From contig JAMXLF010000024.1 in assembly GCA_024281055.1 (NCBI GenBank), positions 62,001 to 126,000 of the forward strand: a stretch of 64,000 bases of DNA, read 5' to 3'. Below are positions 1-64,000 of this stretch, in pieces. The number at the start of each line of letters is the position of its first letter. Positions within the stretch are counted from its first letter, which is position 1. A model generated the notes under the pieces. The model made no database searches. It saw only the letters and a list, made by a program, of their open reading frames with translations, and had not been told where the DNA came from. A program made the translations under genes and the position numbers. This stretch comes from Geobacteraceae bacterium (GTDB taxonomy: Bacteria > Desulfobacterota > Desulfuromonadia > Geobacterales > Geobacteraceae).

Positions 1-2
1 AG

Positions 3-434
3 GGGGAGCCGTTCGTCGGCGAGGCGGGTCAATTGTTGAATCGCATCATCACGCGCATGGGACTGAAGCGCGAGGACGTGTACATCTGCAATGTCCTCAA
101 GTGCCGCCCTCCGGGGAACCGAAACCCGGAACTCCCCGAGATCGAGCGATGCGGGCCGTTCATGCTCAGGCAGGTGAAGTCAATCGCTCCCGAAGTAATC
201 GTGGCGCTCGGTACCTTCGCCGCCCAGACCCTTCTGGGGACGAAGGCCCCCATATCGAAACTGCGTGGGCACTTCCACGATTACCACGGCATCCCCCTCA
301 TGCCGACGTTTCATCCTTCGTTTCTGCTCCACAACAAGAAGGATACGAGCAAGTTCTGGGATGTATGGGACGACATGGTCAAGGTTCTGAAGAAGCTCGA
401 CATGTCGGTACCGGACGTAAAAAGGAAGGAATAA
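3..434 (+). CDS. Family 4 (UdgA-type) uracil-DNA glycosylase, C-terminal part; 5' end outside window
   Basis: The frame is open from the first bases of the window, so only the C-terminal ~143 residues are present. It begins inside the family signature (GEPFVGEAGQLL). It then shows the stretch CNVLKCRPPGNR and a later cysteine (ERCGPF); these match the second pair of iron-sulfur ligands in thermostable family 4 uracil-DNA glycosylases. The uracil-binding loop HPSFLL lies near residue 100 of the visible part. The family removes uracil from DNA in base excision repair and carries a 4Fe-4S cluster; the first two cluster cysteines would lie upstream of the window. An ATG at 33 is internal, because homology continues upstream of it. 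Confidence 0.9.
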   Translation, partial: GEPFVGEAGQLLNRIITRMGLKREDVYICNVLKCRPPGNRNPELPEIERCGPFMLRQVKSIAPEVIVALGTFAAQTLLGTKAPISKLRGHFHDYHGIPLMPTFHPSFLLHNKKDTSKFWDVWDDMVKVLKKLDMSVPDVKRKE

Positions 435-514
435 ACGCTGAAAGGCAAGGGAAACCTTGCCTTTCGCACTCGTAACCTATACATCTGACTGACTGCCCCA
501 TTGAAGGAGGAATC

Positions 515-958
515 GTGTACGAAAAAACCTATGACGAACCGATGACCGAAGGCGCTCCGCTCCCCTTCGAGCTCCCTGCGTGGATCGCCTGCGCGCCGTT
601 CGAGGAGTACCTGGGAATGCGGATCGAGGAGGCAGCTGCCGGGCGGGCCGTCCTTACCATGCCGTTCAAGGTAAAGCTGGCCCAGGGGAAGGGGCTTATG
701 CACGGAGGGGCGCTGACGGCCCTCGCAGACACGGCAGTGGCCATGGCCATCAAGAGTATTCTCCCCGAGGACAGCCATTTCGCCACGGTGGAACTGGGGC
801 TCTCCTTCCATGCCCCGGTGCATGGTGGAACGGTGCGGGCGGTCGCCCGGGTAATGGAGCGTGACGAGCGGACAATCAAGGGGGAGGCGGAGGTCTTCGA
901 CGAAAAGGGGACGAAGGTGGCGACGTTTCACTCGCTGTTCAAGGTGAAAAGGCAATAA
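515..958 (+). CDS. PaaI/4HBT-family hotdog thioesterase
   Basis: This 147-residue protein has the size and pattern of the hotdog-fold PaaI-like acyl-CoA thioesterases. It contains GLMHGGALTALADTA, the HGG loop and following helix that hold the catalytic acid in this family. The start is a GTG placed 4 bases after a strong AAGGAGG (504-510). The protein is predicted to be cytoplasmic and to hydrolyse an acyl- or aryl-CoA; its substrate cannot be read from sequence. It may be cotranscribed with the upstream glycosylase (80-base gap). It converges on the sigma-54 regulator, with an inverted repeat in between. Confidence 0.85.
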   Translation: MYEKTYDEPMTEGAPLPFELPAWIACAPFEEYLGMRIEEAAAGRAVLTMPFKVKLAQGKGLMHGGALTALADTAVAMAIKSILPEDSHFATVELGLSFHAPVHGGTVRAVARVMERDERTIKGEAEVFDEKGTKVATFHSLFKVKRQ

Positions 959-971
959 AAACCGTTCAGCA

Positions 972-1031
972 TTCAAGGTTCAATGTTCAACGTTAAAACG
1001 GAACCGACAACCTTGAACGTTGAACCTTGAA
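972..1031. repeat. Imperfect inverted repeat between convergent genes
   Basis: The arm at 972-990 (TTCAAGGTTCAATGTTCAA) is the reverse complement of 1013-1031 at 18 of 19 positions, with a 22-base spacer. It lies between the stops of two convergent genes and could fold as a long hairpin. No T-run follows, so it is not a standard intrinsic terminator. The arms are built from short TTCAA units, like other AT-rich fold-back repeats in this window. Confidence 0.7.
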
Positions 1032-1037
1032 CCGCCT

Positions 1038-2417
1038 TTACTTTTCCATGCCGAGCCGGCGCATCTTCTCCACCAGCGTCGTCCGATTCAGCTTCAGGAG
1101 GGCCGCAGCCCGCGCTTTGACACCGTTTGCCAGCGCCAGTGCGTCGGTGATCATCCGCCTTTCGATTTCGGCGACCGTTCTGGCCAGATCGATCCCCTGC
1201 TCGGTCACCTTCGGCGGCCCTTCATCCCGTGTGCCGAACGCCTTGGCGATGCCGCTCGGGAGCTCCGCCGGGGTAATCAGGTCGCCGTCGGCAAGTGCCA
1301 CCGTCCGCTCCACCACGTTCTCCAGTTCCCGGACGTTGCCGGGCCAGGGATAGGATTCCAGGGCCTCAAGCGCTTCCTTGGAAATAGCCATCGTGGGGCG
1401 CCCCATCGTCTTGCAGTACTTCACCAGGAAGTGGCGGATCAGGGGGAGGATATCCTCAACTCTCTCTCTGAGAGGAGGGAGGGTAATGGGGATCACGTTG
1501 AGGCGGTAGTAGAGGTCGTCCCGAAAATTCCCCCTTTTTACCTCCTCCGCGAGATCGGCATTGGTGGCGGAAATAACCCGAACGTCCAGCTTGACAGGCT
1601 TGTTGGAGCCGACCCGTTCCACTTCTTCCTCCTGGAGAACCCGGAGGAGCTTTATCTGGAGGTGCATGGGGAGGGTGCCGATCTCGTCGAGGAAGATGGT
1701 GCCGTGGTTGGCGGCCTCGAATTTGCCCACCTTGTCGCGAATGGCCCCGGTGAACGACCCCTTGGTGTGGCCGAACAGCTCGCTTTCCAGGAGGTTTTCC
1801 GGGATGGCGCCGCAGTGAACGGCGATGAACGGTTTGTCCCGGCGCGGGCCGTTGCCGTGAATCGCCTTGGCGATGAGCTCCTTGCCGGTTCCGGATTCGC
1901 CGAGGATGAGGACGGTGGAGTCGGTCTTGATGATCTTTGCCATGCGCGAGAAGACCTTCTGCATGGCGGGGGAATTGCCGATGATGTTGGCGAACTCGTA
2001 GCGGTCGCGCAACTGCTTTTTCAGATAGACGTTTTCGGTGAGCAGCCGCTGCTTTTCCAGGGCCTTGTCGATGATGATGCGCAACTCGTCAATGTTGAGG
2101 GGCTTGGTGATGTAGTCGAAGGCGCCTTCCTTCATGGCGCGGACGGCCGATTCGGCCGAGGCGTGGCCGGTGATGAGAATCACCTCCATTACCGGTGAGA
2201 GCTCCTTCACCTTCTTGAGGATGTCGATGCCGGTCAGGTCAGGCAGAAACAGGTCGGTGATGACAAGGTCGAAGGAATCCGCAGCCAGGAACTCCAGCGC
2301 CTCGCTGCCGGAGCCGCATCCCGTAAGCCGGTAACCGGCTCGCTGCAGAAGGAGCAGCAGGGCTTCACGGCTCGGTTCTTCATCATCAACCAGGAGGATT
2401 TTGATCTGCTCGTCCAT
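1038..2417 (-). CDS. Sigma-54-dependent response regulator (NtrC/AtoC family)
   Basis: The protein has 459 residues in the classic three-domain order. A receiver domain (1-120) has acidic residues DDE at 11-13 and the likely phospho-acceptor D55 (LVITD). An AAA+ domain has Walker A GESGTGKE at 173-180, GSFTGA at 220-225 and Walker B IFLDEIG at 241-247. A C-terminal Fis-type helix-turn-helix ends the protein. Family members bind upstream sites and use ATP hydrolysis through the GAFTGA loop to open sigma-54 promoters; here the loop reads GSFTGA, a tolerated variant. No histidine kinase is adjacent, so the partner is an orphan or encoded elsewhere. Its targets are unknown. Confidence 0.95.
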   Translation of the reverse strand: MDEQIKILLVDDEEPSREALLLLLQRAGYRLTGCGSGSEALEFLAADSFDLVITDLFLPDLTGIDILKKVKELSPVMEVILITGHASAESAVRAMKEGAFDYITKPLNIDELRIIIDKALEKQRLLTENVYLKKQLRDRYEFANIIGNSPAMQKVFSRMAKIIKTDSTVLILGESGTGKELIAKAIHGNGPRRDKPFIAVHCGAIPENLLESELFGHTKGSFTGAIRDKVGKFEAANHGTIFLDEIGTLPMHLQIKLLRVLQEEEVERVGSNKPVKLDVRVISATNADLAEEVKRGNFRDDLYYRLNVIPITLPPLRERVEDILPLIRHFLVKYCKTMGRPTMAISKEALEALESYPWPGNVRELENVVERTVALADGDLITPAELPSGIAKAFGTRDEGPPKVTEQGIDLARTVAEIERRMITDALALANGVKARAAALLKLNRTTLVEKMRRLGMEK

Positions 2418-2536
2418 CGCGCCTCTATCCCCAAGGTCTGAAAATTACCACGTCTGTCGTGAAATGGCAAGGCCGGAATTGACGGGGCGCGACAAGCGGC
2501 TTATACTTTGAATAATGCTGTACCGGGGGGAGGGAT

Positions 2537-3808
2537 GTGCGTACTGCAATCCTGACATGTGTGCTGCTGGCCTTCATCCGACTGACTTGGGCGGAGCCCC
2601 CGCAGATCCGGCTTGTCGCGGTGAACGGGGCGGTCAACCCTGTGACGGCCGAGTTTCTGCACCGGAATCTCCGCGATGCGGCCGCCCGCGACGAGCGCCT
2701 GGTCCTCGTTGAGATGGATACCCCCGGCGGCCTCGACAGCGCCATGCGGGCTATCGTCAAGGATATTCTCGCCAGTCCGGTGCCGGTTGCGGTCTACGTC
2801 GCACCGTCAGGGGCCCGGGCTGCTTCGGCCGGTGCGGTCATTGCCCTGGCGGCGGATGTGCTCGCCATGGCGCCGGGGACAAATATCGGGGCCGCCCACC
2901 CGGTTTCCATTGGCGAGAAACCTGACAAGGTGATGGAGGAAAAGATCGTCAACGATGCCGAGGCCTATATCGAGGGGATCGCCAGACAGCGCGGGAGGAA
3001 CACCGACTTGGCGAAACGCATGGTGCGGGAAAGCATCTCCCTGTCCGCGGAAAAGGCCCTGGAAGGAAATATCGCCGATCTCGTCGTCCGTGACCGCGCA
3101 GAGCTCCTGAGAGAGCTGGATGGCCGACGCCTCAGCCGCGCCGGCCGGGAAATCGTCATCCGGACTGCCGGCGCCGAGCTTGTCAAGCATGAGATGGGAG
3201 TGCGGGAGCGGATCCTCAACACCATCAGCGACCCCAACGTGGCCTACGTGCTGATGATGCTCGGCTTCCTCGGGCTCTTTTTCGAGCTTTCCAACCCCGG
3301 CGTGATCCTCCCTGGCGTGATCGGCGGCATATCCCTTATCCTCGCCTTTTTTGCCTTTCAGACCCTGCCGGTCAACTATGCCGGCATACTTCTCATCCTT
3401 CTGGCCCTCATCCTGTTCATCGCCGAAATCAAGATCGTCTCCCACGGCATGCTGACGGTCGGCGGGGTGATTGCCCTGGTCCTCGGCTCGCTCCTGTTGT
3501 TCGAATCGCCGGAACCCGCCTTGCGGGTGTCGTGGAGCGTCATCGGCGTGACGGTCCTCGCCACCACCATCTTTTTCCTCTTTGCCGTCACCAAGGCGAT
3601 CAAGGCCCACCGGATGAAGCCCTCGACCGGGAAAGAAGGGCTGGTCGGCGAAGAGGGGCGGGCGGATTCCGAGATTGCGCCGGAAGGACGGGTGTTCGTG
3701 CGGGGCGAATACTGGAATGCCTGGAGCGATGAGCCGATCCCCGTCGGCGCAAGAGTGGTCGTGGTCACAGTGGAGGGTATGCGGGTCAAGGTAAGAAAGG
3801 TTCCGTAG
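2537..3808 (+). CDS. NfeD1b-type membrane protein with N-terminal ClpP-class serine protease domain
   Basis: The 423-residue protein starts at GTG after a G-rich ribosome site. A signal peptide/anchor is followed by a ClpP-class protease domain with the motif ARAASAGAV (likely nucleophile S97) and a downstream lysine (SAEKALEGN). A block of about four membrane segments (roughly 230-350) comes next, then a C-terminal OB-fold NfeD domain ([14 protein letters not shown]). Long NfeD proteins of this type cleave the hydrophobic tail of a partner stomatin; the stomatin gene lies directly downstream. The stop codon TAG is contributed by the first bases of a palindromic repeat. Confidence 0.92.
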
Positions 3809-3860
3809 GGGCGAGGCGTTGCCTCGCCCTAGTCAGGGCGACCCGCCGGGTCGCCCCTAC
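3805..3860. repeat. GC-rich palindromic intergenic repeat
   Basis: This 56-base unit starts GTAGGGGCGA and ends TCGCCCCTAC, a perfect 10-base terminal inverted repeat, and has further self-complementary arms inside (GGGCGAGG/CCTCGCCC and GGGCGACC/GGTCGCCC). It fills almost the whole gap between the NfeD and stomatin genes. Bases 3806-3808 are the TAG stop of the NfeD gene. It resembles REP-type dispersed repeats; copy number elsewhere cannot be judged here. Confidence 0.75.
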
Positions 3861-3882
3861 ATTGAATAACGGAGGTTGCCAC

Positions 3883-4650
3883 ATGTTCGACATCTTCAGC
3901 TTCGTTCCGCTCATCTTTGTCGTCATCCTGCTGGTCATGTTCGCCGCGAGCGCCATCAGGATTCTTCCCGAATACGAGCGGGGGGTCCTCTTCCGTCTCG
4001 GCCGCCTGGCCGGAGTGCGGGGTCCCGGACTCTTTTTCATCATCCCCGGGGTGGACCGGCTCGTGCGGGTGTCCCTGCGCACCGTGGCCTTCGACGTCCC
4101 GCCCCAGGACGTCATCACCCACGACAACGTGACGGTGAAGGTGTCAGCGGTCATCTACTTCAGGGTGATGGAGCCGCAGAAGGCGATCGTCGAGGTGGAG
4201 AACTATCTGTATGCCACGAGTCAACTCTCCCAGACCACCCTGCGCAGCGTTCTCGGTCAGGTTGAACTGGACGAGCTTCTCGCCAACCGGGAGAAGATCA
4301 ACAAGGAACTCCAGGAGATCCTCGACCGGCATACCGGCCCATGGGGGGTGAAGGTTTCCAACGTGGAGGTGAAGAACATCGACCTCCCGCAGGAAATGCT
4401 CCGTGCAATCGCCAAGCAGGCGGAGGCGGAACGGGAGCGGCGCGCCAAGGTGATCCATGCTGAAGGGGAACTGCAGGCCTCGGAGAAGCTGGCCCAGGCA
4501 GCGACGGTTCTGGCTGCCGAGCCTACGTCCCTGCAGCTCCGCTATCTGCAGACCTTGACCGAGATTGCCGCCGAGAAGAACTCCACGACGATCTTTCCGG
4601 TGCCGATCGATCTTATAAAGATGTTCATGGAGAAAAGAGATCGCGGCTGA
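3883..4650 (+). CDS. Slipin/stomatin-like SPFH-domain membrane protein
   Basis: This is a 255-residue protein. The ATG at 3883 is chosen because GGAGG sits 7 bases upstream; an in-frame TTG at 3862 has no such site. An N-terminal hydrophobic segment ([17 protein letters not shown]) is followed by the SPFH core ([23 protein letters not shown] split across the domain start) and a charged coiled-coil ([17 protein letters not shown]). Slipins form oligomeric membrane scaffolds and are usually encoded with an NfeD partner, as here. The pair is presumed to organise or quality-control membrane proteins. Confidence 0.93.
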
Positions 4651-4713
4651 CCGGAACTGCCCCGGCCGAGGGTGAAGGGTGGGAACGGAAACTTGACGTA
4701 GGATGGAAAAGCG

Positions 4714-4743
4714 AAAAAGGCACGCAGTATGGCGTGCCTTTTT
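4714..4743. terminator. Bidirectional intrinsic terminator
   Basis: A perfect 12-bp stem (AAAAAGGCACGC with GCGTGCCTTTTT) closes a 6-base loop and has a T-run on both strands. It lies between the convergent stomatin and PpiC genes and can end transcripts from both sides. Confidence 0.85.
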
Positions 4744-4773
4744 CGTTGAGGGGTTAGCGTAGAAAGGAGATGA

Positions 4774-5814
4774 TTATTTTGTCAGCTCGATGGTCGCCGT
4801 TTTCTTCAGATCCTCGGTATAATCGGCCAGGGCCTTCTGTGTTTTCTGGTTTTTCAGGTAGTTCTGAATCTTGTCCTTCACCTGGTCGAGCGGGACGGTC
4901 CCTGCATCCTTCTTTTCGGTTACCTTGATGATGTGGTAGCCGAACTGTGTCTCCACCACGTCGCTGAGTTCGCCGGGCTTGAGGGCGAAGGCTGCCTTTT
5001 CGAAGGGCTCGACCATCTGACCGTGGCTGAAGAATCCGAGATCTCCCCCCTGTTTGCCGCTGGGGCAGCCGGATTCGGATTTGGCCAGGGTGGCGAAATC
5101 TTCACCGGCCAGGAGGCGTTTGCGAATAGCCTCAGCCTTTTCCTTGGCGGCCTTCTTTTCCTCCGGTTTGGCTTTGGGATCAACGCTGATCAGGATATGA
5201 CTGGCCCTTACGCCCGCTTCCTGCTTGAAGTACTTGTCCTTGTTCTCGTCATAGAATTTCTTTATTTCCGCATCAGGGACGGAAATCTTGGCTACGACCT
5301 CCGTCTCCACCAGCTTGGTGATGACGATGTCCTTGCGGGTGATGTCGGCCAGATCCTTTTCGGTCAGGCCGTTTGTGCTGAGGGCCTTTTCGAACTCGGC
5401 GGTAGAGGGGAACTTGGCCTTGCTTTGGGTGACCCTGGCTTCAACCTGCTTGTCGAGGTCCTTGATCTCCTTTTTCGTGCCTGCCTGGTAGAGAAGTTCC
5501 GCGGTAATGAGCTGGTTCAGGGTCGCCTCCTGGGCCTGTTTCGTCTGCTCGGCTGTCAGGGGCTGGCGGGAGGGGTTCTGGGCGAGGAGCACCTTCAAGG
5601 CCCGGTCGACTTCACCCCGGGTGATAGGGGTTCCGTTCACCTTGGCGAGGATGTCGCTGGGGGAGGTCTTTGGGGCAGCTTCGGTCGCCGCAGGTTTATT
5701 CGCCACATCGGCGGCAGGTTTTTTCGCTTCGTCAGCGAAGGCGGCTCCTCCCGGCAACGCCAGCAGGGTGGCGGCGAGGAGCGGCAGGAGTAATGCTTTC
5801 TGCGTAACGTACAT
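4774..5814 (-). CDS. Periplasmic peptidyl-prolyl cis-trans isomerase (SurA/PpiC type)
   Basis: The protein has 346 residues. The second of two adjacent ATGs is chosen because AAAGGAG abuts the first and sits 6 bases from the second. A signal peptide (LLLPLLAATLLALPGGAAFA) is followed by a low-complexity Ala/Lys/Pro stretch, a SurA-like chaperone domain (ILAKVNGTPITRGEV) and one parvulin domain (RASHILISVD through FGYHIIKV). This family catalyses proline isomerisation and chaperones outer-membrane or secreted proteins. It is monocistronic, between a terminator and its own promoter. It may serve the abundant secreted cytochromes, which is inference. Confidence 0.92.
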   Translation of the reverse strand: MYVTQKALLLPLLAATLLALPGGAAFADEAKKPAADVANKPAATEAAPKTSPSDILAKVNGTPITRGEVDRALKVLLAQNPSRQPLTAEQTKQAQEATLNQLITAELLYQAGTKKEIKDLDKQVEARVTQSKAKFPSTAEFEKALSTNGLTEKDLADITRKDIVITKLVETEVVAKISVPDAEIKKFYDENKDKYFKQEAGVRASHILISVDPKAKPEEKKAAKEKAEAIRKRLLAGEDFATLAKSESGCPSGKQGGDLGFFSHGQMVEPFEKAAFALKPGELSDVVETQFGYHIIKVTEKKDAGTVPLDQVKDKIQNYLKNQKTQKALADYTEDLKKTATIELTK

Positions 5815-5853
5815 CGTCATCTCCTTTGGGGGTATGGATTAACCATTCGCATC

Positions 5854-5881
5854 AGCATAGCATTTTTGACCCGATTGTAAA
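5854..5881 (-). promoter_or_regulatory. Candidate sigma-70 promoter for the PpiC gene
   Basis: On the minus strand TTTACA (5876-5881) is separated by 16 bases from TATGCT (5854-5859). It lies about 40 bases upstream of the chosen start. Confidence 0.45.
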
Positions 5882-5941
5882 AGCAGTAAACCGACCCCCC
5901 TCTAGAATCCCAGTTTTAAAGAATATAACGCGTGTTTATTC

Positions 5942-5970
5942 TTGACAATGTCCATATATTCTGGTTTTAT
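5942..5970 (+). promoter_or_regulatory. Candidate sigma-70 promoter for pyruvate carboxylase
   Basis: A consensus -35 TTGACA (5942-5947) is followed after 17 bases by TTTTAT (5965-5970), a weaker -10. It lies in an AT-rich 280-base region between divergent genes and leaves an untranslated leader of about 120 bases. No riboswitch was recognised in the leader. Confidence 0.4.
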
Positions 5971-6096
5971 TTCCAATGGTGCTTTTTGCTGTATAACTAT
6001 TTATAATAACTATATAAATTTAGTGATGCTAAAAGTTTTACGCAGATTGTAATTTGTTTTATTTTGCATAAAATACCGCTTTCGGGAGAAAATTGC

Positions 6097-9000
6097 ATGG
6101 ATAAGAGGAAATTCAGAAAAATAATGGCGGCCAACCGCGGCGAGATCGCCATCCGCATCTTCCGCGCGTGCACCGAGCTCGGCATCAGCACGGTGGCCAT
6201 CTATTCGGAGGAGGACAAGCTGTCGCTTCACCGCTACAAGGCGGACGAGGCGTACCATGTCGGCACGGGGAAAGGTCCCATCGACGCCTACCTGGGGATC
6301 GACGAGATCATTTCGCTTGCCAAGCGGATCGACGTTGATGCCATCCATCCCGGCTACGGTTTTCTCTCCGAGAATGCGGAGTTTGCCGAGAAATGCGAGG
6401 CGAACGGGATCGCCTTCATCGGTCCCACCGCCGAGATGCAGCGGATGGTGGGGGACAAGGTTGCGGCCAGAAAAGTAGCCATGGCTGCCGGCGTTCCGAT
6501 CGTCCCCGGGACCGAAGATCCGGTCGAGCACGAGGAACAGGCGCTTATATTCGCCAAGGAATGCGGGTACCCGATCATCATCAAGGCGGCTGCCGGCGGC
6601 GGCGGCCGCGGCATGCGGGTCGCCCGCAACCAGAAGGAACTGATCGAGGGCCTTGTCTCGGCCCGGAGTGAGGCCAAAGCCGCCTTCGGCAACCCGGCGG
6701 TCTTCCTCGAGCGCTACATCGAGAACCCGAAGCACATCGAGGTTCAGCTCATGGGGGATGGGAGCGGGAACCTCGTCCACTTCTTCGAGCGGGACTGCTC
6801 CATCCAGCGCCGCCACCAGAAGGTGGTGGAGTTCGCCCCGTCCCTCTGCCTCACCCAGAAGAAGCGCAAGGAGATCTGCGACGCAGCGCTGCGCATCGGC
6901 CGCCAAGTCCACTACCGGAATGCCGGTACCGTGGAGTTTCTCGTCGACGGCGACAACAATTTCTACTTCATCGAGATGAACCCCCGCATCCAGGTGGAGC
7001 ACACGGTGACCGAGATGATCACCGGCCGCAACCTCGTGCAGATGCAGATCCTCATCGCCGAGGGGAAAAAGCTCACCGACCCGGAGATCAACATCCCGAC
7101 CCAGTCGGCCGTCGACATGCGGGGTTATGCCGTCCAGTGCCGCATAACCACCGAGGACCCGGCCAACAACTTTGCCCCCGACTTCGGCACCATCACGACC
7201 TACCGCTCCTCGGCGGGCTTCGGCATCAGGCTTGACGCGGGGAATGCCTTCACCGGTTCACAGATTACTCCCCACTACGACTCGCTCCTGGTGAAGGTCA
7301 CCTCGTGGGGGCTCTCCTTCGAGGAGGCGGCCCACGTCATGAACCGGGCGCTCCAGGAATTCCGGGTCCGTGGCGTGAAGACGAACATTCCGTTCCTGGA
7401 GAACGTGGTCACCCACCCGGTCTTCCTCGCCGGGAAGTGCGACACCTCCTTCATCGACAAGCATCCGGAACTCCTCCGGATCGAGGAGAAGCAGGACCGG
7501 GCCACCAAGGTCCTCACCTTCCTGGGTGACGTCATCGTCAATGGTTCGCCGGGGATTACCAAGCCGCTCAAGTCGGCGGAGCTGATGGAGCCGCGCATTC
7601 CCGAGATCGACTACACACGGCCGCGCCCGGCGGGAAGCCGCGACCTTCTCATGCAGCTCGGTGCCGAAGGGCTCGCCAAGTGGGTGCTCGGCCAGAAAAA
7701 ACTGCTCATCACCGACACCACCATGCGCGACGCCCACCAGTCGAACCTGGCGACACGGGTACGGACCTACGATCTGCTCCGCATCGCCGAGCCGACCTCG
7801 TACCTGGGCGCCGACCTCTTTTCCTTGGAGATGTGGGGTGGGGCGACCTTCGACGTCTCCATGCGCTTCCTCAAGGAAGACCCCTGGCAGCGGCTCCACA
7901 AGCTCTCCGAGGCGATTCCCAACATCCTTTTTCAGATGCTCCTGCGGGGCTCCAACGCGGTCGGCTACACCAACTACCCGGACAACGTGGTGCAGCGCTT
8001 TGTGGAAGAGGCGGCCGCCTCGGGGGTCGACATTTTCCGGGTCTTCGACTCCCTCAACTGGACCAAGGGAATGGCGGTCGCCATGGAGGCGGTCAGAAAG
8101 ACCGGCAAGATCTGTGAGGCGGCCATCTGCTACACCGGCGACATTACAGACCCGACCAGGAGCAAGTATCCCCTTGCCTACTACGTGAACATGGCGAAGG
8201 AGCTGGAGGCGATGGGGGCGCATTTCCTCGCCATCAAGGACATGGCGGGGCTGCTGAAACCGATGGCCGCCTACCAGCTCGTCAAGGCCCTGAAGGAGGA
8301 GATCGGCATCCCGGTCCACCTCCATACCCATGACACCTCCTCCAACGGCAATGCCACACTCCTCATGGCTTGCCAGGCGGGGGTCGACATCGTCGACGCG
8401 GCACTCTCCTCCCTCTCCGGCCTCACCGCCCAGCCGAACCTGAACGCCCTCGTTGCCGCCCTCAGGGGGACCGAGTGGGACCCGGAAGTGAACGAGGACG
8501 GCCTGCAGAAGCTCGCCAACTACTGGGAAACGGTGCGCGACTACTATGCGCCCTTCGAGTCAGGACTCAAATCGGGCACTGCCGAGGTCTACCACCATGA
8601 GATCCCCGGTGGCCAGTACTCCAACTACAAGCCCCAGGTGGCCGGGCTCGGTCTCCTCGACCGCTGGGAGGAGTGCAAAGAGATGTACCACAAGGTGAAC
8701 CTCCTCTTCGGCGATATCGTCAAGGTCACCCCCTCTTCCAAGGTGGTGGGGGATATGGCCATGTTCCTGGTGAAGAACAACCTCCAGCCCGAGGATGTCT
8801 TCACCAAGGGGGACGATCTCAGCTTCCCCGAGTCGGTGGTGGGGATGTTCAAGGGGATGCTCGGCCAGCCCTACCAGGGGTGGCCGCAGGAATTACAGAA
8901 GATCATCCTCAAGGGGGAAGAGCCGATCACCTGCCGCCCCGGCGAGCTCCTCGAACCGGTCGATTTCGATGCCAAGCGGACCGAGGCGGAGACGAAGGTG

Positions 9001-9543
9001 GGGCATCCTGTGGGGGACAAGGACCTCATGAGCTACCTCCTCTATCCCCACGTCTATCCGGAGTTTCACAAGCACCGGCACGAGTTCTCCGACACCTCGG
9101 TCATCCCGACCCCCATCTTCTTCTACGGTCTCGAACCGGGACAGGTGACTTCCATCGAGATCCAGCCGGGGAAAACCCTGATCATCAAGCTCAACGCCAT
9201 CGGCAAAGTTCACCCCGACGGCACCCGGCACATCTTCTTCGAGCTGAACGGCCAGCAGCGCCAGGTCGTTGTCCGCGACCAGTCAGTGGTGACCGAGGAG
9301 GCGGTCCGGGAGAAGGCGGACAAGTCAAACCCGAAGCACATCGGTGCGCCCATGCCGGGGAAGGTCCTCAAGCTCAACGTCAAGGCCGGCGACGAGGTGA
9401 AGGCGGGAGATGTCCTCATGGTCACCGAGGCGATGAAGATGGAGACCAACATCAAGGCGAAGGAGGATGGCAGGATCGCCGAAGTGAAGTTCAAGGAAGG
9501 GGATAAAGTGGAAAAGGATGACCTGGTCGTCGTCCTTGCATAA
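6097..9543 (+). CDS. pyc: Pyruvate carboxylase (single polypeptide)
   Basis: This 1148-residue enzyme carboxylates pyruvate to oxaloacetate using ATP, bicarbonate and biotin. The ATG at 6097 is chosen because GGGAG lies 8 bases upstream. The domains run in order: biotin carboxylase (about 1-450, with the glycine-rich ATP loop GGGGRGMRVA), carboxyltransferase (about 530-800, starting LLITDTTMRDAHQS), and biotinyl carrier at the C terminus. The biotinylated lysine is K1114 in EAMKMET, 35 residues from the end. In acetate-oxidising Geobacter the enzyme feeds gluconeogenesis and refills the TCA cycle. It is transcribed alone and closed by a clear terminator. Confidence 0.98.
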   Translation: MDKRKFRKIMAANRGEIAIRIFRACTELGISTVAIYSEEDKLSLHRYKADEAYHVGTGKGPIDAYLGIDEIISLAKRIDVDAIHPGYGFLSENAEFAEKCEANGIAFIGPTAEMQRMVGDKVAARKVAMAAGVPIVPGTEDPVEHEEQALIFAKECGYPIIIKAAAGGGGRGMRVARNQKELIEGLVSARSEAKAAFGNPAVFLERYIENPKHIEVQLMGDGSGNLVHFFERDCSIQRRHQKVVEFAPSLCLTQKKRKEICDAALRIGRQVHYRNAGTVEFLVDGDNNFYFIEMNPRIQVEHTVTEMITGRNLVQMQILIAEGKKLTDPEINIPTQSAVDMRGYAVQCRITTEDPANNFAPDFGTITTYRSSAGFGIRLDAGNAFTGSQITPHYDSLLVKVTSWGLSFEEAAHVMNRALQEFRVRGVKTNIPFLENVVTHPVFLAGKCDTSFIDKHPELLRIEEKQDRATKVLTFLGDVIVNGSPGITKPLKSAELMEPRIPEIDYTRPRPAGSRDLLMQLGAEGLAKWVLGQKKLLITDTTMRDAHQSNLATRVRTYDLLRIAEPTSYLGADLFSLEMWGGATFDVSMRFLKEDPWQRLHKLSEAIPNILFQMLLRGSNAVGYTNYPDNVVQRFVEEAAASGVDIFRVFDSLNWTKGMAVAMEAVRKTGKICEAAICYTGDITDPTRSKYPLAYYVNMAKELEAMGAHFLAIKDMAGLLKPMAAYQLVKALKEEIGIPVHLHTHDTSSNGNATLLMACQAGVDIVDAALSSLSGLTAQPNLNALVAALRGTEWDPEVNEDGLQKLANYWETVRDYYAPFESGLKSGTAEVYHHEIPGGQYSNYKPQVAGLGLLDRWEECKEMYHKVNLLFGDIVKVTPSSKVVGDMAMFLVKNNLQPEDVFTKGDDLSFPESVVGMFKGMLGQPYQGWPQELQKIILKGEEPITCRPGELLEPVDFDAKRTEAETKVGHPVGDKDLMSYLLYPHVYPEFHKHRHEFSDTSVIPTPIFFYGLEPGQVTSIEIQPGKTLIIKLNAIGKVHPDGTRHIFFELNGQQRQVVVRDQSVVTEEAVREKADKSNPKHIGAPMPGKVLKLNVKAGDEVKAGDVLMVTEAMKMETNIKAKEDGRIAEVKFKEGDKVEKDDLVVVLA

Positions 9544-9616
9544 CACTGGAAAAGAAGTTTCGCTAAGAGGCACGGATAACAACGACGACAAGTAGGTTCA
9601 TTACGATGGTCGATGG

Positions 9617-9648
9617 AACGGGCAGCTCATAAGGGCTGCCCGTTTTTT
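9617..9648 (+). terminator. Intrinsic terminator after pyc
   Basis: A 10-bp perfect stem AACGGGCAGC/GCTGCCCGTT with an 8-base loop is followed by a T-run (9643-9648). It lies between pyc and the convergent LysE gene. Confidence 0.85.
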
Positions 9649-9671
9649 ATTTCCGAAGATGCCCGGCGCTA

Positions 9672-10292
9672 TTACCGCTCCGCCAAGGCCAGTTTCAATC
9701 CCAGGGACGTAAAGACGCCGGCGGTCAGCCAGTCGAAGTACTTGGCGATCCGGGGCCGGGCGAGGAGGAAGCTGCCGATGCTGCCGGCAAAATAGCCGAT
9801 CAGGGTGAAAATGACGACCGCCTGAACCATGAAGATGCAGCCGAGGAGCAGCATCTGCAGGGCAAAGTGAGGGCTGTTCGGGGTGACGAACTGGGGAAGG
9901 AATGCCAGGAAGAACATGGCCACCTTGGGATTGAGGACATTCATGATGAATCCCCGCTTGAACAGGGCGGGTGCGGCCCGGTCATCTGCGAGCGTGAGCC
10001 CGATGGCGGATCGCTCCCTGAGTGTCTTCCATGCCAGGTAGAGGAGATACGTGGCGCCGGCATACTTGACGAGGTTGAAGGCGACGACCGATGAGTAGAA
10101 GACCGCCGAGATGCCGAAGGCTGCGGCCGTCGTGTGAACGCTGATGCCGCTGCACATGCCGAGGGCGGTGACGATGGCCGGTCTTCTGCCGCGGGCGATT
10201 CCCTGGGTCATGACGAAGATGTTGTCGGGACCGGGGGCAATGGTCAGGGCAACGGATGCGCCCAGAAAGCAGAGGAGCGTTGATATGGTCAT
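9672..10292 (-). CDS. LysE/RhtB-family amino-acid exporter
   Basis: This 206-residue membrane protein has the family N-terminus (FLGASVALTIAPGPDNIFVMTQGIARG split over the first helix), including the conserved APGPD motif. Five to six hydrophobic helices follow. The family exports amino acids or homoserine lactone-like metabolites by cation antiport; the substrate here is unknown. The start has a GGAAAGGA site upstream. It lies 16 bases downstream of the M23 peptidase gene on the same strand and is probably cotranscribed with it. Confidence 0.88.
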   Translation of the reverse strand: MTISTLLCFLGASVALTIAPGPDNIFVMTQGIARGRRPAIVTALGMCSGISVHTTAAAFGISAVFYSSVVAFNLVKYAGATYLLYLAWKTLRERSAIGLTLADDRAAPALFKRGFIMNVLNPKVAMFFLAFLPQFVTPNSPHFALQMLLLGCIFMVQAVVIFTLIGYFAGSIGSFLLARPRIAKYFDWLTAGVFTSLGLKLALAER

Positions 10293-10308
10293 GGGGTATC
10301 CTTTCCGG

Positions 10309-11109
10309 TCATTTCCTGCTTTTGCTGACGTCGACGAAGAGGATGGTGCCGTCCTTGAGGATAGACTTGCGAAGGTTGGTCTTGTCCAGGGATTCGTGGG
10401 TGCTGGCCGCCAGTTGCCGGCCGGCGAAGTTGGGGAGAAAGGCCTCGGTGACGTTCCTTCCTCCCTGCCAGGCTTCGAAATGGAGGTGCGGACCGGTGGA
10501 ATGTCCTGTGGAGCCCGAAAAGGCGAGACGGGTGTTCTTGTCGACCCTGTCGCCGGTCTTCACGAGGTTGCGCCTGTGATGGGCATAGATGGAGACCATC
10601 CCGTCGGGGTGCTGGACGATGACCATATTGCCGTAACCGGGCTGCAGGCCGCTGTAGGCAACCCTGCCCGGGGCCACGGGGGTGACCGGGGTCCCCTCCG
10701 GGATGGCGATGTCGATGCCGCTGTGAAAACGGAGGTTGCCGTTGATCGGATCGTGGCGCAGCCCCACGGTTGAGGTGATCCGCCCCTCGACGGGCAGGTC
10801 GGGATTGCCGGCATCCTGGCCCGTGCCCGCCGTTTCGCTGATGCTGATGGTCTTCTCGATGATCTCGGTCAGGGACTGGGGGGTGCCGAGCTCGTTATCG
10901 GGCTTCTTTCCGGAGGCTTTGCGGGCCTTTTTCACCGGCGATGTTATCTTCGAGGTTCCATCGCCGTCCGCGACCTGGGGCTGTTGGGCTGCCATAGTGC
11001 CGGTGGCGAAGCTAAGGACGTTCAGGAGGACAAAGGCTGGAAAGGTTATCGGCAAAAGGGAGTTGAGTACCCTGCAGGGACGAAAAGACGACCGAATGTA
11101 AAGTGCCAC
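10309..11109 (-). CDS. M23 (LytM-type) metallopeptidase, exported
   Basis: The C-terminal ~130 residues are a LytM domain with the zinc ligands in HSGIDIA (H..D) and HLHFEAW (HxH), plus the conserved GYGNMVIVQHPDG and GSTGHSTGPHLHF segments. A basic N-terminus and hydrophobic stretch (ITFPAFVLLNVLSFATG) form a signal sequence. I place the start at the GTG at 11109, with AAGGA 10 bases upstream; a longer GTG start at 11172 is possible but would bury the signal. A lysine-rich linker separates signal and peptidase. It probably acts on periplasmic peptidoglycan cross-links. Confidence 0.85.
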   Translation of the reverse strand: MALYIRSSFRPCRVLNSLLPITFPAFVLLNVLSFATGTMAAQQPQVADGDGTSKITSPVKKARKASGKKPDNELGTPQSLTEIIEKTISISETAGTGQDAGNPDLPVEGRITSTVGLRHDPINGNLRFHSGIDIAIPEGTPVTPVAPGRVAYSGLQPGYGNMVIVQHPDGMVSIYAHHRRNLVKTGDRVDKNTRLAFSGSTGHSTGPHLHFEAWQGGRNVTEAFLPNFAGRQLAASTHESLDKTNLRKSILKDGTILFVDVSKSRK

Positions 11110-11309
11110 GGCAGGCGCATCCTTCTGTTCTGGGAATTCGGCGAAGCGTTTCCATGATACGGCTTTTGTCACGGTAACTCAAGGGGTAAAGATAGTAAAG
11201 ATAGTAATAGCGGGCTCTTAGCGTCTTAGCGCCTTTGCGTCGGGAATTGGCGATGCCTTTTGGGGCTCGGAAAAAAATCTGTGGCCCGAGAGAAAATCGA
11301 GAAATCGGC

Positions 11310-11315
11310 TATAAT
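11310..11315 (+). promoter_or_regulatory. Candidate -10 element of the prkA operon, sigma-S-like
   Basis: A perfect TATAAT preceded by C (GCTATAATG) lies 33 bases before the prkA start, with no good -35 hexamer at 16-18 bases. A C at -13 with a weak -35 is typical of stationary-phase sigma factor promoters, and E. coli yeaG is under that control. The sigma-S assignment is inference. Confidence 0.35.
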
Positions 11316-11347
11316 GATTAAAAAGCCAAGAGCGCGGGAGGGAAACG

Positions 11348-13408
11348 ATGGCCAGCAACGATATCGGCACGCTCCTCCATCACCTGACGGAGGTCAAGGA
11401 GGGAAAGCGGCGTTTCGAAAACGCCTTCCAGGCGGTGACGCGGATGATCTTCGAGGGGGGAATCGAGAAGGTAATGGTGAACACCCGGACCACCTTCGAC
11501 TTCAAGATCTTCCGCACCGGCCGGAAACACCCGGTGGGAATGTACGACGAGATCAACAGCTTCGTCTCCTTCGTGAAGGACGCCGCCGAGGGGGGCTCCT
11601 CCAAGGAGATGGCCTATGTCCTCGTCGGCGAACCGGGTAACGGCAAGACCTTCTTCGTCGAGTACCTGTGCGGCAAATACCGCCAGTTTCTCGCCCGGGA
11701 GGGAAACCGGCGCTATACCTTCCGGTTCCCGGGGATGGACCGGCTCGGCTCCTACGGGAAGATCGCCGTCATCGAGTCCCAGACGTACGAGGATCCGATG
11801 GTCCTCGCCATGAACCTCTTCCTCGATCCGGACGATAACCGGCGCTTCCTCGGGGAGCGGGGCGGCTTTAACGAGGTGGAGATCGATACCCTGTTCGCCA
11901 GCTACCGGCCGCTGGGCGCGGACACGGCCTACATGTGGAACGATATCCGCTCTTACACCGGCGACGATATCGACGCGATGCTCAAGTTCGTGGAGATCAT
12001 TCCTGTTCCCCTCACCGAAAGCCTCGGCACGGTGACCGGGAAGTATCCGGCCAAGGACAAGATCACCTCCTCGGCTGTCGACCTCCTCGGCGAGGAGTCG
12101 ATCCAGCGCATGCTCCACATCACCGACACCAACAACCCGTACCGTTTCGACCTGCGGCGCGGTGCCCTCGCCCGGGTGGCCGGCGGCGGCATCCATTTCG
12201 TGGACGAGCTCTACAAGAACAAGAAGGACCTGGTCCAGGTCTACCTCGGGGTGATCCAGAACCGGACCATCGAGATCGACGGCTACCGGTGGCCGATCGA
12301 TACCCTCATAGTTGCCACGAGCAACAACTCGGAATTCAACCGCTTCCTCTCCGAGAAGGAGGAGGCACCGATCATCGACCGGTGCCGGATCTGCTACGTC
12401 TCCCACAACACCCATTACCGGATGCAGGAGGAGCTGACCAACTACGCCGTCGGCGGCGAAACCAAGACCACCCTCACCCGGGAGGACCTGCACATCGACC
12501 CGAACCTGAACTACACGACGAGCGTGGCGGTGGTGCTGACGCGCCTTCCCCGCTCTGAGAAGCTCACTCCAGTAGAGACCCTGAAGCTGGCAGCCGGCGA
12601 GGTGGCGGGCGAGAAAAGCATCAAGACCCTCGCCGAAGTGATCGACGCCCTCAATCAGGACCCGGACATCACCAAGCGCTTCGGCCAGAAGGGGATAGGC
12701 CAGCGCAACCTCGGCCGTACCATGCAAATCCTGGCGGAGAGCTCGGAGACCAACGAGGGGCGCTGTATGGTCGCCCTCGACGTCTTCCGGGCGCTGGAAC
12801 GGGTGATCCTCGACTACGTGACCGACGCGGCCGACCGGGGCAAGTACCTGGACGACCTGAAGATCGCCCGGGGGCTTTACCGCGAGCGGATCATGACGGA
12901 GATGTTCAACGCTTACATGGATGAGCCGTACGCCATCCGCCGCGACGTGATGAACTACGTCAACATGATCATCGGCATCGATGCCGAGAACCTCGGCCCC
13001 GACCGGATCTGGAAGTACAAGGACCCACAGACCGGACAGCTCAAGGCCCTGAAGATCGACGAGCGGTACGTGCGCAACATCGAGGACCGCCTGGGGCTGA
13101 AGACCGAGGAGCAGCGAGAGAGCTTCCGCACCTCGATCCGCAAGATCTACGGCCAGAAGATATCGGTGGAGCCCTCCTACGACTTCATGGACAACCTGGA
13201 TCTCGTGAAGGCGGTGACCGACGTACGGCTGAAGAGCGACATCGCCGGGGCGGGGAGCCTCATCGGCGCCCTGGCCAACCGGACCAACGAGGAAAACCAG
13301 AAGCTCTACGACCGGATGATCGAGACGATGCTGAAGAAGCTGGGGTATTGCCGGACGTGTGCGGAGAAGACGATAGAATACTTCTGCACACAAGAAGACG
13401 AAGCATAG
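11348..13408 (+). CDS. prkA: PrkA/YeaG-family serine protein kinase
   Basis: The protein has 686 residues. The N-terminal AAA+ domain has Walker A GEPGNGKT at 94-101 and a Walker B-like IHFVDELYKN; the C-terminal third is the PrkA domain. Homologues (B. subtilis PrkA, E. coli YeaG) are cytoplasmic and act in stationary phase, starvation and sporulation. Kinase activity has been reported, though the AAA+ part may dominate. It is the first gene of a four-gene operon with yeaH, spoVR and a second PrkA-like gene. The start has GGGAGGG upstream. Its TAG stop lies within the left arm of a fold-back element. Confidence 0.93.
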   Translation: MASNDIGTLLHHLTEVKEGKRRFENAFQAVTRMIFEGGIEKVMVNTRTTFDFKIFRTGRKHPVGMYDEINSFVSFVKDAAEGGSSKEMAYVLVGEPGNGKTFFVEYLCGKYRQFLAREGNRRYTFRFPGMDRLGSYGKIAVIESQTYEDPMVLAMNLFLDPDDNRRFLGERGGFNEVEIDTLFASYRPLGADTAYMWNDIRSYTGDDIDAMLKFVEIIPVPLTESLGTVTGKYPAKDKITSSAVDLLGEESIQRMLHITDTNNPYRFDLRRGALARVAGGGIHFVDELYKNKKDLVQVYLGVIQNRTIEIDGYRWPIDTLIVATSNNSEFNRFLSEKEEAPIIDRCRICYVSHNTHYRMQEELTNYAVGGETKTTLTREDLHIDPNLNYTTSVAVVLTRLPRSEKLTPVETLKLAAGEVAGEKSIKTLAEVIDALNQDPDITKRFGQKGIGQRNLGRTMQILAESSETNEGRCMVALDVFRALERVILDYVTDAADRGKYLDDLKIARGLYRERIMTEMFNAYMDEPYAIRRDVMNYVNMIIGIDAENLGPDRIWKYKDPQTGQLKALKIDERYVRNIEDRLGLKTEEQRESFRTSIRKIYGQKISVEPSYDFMDNLDLVKAVTDVRLKSDIAGAGSLIGALANRTNEENQKLYDRMIETMLKKLGYCRTCAEKTIEYFCTQEDEA

Positions 13409-13544
13409 AAACGCGCCTTTTTCGCCATCTCTGCGTCAGGCTTCGCGGTTCCTTGTGCGGCGTAGCGCTGTTTATGCCCTGTGGGTACTACGCCTCCGCG
13501 TCACCGCTTGCCTTCCTTGACCTGACGAAAAAATCGCGTTTCTA
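13406..13544. repeat. MITE-like fold-back element between prkA and yeaH
   Basis: The 139-base unit has a perfect 10-base terminal inverted repeat (TAGAAACGCG at 13406-13415; CGCGTTTCTA at 13535-13544). The match extends inward to about 22 bases with three to four mismatches. It carries no supportable coding sequence. The left end supplies the TAG stop codon of prkA. The right end lies 22 bases before the yeaH start. Confidence 0.6.
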
Positions 13545-13566
13545 ATAGGTAATAAAGAAAGAAACC

Positions 13567-14931
13567 ATGGACAAGAAGCTGGAAGCGTATTTCACAGAAA
13601 TAGAGGGCCGAGGATTATCCCCCGAGCGGGAGGCGCGGCTGCGCGCGGAGCTCGAGGTCGGGGGGAGTCACGAGGTGGAACCGTCGGCGCCTCCGGCCGC
13701 GCCTCACCCCTTTTATGGCCATGGCGATCTGGCGGCTCTGCAGGACACTCCTTCGCCGCAAGGGTCGTATACTGCGGGTATCCGTTCCCTGGAAGAGCTT
13801 CTGGAACGGGACCGGCTGCGGGAAAAGGACGGTTTCCCCCGCAAAATCCGGGTCGGGCGCCTGATCCGGCCGGGACGCGGCGGGAAGGAGCGTTTCGTCA
13901 TCGTTCCCACCACGGTTGAGGAGAAGTTCGTCCACGACCAGGTCAAGCCCCCCCGGGAGGAAGAATCGTCAGGAGGCGGGAGCGGCTCAGGGGACGAGGG
14001 GGAGGTGATCGGCGAGCAGCCGGTCCGCCCCGAGGGAGAGGCGGGAGCTGGCGGGGCCGGCCGCGGTGGGGAAGAATCCCACGAACTGGAGTCGACCGCC
14101 TATGACCTGGGAAAGATACTCACCGAAAAGTTCGAGCTCCCCAACCTGAAGGATAAGGGGAAGAAAAGCGCGCTGGTCCGCTACAGCTATGACCTGACCG
14201 ACAAGCACCGGGGCTTCGGCCAGCTCCTCGACAAGAAGGCGACGCTGCGCAAGATCCTTGAGACCAACATCGCCCTCGGCAACGTTCCCGACCTGGCGGA
14301 CATCGACACCACCCGCTTCCTTGTTGCACCGAACGACAAGGTCTACCGCATCCTCTCCCGGGAGCTCGACTACGAATCCCAGGCCATGGTCTTCTTCGTC
14401 CGCGACTACTCGGGCTCCATGGACGGGAAACCGACGGAGCTCGTCGCATCGCAGCATGTCCTTATCTACAGCTGGCTCCTCTACCAGTACGCCATGCAGG
14501 TGGAGTCCCGCTTCATCCTCCACGACAGCGACGCCAAAGAGGTCCCCGACTTCTATACCTATTACAACTCCAAGGTGGCGGGGGGGACGAAAGTGGCTGC
14601 CGCCTACCACCTCGTGAACGAGATCGTGGCCAGGGAAAACCTGGCGAAGGACTACAACATCTACGTCTTCCACGGCACCGACGGCGATGACTGGGATACC
14701 GAGGGGAAAGAGGCGGTACCGGAACTGCGGCAGATCCTCACCTACGCGAGCCGGGTGGGGGTGACCGTGGTGCAGCATTCCTATGCGGGTGGGGCGAAAA
14801 CCGAAGTGGAGAGCTACCTGGAACGCTCGGGGCTCGTGCAGGAAAAAACGGAGCTGCTGCGCCTGGATGTGGTGGGGGAGGAGGCGGACGAGGCGCGGCT
14901 GATCGAAGGAATCAAGAAGCTGATCTCGTAG
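13567..14931 (+). CDS. yeaH: YeaH/YhbH-family (DUF444) protein with von Willebrand A-like domain
   Basis: This 454-residue protein belongs to the DUF444 family always found near PrkA. The first third is charged and has a Gly/Ser/Glu-rich linker around residues 135-175. The second half is VWA-like with the metal-binding DYSGSMDG motif starting at D280. In E. coli, YeaH works with the YeaG kinase in nitrogen-starved or non-growing cells; the biochemical role is unresolved. A perfect hairpin overlaps its stop codon. Confidence 0.92.
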   Translation: MDKKLEAYFTEIEGRGLSPEREARLRAELEVGGSHEVEPSAPPAAPHPFYGHGDLAALQDTPSPQGSYTAGIRSLEELLERDRLREKDGFPRKIRVGRLIRPGRGGKERFVIVPTTVEEKFVHDQVKPPREEESSGGGSGSGDEGEVIGEQPVRPEGEAGAGGAGRGGEESHELESTAYDLGKILTEKFELPNLKDKGKKSALVRYSYDLTDKHRGFGQLLDKKATLRKILETNIALGNVPDLADIDTTRFLVAPNDKVYRILSRELDYESQAMVFFVRDYSGSMDGKPTELVASQHVLIYSWLLYQYAMQVESRFILHDSDAKEVPDFYTYYNSKVAGGTKVAAAYHLVNEIVARENLAKDYNIYVFHGTDGDDWDTEGKEAVPELRQILTYASRVGVTVVQHSYAGGAKTEVESYLERSGLVQEKTELLRLDVVGEEADEARLIEGIKKLIS

Positions 14932-14941
14932 AGATCAGCTT
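14917..14941 (+). repeat. Perfect hairpin spanning the yeaH stop codon
   Basis: AAGCTGATCTC (14917-14927) pairs perfectly with GAGATCAGCTT (14931-14941) around a 3-base loop. The TAG stop at 14929-14931 lies in the loop. No T-run follows, so it is more likely an RNA-stability or attenuation hairpin than a terminator. Confidence 0.5.
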
Positions 14942-14946
14942 AATCT

Positions 14947-15012
14947 CAAATTTCAAACTCCAAATTCAAACCATGCGTTTATCGTTTGGAATTTGGAATT
15001 TGGAATTTGGAG
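14947..15012. repeat. AT-rich inverted repeat (TTTGGAATTTGG family) between yeaH and spoVR
   Basis: The left arm (14947-14970) and right arm (14985-15012, three copies of a TTTGGAA unit) are imperfectly complementary. The same unit type recurs at 29366-29478 and 31156-31200. It pushes the spoVR start away from any ideal ribosome site. Confidence 0.6.
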
Positions 15013-15025
15013 CTTGAATCAATAT

Positions 15026-16651
15026 ATGCAACTCATCGATCAACATACAAAGAATATCATGGAAGGGTGCAAGGAGCGGGCGCGCGCCGCAGGGTTGCGT
15101 TTTGCCGACGAGACTCTCGAATACATCGTCACGAACCGTGACATGCTGGAGCTCTCCCCCAAGCTCATGGTCCCCACCCTGTACGATTACTGGGTTCACG
15201 ACGTGGAGGTCCTGAAGGAAAAGGGGCGCTACGAACTCTACCCCCACAACCCCTACGAGACGGTGATCAATACCCGGCCCGCCATCTCCTTTTACAACGA
15301 GAACAATCCCGACTGGCTCAACGTGATGATCTTCTATCACGTGCTGGCCCATATCGACTTCTTCCAGAACAACCAGTTCTTCCGCCATACCTGGGAGTAC
15401 GACCTGGCCGGTCAGGCGCTGGCCGACAAGCGCCTCATCAGCAGGCTCCGCTCGGGAAAAGGGCGCTGGGTCGATTATGTCATCGAGTTCGCCCGGGGAG
15501 TGGATAATCTCGTCGGTTACTTCGACGAACTCGCGGCCGTCGACCGCCTCCCCGAGACGCACCAGTCGCGGCGGCGCGATTACTATTTCGACGTCTTCCT
15601 GCAAAGGGTGAAGCGGACCAGGACCGCGGACTTCATCCGGGAGATCGAGCGCTACAACGCCAGTATGTCCAGCTTCGGCGAACTCGGTGACGAGAATTTC
15701 TTCGCCGACGTGGTGAGAAAGTATCCGGAGTTCGAGGCGATGTACCTCAAGTTCCTGGAGGAGCGGGAGCCCCAGCGACTCGACCTGCTCCAGTTCATCA
15801 TGGAGTATTCTCCGGTCCTCAACCGGGACGAGAACAAGTGGATGAAGTCGATCATCGACATCGTGCGCAAAACCTCGATTTACTTCCAGCCCCAGATCCG
15901 GACGAAGATCATGAACGAGGGGTGGGCGAGCTACTGGCATGAGAAGCTCTTCCTCGGGGATGAGCGAATCCGCGGCCACGAAGTGGATTTTGCCCGGATC
16001 CACGCCGGGGTTACGTCGCTTCCCCGGGTGGGACTCAATCCCTATGCCCTCGGAATGCGGCTTTTCTCCCAGATAGAGGAAGGGGCGGATCGGGGCCGGT
16101 ACACTTACGAATTTTCCAAACTGCGGGACGCTACGGCCCGTGAGAATTACGACGCCGCCACCGGAAAGGGGCGGGAGTTCATCTTCCACGTGCGGGAGCA
16201 TTTCGCTGATTTCCTCTTCCTCACCACCTTCGTCGACCAGGACTTCGTCGATCACTACAAGCTCTTTGTGGTCGGCAAGCGCCTGAACAAGGAACGCATG
16301 GTCTGGGAGTATTACGTGAAGAGCCGCAACGCTGGAGAGTACCGGGAGATGCTCTTCGGTCTCCTCTACCATCCTCCCCGCATCCTCATCGACCGGGAAA
16401 AGAGTGCCGGGGGTGCCCTCTATCTTGTCCACCGCTTCGAGGAGAAGCCTCTCGTCGAGGAATTCATTGCCAACACCATGCTCGGGATCGAATTCCTCTG
16501 GGGGGGGACGGTCCACCTGGAAACGAGCGAGGTGGTGCCCCCGCCGCTGCGGGAAGGGTACGGACCGGCGGTCGGGGAAGAAGAGGCGGTTACGTGGCGG
16601 CGGGTGGTGTACACGATGGAGAACCACAAGCTTATGAAGGCGAATCTTTGA
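15026..16651 (+). CDS. spoVR: SpoVR family protein
   Basis: The protein has 541 residues, close to family length. The first methionine after the repeat (MQLIDQHTKN) is chosen; its only ribosome-site candidate is a GGAG 13 bases upstream within the repeat. Family landmarks include the conserved acidic/aromatic segments YWVHDVEVLKEKGRYELYPH (split) and MNEGWASYWHEKL. SpoVR (E. coli YcgB) is widespread in non-sporulating bacteria next to PrkA and YeaH. It was named for a B. subtilis cortex defect and its activity is unknown. Its context here supports a shared starvation or dormancy role. Confidence 0.93.
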   Translation: MQLIDQHTKNIMEGCKERARAAGLRFADETLEYIVTNRDMLELSPKLMVPTLYDYWVHDVEVLKEKGRYELYPHNPYETVINTRPAISFYNENNPDWLNVMIFYHVLAHIDFFQNNQFFRHTWEYDLAGQALADKRLISRLRSGKGRWVDYVIEFARGVDNLVGYFDELAAVDRLPETHQSRRRDYYFDVFLQRVKRTRTADFIREIERYNASMSSFGELGDENFFADVVRKYPEFEAMYLKFLEEREPQRLDLLQFIMEYSPVLNRDENKWMKSIIDIVRKTSIYFQPQIRTKIMNEGWASYWHEKLFLGDERIRGHEVDFARIHAGVTSLPRVGLNPYALGMRLFSQIEEGADRGRYTYEFSKLRDATARENYDAATGKGREFIFHVREHFADFLFLTTFVDQDFVDHYKLFVVGKRLNKERMVWEYYVKSRNAGEYREMLFGLLYHPPRILIDREKSAGGALYLVHRFEEKPLVEEFIANTMLGIEFLWGGTVHLETSEVVPPPLREGYGPAVGEEEAVTWRRVVYTMENHKLMKANL

Positions 16652-16655
16652 AACC

Positions 16656-16730
16656 GTGAAAGGTGAAAGGTGAATGGTGAATAGTTAAGGTGGGATTTTC
16701 TATTCACCAGTCACTATTCACTATTCACTG
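16656..16730. repeat. Inverted repeat of GGTGAAT/ATTCACT units between spoVR and prkA2
   Basis: The left arm (16656-16686, repeated GGTGAA units) is imperfectly complementary to the right arm (16700-16730, repeated TATTCAC units). It occupies almost the entire gap between two cotranscribed genes. It is a different repeat type from those in the other two gaps of the operon. Confidence 0.6.
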
Positions 16731-16746
16731 ATTCCGGGTTAACTAT

Positions 16747-19062
16747 ATGGACAACGTCGAAAAGGCACTCCGGCACATCGACCGGAGCATGAGCGAGTGG
16801 GAGCAGCGGGCACCCATCTCCTTCGAGGAGTTTCTCAAGGTCCTCGTGGATCGTCCCGACATGGCGATTCGCAGCATCTTCCAGCTCTTCCACGACATGA
16901 TCGCTGCCTACATGCGGGAGGGGGTCGACGAGTATCCGAACGATCCTGAGTCGATTCACTACGTCTATTATGACTGCCGGCGGTTGTTCATCGAGGGGAC
17001 CGATCATCCCTTCTTTGCCGACCGGCTCTTCGCCAACCGGCTCGTGGACCTCGTCGAGGCATGGAAACGGGGAGCCCAGCAGAACAAGATCTACCTCTTC
17101 GAGGGGCCGCCGGGGAGCGGCAAGAGCACCTTCCTCAATAACCTCCTGATGAAGTTCGAGAAGTATGTCAATCTGGAGGAAAACGCCCGTTACGAGGTGA
17201 TCTGGCGGATATCCCGGGAGCAGATGGCGACCTTCGCCCCCCACGAGGTGAACCAGTTCCTCGACAAGCTCACGAAGCTCCTGGACGAGTACGAACTGGA
17301 GCAGGGGCAGATCCTCGAAGCGAAGAGTGCGCTATTCGCCGGGGAGTACGTGGAGGTGCCGTGTCCCAGCCACGATAACCCGCTCCTGGTCGTGCCGAAA
17401 CAGCACCGGCGCGCCTTCTTCGACGACCTCCTGCCGGACGACGAATTCAAGGCGAAGCTCTTTAGCTACAAGCAATACGAGTGGGTGTTCAAGAGCAACC
17501 CGTGCACCATCTGCAGCTCCATCTACCAGGCACTGCTCCAACGGGTGAAGAGCCCGGTGGACGTGTTCCGGATGGTGTATGCCCGACCGTACCGCTACAA
17601 CCGGCGTCTGGGGGAAGGGATCAGCGTCTTCGCTCCCGGTGACCGGCCGGCGAAGCAGCAGGTCCTCACCAACGAGATGCTCCAGACACGGATCGATGCC
17701 CTGCTGCGGGATTCCAACGCGGTGAAATACGTCTTCTCCCGTTACGCGAAGACCAACAATGGCATCTATGGTCTCATGGACATCAAGTCCCACAACGTGG
17801 AGCGACTCATCGAGCTCCACAACATCGTGAGCGAAGGGGTTCACAAGGTGGAGGACCTGGAAGAGAACGTCGATTCCCTCTTTCTTGCCATCATGAACCC
17901 GGAGGACAAGAAAAACATCCAGCTCTTCCAGTCATTCTCCGACCGGATCGAATCGATCAGGATATCCTACGTCCTCGACCTGAACACGGAGGTGGAGATC
18001 TACCGGAACATCTTCGGCAGGCACGTGGAGAAATCATTCGTGCCGCGGGTGCTGCACAACTTCGCCCGGGTTATCATCTCCTCCCGCCTCGATACCCATT
18101 CCCCCACGCTCCTTGAATGGATCGGCGATCCAGGAAAATACAGCCTTTACTGCGACGCGAACCTCCAACTCCTGAAGATGGAGCTCTATACCGGCCACAT
18201 CCCCCCCTGGCTCACCGAGGAGGACAGGAAGAACCTGACGGCGAAGATGCGGCGCCGGGTCATCGACGAGTCGGAGCACGAGGGGGACCGGGGATTTTCC
18301 GGCCGCGATTCGATCCGGATATTCAACGACTTCTACTCCACCTTCGCCCGTAAGGACAAACTTATCACCATGGCCGATCTGAATGCCTATTTCACCCGGC
18401 TGCACCCCGAGCTTGCCGAGCAAATCCCTGCAGGGTTCCTGGAATCTCTCCTGCGTCTTTACAACTACACGGTACTCCAGGAGGTGAAAGAGTCTCTCTA
18501 CTATTACAACGAGGAGCAGATTTCCCGCGAGATACAGAACTATCTGTTTGCCGTCAATTTCGAACCGGGGACCTCGGTGTCAAGCCGCTTCACCGGAGAC
18601 AAGCTGGAGGTGACCGATGCGTATTTCGAGGCGATCGAGGTCCGCCTCCTCGGCGGCGGGACGGACAGCGACAGACGGCTCACCTTCCGTCGCGCTACCC
18701 AGAAGGAATATGCTTCTACAACCCTCACCCGGGAGATCATGGCCGAGGGGAAACCGGTCACCGAAACACAGCTCTACCGGGAGCTTTTCGGGCGGTACGT
18801 TTACAACCTGAAGGAAAAGGCCCTCGACCCGTTTCTCGAGAACGAGAATTTCCGGAGGGCGATCAAGGACTTCGACAGGGATGCCTTCAAAACTTACGAC
18901 AAGCGGATCCGGAGCGATGTCGCTTTCCTCGTCAACAACCTCTGCACCAAGTTCCACTACACGAAAAACGGATCGAAAGAAGTTTGCATCTATGTCATCG
19001 ACAACGACCTGGCACGAAAATTCGCTGGTCCCTCCCAGGGCTCTGAGCCCTTCGCCGCCTGA
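16747..19062 (+). CDS. Second, divergent PrkA-like AAA+ protein kinase
   Basis: The protein has 771 residues, about 85 longer than the first PrkA. Walker A is a textbook GPPGSGKST at 120-128, unlike the GEPGNGKT of its paralogue. A CTICSS cysteine pair lies near residue 256. The C-terminal region (RDSIRIFNDFYSTFARKD) resembles the PrkA C-terminal domain. It ends the prkA-yeaH-spoVR operon and runs convergent to ptsP with only 9 bases between stops. The two PrkA proteins are too different to be a recent duplication. They may form a hetero-oligomer, which is inference. Confidence 0.88.
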   Translation: MDNVEKALRHIDRSMSEWEQRAPISFEEFLKVLVDRPDMAIRSIFQLFHDMIAAYMREGVDEYPNDPESIHYVYYDCRRLFIEGTDHPFFADRLFANRLVDLVEAWKRGAQQNKIYLFEGPPGSGKSTFLNNLLMKFEKYVNLEENARYEVIWRISREQMATFAPHEVNQFLDKLTKLLDEYELEQGQILEAKSALFAGEYVEVPCPSHDNPLLVVPKQHRRAFFDDLLPDDEFKAKLFSYKQYEWVFKSNPCTICSSIYQALLQRVKSPVDVFRMVYARPYRYNRRLGEGISVFAPGDRPAKQQVLTNEMLQTRIDALLRDSNAVKYVFSRYAKTNNGIYGLMDIKSHNVERLIELHNIVSEGVHKVEDLEENVDSLFLAIMNPEDKKNIQLFQSFSDRIESIRISYVLDLNTEVEIYRNIFGRHVEKSFVPRVLHNFARVIISSRLDTHSPTLLEWIGDPGKYSLYCDANLQLLKMELYTGHIPPWLTEEDRKNLTAKMRRRVIDESEHEGDRGFSGRDSIRIFNDFYSTFARKDKLITMADLNAYFTRLHPELAEQIPAGFLESLLRLYNYTVLQEVKESLYYYNEEQISREIQNYLFAVNFEPGTSVSSRFTGDKLEVTDAYFEAIEVRLLGGGTDSDRRLTFRRATQKEYASTTLTREIMAEGKPVTETQLYRELFGRYVYNLKEKALDPFLENENFRRAIKDFDRDAFKTYDKRIRSDVAFLVNNLCTKFHYTKNGSKEVCIYVIDNDLARKFAGPSQGSEPFAA

Positions 19063-19071
19063 CGGGGCGGC

Positions 19072-21417
19072 TCAGAACTCCAGTTCCTTCCGTACTTCCT
19101 GCAGGTATTCCCGAATACTGCTGCCCGATTCGAGGCCGAGGACGTCTGCCGCGATCTGCCGGGCCCTGGCCAGACTTACCCTGCGGATTGCCTGCTTGAT
19201 GACCGGGATGTAGGGGGCGGAGAGGCTGAAGTCGCTGATCCCCATGCCGAGCAACAGTATGGCGTTGACCGGGTCGGCGGCCATCTCGCCGCAGAGCGAC
19301 ACCTGCTTCCCCGCCTGGCTGGCCGCCTCGGTCACTCTCCTGATGGAGTGCAGGACCGCCGGGTGGTAGGGGTCGTAGTATTTCTTCACCTTGGGGTTGT
19401 TGCGGTCGGCGGCCAGGGTGTACTGGATCAGGTCGTTGGTGCCGATACTGAAGTAGTCCACCTCGCGGATGAGGATTTCGGCGGTCTGCACTGCCGCCGG
19501 CACCTCGATCATGATGCCGAGACGCATCGCCGGGTCGAAGGGGTGCCCCTGACGCGTCAGCTCTTCCTGGACCTCGGCAAGGATCTCCTTGGCGGCCCTG
19601 ATTTCATCAATCCCCGAGACCATGGGGAACATGAGGCTGGCCCGGCCATGGCGCGACGCCATGAGCACCCCGGCCAGCTGCTCGCGGAAGATGTCCTGCC
19701 GTTCCAGTGACACCCTTATGGAACGCCACCCCATGAACGGGTTGTCCTCCTTCGGGTAGGCGAAGTAAGGGAGCCCCTTGTCGCCGCCGATGTCGAGGGT
19801 ACGGATGTTGACCGGCCGCGGGGCAAACCCTTCGAGGATCTTCCGGTAGATGCCGTACTGCTCGTCGCGGTCGGGGAAGGCCTTACGGGTCATGTAGGGG
19901 AATTCGGTGCGGTAGAGGCCGACCCCTTCCGCACCGTTGGTGAGGGCAACGCGGATGTCGGAGAGCAGGCCGATATTGGCGTAGAGGTGGACCCGCTCTC
20001 CGTCGGCGGTTTCCGCCGGCACATCGCGCAGGCCGTCCAACTCCTTCTGCTTGAGGCTGTAGTCACGGTGCAACCGCTCGTATTCGGCCTTGATCGCCTT
20101 GTCCGGACTGATGTAGATATGCCCCGAGTTGCCGTCGACGATCATCTCGTCCCGCAACGTGATCTGTTTCAGCAGCCCCTCGATGCCGAGCACCGCCGGG
20201 ATGCCGAGGGATCTGGCCATGATGGCGGCGTGGGAGTTGGCATCCCCCCGTTCGGTGACAATGCCGAGGATCTTCTCATGGTCGAGGGTCGCCATGTCCG
20301 AGGGGAGGATTTCGGCGGCTACGATGATCCGTTTCTCTCGCAGCCCCCCCCGGGAGCGGCCGTTGTTCCCCTCCAAGCAGTCGATGATCCGCCGGCCGAT
20401 ATCCTCCATGTCGGCGGAACGTTCCCGCAGGTACTGGTCCTCCATGCCTGAAAAGGCTGCCACGTAATGGTCGACGACCTCTTGCACGGAGCGCGCCGCC
20501 CCGTGGCCTTTCTCTATCAAATCCAGCACCTTGGCAATGAAGGCCCGGTCCTCGAGGATCATCAGGTGGGTATGGAAGATGGCGGCATCTTCCTTGGACA
20601 GAGTTTCTGCCACCCGCTTCTCCATGTAGAGGGTGTGGATCTTCGCCTTCTCCAGGGCGATCTGGAGCCTTGTCTTTTCCTCCGGGGGCGGTCCGATCTT
20701 CTCCAGCGCCGCGCCGGTAATGCCGGTACGGCGGTTGAGTAGATAGATCTTGCCCCAGGCGAAACCGGGGGAGACGGCACTTCCTCCGAGCATCAGCTGC
20801 TGCTTCCCACGTTTTCGTGCAGTGCGCGTCCCGCTGTCCGTTCCGAGCGACTTTACCCGCTGCAGTTCCCGCTCGAAGAAGGCCCGTTCCTCTTCCTTGC
20901 GGCGGATTGAATCGAGGAGCTTGGCGTTCACGACGATGCTTGTGATCTGGTAGGCGATGGTGGCGAGGGTGCTGATCTCCTCTTCCCGGAAGGTCCGTGG
21001 GTCCCGCGTCTGGATGACGATGACGCCGATGGGGGTCTTTCGCTGCATGAGCGGCAGGCCGAGAAAAGAGTGAAACCGCTCTTCCTTGGTCTCGCGGAAA
21101 TACTTGTAGCGGGGATGGGCCGGGGCGTTCGCCGTGACCACCACATCTTTCTGCTCCACAACGAGGCCGGAGAGTCCCTCCGAGGTCTTCATGGTGATCT
21201 TGCCGACAGAGCCCTTCGAAAGTCCCCTGGTCGCTTGGAGCCGCAGCGTTTCTCCATCATCCTCCAGCAGGTAGATGGAGCAGACGTCGGAGCCCATCCG
21301 TTTCGCGACCAGGTTGACGATGTTGTCGAGGGTCTCCTGCAGGTCGTGCGAATGGAGTATGAGGCCGCTGATGTCCTCCAGCGTCCTCAGCCCCCATGAT
21401 TCCAGCGCTTCTTCCAT
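19072..21417 (-). CDS. ptsP: PtsP: GAF-domain phosphoenolpyruvate-protein phosphotransferase (EI-Ntr)
   Basis: This 781-residue enzyme is the first component of the nitrogen-type phosphotransferase relay. It has an N-terminal GAF sensor domain (about 15-165) and an EI N-domain. The phospho-histidine motif NSHAAIMARS has H396. The C-terminal PEP-binding barrel ends with FGTNDLIQYTLAADRNN and the catalytic-acid cysteine in SLCGEMAA. EI-Ntr takes phosphate from PEP to NPr and EIIA-Ntr, linking nitrogen or carbon status to regulation. No NPr gene is adjacent. A TATACT lies upstream at about -45 but lacks a convincing -35. Confidence 0.96.
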   Translation of the reverse strand: MEEALESWGLRTLEDISGLILHSHDLQETLDNIVNLVAKRMGSDVCSIYLLEDDGETLRLQATRGLSKGSVGKITMKTSEGLSGLVVEQKDVVVTANAPAHPRYKYFRETKEERFHSFLGLPLMQRKTPIGVIVIQTRDPRTFREEEISTLATIAYQITSIVVNAKLLDSIRRKEEERAFFERELQRVKSLGTDSGTRTARKRGKQQLMLGGSAVSPGFAWGKIYLLNRRTGITGAALEKIGPPPEEKTRLQIALEKAKIHTLYMEKRVAETLSKEDAAIFHTHLMILEDRAFIAKVLDLIEKGHGAARSVQEVVDHYVAAFSGMEDQYLRERSADMEDIGRRIIDCLEGNNGRSRGGLREKRIIVAAEILPSDMATLDHEKILGIVTERGDANSHAAIMARSLGIPAVLGIEGLLKQITLRDEMIVDGNSGHIYISPDKAIKAEYERLHRDYSLKQKELDGLRDVPAETADGERVHLYANIGLLSDIRVALTNGAEGVGLYRTEFPYMTRKAFPDRDEQYGIYRKILEGFAPRPVNIRTLDIGGDKGLPYFAYPKEDNPFMGWRSIRVSLERQDIFREQLAGVLMASRHGRASLMFPMVSGIDEIRAAKEILAEVQEELTRQGHPFDPAMRLGIMIEVPAAVQTAEILIREVDYFSIGTNDLIQYTLAADRNNPKVKKYYDPYHPAVLHSIRRVTEAASQAGKQVSLCGEMAADPVNAILLLGMGISDFSLSAPYIPVIKQAIRRVSLARARQIAADVLGLESGSSIREYLQEVRKELEF

Positions 21418-21520
21418 AATTCGGTCACCCGCATAACATATTTAAAACAGTATAGATGAAAAACGGGCCAAAGGGAAGCCGTCAGGTTAGCATATTTTTA
21501 TTTTTTGGCGCCGGTAGTGC

Positions 21521-21549
21521 TGGAAATGTGGCGGCGCATCTGGTATAGT
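21521..21549 (+). promoter_or_regulatory. Candidate extended -10 promoter for the TPR gene
   Basis: TGGAAA (21521-21526), 17 bases, then TATAGT (21544-21549) preceded by TGG, an extended -10 context. It lies 31 bases before the start. Confidence 0.4.
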
Positions 21550-21580
21550 TGTCCGGACTGCACAAGGGAGGGAGACGCAC

Positions 21581-22378
21581 ATGGCAAGCACGTACGAGGA
21601 AACGCTGGCCCAGGGGATCGCACGCGTGGAGGCGGGCGACCTGAAAGAGGCGGAGAAGGCGTTTCGGAGCTGCATCGAGATGGAGCCGGAGAAGGCGGAA
21701 GGCCTTTTCTTCCTGGGGGAGCTTCTCACAGAAGAAGGAAAGCATGCCGATGCAGCCGTCGCCTATGAGAAGGGACTGCGGCTCGCTCCCGAGGATACGG
21801 AGGCGCTCACCGCCCTGGGGGATGTCTACTTCGAGCTGGGCCGGAACAAGGATGCCCTCAAGCTCTATAAGAAGGTCACCGACCTCGAACCGAAGAACGC
21901 CGACGGCTATGTGAACATCGGCCTCGTTTATACCAGTCTGGAGCGGACGGAAGAGGCGATCAAGTCCTTCAACACGGCGCTGGAGATCGACCCCCACAAT
22001 GTCTTTGCCTACAACGGGCTGGGGGATGCCTGGTACGGTCTCGGCGAGCGGGACAAGGCGATTGACGCCTTCCGGAAGGTGATCGAGATCGACCCCGAGG
22101 ATGCCGCGGCCCACTTCAACCTGGGGGATCTTTACTACGACCTGGGGGAGCCAGCGGATGCGGAGAAGGAGTGCCTGGAGGCGCTCCGCCTCGATCCCTC
22201 GTTCACCCTTGCCTACCTCACCCTCGGCAGCCTTTGTCTCGACCAGGAGCGGGTCAAGGATGCCCTCGGCCATTTCGAGAACTACCTGAAGATGGAGAAG
22301 TCACCCCAGGCGGCGGAGATGGTAGCCGAGGTGAAGGCGGTGGTGGAGGGACTCCGGGAGGAGTTCACGAAGCAGTAA
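21581..22378 (+). CDS. Tetratricopeptide-repeat protein
   Basis: The 265-residue protein consists almost entirely of about seven 34-residue TPR units, with recurring patterns such as PKNADGYVNIGLVYTSLER and NPH/DPE-A-N/HFNLGDLYYDLG. No signal peptide or membrane segment is visible, so it is probably a cytoplasmic protein-protein scaffold. GGGAGGGAG precedes the ATG. It is monocistronic with a strong terminator. No partner is evident from neighbours. Confidence 0.9.
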   Translation: MASTYEETLAQGIARVEAGDLKEAEKAFRSCIEMEPEKAEGLFFLGELLTEEGKHADAAVAYEKGLRLAPEDTEALTALGDVYFELGRNKDALKLYKKVTDLEPKNADGYVNIGLVYTSLERTEEAIKSFNTALEIDPHNVFAYNGLGDAWYGLGERDKAIDAFRKVIEIDPEDAAAHFNLGDLYYDLGEPADAEKECLEALRLDPSFTLAYLTLGSLCLDQERVKDALGHFENYLKMEKSPQAAEMVAEVKAVVEGLREEFTKQ

Positions 22379-22396
22379 GAAGGCACTGGGACACGC

Positions 22397-22433
22397 AAAA
22401 AGGGGGGGCTGCCACCGGCAGCCCCCCCTTTTT
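22397..22433. terminator. Strong bidirectional intrinsic terminator
   Basis: A perfect 17-bp stem (5 A, 7 G, CTGCC and its complement) closes a 3-base loop and gives T-runs on both strands. It separates the TPR gene from the convergent small unknown gene. Confidence 0.9.
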
Positions 22434-22464
22434 AGCTCAACGCCCGGTTTGACCGGCCTTCAGC

Positions 22465-22812
22465 CTACGAGTCCACGTAATTTCCCCGCGTCTCGATGTC
22501 GAATATCTCCAGGAGCGATTCCGGGGTGAACAGGCAGCTCCGCTGTTCACCTTTCCTGGTCCAGAAGACGAGTTGCTGCCCGTCCTTTTCCCCCTTGGCG
22601 ACGCGGTCGCCGCAGACTTTTTTCAGTTCGTCCCACATCTGCGCCGTTGTCATGAGCTCGTAGCCGCCGACCTCCATGTTGTCGCTCTCCGCTTCGAACC
22701 TGTCGATCAGGTCGATATCGAGCCAGTCCTCTTCCTTGCGCCACCACTTGATGAAGACATCGTCCGCCTTGCGCAGCTCCCTGACTTGCTTCATGATTTC
22801 CGTCTCTTTCAT
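22465..22812 (-). CDS. Small hypothetical protein, 115 aa
   Basis: I do not recognise a family. The ATG at 22812 is chosen because GGAGG lies 6 bases upstream; an ORF beginning at 22839 has no such site. The protein is acidic and tryptophan-rich near the N-terminus (FIKWWRKEEDWLDIDL). It has no signal, membrane segment or cysteine pair. Both ends are well defined: a good promoter upstream and a strong terminator downstream. This supports a real monocistronic gene. Confidence 0.75.
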   Translation of the reverse strand: MKETEIMKQVRELRKADDVFIKWWRKEEDWLDIDLIDRFEAESDNMEVGGYELMTTAQMWDELKKVCGDRVAKGEKDGQQLVFWTRKGEQRSCLFTPESLLEIFDIETRGNYVDS

Positions 22813-22877
22813 GGCCACCCTCCCCCTTTCCTTATTCATGCATGACCGTTCGGGGAATACGTATCCTTTTCACTATA

Positions 22878-22905
22878 AGTATAACCCCGTCCATCGAGGT
22901 TGCAA
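22878..22905 (-). promoter_or_regulatory. Candidate sigma-70 promoter for the 115-aa protein
   Basis: On the minus strand TTGCAA (22900-22905), 16 bases, then TATACT (22878-22883). It lies 66 bases upstream of the start codon. Confidence 0.45.
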
Positions 22906-23117
22906 GTTGTGAGCCCGCGGCAGTACATGGTGACCAACGTCCATCACAACCGGGAGGGAATGCTGATCGGATGTGGCAAATAACCCTGCTTCGTCGGGGC
23001 GTTTGGTAAAAGGCACTGCCTGTTCTCATGAAGGCTGTAGGAGAGAAATAGCTGTTTTTTTTTGTCGTAATTTGGTATTTTTACCGCGTGTGCACAATTG
23101 ATCAGGAGGTAAGCTGT
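22906..23117. other. Non-coding remainder of a 305-base gap
   Basis: Between the promoter of the minus-strand small gene and the Kelch gene I see no gene, terminator or recognisable riboswitch. A T-run at 23052-23061 and an AGGAGG ribosome site (23104-23109) are the only clear signals. Confidence 0.5.
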
Positions 23118-25121
23118 ATGATGCAGATTCTTTCCGTTGTGAAGCGTGCTGGATCATGCCGTGGAGGGAATGCCGTCCAGGCGGTCCTTCTCGTGCTGGT
23201 GCTCGTTTTGGGGATAGGGAACACCGCTCTGGCGGACAGTTTCGTTTCAGCAGGAAGCTTGAATGCTGCCCGTACAAACCATGCCGCGACCCTTCTTGCC
23301 GATGGCAGGGTCCTCCTCACGGGAGGGAGGAACGATTCCTCGTCCGCCCTCAATTCGGCGGAGATCTTCGATCCGACCACTGGGCAGTGCACGCAGCTTC
23401 CGTCAGCGATGCAGTCGTCTCGCGCCTATCATACGGCAACCCGTCTAAACGACGGCCGGGTGCTGATAGCGGGGGGCTCGGTCGATGTCGGTTCCACCAT
23501 GCTGGCAACGGCGGAAATTTTCGATCCGGCGAGCGGCACGTTCACACCTACCGGAAGCATGAGTTATGCCCGTGGCCGTCATACCGCGACCCTCCTTTCC
23601 AACGGCACGGTGCTGATAACCGGCGGGGGATTCTCCAGTAGTTCGGCCCGGTCGGACGCCGAAATCTACGACCCGTCGCAGGGAAAATTCCTGACCCCGG
23701 TCGTGAGCATGCATGCCGCCCGGTTAGGCCACACGGCGACTCTCCTGAGTGACGGCAGGGTGCTCGTCGCCGGAGGGACGAACAGTTCGGCCGAGATTTA
23801 TGCACCGGCGACGGGTATTTTCACCGTTACCGGCAGCATGTCCACGGCGCGACGCTTTCATACGGCAACCCTGCTCTCCAATAACACCGTGCTGATTACC
23901 GGCGGCAATGACCTGACGACCGGGACGAACGTTTTGAGCTCGGCGGAAATCTATACTCCTTCCTCGGGGACTTTTGCTTCTGCCGGCTTTAGCTTGTTTC
24001 TCCCGCGGGAGAACCATCAGGCGAGCCTCCTTGCCAATGGAAACGTTATCATTTCCGGTGGACAGTATTTCGATCTCAACGGCCAAGTCACGCCCCAGAC
24101 GACGGAGCTGTACACAGCCGTGGGTGTTCATACGACCGCTGCCGACATGAATTTTGCGCGCTTTGATCACACGGCCACACCTCTTGCCGATGGCGTCACT
24201 GTGCTCATGGCCGGGGGCATTAACGTGGTGGACTACATTCGCAGCACCCTTAGCAGTACCGAACTGTACAATTCAGCCACGATCGCGGCGCAACCGGTGG
24301 CATACGCATTCGGCAACACGATACTGAACACGCCGCAATCCCACGACTTCACCGTCACCAACAACTGGACCGATCCCCAGACATTGGGGATAACCTTCTC
24401 CGGCACCGACGCATCCCTGTTCCACTCCAGCGCGTCGGGATGCAGTCCTGTGCCGGCAGGAGGCAGTTGCACCGTCACAGTAACATTCCTGCCGACATCG
24501 CTCGGGAACAAGCAGGCGACAATGAAAATCGCCGGAACAACCGACTGGACTTCGGTGCCGTTGACAGGCACAGGCTACGTCATTTCGACGTATCAGCTCA
24601 CTGTCAACGCCGCCGGCAACGGCAGCGGCACCGTCACGAGCACGCCCGCGGGGATCAACAATTGTGTGCCAACTCCCACCAATTCGACCTGCTTTGCAAC
24701 CTTTGCTGCCGGCCAGATTACCCTGGCGGCGAATCCACCGGGTAGCCCCGCGTCATCCAGTAACGCCTCCTACTTCTCGGGCTGGGCTGGACCCACGGGC
24801 TGCTCCGGAAATAGCTGCATCTTTACCCTGAGCGGGGCCACCACGGTCACGGCCAGTTTTAATCTCTACCCTGCGACAATCGGCAAAACGGCCTACTACG
24901 CCACGCTGCAGGATGCTTACAACGGGGCCGCTTCCGGTAACCAGATATGGCTGGCCGGTTCGTACAGCACGAGCCAGGCTGCGGATTTTGCCAACAATAT
25001 TCCCATTGTCGTGAAGGGGGGCTACGATGACGGATTCGGCAGTGTCACAGGCTATTCCACTATCGGCACTCTCACCATCGGGACGGGATCGGCAGTCGTG
25101 GATCATCTGACTATCCACTAA
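23118..25121 (+). CDS. Secreted Kelch-repeat protein with choice-of-anchor and InlB-type domains
   Basis: The protein has 667 residues. The ATG at 23118 has AGGAGG 8 bases upstream. A signal peptide (VLLVLVLVLGIGNTALA) is followed by about six Kelch-like blades (roughly 40-380) with recurring H-x-AT-L-x-DGRVLLTGG and SAEIFDP motifs. These predict a galactose-oxidase-type beta-propeller. Next come an ASPM/choice-of-anchor-like module (TLGITFSGTDASLF, about 400-490), an InlB-type beta repeat (YQLTVNAAGNGSGTVTSTP) and a C-terminal module ending VVDHLTIH. Cysteines are paired in the last modules. It is probably extracellular and used for adhesion or a matrix; no catalytic site is visible. Confidence 0.88.
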   Translation: MMQILSVVKRAGSCRGGNAVQAVLLVLVLVLGIGNTALADSFVSAGSLNAARTNHAATLLADGRVLLTGGRNDSSSALNSAEIFDPTTGQCTQLPSAMQSSRAYHTATRLNDGRVLIAGGSVDVGSTMLATAEIFDPASGTFTPTGSMSYARGRHTATLLSNGTVLITGGGFSSSSARSDAEIYDPSQGKFLTPVVSMHAARLGHTATLLSDGRVLVAGGTNSSAEIYAPATGIFTVTGSMSTARRFHTATLLSNNTVLITGGNDLTTGTNVLSSAEIYTPSSGTFASAGFSLFLPRENHQASLLANGNVIISGGQYFDLNGQVTPQTTELYTAVGVHTTAADMNFARFDHTATPLADGVTVLMAGGINVVDYIRSTLSSTELYNSATIAAQPVAYAFGNTILNTPQSHDFTVTNNWTDPQTLGITFSGTDASLFHSSASGCSPVPAGGSCTVTVTFLPTSLGNKQATMKIAGTTDWTSVPLTGTGYVISTYQLTVNAAGNGSGTVTSTPAGINNCVPTPTNSTCFATFAAGQITLAANPPGSPASSSNASYFSGWAGPTGCSGNSCIFTLSGATTVTASFNLYPATIGKTAYYATLQDAYNGAASGNQIWLAGSYSTSQAADFANNIPIVVKGGYDDGFGSVTGYSTIGTLTIGTGSAVVDHLTIH

Positions 25122-25156
25122 CCGCAATTCGTTCGAAAACAGCGGATAAGAATGAG

Positions 25157-25183
25157 ACCGGCGCCGATTGGCGCCGGTTTTTT
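25157..25183. terminator. Intrinsic terminator after the Kelch gene
   Basis: A perfect 9-bp stem ACCGGCGCC/GGCGCCGGT with loop GATT is followed by six T (25178-25183). The T-run abuts the stop codon of the convergent FAD enzyme. Confidence 0.85.
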
Positions 25184-26285
25184 ATTTGGCGAGCTTTTTT
25201 CTCACGGCTTCCACCACGTGGGCCGCGTCGTTGATGGCGGTGTAGATCAGGTTCGGGTGCCTCTGCTCCTGGATGCTGCCGCCGCTGATCCTCATGTAGG
25301 AGGGTGAGATGGCCCCGCCGATGACGTAGACCCCCCTGCGGGTCGATTCGAACTCTGCTGTGAGGAGAATCAGCCGGTCCCCTTCCTTTGCCACCTGACA
25401 GACCCCCTCGGCACAGGCGATGGTCTGCACGCCGATCTTGTCGAAGATGGGGAGCGGCCCCTGGGAGCCGATGCAGGCGATGACGTTTTTCATCGGAAAG
25501 TTCATGGAGCTGTAGATCTCGATCCCGTCGGGCTGGCGCACCTCGCTCGTGCGGATGATGAGCCTGTCGACCCCCTCATCGTCCACCTCGCCGATCCGGG
25601 GAATGGCGCCGGGCAGCAGTCGGATGTTGCCGCCGAGGAGGATCTCCTCTCCGAGCCGTTGGGCGGTTTCCTTGTTAACGTCGAACTTCTCCGAGATGTG
25701 CGCCCAGTAGACAGGCTGGTTGTCGTTTGCCTCCCGCTTCGCCTTGAGGATGGAGATAATGACGTCGGCGGCGCTGTTCCCCCCTCCGATCACCAGTGCC
25801 CGTACCCCCACGTACTTTTTCGGGTCTTCCACCGTCTTGGCGACCATTTTGGCATCGCCGTAAACGGAGAGTTCCTTGGGGATGCTGCTGCCGAAGGCGA
25901 GCGCCACCTTGCGCGCCTTGACCGTTCCCCTGGAGGTCTGGACGACGAGATGGTCCCGGGCGTCCTTGATGTCCTCGAACTGGGTCTCCACCTGGACGTT
26001 GAGGTTTTCGTGCTGGACGAAGTGCTGCACGTACTGGATGTACTTCTCCACCGCCACCGGTTTATCGGGGGGGCGAAGTTCCTCCACAAGGAACGGCTCC
26101 GGCGCTTCTTTCGGTTTGGACGGATAGACGTTTTTCCCTTCCGGATAGGTGTTGGCGATCCCCTGGAATACTCCCTTTCCCGATTCGATCAGCAGATAGG
26201 AGAGGCCGCTCTTGTGGCAAAGGTAGGCTGCGGCGACGCCGGCCGGCCCGCCGCCGACGATCAGGACGTCATAGGTCTGGTTCAT
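25182..26285 (-). CDS. FAD/NAD(P)-dependent oxidoreductase (YpdA/thioredoxin-reductase-like)
   Basis: The protein has 367 residues. The methionine of MNQTYDVLIVGGG is used because AAGGAG lies 6 bases upstream. An FAD-binding GGGPAGVAAA at the N-terminus and a second dinucleotide fold GGGNSAADVI in the middle are clear. The CxxC redox pair of thioredoxin reductases is absent, as in the YpdA group and other class-II-like flavoproteins. It is probably a cytoplasmic NAD(P)H-dependent reductase of unknown acceptor. Neighbours give no pathway clue. Confidence 0.85.
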   Translation of the reverse strand: MNQTYDVLIVGGGPAGVAAAYLCHKSGLSYLLIESGKGVFQGIANTYPEGKNVYPSKPKEAPEPFLVEELRPPDKPVAVEKYIQYVQHFVQHENLNVQVETQFEDIKDARDHLVVQTSRGTVKARKVALAFGSSIPKELSVYGDAKMVAKTVEDPKKYVGVRALVIGGGNSAADVIISILKAKREANDNQPVYWAHISEKFDVNKETAQRLGEEILLGGNIRLLPGAIPRIGEVDDEGVDRLIIRTSEVRQPDGIEIYSSMNFPMKNVIACIGSQGPLPIFDKIGVQTIACAEGVCQVAKEGDRLILLTAEFESTRRGVYVIGGAISPSYMRISGGSIQEQRHPNLIYTAINDAAHVVEAVRKKLAK

Positions 26286-26444
26286 GTTCTGCTCCTTGTT
26301 CAAGGATGCGCTTCGGCTTTCATTAAGTCCAAATATACCACGAGAAGACTTCGTCCGCATAATTAAAATGCCGGGCGGGTTTGCAACAGCAAATTTTGCG
26401 GTACAATTGTGACATTACGTAACCCATATTCCAGGAGGTAAGGT

Positions 26445-26792
26445 ATGGCCGACAATAACAACAGTGCGATGGTCGGTGCGCTTATGCTGGTTGCGGGAGG
26501 GATCATCGGCGCAGGGGTGGCGTTGCTCTTCGCTCCCCAGTCCGGGAAGAGAACCCGGCGGGATATCGTCCGCTATTCCAAGAAGGTCGGGCATCGGGCG
26601 GAAGAGGTGGTGGATGATTTCGCCGACAGTATCTCCAATATGGTGGATGTGGTCGGCGAAAAGGCATCGGATATCCTCGACCAGGGGAAGGACCTGGCCT
26701 ATGACGCAAAGAAAGGGGTCTTGAAGGCCATCGAGGATGGGCAGCAAAGGCTGGAAAAGCAGCGGATGAAACTGGCGAAGCTCATGGGATAG
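26445..26792 (+). CDS. YtxH-domain protein
   Basis: This 115-residue protein has one N-terminal hydrophobic segment rich in glycine (GALMLVAGGIIGAGVALLFAP) followed by the conserved PQSGKRTRRDI. A long charged helix follows, with DxAxxxxDxxxxKA repeats characteristic of YtxH stress proteins. AGGAGG precedes the start. Family members are membrane-anchored and often general-stress induced; molecular function is unknown. It is followed 75 bases later by a tiny membrane peptide gene. Confidence 0.85.
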   Translation: MADNNNSAMVGALMLVAGGIIGAGVALLFAPQSGKRTRRDIVRYSKKVGHRAEEVVDDFADSISNMVDVVGEKASDILDQGKDLAYDAKKGVLKAIEDGQQRLEKQRMKLAKLMG

Positions 26793-26866
26793 CTGGTTGG
26801 ATCGTTGTCATTTAAGATCATGCCGGCGGGTTTCGGACCCGGCATTAACGGGAGGAGGAGACGGTT

Positions 26867-26947
26867 ATGATGCAAAGAACGCTCAGCGCGGTACTGTTCC
26901 TTGTGGTCCTTTTCCTTATGGCGGCAGCACCTTTGTTTGGCAAGTAA
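26867..26947 (+). CDS. 26-aa hydrophobic peptide
   Basis: The reading frame MMQRTLSAVLFLVVLFLMAA.. ends in PLFGK, with one 18-residue hydrophobic helix and basic residues at both ends. A very strong GGAGGAGGAG lies immediately upstream and a 17-bp hairpin lies about 100 bases downstream. It may be a small membrane protein or a lone signal-like peptide. I know of no family for it. The ribosome site and composition argue for translation. Confidence 0.5.
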   Translation: MMQRTLSAVLFLVVLFLMAAAPLFGK

Positions 26948-27049
26948 CAGATAGACACAGAGCGAGAAAGGCACATCTCTGCATGCTTGCAGGCGTACGT
27001 CGGCATGCGGTTTCGAAGAAGGTTCCCGTGTTTCGGCGGTCTGATTCGA

Positions 27050-27086
27050 CAAAGGGGGAAAGCGACCTGTCGCTTTCCCCCTTTGT
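27050..27086. terminator. Bidirectional hairpin terminator ending the pentose phosphate operon
   Basis: CAAAGGGGGAAAGCGAC (27050-27066) pairs perfectly with 27069-27085, giving a stem of 16-17 bp with a minimal loop. It starts one base from the pgl stop. T-rich flanks on the plus side (TTTGTTT) suggest it also ends the 26-aa transcript. Confidence 0.75.
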
Positions 27087-27087
27087 T

Positions 27088-27828
27088 TCAAAATGGGCAC
27101 GGTCCCGGTGGTCGAGGCGATCCGGCCGCTGCTCCATCCACCAGCCAGACGAGTTGGCCGTCCGTTGGCTTAATCAGGCGAGCGGGGAGGGGTAGTGTTT
27201 CTGGTCCCTCGGCTAACACCGCGTGAAGAACGCGGGCTTTAGTGGCGCCGACGACGAGGAACACCACCTGTAACGCCCTGTTGAGGCAGGGAAGGGTGAG
27301 GGTAACCCGTGAGAACTCTTCGCCGCTTTTTGACGTGACGGCAGTCCAGAGCTTCTTTTCGGCAAGGGCGTCGGAGCCGGGGAAGAGGGAGGCAGTGTGC
27401 CCGTCATCACCCAACCCGAGAAACACCAGGTCGAAACGGGGCTCGCTGCTGACGAAGAAAGTGCGCAAAAGCTGCTCGTAGTCGACGGCGCTTCGCTGCG
27501 GGTCGTCGCCGCAAGATATGGCATGGATCTGTGCGGCCGGGACAGGTACGTGGTCGAGTAGAGCCCGGCGCGCCATAAGTGCGTTGCTGCGCGGGTCATC
27601 TGATGGAACGCAGCGCTCGTCCCCCCAGAATATGTGGATCTGCTGCCAGGGAAGCTCTTCCCGAAAAGGTGATGCAGCGAGGATCTCGTAGGTGTGGCGC
27701 GGGGTCTCCCCGCCGGCGAGGGCGACCGCGAACCGGCCGCGGGCTGCAACTGCCCGGCGCGCCGCAGTGGCAAAAAGCTCGGCTGCAGCGTAGCTCAGGG
27801 CGTCGAGGTCGGCGCAGACCCGGATCAC
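27088..27828 (-). CDS. pgl: 6-phosphogluconolactonase
   Basis: This 246-residue enzyme hydrolyses 6-phosphogluconolactone, the second step of the oxidative pentose phosphate pathway. The family motifs ALAGGETPRHTYE, WGDERCVP and LGLGDDGHTASLFPG are all present. The GTG start overlaps the zwf stop in a GTGA, indicating translational coupling. It is the last gene of the minus-strand operon running from tkt. Confidence 0.96.
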   Translation of the reverse strand: MIRVCADLDALSYAAAELFATAARRAVAARGRFAVALAGGETPRHTYEILAASPFREELPWQQIHIFWGDERCVPSDDPRSNALMARRALLDHVPVPAAQIHAISCGDDPQRSAVDYEQLLRTFFVSSEPRFDLVFLGLGDDGHTASLFPGSDALAEKKLWTAVTSKSGEEFSRVTLTLPCLNRALQVVFLVVGATKARVLHAVLAEGPETLPLPARLIKPTDGQLVWLVDGAAAGSPRPPGPCPF

Positions 27829-29348
27829 GTTTCCACCTTCCCTTCGTCGTCGGCGATGGTCGGCGTCAGCCAGCTGTGCCCTTCCTTGGCGATAAGAAGG
27901 TCTGCCGATTCGGGTCCCCAGCTTCCCGCCGGGTAGTCGGGAAAATCGGCCGGCGGTACCGCCTCCCAGGCATCGAGGATCGGCGAGATGACCCCCCAGG
28001 CGCTCTCCACCTGGTCGGCGCGCATGAAGAGGGTGGCGTCGCCGCGGACAACGTCGAGAAGAAGCGTTTCGTAGGCCTCGGGCGGCGTCACCCGGAAGGC
28101 ATCACGGTACCGGAACTGCATGTCCACCGGCCCGAGCAGCAGGCGCGTGCCCGGCTGCTTCACCTGGATGCGGGTGACGATTCCCTCCTCGGGCTGGATG
28201 CGAAGGACGAGCCGGTTCGGCTGCCAGCTCTCCACCGCAGCAGGGGGGAAAAGCTGGTGAGGAGCCGGGCGGAAGAGGATAGTCACTTCGGATACCTTGG
28301 CGTGCAGCCGCTTGCCGGTACGGAGGTAGAACGGCACTCCCTGCCAGCGCCAGTTGTCGATAGAGAGCTTGAGAGCGGCGAAGGTCTCCGTGGCGGAGTC
28401 GGGGGCGACGTCGTGTTCCTCCCGGTAGGCCGGCACCCCCTTGCCGGCGATGGTCCCCTTGCCGTACTGGCCGCGCACCGCCACACGGTGGATCTCCTCG
28501 GGCAGGATGGGGCGGATGGCCCGCAGGACGTCCACCTTCTTGTTGCGCACTTCGTCGGCGGCGAAGGACACCGGCGGCTCCATGGCGATCAGGCAGAGGA
28601 TCTGGAGAAGGTGATTCTGCACCATGTCACGCAGGGCGCCTGCCTTGTCGTAGTAGCCCCCACGTTCCTCGACCCCCACCGTCTCCGCCACGGTTATCTG
28701 CACGTGGTCGATGTAACGCCGGTTCCAGACCGGCTCGAACAGGGAATTGGCGAAGCGGAAGGCGAGGATGTTCTGCACCGTTTCCTTTCCCAGGTAATGG
28801 TCGATCCGGTAGATCTGCGATTCGGCAAACAGAGACGTGAGTAGCCCGTCCAGATTTTGCGCGGAGGCGAGGTCGCGACCGAACGGTTTTTCCACCACGA
28901 GCCGGTCCCGGGTGCAGTCCTTGCAGATGCCGAGACTCTCCAGTTGGCGAGCTGCCGCTTCCACTATCCCCGGGGGGATGGCGAGGTAGAAAACTCTCGC
29001 CGCGCGGATGTCCCATTGATGGTCGAACTCATCGAGCCTCCGGCCGAGGAGTCCGCCGGTTTCCGGCGCGGTGAAATCCCCGGCAAAGTACGACAGCCGG
29101 GCGGCGAACTCGTTCCACGATGCGTCCTCAGCCCTGCCGCGCCGGGAGAAGAGATCCACCCCCTCCCGGAGTCGACGGCGGAAGGAGTCGTCATCCAGCT
29201 CCTGGCGGGCGACCCCGACAATTGCGAACTGCTCGGGGAGCCGGCGGTCCAGGTAAAGATTGTAAAGGGCCGGAACGAGCTTGCGCCAGGTGAGGTCCCC
29301 ACCTGCGCCAAAGATCACCATCACGGTCGGTTCCAGTTGTGTGTTCAC
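27825..29348 (-). CDS. zwf: Glucose-6-phosphate 1-dehydrogenase
   Basis: This 507-residue enzyme oxidises glucose 6-phosphate to the lactone with NAD(P)+. The GTG at 29348 is preferred because AAGGGGA lies 7 bases upstream; an ATG at 29378 lies in the flanking repeat. The dinucleotide fold begins VIFGAGGDLTWRKL, and the active-site RIDHYLGKE with the catalytic region is intact. The protein is of normal length. It overlaps pgl by 4 bases. An AT-rich inverted repeat separates it from gnd upstream. Confidence 0.97.
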   Translation of the reverse strand: MNTQLEPTVMVIFGAGGDLTWRKLVPALYNLYLDRRLPEQFAIVGVARQELDDDSFRRRLREGVDLFSRRGRAEDASWNEFAARLSYFAGDFTAPETGGLLGRRLDEFDHQWDIRAARVFYLAIPPGIVEAAARQLESLGICKDCTRDRLVVEKPFGRDLASAQNLDGLLTSLFAESQIYRIDHYLGKETVQNILAFRFANSLFEPVWNRRYIDHVQITVAETVGVEERGGYYDKAGALRDMVQNHLLQILCLIAMEPPVSFAADEVRNKKVDVLRAIRPILPEEIHRVAVRGQYGKGTIAGKGVPAYREEHDVAPDSATETFAALKLSIDNWRWQGVPFYLRTGKRLHAKVSEVTILFRPAPHQLFPPAAVESWQPNRLVLRIQPEEGIVTRIQVKQPGTRLLLGPVDMQFRYRDAFRVTPPEAYETLLLDVVRGDATLFMRADQVESAWGVISPILDAWEAVPPADFPDYPAGSWGPESADLLIAKEGHSWLTPTIADDEGKVET

Positions 29349-29365
29349 GTCGTGTCCCCTTAAAA

Positions 29366-29478
29366 AATCAAATACCAAATCCCAAGCACCAAATTACAAA
29401 CAAATTCCGATTGTAAAAATTGGAGACTTGATTTTTTGAGTTTGTTTGAGATTTGCGATTTGAGATTTGGAATTTGGT
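29366..29478. repeat. AT-rich inverted repeat between gnd and zwf
   Basis: Left arm units (CAAATACCAAAT, ACCAAATTACAAA) and right arm units (TTTGTTTGAGATTT, GAGATTTGGAATTTGG) are imperfectly complementary. It belongs to the same TTTGGAATTTGG family seen at 14947-15012. Confidence 0.55.
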
Positions 29479-29484
29479 TCTCCC

Positions 29485-30504
29485 TTAGGTTTTCTCCCTG
29501 TGACCGCCGAATGCATAGCGCATGGCCGAGAGGAGCCGGTTGGCGAAGTCAGCCTCGCCGCGAGAGCAGAACCGTTCGTAGACTGCCGTGGAGAGCACGG
29601 GGGCCGGGACCCCTTCGTCGATGGCTGCAGCGATCGTCCAGCGCCCTTCACCCGAGTCGGACACCTGCCCCTGGAAATCCTCAAGGCCGGGGCTGGCGTG
29701 GAGCGCCATGGCCGAGAGGTCCAAAAGCCACGAGGCGACCACGCTCCCGCGCCGCCAGACCTCGGTGATGTCGGCGAGGTCAAGGTCGTAGCGGTAGTAT
29801 TCGGGATGGCGCAGCGGCGTCGTTTCCGCGTCCGCCTCCCGCCGCTCACTGCCGGCATTGGCCCGGTGGAGGATGTTCAACCCTTCGGCATAGGCGGCCA
29901 TGAGCCCGTACTCGATGCCGTTGTGCACCATCTTGACGAAGTGTCCGGCGCCGCTGGGGCCGCAGTGGAGATAACCCTGCTCGGCAGTTCCCGCGTCCGT
30001 GCCCGTCTCCCGGCCCGGAGTGCGCGAGGCGGCATCGATGCCGGGCGCCAGCGTGGCGAACACCGGGTCGAGCCGGGCTACGGCCTCCTTTTCCCCGCCG
30101 ATCATAAGGCAGTAGCCCCGCTCCAGTCCCCATATCCCGCCGCTGGTGCCGACGTCCAGGTAGTGGACCCCCTTGTCCCGCAGCACCCCGGAACGACGGA
30201 TATCGTCGTGGTAGTGAGAGTTGCCGCCGTCGATTACGACGTCCCCCGGTTCCAGGTGTGGGACAATGTCGGCCAGCGTGGCGTCCACCACAGCCGCGGG
30301 GACCATCAGCCAGACAACGTGCGGCGGTTTGGCGAGCCGGGCGACGAATTCCCCGACCGACGCCGCGCCGGTGGCCCCCTCGTGGACCAGGGTGGCCACC
30401 GCATCGGCGTTCCTGTCGTAGACAACGCAGTCGTGTCCTCCCTTCAGCAGGCGGCGCACCATGTCGCCCCCCATCCGTCCCAGTCCGATCATGCCGATCT
30501 GCAT
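29485..30504 (-). CDS. gnd: 6-phosphogluconate dehydrogenase, decarboxylating (short GndA/YqeC type)
   Basis: The protein has 339 residues. The ATG at 30504 follows GGGGAGGAG; upstream sequence in frame is not homologous. An N-terminal Rossmann motif GMIGLGRMGGDMVRRL, the substrate motif DGGNSHYHDD and the catalytic KMVHNGIEYG are present. The short form lacks the long C-terminal tail of classic Gnd and is often NAD-preferring. It converts 6-phosphogluconate to ribulose 5-phosphate and CO2. Confidence 0.95.
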   Translation of the reverse strand: MQIGMIGLGRMGGDMVRRLLKGGHDCVVYDRNADAVATLVHEGATGAASVGEFVARLAKPPHVVWLMVPAAVVDATLADIVPHLEPGDVVIDGGNSHYHDDIRRSGVLRDKGVHYLDVGTSGGIWGLERGYCLMIGGEKEAVARLDPVFATLAPGIDAASRTPGRETGTDAGTAEQGYLHCGPSGAGHFVKMVHNGIEYGLMAAYAEGLNILHRANAGSERREADAETTPLRHPEYYRYDLDLADITEVWRRGSVVASWLLDLSAMALHASPGLEDFQGQVSDSGEGRWTIAAAIDEGVPAPVLSTAVYERFCSRGEADFANRLLSAMRYAFGGHREKT

Positions 30505-30527
30505 GTCTCCTCCCCTTTGCCAGCCGC

Positions 30528-31142
30528 TTACAGTGCTAGGCCGAACCCCTCCAGGTCCCGCTTCGTTGCCTCCCAGCCGGTATGGACGATGCCGTTGATC
30601 CCCAGTCCCCGGGCCACTTCCACGAACATGGGGCGATCCTCGATGTAGGCCACCTGCGCCGGCTTCACCTGGGCGATGTCGAGGGCGATGCGGTAGATGT
30701 CCGCGTCGGGCTTGCGGTAGTGGACGAAGCATGATGAGATGAAAAAATCGATGAACGATCCCAGGTGGAATTCTCCGATCCGGTGAGAGGTCAATTCGCG
30801 CCCCTCGTTGCTGACGGCTGCCACCTTCAGCCCGTGGCGCTCCTTCAGCCGGCAGACAAGCTCGATCATCTCCGGGAAAGGGCGGGACTGGCCGAACATG
30901 AATCTGCGGAACTCCTCCCGTGAAAAAGGGCGCTTCTCGTAGAACACAACCCGCGACAGGTACTCATCCAGGGAGAGTTTTCCCTCCTCGTAGGTGTCGA
31001 AGGTCAGGTGGTGTCGCTCATTCATCTCTTCACAGTCGAGGGCGAAGGTCTCTGCCGCCAGCTGGCGCGCCTTGCGGTCCCAGCCGTTGGTGAGGAGGAC
31101 CCCGCCGATGTCGAGAAAGAGTGTCGTGACAGGTGTCGCCAT
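30528..31142 (-). CDS. HAD-superfamily (subfamily IA) phosphatase
   Basis: This 204-residue protein begins with TTLFLDIGGVLLTNGWDRKA. Motif I reads DIG rather than the usual DxD, as in YihX-like members. Later motifs AVSNEGRE (motif II) and a C-terminal YIEDRPMFV (motif IV-like) are present. Its place inside the pentose phosphate operon suggests a sugar-phosphate substrate, which is inference. Cytoplasmic. Confidence 0.85.
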   Translation of the reverse strand: MATPVTTLFLDIGGVLLTNGWDRKARQLAAETFALDCEEMNERHHLTFDTYEEGKLSLDEYLSRVVFYEKRPFSREEFRRFMFGQSRPFPEMIELVCRLKERHGLKVAAVSNEGRELTSHRIGEFHLGSFIDFFISSCFVHYRKPDADIYRIALDIAQVKPAQVAYIEDRPMFVEVARGLGINGIVHTGWEATKRDLEGFGLAL

Positions 31143-31155
31143 TTGCGTATCCTTT

Positions 31156-31200
31156 AAATTCCAAATCTCAAATCACAAACCTCAAACGATTTTCAAAACA
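31156..31200. repeat. Half-copy of the TTTGGAATTTGG-family repeat
   Basis: The minus strand reads GTTTGAGGTTTGTGATTTGA followed by GATTTGGAAT, closely matching the right arm of the repeat at 29366-29478. It lies between tal and the HAD gene. No second arm is evident. Confidence 0.45.
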
Positions 31201-31208
31201 ACCAAGGG

Positions 31209-32327
31209 CTAAGTTTGCCCAGCACTTTTCTCCTTCAACCGATCGAGAAGCTTGTCGAACGGCTTGACGAATTTCTCCACCCCCTCCTCTTCCAATTGCC
31301 GGGTCACGGTGTCAAGATCGATCCCTATGTCGTGAAGCTGGGCCAGCACCTGACGGGCCTTCTCTACCCCTTCTTCCAGTCGCAGAGCAGGGTCGCCGTG
31401 GTCCCGGTAGGCGGTGAGGGTTTCGAGGGGAACGGTATTCACCGTCTCCGGGCCGATCAGGGCCTCGACGTATTTCACATCGCTGTATGCCGGGTTCTTG
31501 GTGCTGGTGCTGGCCCAGAGGACCCGCTGGCTCCGGGCGCCCCAGCGGGCGAGCTTGTTAAACCGCTCACCGTCGAATATCTCCCGGTACATCCGGTACG
31601 CCAGCTTGGCGCTGGCGATGGCCGCCTCGCCGCGCAGTGTGGCGGCAAGCCCGGCGAAGGTCCCCTCCTCCCGCACCTTTTCTTCCAGGAGCGGATCAAT
31701 GAGGACGTCGATGCGGCTCAGGAAGAAACTGGCCACGGAGGCGGTCCGCTGCAAGGGAAGCCCGCTGGCTGCCAGCTCTTCCAGCCCGTCGATGTACGCT
31801 TCGGCCACCGCCCGGTAGCGGGGGAGTGCGAAGAGAAGGGTGACGTTGACGTTGATCCCTTCGCCGATGAGCTGGCGGATGGCGGGCAGCCCTTCCCACG
31901 TGCCGGGGACCTTGATCATAACGTTCGGCCGATCGACCTTCCCCCAGAGTCGGCGGGCCTCGGCGATGGTGCCGACGGTGTCCCGGGCCAGGTGGGGGGA
32001 GACCTCAAGGCTCACGAAACCGTCCCTCCTCTCGGTTCGATCGTAGACCGGCCGGAGCTGGTCGGCGGCCAGCCGGATGTCCTCTACGGCGAGCTCCTCG
32101 TAAATCTCGCCGGCGCTTTTTCCCGCCAGCGCGCGGATGGCTTCGTCGTAGTCGCTGGTTTCGGCGATGGCCTTCTCGAAGATGGCTGGGTTGGAGGTCA
32201 CCCCGCTTACCCCGTCTCTTTCGATCAGTCGTTGGATCTCGCCCGAGAGCAGCATCCCGCGGCGAATGAAATCGAGCCAGATGCTCTGGCCGTACGCCTC
32301 CAGCTTGCGGAGCGGATTTCCGTTCAT
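31209..32327 (-). CDS. tal: Transaldolase (long, about 370-aa type)
   Basis: This 372-residue enzyme moves dihydroxyacetone units between sugar phosphates in the non-oxidative branch. The start is set at MNGNPLRKLEAYGQSIWLDF, with AAAGGGGGG upstream. The characteristic GVTSNPAIFEKAI and the Schiff-base lysine region NVMIKVPGTWEGLPA are present. The length matches the Nostoc/Mycobacterium type rather than the 215-residue type. The start overlaps the rpiB stop in an ATGA. Confidence 0.95.
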   Translation of the reverse strand: MNGNPLRKLEAYGQSIWLDFIRRGMLLSGEIQRLIERDGVSGVTSNPAIFEKAIAETSDYDEAIRALAGKSAGEIYEELAVEDIRLAADQLRPVYDRTERRDGFVSLEVSPHLARDTVGTIAEARRLWGKVDRPNVMIKVPGTWEGLPAIRQLIGEGINVNVTLLFALPRYRAVAEAYIDGLEELAASGLPLQRTASVASFFLSRIDVLIDPLLEEKVREEGTFAGLAATLRGEAAIASAKLAYRMYREIFDGERFNKLARWGARSQRVLWASTSTKNPAYSDVKYVEALIGPETVNTVPLETLTAYRDHGDPALRLEEGVEKARQVLAQLHDIGIDLDTVTRQLEEEGVEKFVKPFDKLLDRLKEKSAGQT

Positions 32328-32782
32328 TGCGATCCCCCCTTTCGCTCCAGGGCTGCCACCTTGGCCAGGCGGCGGCGATGGCGCTCGGCCCCGCTGAAGG
32401 TGGCGGCGAGGAAGGTCCGGACAAGTTCCCACGCCTGGGCGTATCCCACCACCAGGCTGCCGAGGCAGATGATGTTCATGTCGTCGTGCTCCACCCCCTG
32501 GTGGGCGGAGTAATCGTCGTGGACCAGCGCGGCCCGCACCCCGGCGACCTTGTTGGCGGCTATGGATGCCCCAACGCCGCTCGAACAGAGAGCGATCCCC
32601 CGGTCGAGCTTCCCCTCTCCCACGGCTTTTGCCAGGGGGATGACAAAATCGGGGTAATCGTCGCCTGGATTGAGTTCCGTCGCGCCGAAGTCCGTTATCT
32701 CGTACCCCGCCTCCCGGAGGGCGGCCGCCATCCGTTCCTTCATTGTGAAGCCGCCGTGGTCGGCGGCGATGCCGATCCGCAT
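32324..32782 (-). CDS. rpiB: Ribose-5-phosphate isomerase B
   Basis: This 152-residue enzyme interconverts ribose and ribulose 5-phosphates. It begins MRIGIAADHGGFTMKERM and has the catalytic-cysteine segment ALCSSGVGASIAANK and the later GSLVVGYAQAWELV. The ATG at 32782 is 8 bases after AGGAG; the site overlaps the tkt stop. It overlaps tal by 4 bases. Confidence 0.96.
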   Translation of the reverse strand: MRIGIAADHGGFTMKERMAAALREAGYEITDFGATELNPGDDYPDFVIPLAKAVGEGKLDRGIALCSSGVGASIAANKVAGVRAALVHDDYSAHQGVEHDDMNIICLGSLVVGYAQAWELVRTFLAATFSGAERHRRRLAKVAALERKGGSQ

Positions 32783-32787
32783 GACGT

Positions 32788-34872
32788 TCACTCCTTCCCG
32801 TTTTCCATTAGTTCCAAGGCCCGTTCACAGATGTTCTCCACGGTGAAGCCGTACTCGCGCAGCACCACATCCCCGGGGGCCGAGGCGCCGAAATGTTCCA
32901 CGCCGATGATTTCTCCCTCCGCCCCCACGTAACGATGCCATCCCTGGGGGGAGCCTGCCTCTATGGCCAGCCGCTTGCGGACCTGAGGCGGAAGGACCGC
33001 GTCGCGGTATTCCCGGGGCTGCTCGTCGAAGAGCTCCCAGCTCGGCAGGGAGATAACCCGGGCGCGGATGCCTTTCGCGGCGAGCCTTTCACGGGCCGCT
33101 GTCGCAAGAGAGAGCTCCGAGCCGGTGGCGATGAGGATCAGCTGTGGTTCTCCATCCGCATCGGCAAGGATGTACCCCCCGCGCCGTACCCCGTCGGCCG
33201 GGGCGAAGCTCTCCCGGTCGAGAATGGGGAGGTTCTGCCGGGAGAGGACGAGGGCGACCGGCCGGCTGCGCATCTCCAGGGCCACCCGCCAGGCGACCGC
33301 CGCCTCGTTGGCGTCGCCGGGGCGGATGACGACCAGGTTCGGGATCGCCCGGAGCGCCGCCAGCTGCTCCACCGGCTGGTGGGTGGGGCCATCCTCGCCG
33401 AGGGCGATGCTGTCGTGGGTGAAGACGTGGATCACGTGGAGCCCCATGAGCGCGGCCAGACGCAGGGCGGGACGCAGGTAGTCGGAGAAGGTGAGAAAGG
33501 TGGCGCCGAAGGGGATGGTCCCGCCATGAGCGGCCATGCCGTTCACAATCGCCGCCATCCCGTGTTCGCGGACCCCGAAGTGGAGGTTGCGCCCGCCGTA
33601 GCCCCATGCATCCCCCACTGCCCCCTGCCGGTCGGCCGGTTGCAGGGCGGGGCTCTGGAAATCCCCGAGGCCTTTGAGAGCGGTGTAGGTCGAGGGGTCC
33701 AGGTCGGCCGAACCGCCGACGAGCTGAGGGAGGCGCGGTGCGATGGCGTTCAGCACTTTGCCTGCGGCAACGCGTGTCGCCATGCCCTTCGGGTCGGGGG
33801 CGAAACGGGGGATCTCCGCATCCCAGCCGGTGGGAAGCTCTCCGGCCATCACCCGGCGAAGTTCCGCGACCTGCTCGGGAAACTCCCGGGTATAGGCGGT
33901 AAGCAGCCCGTCCCAGGCAGCCTCCGTCTCCCGCCCCGTATCCAGAGCGTGGCGGAAGTGGTTGACGGCCTCTTCCGGAAGATAGAACGGCGGCTCCGTC
34001 GGCCAGCCGAGGCGCTCCTTGGTGAGCCGCACCTCTTCCACGCCCAGGGGGGCGCCGTGGGCCTCGAAGGTGTCCTGCTTGTGGGGTGAGCCGTAGCCGA
34101 TGTGGGTCCGAACGGCGATGAAGGAGGGGCGGTCTGTCTCGCTCCGAGCCGCATCCAACGCGGCGTGGATGGCGGCCAGGTCGTTGCCGTCGTCGACCCT
34201 TTGCACGTGCCAGCCATAGGCCGCGAACCTCCCGGCGCGGTCCTCGGTGAAGGCGAGGTCGGTGGCTGCGGCGAGCGATATGCGATTGTCGTCGTAGAGG
34301 CAGATGAGCTTGCCAAGGCGCAGGTGACCGGCCAGGGAGGCTGCCTCCGCGGCGACTCCTTCCATCAGGTCGCCGTCGCCTGCGATGCAGTACGTGAAAT
34401 GGTTAATCACCGGAAAGCCGGGGTGGTTATAGCGGGCGGCAAGCCACGCCTCGGCCATCGCCATCCCGACGGCGTTGCCGAAGCCCTGGCCGAGGGGGCC
34501 GGTGGTCGCCTCGACCCCAGGTGCGACCCCGCGCTCCGGGTGGCCGGGAGTCCTGCTCCCCCACTGGCGGAATCGCTCGATTTCGGAAAGGGGAAGGTCG
34601 TAGCCGGTGAGGTGGAGCAGGGCATAGAGAAGCATGGAGCCGTGGCCGGCCGAGAGGACGAAGCGGTCGCGGTCGAACCAGGCGGGGTTGGCCGGGTTGT
34701 GCCTAAGAAAGTGGGTCCAGAGGACGTAGGCCATGGGGGCCGCCCCCATAGGCATTCCCGGGTGGCCGCTGTTGGCCTTCTGGACGGCATCCACCGCCAG
34801 AAAGCGGATGGTGTTGATGCAGAGTTCGTCGAGGGCGGACGGGAACTGAGTAGCGGCACGCTCTTCCTTCAC
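32788..34872 (-). CDS. tkt: Transketolase
   Basis: The enzyme has 694 residues and starts with GTG 6 bases after AGGAG. The thiamine diphosphate motif starts [13 protein letters not shown] and ends LYDDN; the substrate histidine region [13 protein letters not shown] and the pyrimidine-domain [13 protein letters not shown] are intact. It is the first gene of the seven-gene operon tkt-rpiB-tal-HAD-gnd-zwf-pgl, which supplies both branches of the pentose phosphate pathway. No promoter was resolved; the NorB remnant lies directly upstream. Confidence 0.97.
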
Positions 34873-34912
34873 AAGAATCTCCTTTCACCTGCATGGCAAT
34901 TTTCGTCGGACT

Positions 34913-35394
34913 TCATCTCTCAGCGATAAATCTGGCCCTGAACATGAAGAAGAAATCAAGAAGGTATAGCACGATCCCCCCCGTCAAACCCCATCCGCAG
35001 ACCCAAAGCAGGCTAAACCACAGTTTCAGGAAACCCTGCGTCGTAAGATAGTCTATCCCCATGATTTTCTGTAGATAAACCTGCACTATACCTGCAATCG
35101 TAAAGCAGAGGATCATCATGAGCATGAAGAAGTTAATGATCCAGAATGCCTTCATGCCGATTTTCCGATCTGGTTTTTCTATTCCCTTCAGTTTTGGCAG
35201 GGCAAAATATATGACGCTCATATTGAGCATAACATAGGCTCCGTAGAAGGCAAAATGAGCGTGGGAGTGATAAGAGGGTCGAAATCCCAGACATATTTTG
35301 CCGCCGTCAACAGGCCAAACACCACCTGCAGGCAGAAAAGGACTGTTGCGCCCGCAAAGTAGCTATAGGCGATCTGCTGCGATTCATACTTCAT
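34913..35394 (-). pseudogene. norB: Remnant of cytochrome c-type nitric oxide reductase large subunit (norB)
   Basis: The 5' piece encodes a NorB-like N-terminus (MKYESQQIAYSYFAGATVLF.., first membrane helix, then KYVWDFDP). Near 35280 the homology jumps, in another frame, to a late NorB segment (SYHSHAHFAFYGAYVMLNMS..) and three C-terminal helices. The central ~300 residues with the haem b and non-haem iron ligands are missing, and the two pieces are out of frame. The gene cannot encode an active enzyme. A complete qNOR lies 10 kb away on the same strand. Confidence 0.75.
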
Positions 35395-35404
35395 AATCAA
35401 GTCC

Positions 35405-35545
35405 CTATTTCATGCTTGCCAGGTACTCGGCCAGAGCTTCTATATCCTGACCGGGAAGCTTTGCAAAACTGGGCATGATCGAATTTGGATTGTGCGCTTT
35501 CGGATTCCTGATCTGGTCTGCTATCCATGTCTTGCCCCGCCTGAG
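35405..35545 (-). pseudogene. norC: Remnant of cytochrome c (norC-like), C-terminal part only
   Basis: About 45 residues match the C-terminus of small c-type cytochromes such as NorC (RRGKTWIADQIRNPKAHNPN, then SIMPSFAKLPGQDIEALAEY). The methionine ligand region IMPSF is present. No CxxCH haem motif or signal peptide is found upstream in any frame. It ends 11 bases before the norB remnant starts, the order of a norCB pair. Confidence 0.7.
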
Positions 35546-35617
35546 GGCGACGGCATTATTGTTCTCCTGGTCGTGAACCACTTGCAGAGCGCATCGGTGC
35601 CGCCGGCTCAACCGCCG

Positions 35618-35989
35618 TTACAGAAACATCACTCTTCTGGTGCTGTTTCCGACGCCGATCTCCTCGACCGGCAGACCGGCAGAAAGATACGCCTTGAAGC
35701 CACCGTGCAGCGGATGCACATTCTGCCAGCCGAGTTTCTGAAGCTTCTGCGCCACCTCAATGCTCGGTTCATCACCGGGACAGGTCGAATATACGACCAC
35801 CGTACGGTCGCGGGGAATTTCCTCCAGATGGGCCTCCAGTTCGTCGTCGGGGACCCGCAACGCCCCCTTGGCTTTCATGACCGCCAGGTCCCAGTCCTGG
35901 TGGTGACGCACATTGACCAGGAAAAGGGGGTCTCCCTTTTTCATGCGGGATTTCAGATCGTCAGCCGTGATTTCGAATCCGCTTGCCAT
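35618..35989 (-). CDS. Rhodanese-domain protein with SxC active-site loop
   Basis: This 123-residue single-domain rhodanese has no signal peptide. GGAGG lies 8 bases before its ATG. The conserved core reads FLVNVRHHQDWDLAVMKAKGALRVP, then VVVYSTCPGDEPS and VHPLHGGFKAYLSAGLPVE (each split). The persulfide cysteine is the second position of the CxC seen in related proteins; the first is Ser. The selenoprotein rhodanese at 40098-40430 has UGA at both positions. It is transcribed after the 89-aa unknown gene and before the NO reductase remnants. Confidence 0.85.
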   Translation of the reverse strand: MASGFEITADDLKSRMKKGDPLFLVNVRHHQDWDLAVMKAKGALRVPDDELEAHLEEIPRDRTVVVYSTCPGDEPSIEVAQKLQKLGWQNVHPLHGGFKAYLSAGLPVEEIGVGNSTRRVMFL

Positions 35990-36023
35990 GATATTTACCT
36001 CCGTGATCCATGGATCCGCGCGA

Positions 36024-36293
36024 TCATTCCTCTTGTTTCACGGTCCTGAAGGCGGAATCGGGATCGCATTCGGGGCGCAGATACCGCTCCAGGTCATCGA
36101 ACACATCGTCTACCATCAGGTGGATCGCCTCAACCTTGTCGAACTCCGGCGGCGTTGCCTGGGCGAGGTAGGCATCGTGCATCTCGGAAATCGATGCCTT
36201 CAGGTCGCGCAGCTTGCAATACACGCTCGCCAGTTCGCGGTATTCGCTCTCTCCCAGTTCCTCCAGCATTTTCGAATCCATTTTCTCCGTCAT
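36024..36293 (-). CDS. Small acidic hypothetical protein, 89 aa
   Basis: I do not recognise this protein. The ATG has AGGAGG 5 bases upstream. The sequence is acidic, predicted mostly helical, and lacks signal or membrane segments (MTEKMDSKMLEELGESEYRE at the N-terminus; VFDDLERYLRPECDPDSAF near the C-terminus). It sits 71 bases after acnA and 34 bases before the rhodanese gene, apparently in one transcript. Confidence 0.65.
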   Translation of the reverse strand: MTEKMDSKMLEELGESEYRELASVYCKLRDLKASISEMHDAYLAQATPPEFDKVEAIHLMVDDVFDDLERYLRPECDPDSAFRTVKQEE

Positions 36294-36363
36294 GCCGTCC
36301 TCCTTTCCCGGAGCGTTCCGGTTCGGTATTGCACACCCCTCTTCACCGGAATGATCGGCGAAT

Positions 36364-39165
36364 TTATATGAGCGCCTGGCGCAGTACGAAGGGCAGAATT
36401 CCGCCGTGGCGGAAATAATCGAGCTCATTCGCAGTGTCGATTCGGACCAGAACGGAAAATTGCCAGCTCGCCCCATCGGGCGTCCTGGTCTTGACCAGGA
36501 GCCGCTGCTCCGGCTCCAGGGAAGAGAGCCCTTCGATGGTGAAGCACTCCTGCCCGCTGAGCCCGATCGTTGTGCGGGTTTCGCCCGGCAGGAACTGCAA
36601 CGGGAGTATCCCCATCCCCACCAGGTTGGAGCGGTGGATCCGCTCGAAGCTCTCGGCGATAACGGCCCGGACACCAAGGAGAAGCGTACCCTTGGCGGCC
36701 CAGTCCCGCGACGAGCCGGTACCGTATTCCTTGCCGGCGATGACGATGAGAGGGACCCCCTCTTCCCGGTAACGCACGGCCGCGTCGTAGATGGACATCT
36801 GCTCGCGTCCCCCGTCCTTCGCAAGGTGCGTGGTCACCCCGCCTTCGATCCCCGGCACCATCTGGTTCCTGATGCGAATGTTGGCGAAGGTACCCCGCAC
36901 CATCACCTCGTGGTTCCCGCGACGGGAGCCGTAGGAGTTGAATTCTTCCGGTTTAACTCCCAAGGAGATGAGGTGCCGACCGGCCGGGGAATCTTTGGCG
37001 ATTGAACCGGCCGGGGAAATATGATCAGTGGTGACGGAATCTCCCAGCAGAAGGAGGACCCTGGCGTCCCGGATGTCGGCGATCAACGGGGGCGTCACCG
37101 TGAAATCGGCAAAAAATGGCGGCTCCTTGATATAGGTGGATTGCTCCTGCCACTGGTAGAGTTCGCCTGTCGGCGTTTCGAGCTTGTTCCACAGTTCACC
37201 GCCATTGAAGACATCGGCATAGGTGCGGCCGAACTGTTCGGCGGTCACATGGTGCCGGACAAGCTCCGCCACCTCTTCCTGCGAGGGCCAGATGTCCGCG
37301 AGATGGACAGGCTGGCCGTTCGGGTCGATCCCGAGGGGGTCGCGGGTAAGGTCGATGTTCATATTCCCCGCCAGAGCATAGGCGACGACGAGCGGGGGTG
37401 AGGCGAGGTAGTTCGCCCGAACGTAACTGTGGATCCTTCCTTCGAAATTGCGGTTGCCGGAAAGGACCGCCGCCACGGCAAGGCCGCCATCGACGATGGC
37501 CTTGACGATATGCTCGGCCAGGGGGCCGCTGTTCCCGATGCAGGTGGTGCAGCCGTAACCAACCAGGTGGAAACGCAGCCCCTCCAGAAACGGCAGGAGC
37601 CCCGAGTCGACCAGATAATCGGTCACCACCTTCGAGCCAGGGGCTAGACTCGTCTTCACCCACGGCTTTACCTGGAGGCCACGCTGCACGGCATTGCGCG
37701 CCAGAAGGCCGGCAGCGAGCATCACGGAGGGGTTGGAGGTGTTGGTGCAGCTGGTGATCGCGGCAATGACGACAGAACCGTGGCAGAGGCTGTACGTTGT
37801 GCCGTCCGGTTGCCGCAACGGCACGCACTGCCCCAGTGCGCCGAGCTCCCGGTCGGGATGGACGGCCGCCAGCTCGGGGACCACGGTCATCGGCGAGCCC
37901 CCCTCGCCGAGCCACCGCTCCACGGTTTCCTTCTCCAGCTTCGCCGCCTCGGGCTCCATGAAGGCGATCAGTGACTTGCGGAAGGAGCTGCGCACCTCCT
38001 TGAGAGGAATCCGGTCCTGGGGGCGGGCAGGCCCTGCCAGGCACGGTTCCACGGTGCCGAGATCCAGTTCGAGTGTATCGCTGTAAACCGACTCGGGTTG
38101 GTCGGGTGCGTGCCAGAGCCCCTGGTCCCGGAAGTAGGCTTCCACCAGCGGCACGAACCCTCCCCGGCTGGTAAGGCGGAGATAGGCAACGGTCTGCTCG
38201 TCCACCGGGAAAATGCCGATCGTCGCACCGTACTCCGGCGACATGTTGCCGATGGTCGCCCGGTCGGCAACCGGGACCGAGGCAATGCCGGGGCCGAAGA
38301 ACTCCACGAACTTCCCCACCACCCCTTTCTTGCGGAGCATCTGGGTAATGGTCAGGACGAGGTCGGTGGCCGTCGCCCCGGGTTTGAATTTACCCGTCAG
38401 CCGTACCCCCACCACCTGGGGGATCAGCATCGAGCAGGGCTGGCCGAGCACGGCAGCTTCAGCCTCGATCCCCCCCACGCCCCACCCCACCACGCCGAGC
38501 CCGTTGATCATGGTGGTGTGGGAATCGGTCCCTATCAGCGTGTCGGGGTAGATGCACGCATCCCCATTGCGCTCGGTCACCAGGGCGACGCGGGCAAGGT
38601 ACTCCAGGTTTACCTGGTGGCAGATGCCCGTTTCGGGTGGGACGACCCTGAAGTTCATGAACGCCCCCTGCCCCCAGCGGAGGAACTGGTACCGCTCGCG
38701 GTTCCGTTCGAATTCCTTGGCGGCATTCGCCTGGAGCGCTGCGACGGTGCCGAATTTGTCCACCTGCACCGAGTGGTCGATGATCAAGTCGACCGGTTGG
38801 AGAGGGTTGATGTGGGAATGCTTGCCGTGGAGCCGGTGTAGCGCGGCGCGCATGGCGGCAAGATCGGCGACGGCCGGCACGCCGGTGAAGTCCTGGAGCA
38901 GCACCCGCGCCGGCATGAACTGGATCTCCCGCTCGGGAAGCGCAGCCGGGTCCCACCGGGCCAGTGCCAGGATATCCTCTTTCTTGACGGTCACCCCGTC
39001 TTCTCGGCGCAGGAGGTTTTCCAGAAGAATCTTCAGGGAATAGGGGAGCCGCGTAATGTCTGCACGGGCTGTTTCGGCGAACGCTTTCAGTGAATGATAG
39101 CGGTATTTCTTGCCGGCGACCGACAGGGTCGCCAGGGAACCGAAACTGTTCAGCGTACTGCCCAT
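36364..39165 (-). CDS. acnA: Aconitate hydratase A
   Basis: This 933-residue enzyme isomerises citrate to isocitrate in the TCA cycle. The 4Fe-4S ligands are recognisable in ITSCTNTSNPSVML and GYGCTTCIGNSGPL. The substrate-binding swivel domain has SRRGNHEVMVRGTF and EYGTGSSRDWAAKGT. The start has GGAGG 5 bases upstream, lying inside the end of a truncated hemerythrin gene. It is full length and should be functional. Confidence 0.96.
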   Translation of the reverse strand: MGSTLNSFGSLATLSVAGKKYRYHSLKAFAETARADITRLPYSLKILLENLLRREDGVTVKKEDILALARWDPAALPEREIQFMPARVLLQDFTGVPAVADLAAMRAALHRLHGKHSHINPLQPVDLIIDHSVQVDKFGTVAALQANAAKEFERNRERYQFLRWGQGAFMNFRVVPPETGICHQVNLEYLARVALVTERNGDACIYPDTLIGTDSHTTMINGLGVVGWGVGGIEAEAAVLGQPCSMLIPQVVGVRLTGKFKPGATATDLVLTITQMLRKKGVVGKFVEFFGPGIASVPVADRATIGNMSPEYGATIGIFPVDEQTVAYLRLTSRGGFVPLVEAYFRDQGLWHAPDQPESVYSDTLELDLGTVEPCLAGPARPQDRIPLKEVRSSFRKSLIAFMEPEAAKLEKETVERWLGEGGSPMTVVPELAAVHPDRELGALGQCVPLRQPDGTTYSLCHGSVVIAAITSCTNTSNPSVMLAAGLLARNAVQRGLQVKPWVKTSLAPGSKVVTDYLVDSGLLPFLEGLRFHLVGYGCTTCIGNSGPLAEHIVKAIVDGGLAVAAVLSGNRNFEGRIHSYVRANYLASPPLVVAYALAGNMNIDLTRDPLGIDPNGQPVHLADIWPSQEEVAELVRHHVTAEQFGRTYADVFNGGELWNKLETPTGELYQWQEQSTYIKEPPFFADFTVTPPLIADIRDARVLLLLGDSVTTDHISPAGSIAKDSPAGRHLISLGVKPEEFNSYGSRRGNHEVMVRGTFANIRIRNQMVPGIEGGVTTHLAKDGGREQMSIYDAAVRYREEGVPLIVIAGKEYGTGSSRDWAAKGTLLLGVRAVIAESFERIHRSNLVGMGILPLQFLPGETRTTIGLSGQECFTIEGLSSLEPEQRLLVKTRTPDGASWQFSVLVRIDTANELDYFRHGGILPFVLRQALI

Positions 39166-39320
39166 GACCGCCTCCGCATGAACTCATCGAGATTGACGAG
39201 CAGCTCCTTTTCTGCCGGTTGCCCTTCGGACACCCTGTCGGCCAGCGCCGCCATGGCACCGACCACCTGCTGGATCAGGTGGTGTTCATTTTCCAGCACG
39301 TGCGTTGCTTGCATTTCCAT
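39150..39320 (-). pseudogene. Truncated hemerythrin-like (HHE) protein
   Basis: The 56-codon frame starts at an ATG after GGAGGCGCACC. It encodes the first helix pair of a hemerythrin HHE domain (ATHVLENEHHLIQQVV, then LLVNLDEFMRR). After the arginines it runs into the acnA leader and stops inside acnA. The second half, with the HHxKEE ligands, is missing. A deletion that joined it to acnA would explain this. It could still be translated as a fragment. Confidence 0.6.
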
Positions 39321-39355
39321 GGTGCGCCTCCGGTAAAAACACCCTCGTTCCACGT

Positions 39356-39550
39356 TTATTCCCGCCAGTGAATGCACGATACCGGGCAGACGTCGATGGC
39401 GTTATTCTGAATCTCCTCTTCCGAGGCGCCGTTCGGGTCGTAACACTCCGCCTTGCCGTTGTCGGCAAAACGAAACACGTCGGGAACGTTGGTAACACAC
39501 AGCCCGCAGCTTATGCAGACATCCTGATCGACCCACGGTTCTTTCGGCAT
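39356..39550 (-). CDS. Small 4Fe-4S ferredoxin
   Basis: This 64-residue protein has CISCGLC near the N-terminus and CPVSC near the C-terminus, the ligand set of a single-cluster ferredoxin. An AGGAGG precedes the ATG. It could carry electrons to or from the hydrogenase or nitric oxide enzymes encoded upstream, but this is inferred from position only. Confidence 0.88.
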   Translation of the reverse strand: MPKEPWVDQDVCISCGLCVTNVPDVFRFADNGKAECYDPNGASEEEIQNNAIDVCPVSCIHWRE

Positions 39551-39604
39551 GACATACCTCCTGTTGCCTCCTGTCGCATAATTTGAACACCTCCGCGACG
39601 TGAT

Positions 39605-39690
39605 CTATCGCCCCGTTATCAGATAATCCAAGGGAATGATACCGCACTTATCCATTGTGGCAATCACGGGGAAATTGCCACAATCGAGCA
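39605..39690 (-). other. Short open segment similar to part of the ORF at 40427-40651
   Basis: The minus strand encodes LLDCGNFPVIATMDKCGIIP followed by LDYLITGR and a TAG. The string FPxIAxxDKCxIIPL also occurs in the 74-codon ORF downstream of hydA. Third-position changes between the copies (TTC/TTT, CCC/CCT, GCC/GCT, GAT/GAC) look like coding divergence. I do not recognise the family. It is probably a gene remnant. Confidence 0.35.
39654..39684. promoter_or_regulatory. Perfect 11-bp dyad, candidate operator upstream of the ferredoxin gene
   Basis: ATTGTGGCAAT (39654-39664) and ATTGCCACAAT (39674-39684) are exact reverse complements, 9 bases apart. The centre is about 120 bases upstream of the ferredoxin start. 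There is no T-run, so it is not a terminator. Confidence 0.35.
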
Positions 39691-39705
39691 ATTTTCCTTG
39701 CTTCG

Positions 39706-39996
39706 CTATCCGGCTACCACCTCGTAGAACGTCGGGACTGGTTTGCCGTCGAACAGCGACATGACACGTTCACCGAACATGTCATGAACCTTGCTGGCAT
39801 GCATGGCTTGGAATGCGGCTTGGGTCTCGAATTCTACGATAGCCGCGTAGTTCTCTCCTTCGACCGGCTTCAGCAGCCTTCTACACACGAAACCTTCAAA
39901 TTCGGGAAAGGCCCTGTTCGAGGAGTCGAACCAGTGATGAAACTCGGCTTCCTTGCCGACTCTTATAGGAGGAAAAGAAACGATAACGACAAACAT
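39706..39996 (-). CDS. Antibiotic biosynthesis monooxygenase (ABM)-domain protein
   Basis: This 96-residue protein has the ferredoxin-like ABM pattern: an initial strand VVIVSFPPIRVGKEAEFHHW, a central FEGFVCRRLL, and YAAIVEFETQAAFQAMHAS. AGAGGTGA precedes the ATG. Such small dimers include haem-degrading and quinone-oxidising enzymes as well as proteins without known activity. It lies directly after the selenorhodanese gene on the same strand. Confidence 0.75.
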   Translation of the reverse strand: MFVVIVSFPPIRVGKEAEFHHWFDSSNRAFPEFEGFVCRRLLKPVEGENYAAIVEFETQAAFQAMHASKVHDMFGERVMSLFDGKPVPTFYEVVAG

Positions 39997-40097
39997 GGGT
40001 CACCTCTGGGATTTCTGCGAATGCCCGCTGGCGGGAATTCGGGTCGACCTGCGCTTTCGGCAACAGTAGTAGCCTGAACCATCCATGGCAGGATGAC

Positions 40098-40430
40098 TTA
40101 TTTGGGCTCGACGGGAAGACCTGCCTTGAGCCAGGCATCGAATCCCCCCAGCAAGGGATGCACGTCGTCCCAGCCATGTTCTTTGAGCATCAGCGCCACC
40201 CGGGCGCTTGATTCTTCGTGAGGTCAGCTTCAGTAAGTGATGACCGTGCGGTCCCTTGGGATTTCATCGAGACGTTCCTCCACCTCATTCGCCGGTATAC
40301 GGAGCGCCTCTTTAATCTTGGTGTCGGTTTTTTCCCAATCCGACATGGTGCGTGCGTCAATGAAAAAGACATTTCCTCCGTGCTCCAGGAGCCCCTTTAC
40401 TTCATCAATTGTCACTCTGAATCCTTTCAT
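40098..40430 (-). CDS. Rhodanese-family selenoprotein with UxU active site (UGA read as selenocysteine twice)
   Basis: The 110-residue product starts at an ATG 5 bases after GGAGG. The frame encodes a rhodanese core (VFFIDARTMSDWEKTDTKIK, ALRIP, EIPRDRTVITY). It then meets TGA-AGC-TGA at 40232-40224 and continues without interruption as PHEESSARVALMLKEHGWDD, VHPLLGGFDAWLKAGLPVE, ending PK and TAA (40100-40098). The downstream half is canonical rhodanese, and the two TGAs sit where relatives have CxC. Readthrough as selenocysteine is therefore far more likely than decay. A SECIS-like hairpin follows at the expected distance. Conventional gene calling would stop it at 66 residues. The ATG overlaps the upstream 74-codon ORF. 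Confidence 0.85.
40189..40212 (-). promoter_or_regulatory. Candidate bacterial SECIS hairpin
   Basis: In the mRNA sense the hairpin reads AUC-A-AGCGCC, loop CGGGU, GGCGCU-GAU. This is a 9-bp stem with a single bulged A and a G-rich 5-base apical loop. The loop lies 21-25 bases after the second UGA and 27-31 after the first. Bacterial SECIS elements have an apical loop with G in the first two positions within about 16-37 bases of the UGA and often a bulge below, so one hairpin could serve both codons. Confidence 0.6.
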
Positions 40431-40651
40431 AGCTTCCTCCCGTTTCGAAAAACTTTCCATGGTGCAAAGCGCCTTCGTTTCCCGCCAGCATGTAGCGCCT
40501 CCTGAAAGGCGAGAATTCGTCGGGCTGTGCCGTCCATGCCGGTTCTGCCGACAAGCAGACAATTGTCCCGTCCCAAGGGAATGATATCGCACTTGTCCCG
40601 CGAAGCAATCTCAGGAAAACTGTTGTCGACGCCGATGAGCGCCAGGCTCAC
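40427..40651 (-). CDS. 74-codon ORF coupled between hydA and the selenorhodanese gene
   Basis: The GTG start overlaps the hydA stop (GTGA), with GGAG 5 bases upstream, and the TGA stop overlaps the selenorhodanese ATG (ATGA). Its first residues ([12 protein letters not shown]) resemble the N-terminus of NiFe hydrogenase maturation proteases (LALIGVGNxFRxDDG), often encoded right after hydA. The rest ([20 protein letters not shown] and onward) does not. It may be a protease gene truncated and fused to other sequence, or a genuine small protein. Function unknown. Confidence 0.5.
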
Positions 40652-41940
40652 TCTTTCTCCACTGTCACCTTCAGGAAATGGGTGGCGCACGAGATGCACG
40701 GGTCGTAATTGCGGACTGCCTGCTCGCACCGGCGCGTCAGCTCTTCCCTGGGCAGATCGAGGTGCAGCGGCACGAACCGGCGGAGATCTTCCTCGACGGT
40801 TCGCTGGTTCTGGGAGGTGGGGGGGACGATCCTGGCATCCCTGATCACCCCCTCTTCGTCGATCCGGTAGCGATGGTACAGCGCGCCGCGCGGCGCCTCG
40901 GTGCATCCGTAGCCCATCCCCGCCCGCGGCCGCACATCGACAAAGGGGCGTTCCGGCGGCTCGTACGCCTCGATGATGCGCAGCGCCTCCTCGCAGGCAT
41001 AGAGGATTTCCACGCTGCGCACGATAATGCCCTTGAAGGGGTTGCTACAGACCGGTCCCAGCCCGGCGGACCGCGCCGCCTCCTGTGCCGCGGGGGTGAG
41101 ACGGTTGAAATTGAGGCTGTAGCGCGCCAGGGGGCCGACCAGGTAGGCGCCACCCCCCTTGCGCGCGGAATGAAGCGCGTTGGAGCGCCGGACATGCTCT
41201 TCCGCGAATTGGTCATCGTAGTCGCCGACCGCGATATCGAGCCCTTTGTTCGAGACGAGACGCCCTTCGTTGACCGGGTATTCATCGGGATGACGCAGGG
41301 CCACGAACTCGTAGTCCTGCTCGAAATCAGGAAAGGGGAACGTGGCCACCCAGCGGACTGTTTCCAATGCCGCGTCCCGTGCCCATTCCAGCTTCTCGGC
41401 CAGCGGGGCCAACTCCTGCTTTGCCGGCACCCGGTAGAACCCCCCAACCCGGACATTGACGGGATGGATCTCCCGTCCCCCCAGGACGGCGACGATCTCG
41501 TTCCCCACCTTCTTGAGCTGCAGTCCCCGCTGGAACGCATCCCCGTGATCCTTTGCCATCTGCAGAGCATTCTCGTACCCGAGGAAATCCGGGGCGTGCA
41601 GGAGATAGACGTGGAGGGCGTGGCTCTCGATCCATTCGCCGCAGTAGATGAGCCGTCTGAATGCGCGGAGCTGGCCGTCCACCGTGACCCCGCAGGCCTG
41701 CTCCATGGCCTGGGCGGAGCTCATCTGGTAGGCGATGGGGCAGATGCCGCAGATGCGCGCGGTTATGTCGGGCGCCTCGATGAAGCGGCGTCCGCGGAGG
41801 AGCGCCTCGAAGAAGCGGAGCGGCTCGAAGATGTTGAGGCTTACCTCCCGGACGCGGCCGTCCCTGACCCTGACGACGAGCCCTCCCTCTCCCTCCACCC
41901 GGGCGAGGTAGTCGACCTTGATCGTCATGCTATCGCTCAT
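40648..41940 (-). CDS. hydA: NiFe hydrogenase large (alpha) subunit, group 3b HydA-like
   Basis: The protein has 430 residues. The N-terminal Ni-binding pair is in [18 protein letters not shown], and the C-terminal pair is in [10 protein letters not shown], followed by a nine-residue tail that a maturation endopeptidase would remove after the histidine. The size and the beta-gamma-delta-alpha gene order match soluble group 3b (sulfhydrogenase-type, NADP-linked) enzymes. The start overlaps the small-subunit stop by 11 bases, with GGAAGGAG upstream. It is predicted to be cytoplasmic, oxidising H2 or evolving it. Confidence 0.92.
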
Positions 41941-42724
41941 GAGCGGTGCTCTCCTTCCGGAACGGCTCGGTCCAGGCGTTGAAGGTGCGGAATGCCCGTG
42001 CGATATCATCCTCCCCCATCCCCAGGCCGCCGAACCATCGGGACAGCGAAGCGGTGTTGGGGGTCTCCTTCGGCCCGTAGCAGCCGTAACATCCCCGGTG
42101 ATAGGCGGGACACAGGGCGTTGCACCCCGCATGGGTCACCGGCCCCAGGCAGGGAGTCCCGTGGGCCACCATGACGCAGACGGTGCCCCGCGTCTTGCAC
42201 TCGATGCAGACGCTGTGCGGCGGGACCACCGGCCTTCGCCCGAAGAGGAACGCACCGATCACCTCCAGGAGCTGCTTCTTGTTGATGGGGCATCCCTGCA
42301 GCTCGTAATCGACCGGCACGTTCGCCGAGACGGGGGTCGACTGCACCAGGGTGTCGATATACTGCGGCACGGCGTAGACCATGGCGATGAAGTCGTTGAC
42401 GTCCTTGAAATTGCGCAGGGCCTGGATGCCGCCTGCCGTTGCGCAGGCGCCGATAGTCACCAGGTGCCTAGACACCCGCCTGACCTCCCGGATCCGCTCG
42501 GCGTCATGGGGCGTGGTGATCGATCCTTCCACCAGGGAAAGGTCGTAGGGGCCCTTTACGACGCTTCGCGACGCCTCCATGAAATAGGCGATCTCCACCG
42601 CGCCGGCCACGGCCAGCAGCTCGTCCTCGCAGTCCAGGAGGCTCAGTTGGCACCCGTCGCAGGAGGCGAATTTCCAGACGGCGAGCTTCGGTTTCCTCTT
42701 TGGTTCGGCTACGAGGGCCATCAT
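41930..42724 (-). CDS. hydD: NiFe hydrogenase small (delta) subunit
   Basis: This 264-residue subunit has the proximal-cluster motif [14 protein letters not shown] near residue 23. Further cysteines ([19 protein letters not shown] and [10 protein letters not shown] regions) bind the other 4Fe-4S clusters. There is no twin-arginine signal, so it stays in the cytoplasm. The ATG forms an ATGA overlap with hydG. It passes electrons from the Ni-Fe site to the gamma and beta subunits. Confidence 0.92.
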
Positions 42725-43563
42725 ATCTCCTCCCTTCCGAAGAGCCATTTCACCCGGTCATAGGGGAAGACCGGGCCGTCCTTGCAGATGAAGAAGGGGC
42801 CCAGCTGGCAGTGACCGCACAACCCGATGCCGCACTTCATGTTCCGCTCCATGGAGAGGTACATCTGTTCCGCCTGCAGCCCCCGCTTCATCAGGGCAAG
42901 CATGGTGAACCGCATCATCACCTCCGGACCGCAGAACATGGCCACGGTGTTGGCGGGATCGAACTCCGCCCGGGGCAGGAGGGTCGTCACCGCGCCCACG
43001 TTTCCGCGCCAGTCGCTGCCGGCGCGGTCGACGGTCACCTGCACGTTCAGGTCCAGCCGCCCGCGCCACTCTTCCAGCTCGTCGCGATAGACGATGTCCT
43101 CCGGTGTCCGGGTGCCGTAAAGGAGCGCAATTCGGCCGTACCGTTCGCGCCTGGCCAGAAGCCGGTACATCACGGACCGCAGCGGCGCCAGGCCGATCCC
43201 GCCTGCCGCCAGCACCACGTCCTTTCCGGCCGCCTCGTCCACGGGCCAGCATGTGCCGAAGGGACCGCGCACCCCCAGCACGTCACCCTTGCGGCACCTT
43301 TCCAGGGCCCGGGTTACCGTCCCGACCGCCCTGATCGTGTGCACCAGCATGGTGTTCCCGGCGGGATCGCCGCTGATGGAGATGGGCACCTCTCCCATCC
43401 CGAAGGCGTAAAGCATGGTGAACTGCCCCGGACCGAACGCGAGAGGCGCAGCATCGCCGGCCGGCTCCAGCTCCAGGGTGAAGACGTCGTGGGTCTCCCG
43501 ACGAACGCCTCGGACCACGTAAGGTTGCGGGCGCATGGGGCTTTCACACGGGCCCGGGCTCAT
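42721..43563 (-). CDS. hydG: Hydrogenase gamma subunit: FAD/NAD(P)-binding reductase with 2Fe-2S site
   Basis: This 280-residue flavoprotein resembles AsrB and dihydroorotate dehydrogenase electron-transfer subunits. Visible parts are an FAD-binding barrel ([20 protein letters not shown]), a nucleotide-binding [15 protein letters not shown] and a C-terminal 2Fe-2S cluster ([20 protein letters not shown]). It exchanges electrons with NAD(P)H. It overlaps both neighbours by 4 bases (ATGA), which shows tight translational coupling. Confidence 0.93.
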
Positions 43564-44030
43564 CTCTTCTCCCCCGGATACGGGCAGTAGACGTCCAGGA
43601 GCTGCAACTGCGTGGCCCTGAGCCGGTCCTCCAGGATGCGGGCAAAGCGCTTGAGGAGTTCGTACCCCAGGTGGTGGTCCTCCTCGCACTTGGCGCGCAG
43701 GCAGTTGCCGTCAAGGGTGATGGCCCGCGTATCCTCCACCGCCCGCGCGCTGAAGTGCCAGTGGTACGGCGGAATGATCCACGACCACCCCAGGATCTCG
43801 CCGTCGCCGATGGTCAGCATGGTGAAGGGACCCCGCTCCGAGGTCAGCTCCAGCGCGAGCCTGCCGTGGCGGATCAGGTAGAAGAGGTTCGCCTCTTCCC
43901 CATCCCGGAAGAGGACGTCCCCGGCCTTGAACACCACGTTGGACGCGCACCCGACGATGAGGGCCAAATAGGACGGCTCCAGCCCCTCGAAAAAGGGGTG
44001 TTCCCTGAGAATCGGCTCCAGTGTTTTCAT
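43560..44030 (-). CDS. Cyclic nucleotide-binding (CRP-like) domain protein without HTH
   Basis: The 156-residue protein is a single cNMP-binding beta-roll ([20 protein letters not shown], then [24 protein letters not shown]) with a short C-terminal helix. There is no DNA-binding domain, so it is not a transcription factor. The ATG at 44030 is preferred over 44036 because GGAGG lies 6 bases upstream. Such proteins occur inside some group 3b hydrogenase operons. Here it lies between hydB and hydG and probably binds the enzyme as a regulatory subunit, which is inference. Confidence 0.88.
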
Positions 44031-44044
44031 CGCCATCCTCCGCG

Positions 44045-45175
44045 TTATCGTTCGCTCTCCCGGATCGCCCGGGCCTCCTCGGTGATGTCGATCCCCACCG
44101 GGCACCAGGTGATGCAGCGGCCGCACCCCACGCACCCTGACGTGCCGAACTGGTCGATCCAGGCTGCCAGCTTGTGCGTCATCCACTGGCGGTAGCGAGA
44201 CTTGGCCGACGACCGCACGCTCCCGCCGTGGAGGTAGGAAAAGTCCGCGGTGAAACAGAAGTCCCACGGGCGTCGCCGCTCGGCATGCCTGCCATCGAGG
44301 TCGGTCACATCCTCCACCGTATGGCAGAAGCAAGTGGGACAGACAAAGGTGCAGTTAGCGCACGTAAGGCAGCGCCCGGCAACATCATCCCAGCGGGGGT
44401 TCTCGTAGTTGCGGTACAGGAGATCCCTTATGCCGTTGGTTTCCAGCTCCCTCGACATCCGGCCGGCCGTGTCGCAGAGGAGCCGGTCGGCCGCCGCGAT
44501 CTCCTCGTCCCGGGCCTCCCGATGCGGAATGTCGTCCAAGATCTCAGCACCCGCCCCGGAGCCGGTCTCCACCACGAAATAGTGGCTGCCGTTCCCCACC
44601 ACCTCGGTCAGCGCAAGGTCGTGTCCGAAGGTGGCCCGGGGCCCGGTCTGCATCGAGACGCAGAAGCAGGTGCCGCCCGCATGACCGCAGTTGACCGCCA
44701 CCACAAAGATATTTTCCCGTCGGGAACGGTAGGAGGGATCGATGTGGGCGCCTTTCATGAACACCCGGTCCTGGATCTCCATGGCCTGCAGCTCGCAGGG
44801 TCTCACGCCGAAAAAGACATACCTTGGCTCGGCGGCAGTCTCGGCCTCCATTTCGAAGCTCTCTCCTGCCTGGCGGGCGCGCCAGAGCGTCAGGGCGGGC
44901 GGGAAAAGGAACTTTTTCCACGAGTGAGGCCCCACGGCATAGCCGAAGAGCGCATTGTCGCCGCGGCGACGGAGCCGGTAGGTGCCGGGCCCTTGCTCGT
45001 CGGTCCACCCGACGGGGAGATCGGCCGTCGAGGCAAGGCGGTCATAGATTATGGCGCCGTCGCGCAGGGTCGGCCCCACCACCTCGTACCCCTGCCGGGA
45101 CAGGACCTCGATCAGCCGGTCGAGCCCGGCGGGTTCAATCACAACTGTTCGCTTGTCATGGAGTTGCTCGGTCAT
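44045..45175 (-). CDS. hydB: Hydrogenase beta subunit: 4Fe-4S protein (AsrA/HydB-like)
   Basis: The protein has 376 residues from the ATG at 45175. A GTG at 45196 that overlaps the qNOR stop in a GTGA is an alternative and would add 7 residues. Two ferredoxin-type cluster motifs lie in the C-terminal third: CLTCANCTFVCPTCFCHTVE and CVGCGRCITWCPVG. The N-terminal domain matches anaerobic sulfite reductase subunit A. It forms the electron-transfer module with HydG. Confidence 0.92.
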   Translation of the reverse strand: MTEQLHDKRTVVIEPAGLDRLIEVLSRQGYEVVGPTLRDGAIIYDRLASTADLPVGWTDEQGPGTYRLRRRGDNALFGYAVGPHSWKKFLFPPALTLWRARQAGESFEMEAETAAEPRYVFFGVRPCELQAMEIQDRVFMKGAHIDPSYRSRRENIFVVAVNCGHAGGTCFCVSMQTGPRATFGHDLALTEVVGNGSHYFVVETGSGAGAEILDDIPHREARDEEIAAADRLLCDTAGRMSRELETNGIRDLLYRNYENPRWDDVAGRCLTCANCTFVCPTCFCHTVEDVTDLDGRHAERRRPWDFCFTADFSYLHGGSVRSSAKSRYRQWMTHKLAAWIDQFGTSGCVGCGRCITWCPVGIDITEEARAIRESER

Positions 45176-45192
45176 GTCACCATTTACCGTTG

Positions 45193-47475
45193 TCACGCCG
45201 GGGATTTCCCCCGCGCACCCCACCAGGTGAGGAGCGCCGCTGCCAGCAGGGGGAGCGCCCCCAGGAAGATGAAGATAAGATCGCCCGGCATGCGCAGCCA
45301 TTCGATGAGGCGCGGGATGCGCCCTTGCAGAAACTCCGGCCCGCGGGCATGCCAGTAGCCGTTGTTCAGGACGTCGAACAGCTGGAGTGCCCCTCCGGGG
45401 AAAAGGTTGGTCATCACCATCAGGGCGAGGCCGATATTCAACCCCCAGAAAGAGACCCTGACGAACTTCTCCGTGCGCACCCACTGCTCGTCTGTTGAAA
45501 CCTGGCGCAGGGCGAACACTGTCAGGGCCACGGCGAGCATGCCGAAGACCCCCATCATGGCGGCATGGCCATGATTCGGGGTGAACATGGTGCCGACCTC
45601 GAAGTAGCTGACGATGGGAAGGTTGATGAGGAAGCCGAACACCCCGGCGCCGACGAAATTCCAGAAACCGACGGCGATCAGGAAATAAAAGGTCCAGCGG
45701 TGCGGGACGGTGATGGATTTGCCGCAGACGCCGCAGGTCCCGTGGGTGAGCTTCACGAAATCCCAGGCATCGAGGGTAAGGAGGGTGAGGGGCACCACCT
45801 CCATGGCGGAGAAGACTGCCGCCAGGGCCATGGTGATGGTGGACTGGCCGGTCCAGTACCAGTGGTGGCCGGTGCCGACGATCCCGCTCCCCAGGTAGAG
45901 GATGGCATCCAGGTAGACCACCCGGGCCGCGGTCTGGTGCGAGACGAGGCCGAGCCGGTGGAAGATGAGGGCGACCATCACCGTCACGAAGACCTCGAAG
46001 AACCCCTCGACCCAAAGGTGGATGATCCAGAAGCGCCAGTTGTCCACCACGGAGAAATGGCTGCTGCTGTCGAAGAACATGGCCGGAAGATAGAAAAGGG
46101 GAATGGCGATGGCCGCATACAGGAAGAGCGAGGAGATCTCACGGTGCTCCGGGTCCTTCCTGGCCGGTGCGACTGCCCGAAAGAGAAGGACGACCCAGAT
46201 GGCCAGGCCGGCCGTCAGGAGCAATTGCCAGGCGCGTCCCAGGTCGAGATATTCCCACCCCTGGTGCCCGAACCAGAACCAGAGGTTGCCTAAAAGCCGG
46301 TTGATGCCGAGGATCTCCCCGAGGAGACTCCCCGCGACGACGATGAGGAGGGCGCCGAAGAGGATGTTGACCCCGGCGGTCTGGCCTTTGGGGTCCTTCC
46401 CTCCCAGGGAGGGGGCGAGAAGGAGCCCGCCACCCACGTAGGCGGTGGCGATCCAGAAGATCGCCAGTTGCAGATGCCAGGTGCGCAGGATGTGACTCGG
46501 GAGGATCCCGGAGATGTCGATGCCGTAAAAGCTTGCCGGGTCGACCCGGTAGTGGACCGTTGCACCGCCTATCAGCACCTGGCCCAGGAAAAGGAGGGCG
46601 ACGGCGACGAAGTACTTGAGGGTGGCCCGCTGGCTGGCGGTAGTAACGCCGGGGAGCATCAGCGGATGGACGTGCTCCCCTTCCTTTCTCTGCCACCCCA
46701 GGAAGTCGAACTTGCCGAAGGCGAAGAGGACGGCGGCGGTGCCGGCGAGGAGCGTGATCAGGGAGAGCGCGCTCCAGAGGACCGCCTCACTGGTGGGGGT
46801 GTTGCCGCTCGCCGGGTCGTAGGGAAAATTGTTCGTATAGGAGTAGGTCTTCCCCGGCCGGTTGGCCACCGAGGCCCAGGCGGTCCAGGCGAAGAAGGCG
46901 GTGAGCTGGCGCAGCTCCTCGGCGTCGGTGATGTACCCTGCGGGAAGGCCGCCGTTGCCGGCCGGTGTGGAGAAATAGCCGGTCCAGGCGGCGATCTGCT
47001 TCCGGTACGAGGCGGCTTCGGGATCGGTGAAGGTGAGCGTCGCCGTCTGCGGGTCGAAGTGGTTCTCCTTGAGCCACTGCCCGGTTTCCGCGGTGACGGC
47101 ATCCCGCTCTGCCGTGGTCAGGCTGCCAAGAGCCCGGTTGAAGCTTGTCCGGGCGATTGTCTCCCCAACTTCAGTGCTGAGCGCATGGAGGTACGCGGCG
47201 GAGAAGTCGGGGCCCAGGTAGGCGCCGTGCCCCCAGATGGTTCCGTTTTCCATGAGGCCGTACTTGAGGAACACCTGCTGGCCGGCAACGATGTCTGGCC
47301 GGGTGAAAAGCGTCGCCCCGGTAACGCCGACAACCTTCGCCGGGATCGGCGGGGCATCGTGGTAGCTCCTGACGGCGACCCAGATCAGGACCGTGAAGCC
47401 GAAGATCATGACGAGGATGGCAGCGTTCCGCCACCAAGGCGAAAGTGGTGAACCTGCGTGTTCGCTCTGTGACAT
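45193..47475 (-). CDS. norZ: Quinol-dependent nitric oxide reductase (qNOR), single subunit
   Basis: This 760-residue membrane protein reduces 2 NO to N2O. A first helix and a ~200-residue periplasmic cytochrome c-like domain without CxxCH (GQQVFLKYGLMENGTIWGHG) are diagnostic of quinol-type NOR. The 12-helix NorB core follows, with haem and metal ligands in HLQLAIFWIATAYVGGG, HLWVEGFFEVFV, GTGHHWYW and NHGHAAMMGVF. GGGGGGA precedes the ATG. It is the first gene of the hydrogenase operon; its stop is adjacent to hydB. It probably detoxifies NO using menaquinol. Confidence 0.95.
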   Translation of the reverse strand: MSQSEHAGSPLSPWWRNAAILVMIFGFTVLIWVAVRSYHDAPPIPAKVVGVTGATLFTRPDIVAGQQVFLKYGLMENGTIWGHGAYLGPDFSAAYLHALSTEVGETIARTSFNRALGSLTTAERDAVTAETGQWLKENHFDPQTATLTFTDPEAASYRKQIAAWTGYFSTPAGNGGLPAGYITDAEELRQLTAFFAWTAWASVANRPGKTYSYTNNFPYDPASGNTPTSEAVLWSALSLITLLAGTAAVLFAFGKFDFLGWQRKEGEHVHPLMLPGVTTASQRATLKYFVAVALLFLGQVLIGGATVHYRVDPASFYGIDISGILPSHILRTWHLQLAIFWIATAYVGGGLLLAPSLGGKDPKGQTAGVNILFGALLIVVAGSLLGEILGINRLLGNLWFWFGHQGWEYLDLGRAWQLLLTAGLAIWVVLLFRAVAPARKDPEHREISSLFLYAAIAIPLFYLPAMFFDSSSHFSVVDNWRFWIIHLWVEGFFEVFVTVMVALIFHRLGLVSHQTAARVVYLDAILYLGSGIVGTGHHWYWTGQSTITMALAAVFSAMEVVPLTLLTLDAWDFVKLTHGTCGVCGKSITVPHRWTFYFLIAVGFWNFVGAGVFGFLINLPIVSYFEVGTMFTPNHGHAAMMGVFGMLAVALTVFALRQVSTDEQWVRTEKFVRVSFWGLNIGLALMVMTNLFPGGALQLFDVLNNGYWHARGPEFLQGRIPRLIEWLRMPGDLIFIFLGALPLLAAALLTWWGARGKSPA

Positions 47476-47555
47476 CGTTTTCCCCCCGTAGCGGCTACTG
47501 TCCGGGAAATCGGCAAATCCATTTGTTTTCGGGTTCTTCTTTAGGTTTCCAAGTC

Positions 47556-47728
47556 CTGATTAGCGTCAATCTTCCGCTGAACCCTTCTCCCTTGAGGGAG
47601 AAGGTGGCCGAAGGCCGGATGAGGGGGAAGCAGTATCACTTTATCCACCATTTCCCCCTCACCCTAGCCCTCTCCCTCAGGGAGAGGGGACGATCTTGGC
47701 TCTGTAGCGGAAGATTGACGCTAATCAG
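47556..47728. mobile_element. MITE-like element with perfect 23-bp terminal inverted repeats
   Basis: The arm at 47556-47578 (starting CTGATTAGCGTCAATCTTCC) is the exact reverse complement of 47706-47728. The 127-base interior holds two further palindromes (CTCCCTTGAGGGAG and CCCTCTCCCTCAGGGAGAGG), so the unit can fold into a long hairpin. It encodes no protein. No clear target duplication flanks it. It occupies most of the 346-base gap between the qNOR start and the folK stop; the rest of the gap shows no gene. Confidence 0.75.
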
Positions 47729-47821
47729 ATTCCAAATAGATTGTAACACCCGAATGTCGATTCACCAGCGCCGCCTTTTACTGGACAAACGGTCGAGGTA
47801 AGGTGATGTCGACTCAAGAAC

Positions 47822-48361
47822 TTACGAATGGGGGAGGGTAAGAACGACGTCGGTTCGCCGCCGCATCCCGGCAGCTTCGGGGACGAAGCGGGCGGCGATG
47901 GCTGCCAGGGTTTCCCCGGTCTCGGGGTGGACGTAGCCGGGGGCGATCTCCGCCAGGGGGATGGCGACAAAGGGGCGTTCCAGCACTTCCGGGTCGGGGA
48001 TGCGGCGCCGGCCAACCCGGAGGGTGTCGCAGTTGAAGAGCATGATGTCGATGTCGATTGTGCGGGGGGCGTTTTTGTTGCCGGTCCGGACCCTGCCGAG
48101 CGCCGCCTCCACCTCGGCGATGGCCGTTTCTCGCAACTCCTGCGCCGAAAGCGACGTTTCGAGGAGCACCGCGGCGTTGAGATAATCGGGCTGGCCGTCG
48201 AATCCCGCGGGCGGGCTTTCCCAGACGGAAGAGATCGCCGCCACCCGCCCATATTCGGCCAACCGATGCACGGCAGCCGGCAGGTTGCGCTCCGGCGCGA
48301 TATTGGAGCCGAGGGAGAGGTAGGCCAGGTTGGCACGGCAGGAGGCTTCGCCCTCACCCAT
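47822..48361 (-). CDS. folK: HPPK: 2-amino-4-hydroxy-6-hydroxymethyldihydropteridine diphosphokinase
   Basis: This 179-residue enzyme transfers pyrophosphate from ATP to hydroxymethyl-dihydropterin in folate synthesis. Signatures are YLSLGSNIAPERNL, YLNAAVLLETSL, and NAPRTIDIDIMLF followed by IPDPEVLERPFVAIPLAEIA (split). Its start overlaps the preceding aldolase gene by 8 bases. It is the last gene of a four-gene pterin operon. Confidence 0.95.
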   Translation of the reverse strand: MGEGEASCRANLAYLSLGSNIAPERNLPAAVHRLAEYGRVAAISSVWESPPAGFDGQPDYLNAAVLLETSLSAQELRETAIAEVEAALGRVRTGNKNAPRTIDIDIMLFNCDTLRVGRRRIPDPEVLERPFVAIPLAEIAPGYVHPETGETLAAIAARFVPEAAGMRRRTDVVLTLPHS

Positions 48362-48716
48362 CGCTTCGCCCCCTGCCGATGGTGACCCCCACCGAACGGG
48401 TGAACCGGAGCGCCCCCGGCTTCTCCACCGTTACGGTTACTCGTTCGACGCGGTCGTTCTCCAGGCAGAGATCGGCTACGGCAGCTGCCAGCCGCTCGAT
48501 GAGGTAGAACCGGGATCCCTCCACCAGGGCGATGACCCGCTTGGTGAGGGCACGGTAGTCGAGGGTGTCACGCAACTCGTCGGAGCGGCCCGCGGTACGG
48601 GTATCGGTGTGCAGCGTCAAGTTGATGAGCACGTCCTGCCGTTCGTGGCGCTCGTCGGTGTTGATGCCGATGATGGTGCGCAGCAGGAGGTCTTTAATCT
48701 CGATCCGGTCGGTCAT
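48354..48716 (-). CDS. Dihydroneopterin aldolase / epimerase (FolB or FolX type)
   Basis: The 120-residue protein starts at MTDRIEIKDLLLRTIIGINT, with AGAGG 6 bases upstream. The TLDYRALTKRVIALVEGSRF and LIERLAAAVADLCLEN segments are typical of the tunnelling-fold FolB/FolX family. RTIIGI in place of the usual aldolase signature and the FolE/SDR/HPPK context leave FolX, the tetrahydromonapterin branch, possible. Sequence alone does not decide. Confidence 0.88.
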   Translation of the reverse strand: MTDRIEIKDLLLRTIIGINTDERHERQDVLINLTLHTDTRTAGRSDELRDTLDYRALTKRVIALVEGSRFYLIERLAAAVADLCLENDRVERVTVTVEKPGALRFTRSVGVTIGRGRSDG

Positions 48717-48756
48717 TCGTAACCTCTGAAAGGAATTAAATTCATCCTTCATCCTT

Positions 48757-49485
48757 TTAAAGATGCTCTCCCCCGGTGACGAAGAGCAACTCGCCGGTCA
48801 CGAAGTCGGAGCTGAGGAGAAAGAGGAGTGCCTTTGCCACGTCTTCCGGCGAGCCTGCCCGCTTGAGGGGAATCCCCTCCGCGAGCCGCTCCAGGTACTC
48901 CCGGTCCTTCCCCGGCGGCGGGAGGATCGCCCCCGGTGCGATGGCGTTCACCTGGATGGCGGGGGCCAGTGCCAGGGCGAGGCTTCGCGTCATGGTGACG
49001 AGGGCTGCCTTGGTGAGGGTGTAGGCCAGGTAGTGGGGGCCGGGGCGGATGGCGCGCCAGTCGGCGATGTTGACGATGTGCCCCTGCCGTCCGTTCGCCA
49101 TCTGGGCGGCGAAGGCCTGACACAGGAAGAAGGGGGCCTTGAGATTGGTGTCGAAGTGGGCGTCCCAGAGGGCTTCCGTCGTGTTCTCCAGGTCTCCACG
49201 CTCGAAGATGGCGGCGCTGTTGACCAGGATGTCCAACCGGCCGAAACGGGCTACGACATTCTCCACCAGGTGGCGGGCGCTGCCAGCCTCGCGCAGGTCG
49301 GCCTGGAACACCTCCGCCTCGGTTCTCGCTGCTCGCGCCTCGGCGGCCGTCGCTGCGGCGCTCTCCGCCGATCGGCCGTAATGGATCGCCACCCGCGTCC
49401 CCGCATCCGCCAGGGCGAGAGTGAGGGCCTTCCCCAGTCGGACGGCACCGCCGGTTACGAGAGCCACTTTGCCGCATAATTCCAT
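48757..49485 (-). CDS. Short-chain dehydrogenase, FolM/pteridine-reductase-like
   Basis: The 242-residue SDR has the NADPH-binding TGGAVRLGKAL, the NSAAIFERG motif and the catalytic YLAYTLTKAAL (Tyr-x3-Lys in the YTLTK context). The GGAVRLG variant of the glycine motif, with arginine, is typical of FolM and PTR1 pteridine reductases, and its folE/folB neighbours support dihydropterin or dihydrofolate reduction. It sits 9 bases after folE and 40 before folB. Confidence 0.85.
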   Translation of the reverse strand: MELCGKVALVTGGAVRLGKALTLALADAGTRVAIHYGRSAESAAATAAEARAARTEAEVFQADLREAGSARHLVENVVARFGRLDILVNSAAIFERGDLENTTEALWDAHFDTNLKAPFFLCQAFAAQMANGRQGHIVNIADWRAIRPGPHYLAYTLTKAALVTMTRSLALALAPAIQVNAIAPGAILPPPGKDREYLERLAEGIPLKRAGSPEDVAKALLFLLSSDFVTGELLFVTGGEHL

Positions 49486-49494
49486 GTGCGTCCC

Positions 49495-50145
49495 CTACCT
49501 GTCCACCCCGCACGCAGCGAGGAACTCCCGCCGCAGCCCCGGGTCCTTTTCGTAGTTTCCGCGCCAGTGGGTGGTGTGGGTGGTGTGCCCCTTTTCCCGC
49601 ACGCCCCGCATTTCCACGCACAGGTGCTGCGCTTCCAGGTAGACCGCCACGCCGTGTGGGAGGAGGATCGCATCCAGGGTGTCGGCGATCTGGCGGCCGA
49701 TCCTCTCCTGCACGGCGAAGCGCATGGTATAGAGGTGGACCAGGCGGGTCAGCTTGGAGATGCCGAAGATGTGCTCGTGGGGGATGTACCCCACCCAGGC
49801 GCGCCCCAAAAAGGGGAGGGCGTGGTGCTCGCAGAGGGAGAAGAAGGTGATGGGCCCCTCGATCACCTGGCTCAGAAGACAGTCGGAGCCTCCCCGGCAT
49901 TCGGTTTCGAATGCTTTGATCAACTTCGGGTCGCCTTCGTATCCCCGCGTGATGTCGATCAATGCCTGGAGGAAGCGACGCGGCGTTTCCCGGGTGGCGG
50001 GTGTGTCCAGTTTCAGGCCGAGGGCTCCGAATATTTCGGCCGCGTATCCTTCGAAGCGGGTGAACTGCTCTTCGGTGAGCCGGCGCTGGTGCAGCTCCAT
50101 CATGTCAGTGAAATCGCCGTTGTTCGGATCGTGTGTTTCGGACAT
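49495..50145 (-). CDS. folE: GTP cyclohydrolase I
   Basis: This 216-residue enzyme opens GTP to dihydroneopterin triphosphate, the first step of pterin synthesis. The zinc and active-site motifs FFSLCEHHALPFLG, GISKLTRLVHLYTMRF and EAQHLCVEMRGV are complete. The C-terminus ends in FLAACGVDR. It is the first gene of folE-SDR-folB-folK. Confidence 0.97.
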   Translation of the reverse strand: MSETHDPNNGDFTDMMELHQRRLTEEQFTRFEGYAAEIFGALGLKLDTPATRETPRRFLQALIDITRGYEGDPKLIKAFETECRGGSDCLLSQVIEGPITFFSLCEHHALPFLGRAWVGYIPHEHIFGISKLTRLVHLYTMRFAVQERIGRQIADTLDAILLPHGVAVYLEAQHLCVEMRGVREKGHTTHTTHWRGNYEKDPGLRREFLAACGVDR

Positions 50146-50189
50146 GGCTCCTCGCGATTATTCAATATCGAGCTAATGAAGTCGTAAGC

Positions 50190-51368
50190 TCACGCCGGGA
50201 GTCGTCCCTTCAGGCTCTCCGCAGTGAAGGGCCCGGGGGCGGCGATCAACTGTCTGGCGTTGTCCACCTGGTCCCAGACGTTCCAGAGAAGGACCCCGCG
50301 CACTCGCCCCTGCTCCAGGTAGTAGACGACCCCCTCTTTGTAGGGCTCCTTCCAGTCGACCATCGTTTCGAGGCGCGCGTCCAGCATCCCCACCGCTTCG
50401 TAGCCGAGCTCGAAGAGGTCGGAATAGAAGTAGGGGAGGTGGTGGTAGGGCTCGTTCGCCCCGGCCATGTTCCGTCCCGCCTGTTTCCCCATGGTGTTGG
50501 CGTTGTCCTCGTGTTCCACCCGGATGCGCCGGCCGAGGGCGGGGTTTTGAAAAAACGCCACGTCCCCCGCCGCGAAGATGTCCGGTGAGGTGGTGCGGAG
50601 GAACTCATCCACTACGATCCCGTTCTCCACGGCAAGCCCCGCCTGGCGGGCGAGAGCCACGTTCGGCTCGATGCCGATCCCCGCCACGATGCCGTCCACG
50701 ACCATCTCCCGGCCGTTCCCGGTCAGCGCAGCGAGCCGCTCGCCCCGCTCCTCCATGCCGGTGACCGACTCCCCGGCCAGCACCTCCACCCCCTTATGGC
50801 GGTAATAGTCGTTCAGGTACTGGGAAAGGTCGCGGGGAAAGACGCGGGCGCCGATTCCCTCCTCGGGGAAGGCCATGATCGCCTCCCTGCCGTTCATGGC
50901 CAGGGCTGCGGCAATTTCCGAGCCGATGAACCCGCCGCCGATCACGGCAACGCGCCCGCCGGTGTCCGCGAGGGCGCGCAGCCGCCGGTAGTCATCCAGG
51001 GTGCGAAAGTAGATGATCCGGTCGCCGCCGAAGGGGAGTCGTCGCGGGGTCCCGCCGGTGGCGAGCAGGAGTCTGTCGTAGGTGTAGGTTTCCCCATGGT
51101 CGTCGTCGACGCGCTTCGCCCGCGGGTCGACGGTCAAGGCGCGGCGGCCGAGGAACAGCTCCACGCCCCAGTTCCCCTCCTCGCGCCAGATGGTGTTCAA
51201 CGGCTTTCCCTTCCAGAGCTTCTTCGAGAGGGGGGGACGGTTGTACGGGGGGTGAGGCTCCTCGCCGATGAGGCCGACGGGGGTGTCCGGGTCGATCTCC
51301 CTGATCCCCTGTACTGCGGCGTCGGCGGCCATGCCACCGCCGATTACCAGGTAGCTGAAATGGGGCAT
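50190..51368 (-). CDS. NAD(P)H-dependent FAD oxidoreductase (ferredoxin/rubredoxin-reductase, AIF-like)
   Basis: The 392-residue protein has an N-terminal FAD fold (YLVIGGGMAADAAVQGI), the NRPPLSKKLWKG segment, and a second NAD fold VAVIGGGFIGSEIAAALAMN. The FAD-contact motif DIFAAGDVAFFQNPALG and a C-terminal reductase domain follow. It resembles plant-type ferredoxin reductases and AIF-like proteins; the electron acceptor is unknown. GGAG lies upstream of the ATG. It is expressed ahead of, and possibly with, the pterin operon (44-base gap). Confidence 0.88.
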   Translation of the reverse strand: MPHFSYLVIGGGMAADAAVQGIREIDPDTPVGLIGEEPHPPYNRPPLSKKLWKGKPLNTIWREEGNWGVELFLGRRALTVDPRAKRVDDDHGETYTYDRLLLATGGTPRRLPFGGDRIIYFRTLDDYRRLRALADTGGRVAVIGGGFIGSEIAAALAMNGREAIMAFPEEGIGARVFPRDLSQYLNDYYRHKGVEVLAGESVTGMEERGERLAALTGNGREMVVDGIVAGIGIEPNVALARQAGLAVENGIVVDEFLRTTSPDIFAAGDVAFFQNPALGRRIRVEHEDNANTMGKQAGRNMAGANEPYHHLPYFYSDLFELGYEAVGMLDARLETMVDWKEPYKEGVVYYLEQGRVRGVLLWNVWDQVDNARQLIAAPGPFTAESLKGRLPA

Positions 51369-51511
51369 CGCTTTCTCCTCTGCTTTCCGGTCAGGCCGGA
51401 GAAAAGATAGTTCTTTTCATTAAGGCTACCATGCCGTCGGGAAATTTCAATGCGCGGTATGGCGGAGGCATGAAGTGCGATGGGGAATGCCGCTGCGGGA
51501 TGACGTGCGGG

Positions 51512-52219
51512 TCAGTGGTGCGGTGTCTCGGTGGGGCCTTTGACGGTGCCGGAGGATGCAGGGCCGGCACCGGTGGCCTCTTTCGGGGCGCTCTCCAGGA
51601 AGATGTCGCCGTACCAGGCCGTTGCCTCGTCTTTCGTGTCGTCGGTATCGGTCATGATCGCTACCCCGCCGAGCCGCGGCGGCTCCTCGCCGAAGTATTT
51701 CCGGTAATCCTCATAGATGTTCCGGTGCTCGCCGACCCAGGTGCCCGCCTTGCCATCCCCCGACTCCACTGCCACTATGATGGCGTTGCCGGTATACGGG
51801 CTCGGCACGGCTTCGCCCTGGGGCAGCTTTGCGGCCCAGACGTAGTTGATGGCCCGCATTCGCCAGAAAAAGGTGCGGGGAAAGACGACGTAGACCCGCG
51901 CGGCGAAATCGTCTCCCGATTTTTTCGTCACGTCCTCCCGCTTCAGGGTATGGTCGACCTTCCACGACCAGCTGAGGATCGGATATTTTTTCGGGTCCAG
52001 GTCGACCTTCTTCACGAGCCCGGAGGCTGCGCTGCGGCTATGGGCCTTGAGCACCGTTTTCCCGTTGTTGGTAACAAGCGAGTAGTCAGTCTTTCCCTTG
52101 AACACCTTGTCCTTCCATCCGGAAAGGTCGCCGGCGCTGAACCTGCCGACGGCCAGTTCGGCAGCGCAAAGGGTGCCGCCGACGAGCAGGAGAAGGAGAC
52201 AGAGGAGGATTTTTTTCAT
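51512..52219 (-). CDS. DUF3047 family secreted protein
   Basis: This 235-residue protein has a signal peptide ([19 protein letters not shown]). The ATG is 5 bases after AGGAG. The mature part has the DUF3047 pattern: [39 protein letters not shown] and [20 protein letters not shown]. It is predicted to be periplasmic, with a carbohydrate-binding-like beta-sandwich. The function of the family is unknown. It is divergent from the DUF255 gene. Confidence 0.85.
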
Positions 52220-52329
52220 ATGCACTCCTGAACGACTTTCGAACAATAATAATCGAGCCCTCCGGGCTTGACAACTGCTTATCTGGTAAACTGTTACCAG
52301 TACGAAAAAGCTGCACCGGGAGGACGACC

Positions 52330-54432
52330 ATGCATGACAAGCACAAGGACGTCGGGGCGTACATACGGCAACTTGCGGCGCTGGACAGGAGCACCCTGCC
52401 GCCGGATGGCGGCGAACGGTTCAACCGGTTGATCTTTGCTGCGAGCCCCTACCTTTTGCAGCACGCGGAGAACCCGGTGGACTGGTATCCCTGGGGAGAA
52501 GAGGCGTTCAGCAAGGCCCGGCAGGAGGACAGGCCGGTGTTCCTCTCTATCGGCTACGCCACCTGTCACTGGTGCCACGTCATGGAAGAGGAGTCGTTCG
52601 AGAACCCCGCGGTGGCGGAGGTCATGAACAGGCATTATGTGGCCATCAAGGTGGACCGGGAGGAGCGTCCCGACATCGACGAGCAGTACATGACCGTGGC
52701 ACAACTGATGACCGGCAGCGGCGGCTGGCCCCTTAACGTGGTCATGACTCCGGACAAGAGGCCGTTCTTCGCCGCTACCTACCTCCCGGTCGAGCCACGC
52801 AGTGGGATGCCGGGCATCATCCAGGTCCTCGAGAAACTGGCGGAACTCTGGCGCACCGAGCGCGGGAAGCTGGAAGAGAACTGTGGCGCTGTTCTCGGAG
52901 CCTTGCAAAGAGCTGTCAAAACCGACGCCGGGCCCCTTCCGGGAGAGGATGTATTCCGGCAGGGGCGCGAGCAGCTCGCCGCCATGTACGATCCCCAGTG
53001 GGGTGGCTTCGGCGGATCTCCCAAGTTTCCCATGCCGCACTATCTCATGTTCCTCCTTCGCTGCTGGAAACGGTGGGATGATGCCGAGGCGCTCGCCATG
53101 GTGGAGCGCACACTGCGCATGATGCGCTGCGGCGGGATATTCGATCAGCTCGGTTACGGCATCCACCGCTACGCCGTCGACCGGCAGTGGCTCGTCCCCC
53201 ACTTTGAAAAGATGCTCTACGACCAGGCTTTGGTAGCCACGGCCGCCCTGGAGACTTTCCAGGCGACCGGCGATGCCTTCTTCCGTACGATGGCGGAGGA
53301 GATATTCGGCTTCGTGCTGCGGGAAATGTCCTCTCCGGAGGGGGGCTTCTATGCGGGGCTCGACGCCGACAGCGAGGGAGAAGAAGGGCGTTTCTATCTC
53401 TGGACGCCGGCTGAGGTCCGGGAATGCCTCGGGGAAGAGGCTGCCGGCATCTTCTGTCGCTTCTGCGACGTCACCGAGCGGGGGAATTTCGAGGGGAGAA
53501 ATGTCATTCATCACCTGCTTCCCCCGGAGGACTTCGCTGCCCGCGAGGGGATGGCTCCGGAGTCTCTTGCCGCCGACCTGGACCGATGGCGGGGACAGCT
53601 CCTTGCGGTGCGGGAAAAACGGGTAAGGCCGTTTCGCGACGAGAAGGTGCTGACCGCCTGGAACGGCCTGATGATCGCCGCCCTGGCAAAAGGTTATGCG
53701 GTAACCGGCGCGGAGGGTTACCTCACTGCGGCGCAAAGGGCATGCCGTTTTGTCCTGGAACGCCTGCAATCCCCTGAAGGAAGGCTGCTCCGTAGCTGGC
53801 ACCAGGGATCTGCCGCCATTCCCGCATTTCTCGTGGATTACGCCTTTTTTCTCCATGGGCTGCTCGGGCTCTATGAGGCGACCCTCGACCATGCCCGCCT
53901 GGACGATGCCCGCCGGTTTGCCGGGGAGATGCTTCGCCTCTTCGGGGATCGAGACGGAGGTGGCCTTTATGACAGCGGGGTCGATGCCGAAGAGGTCCTG
54001 GTCCGGCAGAAAAACGCCGTGGACGGGGTGATTCCCTCCGGCAACGCCATGGCTGCCATGAGCCTGGTACGATTGGGCAGAATCCTCGAAGACGAGCAGT
54101 TGGTCCGCGAAGGGAAAAAGGTACTGGCCGCCTTTATGGGGAATGCAGTAAGGCAGCCTGCTGCGCACCTCGTCCTCCTGGGAGCCGTCGAGAATCTTGC
54201 CTCTTCGGCGGTAGAGGTCACAATAGCGGGCAGGCTCGACATCCCCGAAGCCGCGGCCATGCTCCGCGCCGTAGGCGGGCGTTTCCTCCCAAACCTGGTT
54301 CTGCGCCGAGCCGGGGAAGGGGGGCAAACGGTCGCGGACAAAGCGGCTGCGTTCGTTTGTGCCGGGGGAGCGTGCCGGCCGCCGGTGTCAGAAGCCGGCT
54401 TGCTCGCAAAGCTTCTTGATGAGGTTGCATAG
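52330..54432 (+). CDS. DUF255 (YyaL/SSP411-type) thioredoxin-domain protein
   Basis: This 700-residue protein has an N-terminal thioredoxin-like domain with the CHWC motif (C79-C82) in [18 protein letters not shown], then [20 protein letters not shown] six-hairpin glycosidase-like barrel follows ([36 protein letters not shown]). Homologues occur in all domains of life with unknown activity. GGAGG lies 6 bases before the ATG. Apparently cytoplasmic and monocistronic. Confidence 0.92.
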
Positions 54433-55018
54433 TCGTCCTTCCGGGGTCGCGAAGTGCAGCAGGCTCCCCGTCGATTGATGCTTTCCCGCGGCTATCCGAG
54501 GCACCGGGCTCGGTCTCTTCGCACGCTTTCCCGCCGTCATCCACTCCATTACGTGGAAGGACCTTTCATGACGAAAAAACCGTTATTAAAAGTCTTGAAC
54601 ATTAAATAACAAAGGGGTAACGTAGTCGTGTCGAGCTCGGGTGAAACGCTGTTTGCCGTCATCCGGACTCGTCGTCCAGCCGCCCGTATCGCAAGGGAGG
54701 CGGGATGCAAATGCGCGCAATCGTGCTTCCGTGGCTAATCTTCGGCTATACATCTTGTGTTTACAATTGGAATAATAAATGCTATAAATCCCTTGCTTTT
54801 TCCTTCTCATCGACGCTGACACAATTTTTCTTGCCAACCTGGGATTAAGCAAGTCCCGCGTTTTCACATGACCTGAAACTGCTCATCAACGAAATATATA
54901 CATATTTCAATTGCTTTTTTATTATTAAAAATATTATAGTTCGTCATATGGCGTTTTTTTGGTGCCAAATGGCGATACGAGCTACTTTGCTAATCATCTT
55001 ATCTCAGGATCTGCTGCG
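54433..55018. other. 586-base gap without a supportable gene
   Basis: The first 400 bases show no gene; a 93-codon minus-strand ORF here has no ribosome site or family. The last 150 bases are strongly AT-rich and hold the candidate promoter of the cytochrome cluster. I looked for a GEMM-type riboswitch, common before Geobacter cytochromes, and did not find the conserved core. Confidence 0.5.
54911..54940 (+). promoter_or_regulatory. Candidate sigma-70 promoter of the cytochrome/porin cluster
   Basis: TTGCTT (54911-54916), 18 bases, then TATAGT (54935-54940), in an AT-rich stretch. It lies about 80 bases upstream of the cytochrome start. Confidence 0.35.
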
Positions 55019-56359
55019 GTGAACAAAACCCTTCTCATTGTGTGTCTTGCCGGCAGCATGACTCTTTTGCCGATCTCTCCCGCCTCCGCCGAGTCATGCA
55101 CCACCTCGACATGTCATCCGGCAATTACCGGTCTGAAAAATCAGCATTCGCCCGTAAAGGATGGTGATTGCCTTGCATGCCACAAGCAGATTGCCAATGC
55201 GCATCCCGCCAAGGGAAACAAGGGGTTCGAGCTGACGGCCAAGGGGGCCGCGCTCTGCGCCCAGTGTCATGAGGCGATGGGGAAGAAGAAGGATGTCCAT
55301 GCGCCGGTCAAGGAGGGTGACTGCCTTGCATGCCACAAGCCGCACGGCGCGAATAACCGTTTTCTGCTGGAGGTGGGGGACGATCAGAGGGAGCTTTGCT
55401 TCAGTTGCCATGACAGTGCCGCGTTCAAGGAAAAATACCTGCATGGACCTGCCGCTGTCGGAGCCTGCACCAAATGTCACGATCCTCATGAATCCGACGA
55501 AAAGCATCTTTCCAGGATACCTGCCCGGGAAAGATGTCTGCGGTGTCACGCCGATTTTGCCAAGGGCATGAATGATGCGAAGGTGATTCACGCGCCGGTG
55601 CAGCTCAACCAGTGTTACTCCTGCCACGACCCGCACGGTTCCGCACTTCCCAACATGCTCACGAAAAAAATGCCGGACCTGTGTGTTTACTGTCACAAAA
55701 AGGTCGGTGAAAAGATGGTTAATGCCAAGGTCCCGCACAAACCACTTCTGCAGGTGGGGGGGTGCGGCACCTGCCATTCCGCCCACTTCGCCAATGCCAA
55801 AGGGCTCCTTGCGGCAGACGAGATGACGGTCTGCCTCAACTGCCACGGCAAGGACAACCTCGGCACCCCTCCCCTGAAAAACATCAAGAGGGAGATCACC
55901 AGCAGGAAGTACCTGCATGGTCCCATCCTGAAGGGGCAGTGCAAGGCGTGTCATGATCCCCACGGGTCAAACTTCTTCCGCATGCTCCGGGGAAATTATC
56001 CCCGTGAACTGTATGTTCCCTATAAAGAGGGGACCTATGACGCCTGTATCGGCTGCCATGACAAGAATCTCCTCCGTTTCGAGGAAACGTCGCTCTACAC
56101 CAAATTCCGCAACGGCAAACGGAACCTCCACTACGTCCATGTTGCCAATACCCGGAAAGGGCGTACCTGTCGCATTTGCCATGAGCCCCATGCCAGCGAC
56201 GAGATGCGGTTGATCAACAAGAAGGGATACCAGTTCGGTGACTGGAATATTCCCATTAATTTCGAGATTACCCCTACCGGCGGCCGTTGCGCCCCCGGCT
56301 GTCACCAGCCCATTGCCTACGACCGGGAAAAACCGGTAGCTGGAGGCTTTGCCCGATAG
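55019..56359 (+). CDS. Multihaem cytochrome c, 15 predicted haems
   Basis: The 446-residue protein starts at a GTG giving a clean signal peptide (KTLLIVCLAGSMTLLPISPASA). It carries 13 CxxCH motifs (for example CLACH, CAQCH, CFSCH, CTKCH, CLRCH, CYSCH). It also has one CX4CH (CTTSTCH, directly after the signal) and one CX3CH (CAPGCH, near the C-terminus). Haem-binding units recur every ~30 residues with H-x-PV and PHG/PHE spacers, the doubled-CXXCH arrangement. It is predicted to be periplasmic and to feed electrons to the outer-membrane genes downstream. Confidence 0.93.
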   Translation: MNKTLLIVCLAGSMTLLPISPASAESCTTSTCHPAITGLKNQHSPVKDGDCLACHKQIANAHPAKGNKGFELTAKGAALCAQCHEAMGKKKDVHAPVKEGDCLACHKPHGANNRFLLEVGDDQRELCFSCHDSAAFKEKYLHGPAAVGACTKCHDPHESDEKHLSRIPARERCLRCHADFAKGMNDAKVIHAPVQLNQCYSCHDPHGSALPNMLTKKMPDLCVYCHKKVGEKMVNAKVPHKPLLQVGGCGTCHSAHFANAKGLLAADEMTVCLNCHGKDNLGTPPLKNIKREITSRKYLHGPILKGQCKACHDPHGSNFFRMLRGNYPRELYVPYKEGTYDACIGCHDKNLLRFEETSLYTKFRNGKRNLHYVHVANTRKGRTCRICHEPHASDEMRLINKKGYQFGDWNIPINFEITPTGGRCAPGCHQPIAYDREKPVAGGFAR

Positions 56360-56411
56360 GGGACGGAGTTGCAGGTACCCATGTAAAGCCTACGAAGGAA
56401 AAGGAGCAGCA

Positions 56412-57617
56412 ATGTCAGCAATGCAAGATCGAACATTTTCTCCCCGAAAGATTGTCGCCGCTACCATGTTCCTGCTGGTATCAGCCGCCATCCTTTCCGG
56501 CTGTGCACAGCAACAGGCATGCTCGACGAAACCGACCTTTTTCCCTCCTCCGCCGGACGAGCCGCGGATCCAGTGGCTCACCGGGATTTCTACCTCCGAG
56601 GATATCGGCGCCAAAGAATCCGTGAGCAAGTTTTCACTTATTGTGACCGGGCAGGAAGCGCCGACCGTCATACGCCGGCTCGGCAAATCCTACGGTCTGG
56701 CCGTACGCGACGGCCGGATCTATGTCGCCGAAAGCGGCGAGGGGCGAGTCGCCATTATCGATCCGGCCAACAGCACCTTTGAGTACCTCAAAGGGATGGA
56801 GGACCCGCGGGGGGTATTGAAGGAGCCGGTCAACATGGCCTTCGACAAGGAAGGATTCCTGTACGTGGCCGACACGGGGCGAAGGGAGATTGTCGTCTAC
56901 GCCCCGGACGGGAGCTACTCCAACGCCTTCGGGCGCAATCTGGCGCAAGGCTCGAAGATCGTTTCCGTCGCCGTGCATCAGGACAAACTCTACGCCCTCG
57001 ACCTCGGCGCCAGCCGGATCAGGGTGCTTGACCGCAAGACCGGAGAGCAGGAGACGGAGTTCGGCTACGTTGATAAGCCGAACCAGAGCCTGCGGGCGCC
57101 GAGCAACTTTACCATTGACGACAAAGGTGCCATCTATGTCACGAACATCGGCAATAACAAGGTCATGAAATACGACCTGGACGGCAACTTCCTCGGTTCC
57201 TTCGGCGGGGTCGGTGACCAGATAAGCACCTTTGCCAAGCCGAAGGGGATAGCAGTGGATGACGAGGGTCGCATCTACGTTGTCGATGCCGGGACCAACG
57301 TGATCCAGATGTTCGACGATCAGTTCCGCCCGTTGACGTTTTTCGGATGGCCGGGGCTCGAGACCGGATCGCTGAACATGCCCGCGGGAATCCTGGTGAC
57401 CAAGGAGAACCTGCAGTATTACCAGAAATACGCGGTTCCGGGGTTCCAGTTGGAACGTCTGATCCTGGTAGTGAACCAGTTTGGCCGTCAGTTCTGCATC
57501 CCCCGGATTTCCATTTACGGCCTCGGCCGGATGCAGGGTAAAAAGAGTGAAATTCCGTCTCCCCTGGAGGAGAAAAAGGTGAAAACCGCCGACTGTCGTC
57601 CCGGAATGAACGACTGA
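56412..57617 (+). CDS. NHL-repeat lipoprotein
   Basis: The 401-residue protein starts 5 bases after AAGGAG. A type II signal ends in ILSGC, so it is a predicted lipoprotein. About six NHL blades follow (KEPVNMAFDKEGFLYVADTG, KPKGIAVDDEGRIYVVDAG), forming a beta-propeller. The C-terminal tail is lysine-rich. NHL proteins beside multihaem cytochromes and barrels are typical of Geobacter-type gene clusters; a scaffold role is inferred. Confidence 0.9.
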   Translation: MSAMQDRTFSPRKIVAATMFLLVSAAILSGCAQQQACSTKPTFFPPPPDEPRIQWLTGISTSEDIGAKESVSKFSLIVTGQEAPTVIRRLGKSYGLAVRDGRIYVAESGEGRVAIIDPANSTFEYLKGMEDPRGVLKEPVNMAFDKEGFLYVADTGRREIVVYAPDGSYSNAFGRNLAQGSKIVSVAVHQDKLYALDLGASRIRVLDRKTGEQETEFGYVDKPNQSLRAPSNFTIDDKGAIYVTNIGNNKVMKYDLDGNFLGSFGGVGDQISTFAKPKGIAVDDEGRIYVVDAGTNVIQMFDDQFRPLTFFGWPGLETGSLNMPAGILVTKENLQYYQKYAVPGFQLERLILVVNQFGRQFCIPRISIYGLGRMQGKKSEIPSPLEEKKVKTADCRPGMND

Positions 57618-57660
57618 CCTGGCGAAGGAAGAAAAGGACAGCGGACGCTGACCGTTAAGT

Positions 57661-58251
57661 ATGACAGGGGCTTGGGAGCGAATGGGCAAACGAGGCATGA
57701 TTTTTTGGATTGCGGTCCTGGCAGGGCTGCTGAGTGGCTGCGACCCCGTTACTACCCACAAAATTACGTCCACAATCTTTGACGGTGTGCCGAGTATGCC
57801 CACAGCCGAGGAGTACTGCCGGGATTATCACCAGCAGGCAGTGGCCGAGGAACGCGAAGCCGAGAAAAGGCAGCAGATTGCCAAGGAAAAGGCCACGGCG
57901 TCAATCCACCCACCCTACGAGGAGAAACGCTGTAACGACTGCCACGACAAGAACACCGACTCCGGCTTCATCGCGCCGAGGAAGGAACTCTGTTTTGTCT
58001 GCCACAAGGACTTTCTGCAGGGCTCGTTTGCCCATGGCCCGGCGGCGGTCGGCGACTGTCTGGCATGCCACCTCCCCCACAGCTCGTCGTACCCAAGCCT
58101 GCTGAAAACGCCAAAAGACCAGATTTGCTGGATGTGCCACAAGGAGCCGCGGGTAGCCCTGGGACTTCATGCAGCATCCAAGGACAAGCGGTTGCTCTGT
58201 ACGGAGTGCCACAACCCCCACGCCAGCAACGCTCGCTTTTTCCTGGAATAA
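57661..58251 (+). CDS. Five-haem cytochrome c lipoprotein
   Basis: The 196-residue protein has the lipobox LLSGC after FWIAVLAG and five CxxCH motifs: CNDCH, CFVCH, CLACH, CWMCH, CTECH. A charged coiled-coil (EEREAEKRQQIAKEKA) links the anchor and haem domain. The start at 57661 has no good ribosome site; an ATG at 57682 (GGAG 3 bases upstream) would give the same mature protein. It lies just before the barrel gene, as expected of the periplasm-facing cytochrome of a porin-cytochrome complex. Confidence 0.9.
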   Translation: MTGAWERMGKRGMIFWIAVLAGLLSGCDPVTTHKITSTIFDGVPSMPTAEEYCRDYHQQAVAEEREAEKRQQIAKEKATASIHPPYEEKRCNDCHDKNTDSGFIAPRKELCFVCHKDFLQGSFAHGPAAVGDCLACHLPHSSSYPSLLKTPKDQICWMCHKEPRVALGLHAASKDKRLLCTECHNPHASNARFFLE

Positions 58252-58258
58252 TTCCGTT

Positions 58259-60262
58259 ATGCTGACCAGGGTGACATTCATATGCCTGCTCATCATCATG
58301 TGTTGCCTGGGGCAGGCGTATGGTGCCGGCACGGTGGAGGTCAGGCAGGCGCGCGGGCTTATCCTGCTGGAGAGTGTCCAGCAGTGGGTCGGGTTGCGCT
58401 ATCAATACAACAATCACAGCTCCGACAGTGGGAACAGCAATTACGACTCAAACAATTTCGACGAGATCTATCACGTCAGCACCAGCTTCTCCCTCCTTGA
58501 TCCCCATCTCCTCCATACAAGCCTGGATGGAGAGCTCTGGCTCCATCAGAACCAGCTTTCGAGCGATGCGAGCGGATCATCCTCGGGAAACGGCGTCAGG
58601 TACCAGTACAGCCTCACTGCAAGCGCACTGGACAGATCGTGGCACCCGGTCATCGTCTACAGCTCGATTGCGAATGATACGGTGGTTGCACCCTTCTCGC
58701 CGTCCTATGACACCCAGACCGGCAGACACGGCATCCAGTGCTCGCTCCTGAAAGACACCTCCAGCGTCAAGTTCCGGTTCGAGAGAAACAGCCTTGACGT
58801 CAGCGGCGCCGGGACCGACAACAGCACGACCTCCGATGACTTTCAGCTTTCCGGAAGCCACGACTACCGGGGAATCATGTCCAACAACATCGATATCTCC
58901 CTGGGCTACCAACGCAGCACAAGCCTGGGTATCAGCCAGGCGGGCAACAGTTTCTCCCTCACGTACGGCAACAATCTCAACTGGGGGGAGGTGAGGAAAT
59001 CCAGTCTTGCCTCGCTCTTCCAGTGGGACAATGTCACATTCGGCGGTTTGCCACAGCGAAACATCCTCTGGGAAGAAAATTTGCAGAGCCAGTTGGGGAG
59101 GGCCCTGGAGGGTGAGGCGATCTACCGCTACAACCGGACCACTACTGCCATATCCCCGTTCGTGGATCAGGATTACAGCGTCAATTCATTCCTCGGCATC
59201 CTCAGGCACCACCTTTTCGAGAGCCTCGAAACCCGTCTGCGGGGGGGGGTTACGGAGAGCGAGCTGATGGGGAGGAGCGAGAGTTCGAGTAACGAGGCGA
59301 TCGATCTGACGTATCGGAAAAGGCTTCCCGCCAAGAGCCGGCTTACCGTCGACGTTTCTGCGGAGCACCGGTTGACCGACCGCAAGTTCGATGCCGGCAC
59401 ACTTGTCACTGCCAACAAGCGGTTTACCGTCATCCAGCCTTTCGACATCATTGACCTCAAGATCACCGGCGTTCTGGTCTCCGGTTCGGTCACGGTCAAG
59501 GGATTCAACGCTCCGCCGCCCAACCTGCAGTTCCCCCCCGACGTCACCTACGTTGAGGGAATCCATTATACCGTTGATTACACCCTCGGGCACATTGTCT
59601 GGATAGCGGCCGTTCCGGTGGTGCCGACCATCGTTGTCAGCTTTACGAGCCGGTTCGACCCGTCCGTGGAATTTTCAACCAATACCATAACGGTCTCCAG
59701 CACTCTTTCCCTGTTTGATAACCGCTACCTGGTGAGCGGGTATTTTCTCGGCCAGAACTACAACATCATATCAGGGCTGTCCCAGGGGCTCTACGACACG
59801 CGCATCGCGCGGCTGCAGTTCCAGGCCTTCCTGGGAAAGCAAACCTACAGTCTCATTTACAACGATTACGCTGCCGGGCCGACGAAATACCAGTATGTCG
59901 AGGGGCTGTGGCAGTACAACACGACGTCTCCCCTTGCCTTCCACGTGCTGGTGCGAGACCGCTACACCATGTATGACGCCACTACTATCTTTACGAACCA
60001 ATATACGAACAACAGTCTGAGTGTTTCGGCGTCGTGTTCCCGCCCTATCTTCGGCCTTGCGCAAGCCATGGTGTCGCTCAACTTCCTCGATGAGCATGAC
60101 GATCTGACGGGGACAACCGATAGCATCTTTGTCAGGGGCAGCATCAGGTCACGCTTCAATAAGCTCGTCGTCGAGCTGCTCGGATCGTCCGGCGCGCGGA
60201 TCAGGTCAAACACCACGACGTGGGACAACTACTTTCGCTTTGAAGTGCAGAGGTTTTTCTGA
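58259..60262 (+). CDS. Outer-membrane beta-barrel protein (candidate electron-conduit porin)
   Basis: The 667-residue protein has a signal peptide (VTFICLLIIMCCLGQAYGAG). The rest shows alternating-residue amphipathic strands, mostly aromatic-rich, and ends in FRFEVQRFF, the terminal-Phe signal for barrel assembly. An insert around 430-480 (FNAPPPNLQFPPDVTYVEGI) looks like a small soluble beta-domain. It is much longer than the known Geobacter porin-cytochrome barrels (about 300-450 residues). It contains no CxxCH. It starts 7 bases after the five-haem gene and overlaps the next gene by one base. Confidence 0.82.
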   Translation: MLTRVTFICLLIIMCCLGQAYGAGTVEVRQARGLILLESVQQWVGLRYQYNNHSSDSGNSNYDSNNFDEIYHVSTSFSLLDPHLLHTSLDGELWLHQNQLSSDASGSSSGNGVRYQYSLTASALDRSWHPVIVYSSIANDTVVAPFSPSYDTQTGRHGIQCSLLKDTSSVKFRFERNSLDVSGAGTDNSTTSDDFQLSGSHDYRGIMSNNIDISLGYQRSTSLGISQAGNSFSLTYGNNLNWGEVRKSSLASLFQWDNVTFGGLPQRNILWEENLQSQLGRALEGEAIYRYNRTTTAISPFVDQDYSVNSFLGILRHHLFESLETRLRGGVTESELMGRSESSSNEAIDLTYRKRLPAKSRLTVDVSAEHRLTDRKFDAGTLVTANKRFTVIQPFDIIDLKITGVLVSGSVTVKGFNAPPPNLQFPPDVTYVEGIHYTVDYTLGHIVWIAAVPVVPTIVVSFTSRFDPSVEFSTNTITVSSTLSLFDNRYLVSGYFLGQNYNIISGLSQGLYDTRIARLQFQAFLGKQTYSLIYNDYAAGPTKYQYVEGLWQYNTTSPLAFHVLVRDRYTMYDATTIFTNQYTNNSLSVSASCSRPIFGLAQAMVSLNFLDEHDDLTGTTDSIFVRGSIRSRFNKLVVELLGSSGARIRSNTTTWDNYFRFEVQRFF

Positions 60263-61359
60263 TGCTTGAGCGCTACACCGGTCATGGGAAATGGGGAAGC
60301 TGTTCAGGGATGGTGCGCCTGTCCGCGATCATCCTGCGCTGCTGCCTGGCGTGGTCGCTTCTCTTTCTGGCGGCCTGCGCCGCCGCCCCTGTTTCCATCC
60401 ATAAGACCGAACCGTCCGTCGGCCTGCAGTGGCCGCAGCAAACGGCCGGTTCGAAGGTCGTCTGGGTCAAGACCCTTACCGGGTACCGGGATGCGGGGAT
60501 TACCAAGGGCTTCTGGAAGAGGGCACTGGAGTTTTTCACCGGCGCGGATGAGCGCCGCATCATGCGGCCATACGGTGTACTGTTCGATGAAGCAGAACGG
60601 CTCTTCATAGCCGATCCCGGCGGAGGCGTTGTACACTTCATGGACCTGAAGGAAGACAACTACACCGTAATAGGCGGCGAAGCCGGCTCACCCTTGCGTA
60701 CACCCATAGGTGTAGCCGAAGACGAATCGGGCCACCTGTATGTCACCGACTCGACCCTCGGCGCCATCTTTCGCGTCGATCTTCGGGACGGTGCCGTAAC
60801 GCGGTTCCCTGTCCGCAGGCTGGGCAGGCCTACCGGTATCGCCTACAGCCGGGCTAACAAGCTCCTCTATATTGTCGACACCACCGGCAGCCAGGTGGTC
60901 GCGGTCGACACGCAGGGCAAGGAGCGGTACCGGTTCGGCGCGCCCGGGGAGGGCCCGGGGCAGTTCAATCGCCCCACCGATATCGCCGTGGACAATCGGG
61001 GCCAGGTATACGTCACGGACCCGCTCAACTACAAGATCAAGATATTCACACCCGAAGGGCTTCCCGTGAGCCAGTTCGGCACCGCGGGGGACGCCTGGGG
61101 CGAACTTGACAAGCCGAAGGGGGTGGCGGTGGACAGCGGGGGGCACATCTATATCTGTGACGCCCTCCTGGACGCCGTCCAGGTCTTTGACGACTCCGGC
61201 CGTCATCTCCTTACCTTCGGCGTCACCGGGACCGACAACGGTCAATTCTGGATGCCGTCGGGGATCTACATCGACCGGCGCGACTATATTTTCGTTGCCG
61301 ACACCTACAACCGACGGATCCAGATCTTCAGGTACATGGCGGGCGCGGCTGGCAAATGA
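60262..61359 (+). CDS. Second NHL-repeat lipoprotein
   Basis: The 365-residue protein has the lipobox LFLAAC. The ATG at 60262 shares a base with the barrel stop (TGATG), with AGAGG 8 bases upstream; a later ATG at 60310 would give a shorter, more typical signal. NHL blades include PIGVAEDESGHLYVTDST, RPTDIAVDNRGQVYVTDP and KPKGVAVDSGGHIYICDA. It is related in architecture to the NHL lipoprotein at 56412 but not a close copy. Confidence 0.9.
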   Translation: MLERYTGHGKWGSCSGMVRLSAIILRCCLAWSLLFLAACAAAPVSIHKTEPSVGLQWPQQTAGSKVVWVKTLTGYRDAGITKGFWKRALEFFTGADERRIMRPYGVLFDEAERLFIADPGGGVVHFMDLKEDNYTVIGGEAGSPLRTPIGVAEDESGHLYVTDSTLGAIFRVDLRDGAVTRFPVRRLGRPTGIAYSRANKLLYIVDTTGSQVVAVDTQGKERYRFGAPGEGPGQFNRPTDIAVDNRGQVYVTDPLNYKIKIFTPEGLPVSQFGTAGDAWGELDKPKGVAVDSGGHIYICDALLDAVQVFDDSGRHLLTFGVTGTDNGQFWMPSGIYIDRRDYIFVADTYNRRIQIFRYMAGAAGK

Positions 61360-61415
61360 CCCCGGTCTCCCTCTGAATAAAGGGAGGTCGGAGGGGTTAT
61401 GACAAAAGGTGAACC

Positions 61416-63329
61416 ATGAAAAGATGTCTTTTCATAGCAGACATTATGAAACAGCGAGGCCGTTTCACCCTCCTGGCCGCGGTGTGGTGCGGCTTCGCAG
61501 TGCTGGCGCCCGGCACCTCGTCCGGCAAGGAGAGCATCATCACCTCGCCTCACAACCTCTCCGCCAGCGGTGGGTCGGGGAAACACGGGATTAAATTCGA
61601 CGAGGTGCGCGTCTGCGTCTTTTGCCACGCCCCCCATAACGCCCGTCCGAAGGATACTATTCCCGCGCCGCTCTGGAGCCGCGACCTGCCGTCGGACACC
61701 AAAGAGTACACGATGTACCACTCCACTACCTTCGACACCGCGGTCACTCTGAAGTCAGACAAACCCACCGGTGCATCCCGCCTCTGTCTGAGTTGCCATG
61801 ACGGTACCATTGCCCTCAACAGCTACCGTGGCCGCGTGATCGTGCCCGGCGGTGATGACATCGGGCCGGCCTCCAACGCGCCGACTGATGACATGGGCCC
61901 GGCCTCTTACATGCCGACCGATACGCGGTATCCGACCTGGAACCCCAGGCTGGGGGGGGGCGCGGGGAACGATTTCTCGGACAACCATCCCATCTCCTTT
62001 TCCTATACCGCCGGGTTGGCCGCCATTGCGCAGCTCGCCCTCCCGTCAGCGCTGCCGCCGCAGATCCGGCTCGAATTGGGGGAGTCGCTCCAGTGCATAT
62101 CCTGTCACGACCCCCACAACAACGAATTCGGCAACTTTCTCGTCATGGACAACAACCAGTCGGGCTCTCCCCTCTGCATGGCCTGTCACAACGGCATCGA
62201 CTGGCGCACGTCGGGCCACTACCCGCTCCAGGCCCAGGACCTGGACGGTAGTCGGACATTCGGCTGCATGAACTGTCACTACACCCATAACGCCCCGGCC
62301 CCCGACCGCCTCCTCCACAGCCCGAAGGGAGTGGATAACTGCATCACATCAGCCTGTCACAATAACGGAACCGCTCCCGTCTCGGCCAATGTGCAGCCGG
62401 TTTTCGCCATGATCTACCGGCACCCGGTCTCCTTCTACGCCGGGGACCATGATGCGAAAGAGGTCCTTCCCGCCCAGAAACTCCACGTGGAGTGCGTCGA
62501 CTGCCACAACCCGCACCAGGCCAACCGGACCAATGTGCCGCTCTCCTTCCCTCCGGCAATAAACGGCACACTGAAAGGGGTAAGAGGGGTCAGTAAAGAC
62601 ACCAAGGCGGCTGTGATAGCCACCGCCGAATACGAAATCTGCTTTAAATGCCATTCAGGAGTCAATGCCGCGTCGTTCCGCGGTACTCCCCCCGAGACCC
62701 CGCCCAACCGGATGCAGGCCGAACCGGATGAGATGAGAAGGTTCGACAGCTTGAACACCACCTCCTATCACCCGGTCACTGCCCAGCGCCGGGGGAATGG
62801 GGCAAGCCTTCTGGGGAGCTACCGGACCGACATGCAGAGGGTCTACTGCTCTGATTGCCACAACAGCGACCAGAGTTCGAAGGCCACGGGAGGAACCGGC
62901 TCCAACGGCCCCCACGGCTCGCAGTACGAACATATCCTCATTGCCGGCTACGACATGCCCGTACCGGTGACCCAGTCTCCCACCTACCAACCCGTTTTCG
63001 ACTTTAACAACCGCTACGCCCTCTGTTTCCGCTGTCACGACTCCAACTACGTCATGGGGAGCAGTTCTGGCTTCTACAACAGTGCGACCTCCACCGCCGA
63101 GCACACGAAGCACGTCCAGGAGCGTGGCATCCCCTGTTTTGCCTGTCACGACCCCCACGGGGTAACCGGGATGCCTGCCACCGTAAGCAGTCACCTCATA
63201 AATTTCTCCAAAGACTACGCCTATAGCCTTGCCCTGCCCAATCCCACCTATATCCCCACCGCCACCGGAGGCTCCTGCACGGTGGTATGCCATAGCACCG
63301 GCAACAAGACCGAAACCTACACCCGCTGA
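61416..63329 (+). CDS. Multihaem cytochrome c, 12 predicted haems
   Basis: The 637-residue protein has a signal sequence (FTLLAAVWCGFAVLAPGTSSG). There are ten CxxCH motifs (CVFCH, CLSCH, CISCH, CMACH, CMNCH, CVDCH, CFKCH, CSDCH, CFRCH, CFACH), one CX4CH (CITSACH) and one CX3CH (CTVVCH, near the end). Haems are spaced more widely than in the first cytochrome, with large Ser/Thr/Pro loops, as in outer-surface cytochromes of the OmcB/OmcS class. It is the last gene of the cluster and may be the extracellular partner. Confidence 0.92.
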   Translation: MKRCLFIADIMKQRGRFTLLAAVWCGFAVLAPGTSSGKESIITSPHNLSASGGSGKHGIKFDEVRVCVFCHAPHNARPKDTIPAPLWSRDLPSDTKEYTMYHSTTFDTAVTLKSDKPTGASRLCLSCHDGTIALNSYRGRVIVPGGDDIGPASNAPTDDMGPASYMPTDTRYPTWNPRLGGGAGNDFSDNHPISFSYTAGLAAIAQLALPSALPPQIRLELGESLQCISCHDPHNNEFGNFLVMDNNQSGSPLCMACHNGIDWRTSGHYPLQAQDLDGSRTFGCMNCHYTHNAPAPDRLLHSPKGVDNCITSACHNNGTAPVSANVQPVFAMIYRHPVSFYAGDHDAKEVLPAQKLHVECVDCHNPHQANRTNVPLSFPPAINGTLKGVRGVSKDTKAAVIATAEYEICFKCHSGVNAASFRGTPPETPPNRMQAEPDEMRRFDSLNTTSYHPVTAQRRGNGASLLGSYRTDMQRVYCSDCHNSDQSSKATGGTGSNGPHGSQYEHILIAGYDMPVPVTQSPTYQPVFDFNNRYALCFRCHDSNYVMGSSSGFYNSATSTAEHTKHVQERGIPCFACHDPHGVTGMPATVSSHLINFSKDYAYSLALPNPTYIPTATGGSCTVVCHSTGNKTETYTR

Positions 63330-63345
63330 AGCGTCCCTTTCTGTC

Positions 63346-63373
63346 GGCCCTCAGGGGTTTCCCCCTGAAGGCC
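63346..63373 (+). terminator. Hairpin after the last cytochrome gene
   Basis: GGCC-C-TCAGGGG pairs with CCCCTGA-A-GGCC around a 4-base loop, with one C/A mismatch. It begins 17 bases after the stop. No T-run follows, so termination is uncertain. Confidence 0.4.
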
Positions 63374-63475
63374 GGCTGACCACCCACCTTTCCCCGTAAA
63401 CTCCACTACCTGTCCGGTGCTCGTCTGCGCGCCCGGTTGCCTGTCCGGGTTCATTCCTAGTCAGAACTCAGCATT

Positions 63476-63549
63476 CCCCCCTCCCGACCTCCCCCCGCTG
63501 GGGGGAAGAGCTTGCTCCCTCCCCCGGAGGGGGAGGGCCGGGGTGGGGG
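63476..63549. repeat. C/G-rich palindromic repeat
   Basis: Two nested palindromes (CCCCCCGCTGGGGGG and CCCTCCCCCGGAGGGGGAGGG-like) sit inside a larger arm pair, CCCCCCTCCCGACC versus GGCCGGGGTGGGGG. The layout resembles the interior of the element at 47556-47728 (CCCTCACCCTAGCCCTCTCC). Confidence 0.55.
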
Positions 63550-63946
63550 AAACTGTTGTATTTGCCACAGATAAAGGGCTAATTGGTTTTTCCAGGTTCA
63601 ACGCTCCTTCTGCCGCCACAGAGCCCCCCTTGCTGTGTTTCATCCCCACCGGGAACCGTCCCGATGCGTCCCGCCCTCGTGACGAAAAGCATCGTCACAA
63701 GGTTACAAATCGAGCATTTTAAAGATGACAATTTAATGTCTGTGAGATGACGGCATAAAATTGGTTGGATGACCGAAAACTGATTTGCGATATTCGGGTT
63801 CGGGTCAACGGGGCTTCGAAGAAGAGTGTCAGGGTGGGGTGGCTTGTTCGGACATGTTGTGCAAGACATTGATAATAATAAATAAATTTTTTGGTGTCCT
63901 GGCAGGTTGAAACCGGGCCTTTGTGGTTGGCAATGTGCGTATTAAA

Positions 63947-63962
63947 TGGCATTTAAATTGCA
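63947..63962 (+). promoter_or_regulatory. Sigma-54 (-24/-12) promoter reading out of the window
   Basis: TGGCATTTAAATTGCA matches the consensus TGGCAcg-N4-TTGCA, with the invariant GG (63948-63949) and GC (63960-63961) at the exact 10-base spacing. Initiation would fall about 12 bases downstream. Only 38 bases remain in the window. Confidence 0.6.
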
Positions 63963-64000
63963 AAACAAGCTTGAATTAAAATCTGTTCAAGCCAAATGAC

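Follow-up and report, generated by a model that had tools for sequence, protein, structure and literature searches.

We found that the window (a stretch of 64,000 nucleotides from a Geobacteraceae bacterium) carries six co-directional genes on the + strand, in the order 15-haem cytochrome (A), NHL lipoprotein (B), 5-haem lipoprotein (C), predicted outer-membrane barrel (D), NHL lipoprotein (E) and 12-haem cytochrome (F), which probably form a trans-outer-membrane electron conduit for OmcE-type filaments, F being the adaptor. The six reading frames and their order agreed with a sequence-only reading of this DNA, as did its view that they comprise the parts of a porin-cytochrome conduit, which we found to be kept together in several phyla. 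What was computed are the parts themselves, the conservation of the unit, a predicted barrel, an OmcE-like domain in F and an association with OmcE-like genes; from these we infer the electron path, the localisation of the proteins, the direction of flow, the roles of B and E and which cytochrome would occupy D. Specifically, a periplasmic or inner-membrane donor would pass electrons to A (a 15-haem wire), from which they would move to C and through D to F outside, and F would deliver them via its OmcE-like domain to an OmcE-type filament, or straight to a mineral; the propellers B and E may scaffold or assemble the complex. Given that related sets often lie beside a nanowire gene, the set may be a socket joining wire to cell.

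The connection with OmcE lies both within F and downstream of it. F (61416–63329, + strand) has 12 haem motifs (10 CXXCH, one CX4CH and one CX3CH), four in an OmcE-like region at residues 28–259 and eight in the remainder; the CX4CH motif was invariant in 18 aligned rows, and CX3CH was invariant or at least 90% conserved. Residues 28–259 matched the OmcE filament structure (E = 5.7e-17), and the four haem motifs and four further histidines that align with OmcE were all invariant in 18 rows. In the proposed conduit F would sit on the outer surface; it has no lipobox, which counts against the conduit. The intergenic stretch at 63330–64000 (+ strand) leads to a probable OmcE-like gene outside the window, which starts at 64189 (859 bp after F) and is cut off 34 bases in, where the contig ends (64222); by eye, 33 of these 34 bases match the start of an OmcE-like gene on contig C73. 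When the contig's final 14 kb were compared with Rfam, all five rows were far below gathering scores, so no riboswitch was found before the gene that follows F. The interval covered by the sequence-only reading (55019–63329) ends ahead of it, and both this clue and the OmcE-like domain inside F had been missed.

For the survey of other genomes, an OmcE-like gene was defined as an F-profile match over 60 bits with four CXXCH motifs and under 340 residues. Such a gene lay within 7 kb of D in 37 of 49 loci; none was seen in the other 12, which is a point against the conduit. In a PDB comparison, the 4-haem proteins of loci L068, L135 and L181 matched OmcE (7tfs) with E-values of 1.5e-38, 6.1e-62 and 3.8e-25, respectively. 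We tentatively suggest, while giving it rather less than an even chance, that OmcE-type nanowires have their missing base piece in F. The OmcE-like domain at its N-terminus would cap or seed the filament through the same haem contact that joins the subunits, and the C-terminal part would rest on D; the module would then be a dedicated socket, both anchor and source of charge for the filament, whose parts persist in lineages as distant as Geobacteraceae, Planctomycetota and Bacteroidota. In passages of a 2025 review (PMC12307469), the secretion and membrane anchoring of OmcS nanowires are called still speculative. The present set unites an OmcE-like gene, a barrel, cytochromes placed putatively on the inner side and a presumed surface cytochrome that bears an OmcE-like domain, and is a concrete, testable candidate for how an OmcE-type filament connects to the cell.

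Conservation of the set was counted over 49 flanked D loci, with several operons of one genome counted separately. To enter the count, a locus had to be longer than 6000 bases (L001–L026 were among those that fell short), and its D match had to reach 540 residues and score above 60 bits; of 65 D loci, 16 were dropped for their short flanks. Further neighbourhoods were hand-picked (20 from longer lists and six from an F search). The run B-C-D-E-F was kept in 36 of the 49 loci, which exceeds chance, while D-E-F was found in 44 and C adjoined D in 43. A was near D in 40 loci, a number biased upward because most of the named loci were found through A. The six D loci without an adjoining C (L175, L176, L178, L180, L182 and L183) also had no A within 7 kb, which again counts against the conduit. 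Loci with B-C-D-E-F occurred in Desulfobacterota, Planctomycetota, Nitrospirota and others; in Bacteroidota B-C-D were together and E-F elsewhere. Twelve loci (L155–L161 and L173–L177), hand-picked from 26 full-length D-profile matches, had C in 10 cases, A in 7 and an OmcE-like gene within 7 kb in 11. At E ≤ 1e-60, A was detected in 23 of 26 genomes with full-length D versus 28 of 369 others (kinship ignored). A first scan of the genome contigs with D alone gave no relative, and G034 gave a single D-profile match. Within the family, D was present in 20 of 48 genomes (the window's own included) and in 0 of 4 sampled genomes of genus g6. Judging by its OmcE orthologue, that genus appears to be Geobacter sensu stricto; the barrel may thus have escaped work on G. 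sulfurreducens.

Cytochrome A (55019–56359, + strand; c-type and MtrA/DmsE-related) more likely begins at the earlier GTG at 55019, as first read, and then opens with MNKTLLIVCLAG, by eye a plausible signal peptide; searches with A used the start at 55040, seven residues shorter. Its 15 haem motifs comprise 13 CXXCH, one CX4CH and one CX3CH, and each motif Cys and His was invariant in all 18 aligned rows (window included); across the cytochromes the haem motifs were conserved, four noncanonical ones among them. A matched TIGR03508 and the GSU2203 family, both below cut-off, as well as chain A of the Mtr complex (6r2q_A; E = 1.6e-13), and is probably a periplasmic wire. This resemblance, the similar size of the D and MtrB barrels and the co-occurrence of A and D would all suit an ordinary Mtr-like surface reductase, in which A sits in D like MtrA in MtrB, F reduces minerals like MtrC and the OmcE link is mere gene clustering. 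We consider such a reductase improbable: it explains neither why F has an OmcE-like domain nor why an OmcE-like gene recurs nearby, and A-type proteins also occur in operons where D was not found (two of these loci are in this genome), in which a thioredoxin-like protein adjoins A (by eye), often with an 8-haem cytochrome too.

The second cytochrome encoded with the barrel, C (57661–58251, + strand; lipobox LSGC), has 5 CXXCH motifs, invariant in 16 of 16 rows, and consists of a DGVP motif after the lipid cysteine (its G42 and P44 unchanged throughout the 16 rows), a variable linker and then the five haems. With 15 and 5 motifs, A and C are both multihaem proteins and both would be periplasmic. 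Among the 39 C proteins whose lipobox could be read, 25 had Asp, Glu or Asn as the +2 residue (by eye). In E. coli, such residues after the lipid cysteine lead to retention in the inner membrane; if that rule held here, it would argue for an inner-membrane C and so against the conduit.

AlphaFold modelled D (58259–60262, + strand; 667 residues) as a barrel of about 28 strands (mean pLDDT 86.5, pTM 0.68), which on this model would lie in the outer membrane. No Pfam family matched D at E ≤ 0.1, and NCBIfam returned one weak row (E = 0.059, below cut-off) and no MtrB-type match at E ≤ 0.1. D had been described as outsized, and it is indeed larger than OmbB-type porins; passages of PMC4245776, however, give 18–22 predicted strands for Pcc porins and 28 for MtrB, whose size D equals, and an outsized-barrel class was rejected on this ground. 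In fold comparison, MtrB scored Z 18.3, with more residues aligned (442) than in any other of the 50 matches listed, the top matches were the pilus ushers PapC/FimD, chaperone-usher pores scoring Z 19.3 and 19.1, and Foldseek gave a TM-score ≤ 0.40 for every match listed. The tie between MtrB and chaperone-usher pores and the low TM-scores listed weigh against the conduit: D resembles pilus ushers no less than MtrB, so the fold fails to choose between conduit and secretion.

The soluble insert that had been read in the barrel was visible in the model as a beta structure (59372–59680, + strand; D residues 372–474, the modelled stretch), and its pattern was conserved in 23 rows from several phyla. 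Taken in isolation, it was closest to a phage baseplate protein (Z 7.8), Foldseek gave no row under E 0.001, and no usher plug was among the matches listed; the insert may nonetheless be one. Usher barrels contain an inserted plug, and chaperone-usher proteins combine a barrel and plug with N- and C-terminal domains. Since the strands of D span residues 33–666 of 667, there is no room for such end domains; the usher family gave no Pfam match at E ≤ 0.1 in the window proteins, and D as an usher was rejected, the barrel alone resembling one. D might instead be the pore through which OmcE-type subunits are exported, plugged or gated by the insert; B and E would then be assembly propellers, and the other cytochromes would check or seed the filament, as proposed for osc/OmcS. 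The usher matches and the presence of OmcE-like genes close to D in 37 of 49 loci speak for such a pore, as do the roles given to Osc proteins in passages of PMC13194489 and PMC12977616 (folding for OscH, secretion for OscE/F/G and morphology for OscD). We nonetheless regard it as unlikely, given that a cytochrome (C) adjoins D in 43 of 49 loci, which would be odd for a pure exporter, that the six window proteins have no PPIase domain and that the isolated insert, although it may yet be an usher plug, showed none among the matches listed.

B (56412–57617, + strand; lipobox LSGC, +2 Ala) and E (60262–61359, + strand; lipobox LAAC) both matched NHL above the Pfam cut-off, confirming the two propellers first read there. 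The accompanying proposal of a distinct conduit class found no support in that form, as a two-NHL conduit, the undecahaem electron transfer (Uet) pathway known from Ca. Tenderia and from some Gallionella, is already published; passages of PMC10734462 describe tetrahaem and 11-haem cytochromes, the latter UetJ, two NHL proteins (matched here by B and E) and the barrel UetC. OmcE-family genes in the relatives may correspond to the extracellular tetrahaem UetA; on the window's contig a probable gene of this kind is represented by its opening 34 bases. The window set differs in having a 5-haem lipoprotein and a 15-haem cytochrome instead of trihaem cytochromes: up to the contig end there was no counterpart of UetDEG (the window cytochromes carry 15, 5 and 12 motifs), and the six contiguous proteins contained no rotamase domain like that of the PPIase UetB. 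Filing the set as Uet was rejected for these two absences; Uet is nevertheless the nearest kind in print. By its gene composition (tetrahaem, PPIase, 589-residue protein, three trihaem ORFs, NHL and 11-haem), L181 of genome G586 appears to be Uet. Its 11-haem protein matched the profile of F (282 bits; F itself has 12 motifs), and the locus also matched the E profile (254 bits) and the OmcE family; the D profile found nothing in G586 at E ≤ 0.01, the 589-residue protein being the presumed barrel there.

Two published cases would suit a reading in which the same hardware takes electrons up, whether from Fe(II), metallic iron, a cathode or a partner cell, instead of exporting them: Uet has been described in cathode-oxidising Tenderiales (passages of PMC10734462), and iron oxidation has been proposed for a locus in Geoalkalibacter that encodes an MtoA-like protein, an OmcE-like protein and two NHL proteins (passages of PMC12016550). 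The nearest named relatives, among the best 80 of 415, are Geobacteraceae, which points the other way, and we judge uptake very improbable. Geobacteraceae are best known for outward electron transfer. Sequence cannot reveal the direction of electron flow.

No description matching the exact six-gene set was found in the literature searched, although one may be in print; several known systems share parts of it. By description, osc/oet also encode a filament cytochrome with a proposed channel or conduit: passages of PMC13194489 read the osc cluster with OmcS as a secretion system, those of PMC10553843 read OetABI as a conduit, and the two names would appear to denote one cluster. The filament cytochrome there is an OmcS-type hexahaem, whereas the L068, L135 and L181 genes belong to the OmcE family and the F domain is OmcE-like. 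OscH is an isomerase, and none of that type was present among the six window proteins. Pcc (OmbB-OmaB-OmcB) and MtrCAB likewise combine a barrel, of similar size in MtrB, with periplasmic and outer cytochromes, to which the window set adds NHL proteins, the OmcE-like domain of F, a 5-haem lipoprotein and the barrel insert. By their descriptions, Ga0056053_02426-02431 of Geoalkalibacter ferrihydriticus has an MtoA-like protein, an OmcE homologue and two NHL proteins and, per its authors, no mtoB (passages of PMC12016550), and DFE_0448-0451 and DFE_0461-0465 of Desulfovibrio ferrophilus have outer-membrane-tied multihaem and NHL proteins in a genome without a porin-cytochrome conduit according to its authors (passages of PMC9769857). 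Finally, L135, the OmcE locus of G009 (Geobacter-like, a presumed genus), in which the D profile had no match, has other parts in another order (11-haem, 8-haem, one NHL, OmcE and a 748-residue protein), but shares with the window an A-like cytochrome, an NHL lipoprotein, an OmcE orthologue and, in the 748-residue protein, a barrel-like sequence by eye.

The sequence-only reading had ordered six genes as 15-haem cytochrome, NHL lipoprotein, 5-haem lipoprotein, 667-residue barrel, NHL lipoprotein and 12-haem cytochrome, and all six were found on the + strand: A (55019-56359; searched from a start at 55040, not 55019), B (56412-57617), C (57661-58251), D (58259-60262), E (60262-61359) and F (61416-63329). 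Successive gaps are 52, 43, 7, -1 and 56 bases, and the set presumably forms one operon. Haem-binding and NHL families (Pfam, NCBIfam) were matched by A, B, C, E and F; D matched no Pfam family at E<=0.1 and gave one weak row in NCBIfam. Localisation calls come from visual inspection of lipoboxes and signal peptides. A carries 13 CXXCH, one CX4CH and one CX3CH motif and, because both unusual motifs are invariant in 18/18 aligned rows, its 15 haems are well supported; F carries 10 CXXCH, one CX4CH and one CX3CH. On computational grounds, the set is probably a conduit linking the periplasm to OmcE-type filaments (i.e., nanowires of the cytochrome OmcE), in which electrons would pass from A through C, D and F to OmcE.

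The link to OmcE was overlooked in the earlier parts list of a conduit, which missed both an OmcE-like domain in F and a probable OmcE-like gene past F. Over residues 28-259, F aligns with 7tfs, the structure of the OmcE nanowire (E 5.7e-17), including all four haem motifs; four further histidines of F (46, 74, 191 and 234) are aligned as well, each invariant in 18 rows. According to a 2025 review (PMC12307469), one haem of OmcE is ligated by a histidine of the next subunit; F thus preserves possible prerequisites for such a contact and may make use of it. Beyond F, a gene begins after 859 bp, and its contig (C24) stops 34 bases into it, at window coordinate 64222; by eye, 33 of these last 34 bases agree with the beginning of an OmcE-like gene located where contig C73 ends. 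In the same 4.44 Mb genome, contig C38 ends within an OmcE-like gene lacking its 5' part and C19 carries a whole one. The ends of C24, C38 and C73 all fall inside OmcE-like genes (L047 14189-14222; L152; L153), which suggests that near-identical copies break the assembly. The cut gene on C38 is followed (L152 13794-18146) by genes for a 4-haem protein carrying a PKD-like domain and a 7-haem protein of 942 residues; L155, L156 and L159 also have 7-haem proteins of comparable size downstream of F.

To follow the set across genomes, we used a D-only search of the family, a profile of A yielding 80 named loci (the best 80 of 415 relatives), scanned with profiles of all six proteins, and a phylum sample of 395 genomes. 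In the family, D matched in 20/48 genomes (own included) and 7/14 genera, the others at 22-29% identity, and the final scan found A to F in order in 18 of 20 neighbourhoods picked from such matches; the remaining two (L028, L029) are cut by contig ends. Second D matches are present in six genomes of one genus (g7). Among the best 80 A relatives in named genomes, that of an Oryzomonas MAG was closest (61%), followed by one from a Geobacteraceae MAG (55%). In the phylum sample, the D profile matched 37/395 genomes at E<=1e-8. Of these, 26 reached E<=1e-35, and most of the remaining 11 matched in the insert only, or in part. A was found at E<=1e-60 in 23/26 genomes with strong D vs 28/369 others (uncorrected for kinship), and in one of the three strong-D genomes without it (G217) a weaker A relative adjoins B (L160).

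The final count covered 65 D loci, of which 49 had at least 2.5 kb upstream and at least 3.5 kb downstream. Among these 49 we found B-C-D in 41, C-D in 43, D-E-F in 44 and B-C-D-E-F in 36, with A within 7 kb of D in 40 and an OmcE-like gene (F-profile match >60 bits, four CXXCH, <340 residues) within 7 kb in 37. Three OmcE-like proteins compared with the PDB all matched OmcE; one of them, from the 4-haem gene of L068, belongs to the OmcE family over almost its full length (E 1.5e-38). Of 12 loci chosen from D-profile matches, 10 have C, 7 have A and 11 have an OmcE-like gene. B-C-D-E-F also occurs in records named Planctomycetota or Phycisphaerae (e.g., L054, L064, L106, L118), Nitrospirae (L069), Vicinamibacteraceae (L085), and Deltaproteobacteria and Desulfocapsaceae (L068, L108). 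B-C-D is kept, and D-E-F is not, in five records from Bacteroidota (L083, L084, L095, L111, L127). At L083, L084 and L095, C is far larger (656-804 residues, same five haem motifs) and A directly follows D; at L174, C is a 6-haem lipoprotein. An OmcE-like gene sits between A and B at L042, L046 and L136, the last two each representing an additional, divergent copy of the entire operon in a genome.

D had been described as an outsized barrel with a soluble insert; a large predicted barrel and a conserved insert were borne out, and its predicted size is that of MtrB. The AlphaFold model (23 rows; mean pLDDT 86.5, pTM 0.68) has 17 strands, then an insert of low confidence and 11 further strands. 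By our count on the secondary-structure line this makes 28, or possibly 30 if the barrel also takes in two edge strands of the insert. Fold comparison tied pilus ushers (Z 19.3, 19.1) with MtrB (Z 18.3), whose 442-residue alignment was the longest of 50 rows; Foldseek hits included many large barrels, with MtrB ranked fifth and every TM-score 0.40 or less. D is thus a large barrel of MtrB size whose fold leaves function undecided. The chief rival reading, an Osc-like secretion device instead of a conduit, seems improbable. OmcS-linked genes are read as the OetABI conduit in PMC10553843 and as the secretion proteins OscE, F and G in PMC13194489; as both lie beside omcS, they are likely one cluster. 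The former also proposes a partner porin-cytochrome conduit for each cytochrome filament, and the A-F set fits this proposal. The insert, conserved in 23 rows and modelled as a small beta domain (pLDDT 74.5), had no firm match in structure comparison or Foldseek. By itself, it also matches parts of other proteins, most of them small, in genomes G320, G129, G102, G095, G082, G163, G314 and G339, so the domain seems to exist apart from the barrel.

Within the proposed conduit, C is tentatively the partner of D, because it adjoins D in 43/49 loci and because A also occurs in operons in which the search found no D, including two of this genome. Against this stand six D loci without adjoining C (L175, L176, L178, L180, L182, L183), none of which has A within 7 kb, and the residue after the lipid cysteine of C, which is Asp, Glu or Asn in 25 of 39 readable cases (43 examined). 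In E. coli such a residue favours the inner membrane, a rule that may not hold here. That A instead sits inside D, as MtrA does in MtrB, is somewhat less likely; it is supported by the match of A to chain A of 6r2q, the Mtr complex by entry title, where the chain's molecule name differs.

Uet is the nearest known system, comprising, according to PMC10734462, tetrahaem and undecahaem cytochromes, two NHL proteins, a barrel, an isomerase and three trihaem cytochromes. L181, Uet-like in composition, carries a PPIase and has matches to the profiles of F and E and to the OmcE family, with no match to the D profile. An intermediate case is Sulfurimonas L124, which combines a PPIase, a weak D match, two NHL proteins, an F relative, an OmcE-like gene, a 12-motif A relative and an 8-haem cytochrome. 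From these comparisons the window's set looks like a distinct variant of the same broad group; its assignment to Uet itself was rejected, two defining Uet parts, the isomerase and the trihaem cytochromes, having been sought among the six genes and not found. The Geobacter-like genome G009 has OmcE in a different arrangement, without D: at its locus L135 the OmcE orthologue accompanies an 11-motif A-like cytochrome, an 8-haem cytochrome, an NHL lipoprotein and a 748-residue protein, barrel-like by eye, with no Pfam match.

The A-type operons in which no D was found (L057, L058, L062, L128, L129, L131; L128 and L129 from the window's own genome) combine a 15-haem cytochrome with a protein of ~335-377 residues that looks thioredoxin-like by eye and, except L128, an 8-haem cytochrome. 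At L087, L101, L105, L131, L134 and L137, large proteins related to A carry 19 to 26 haem motifs and are apparently extended versions.
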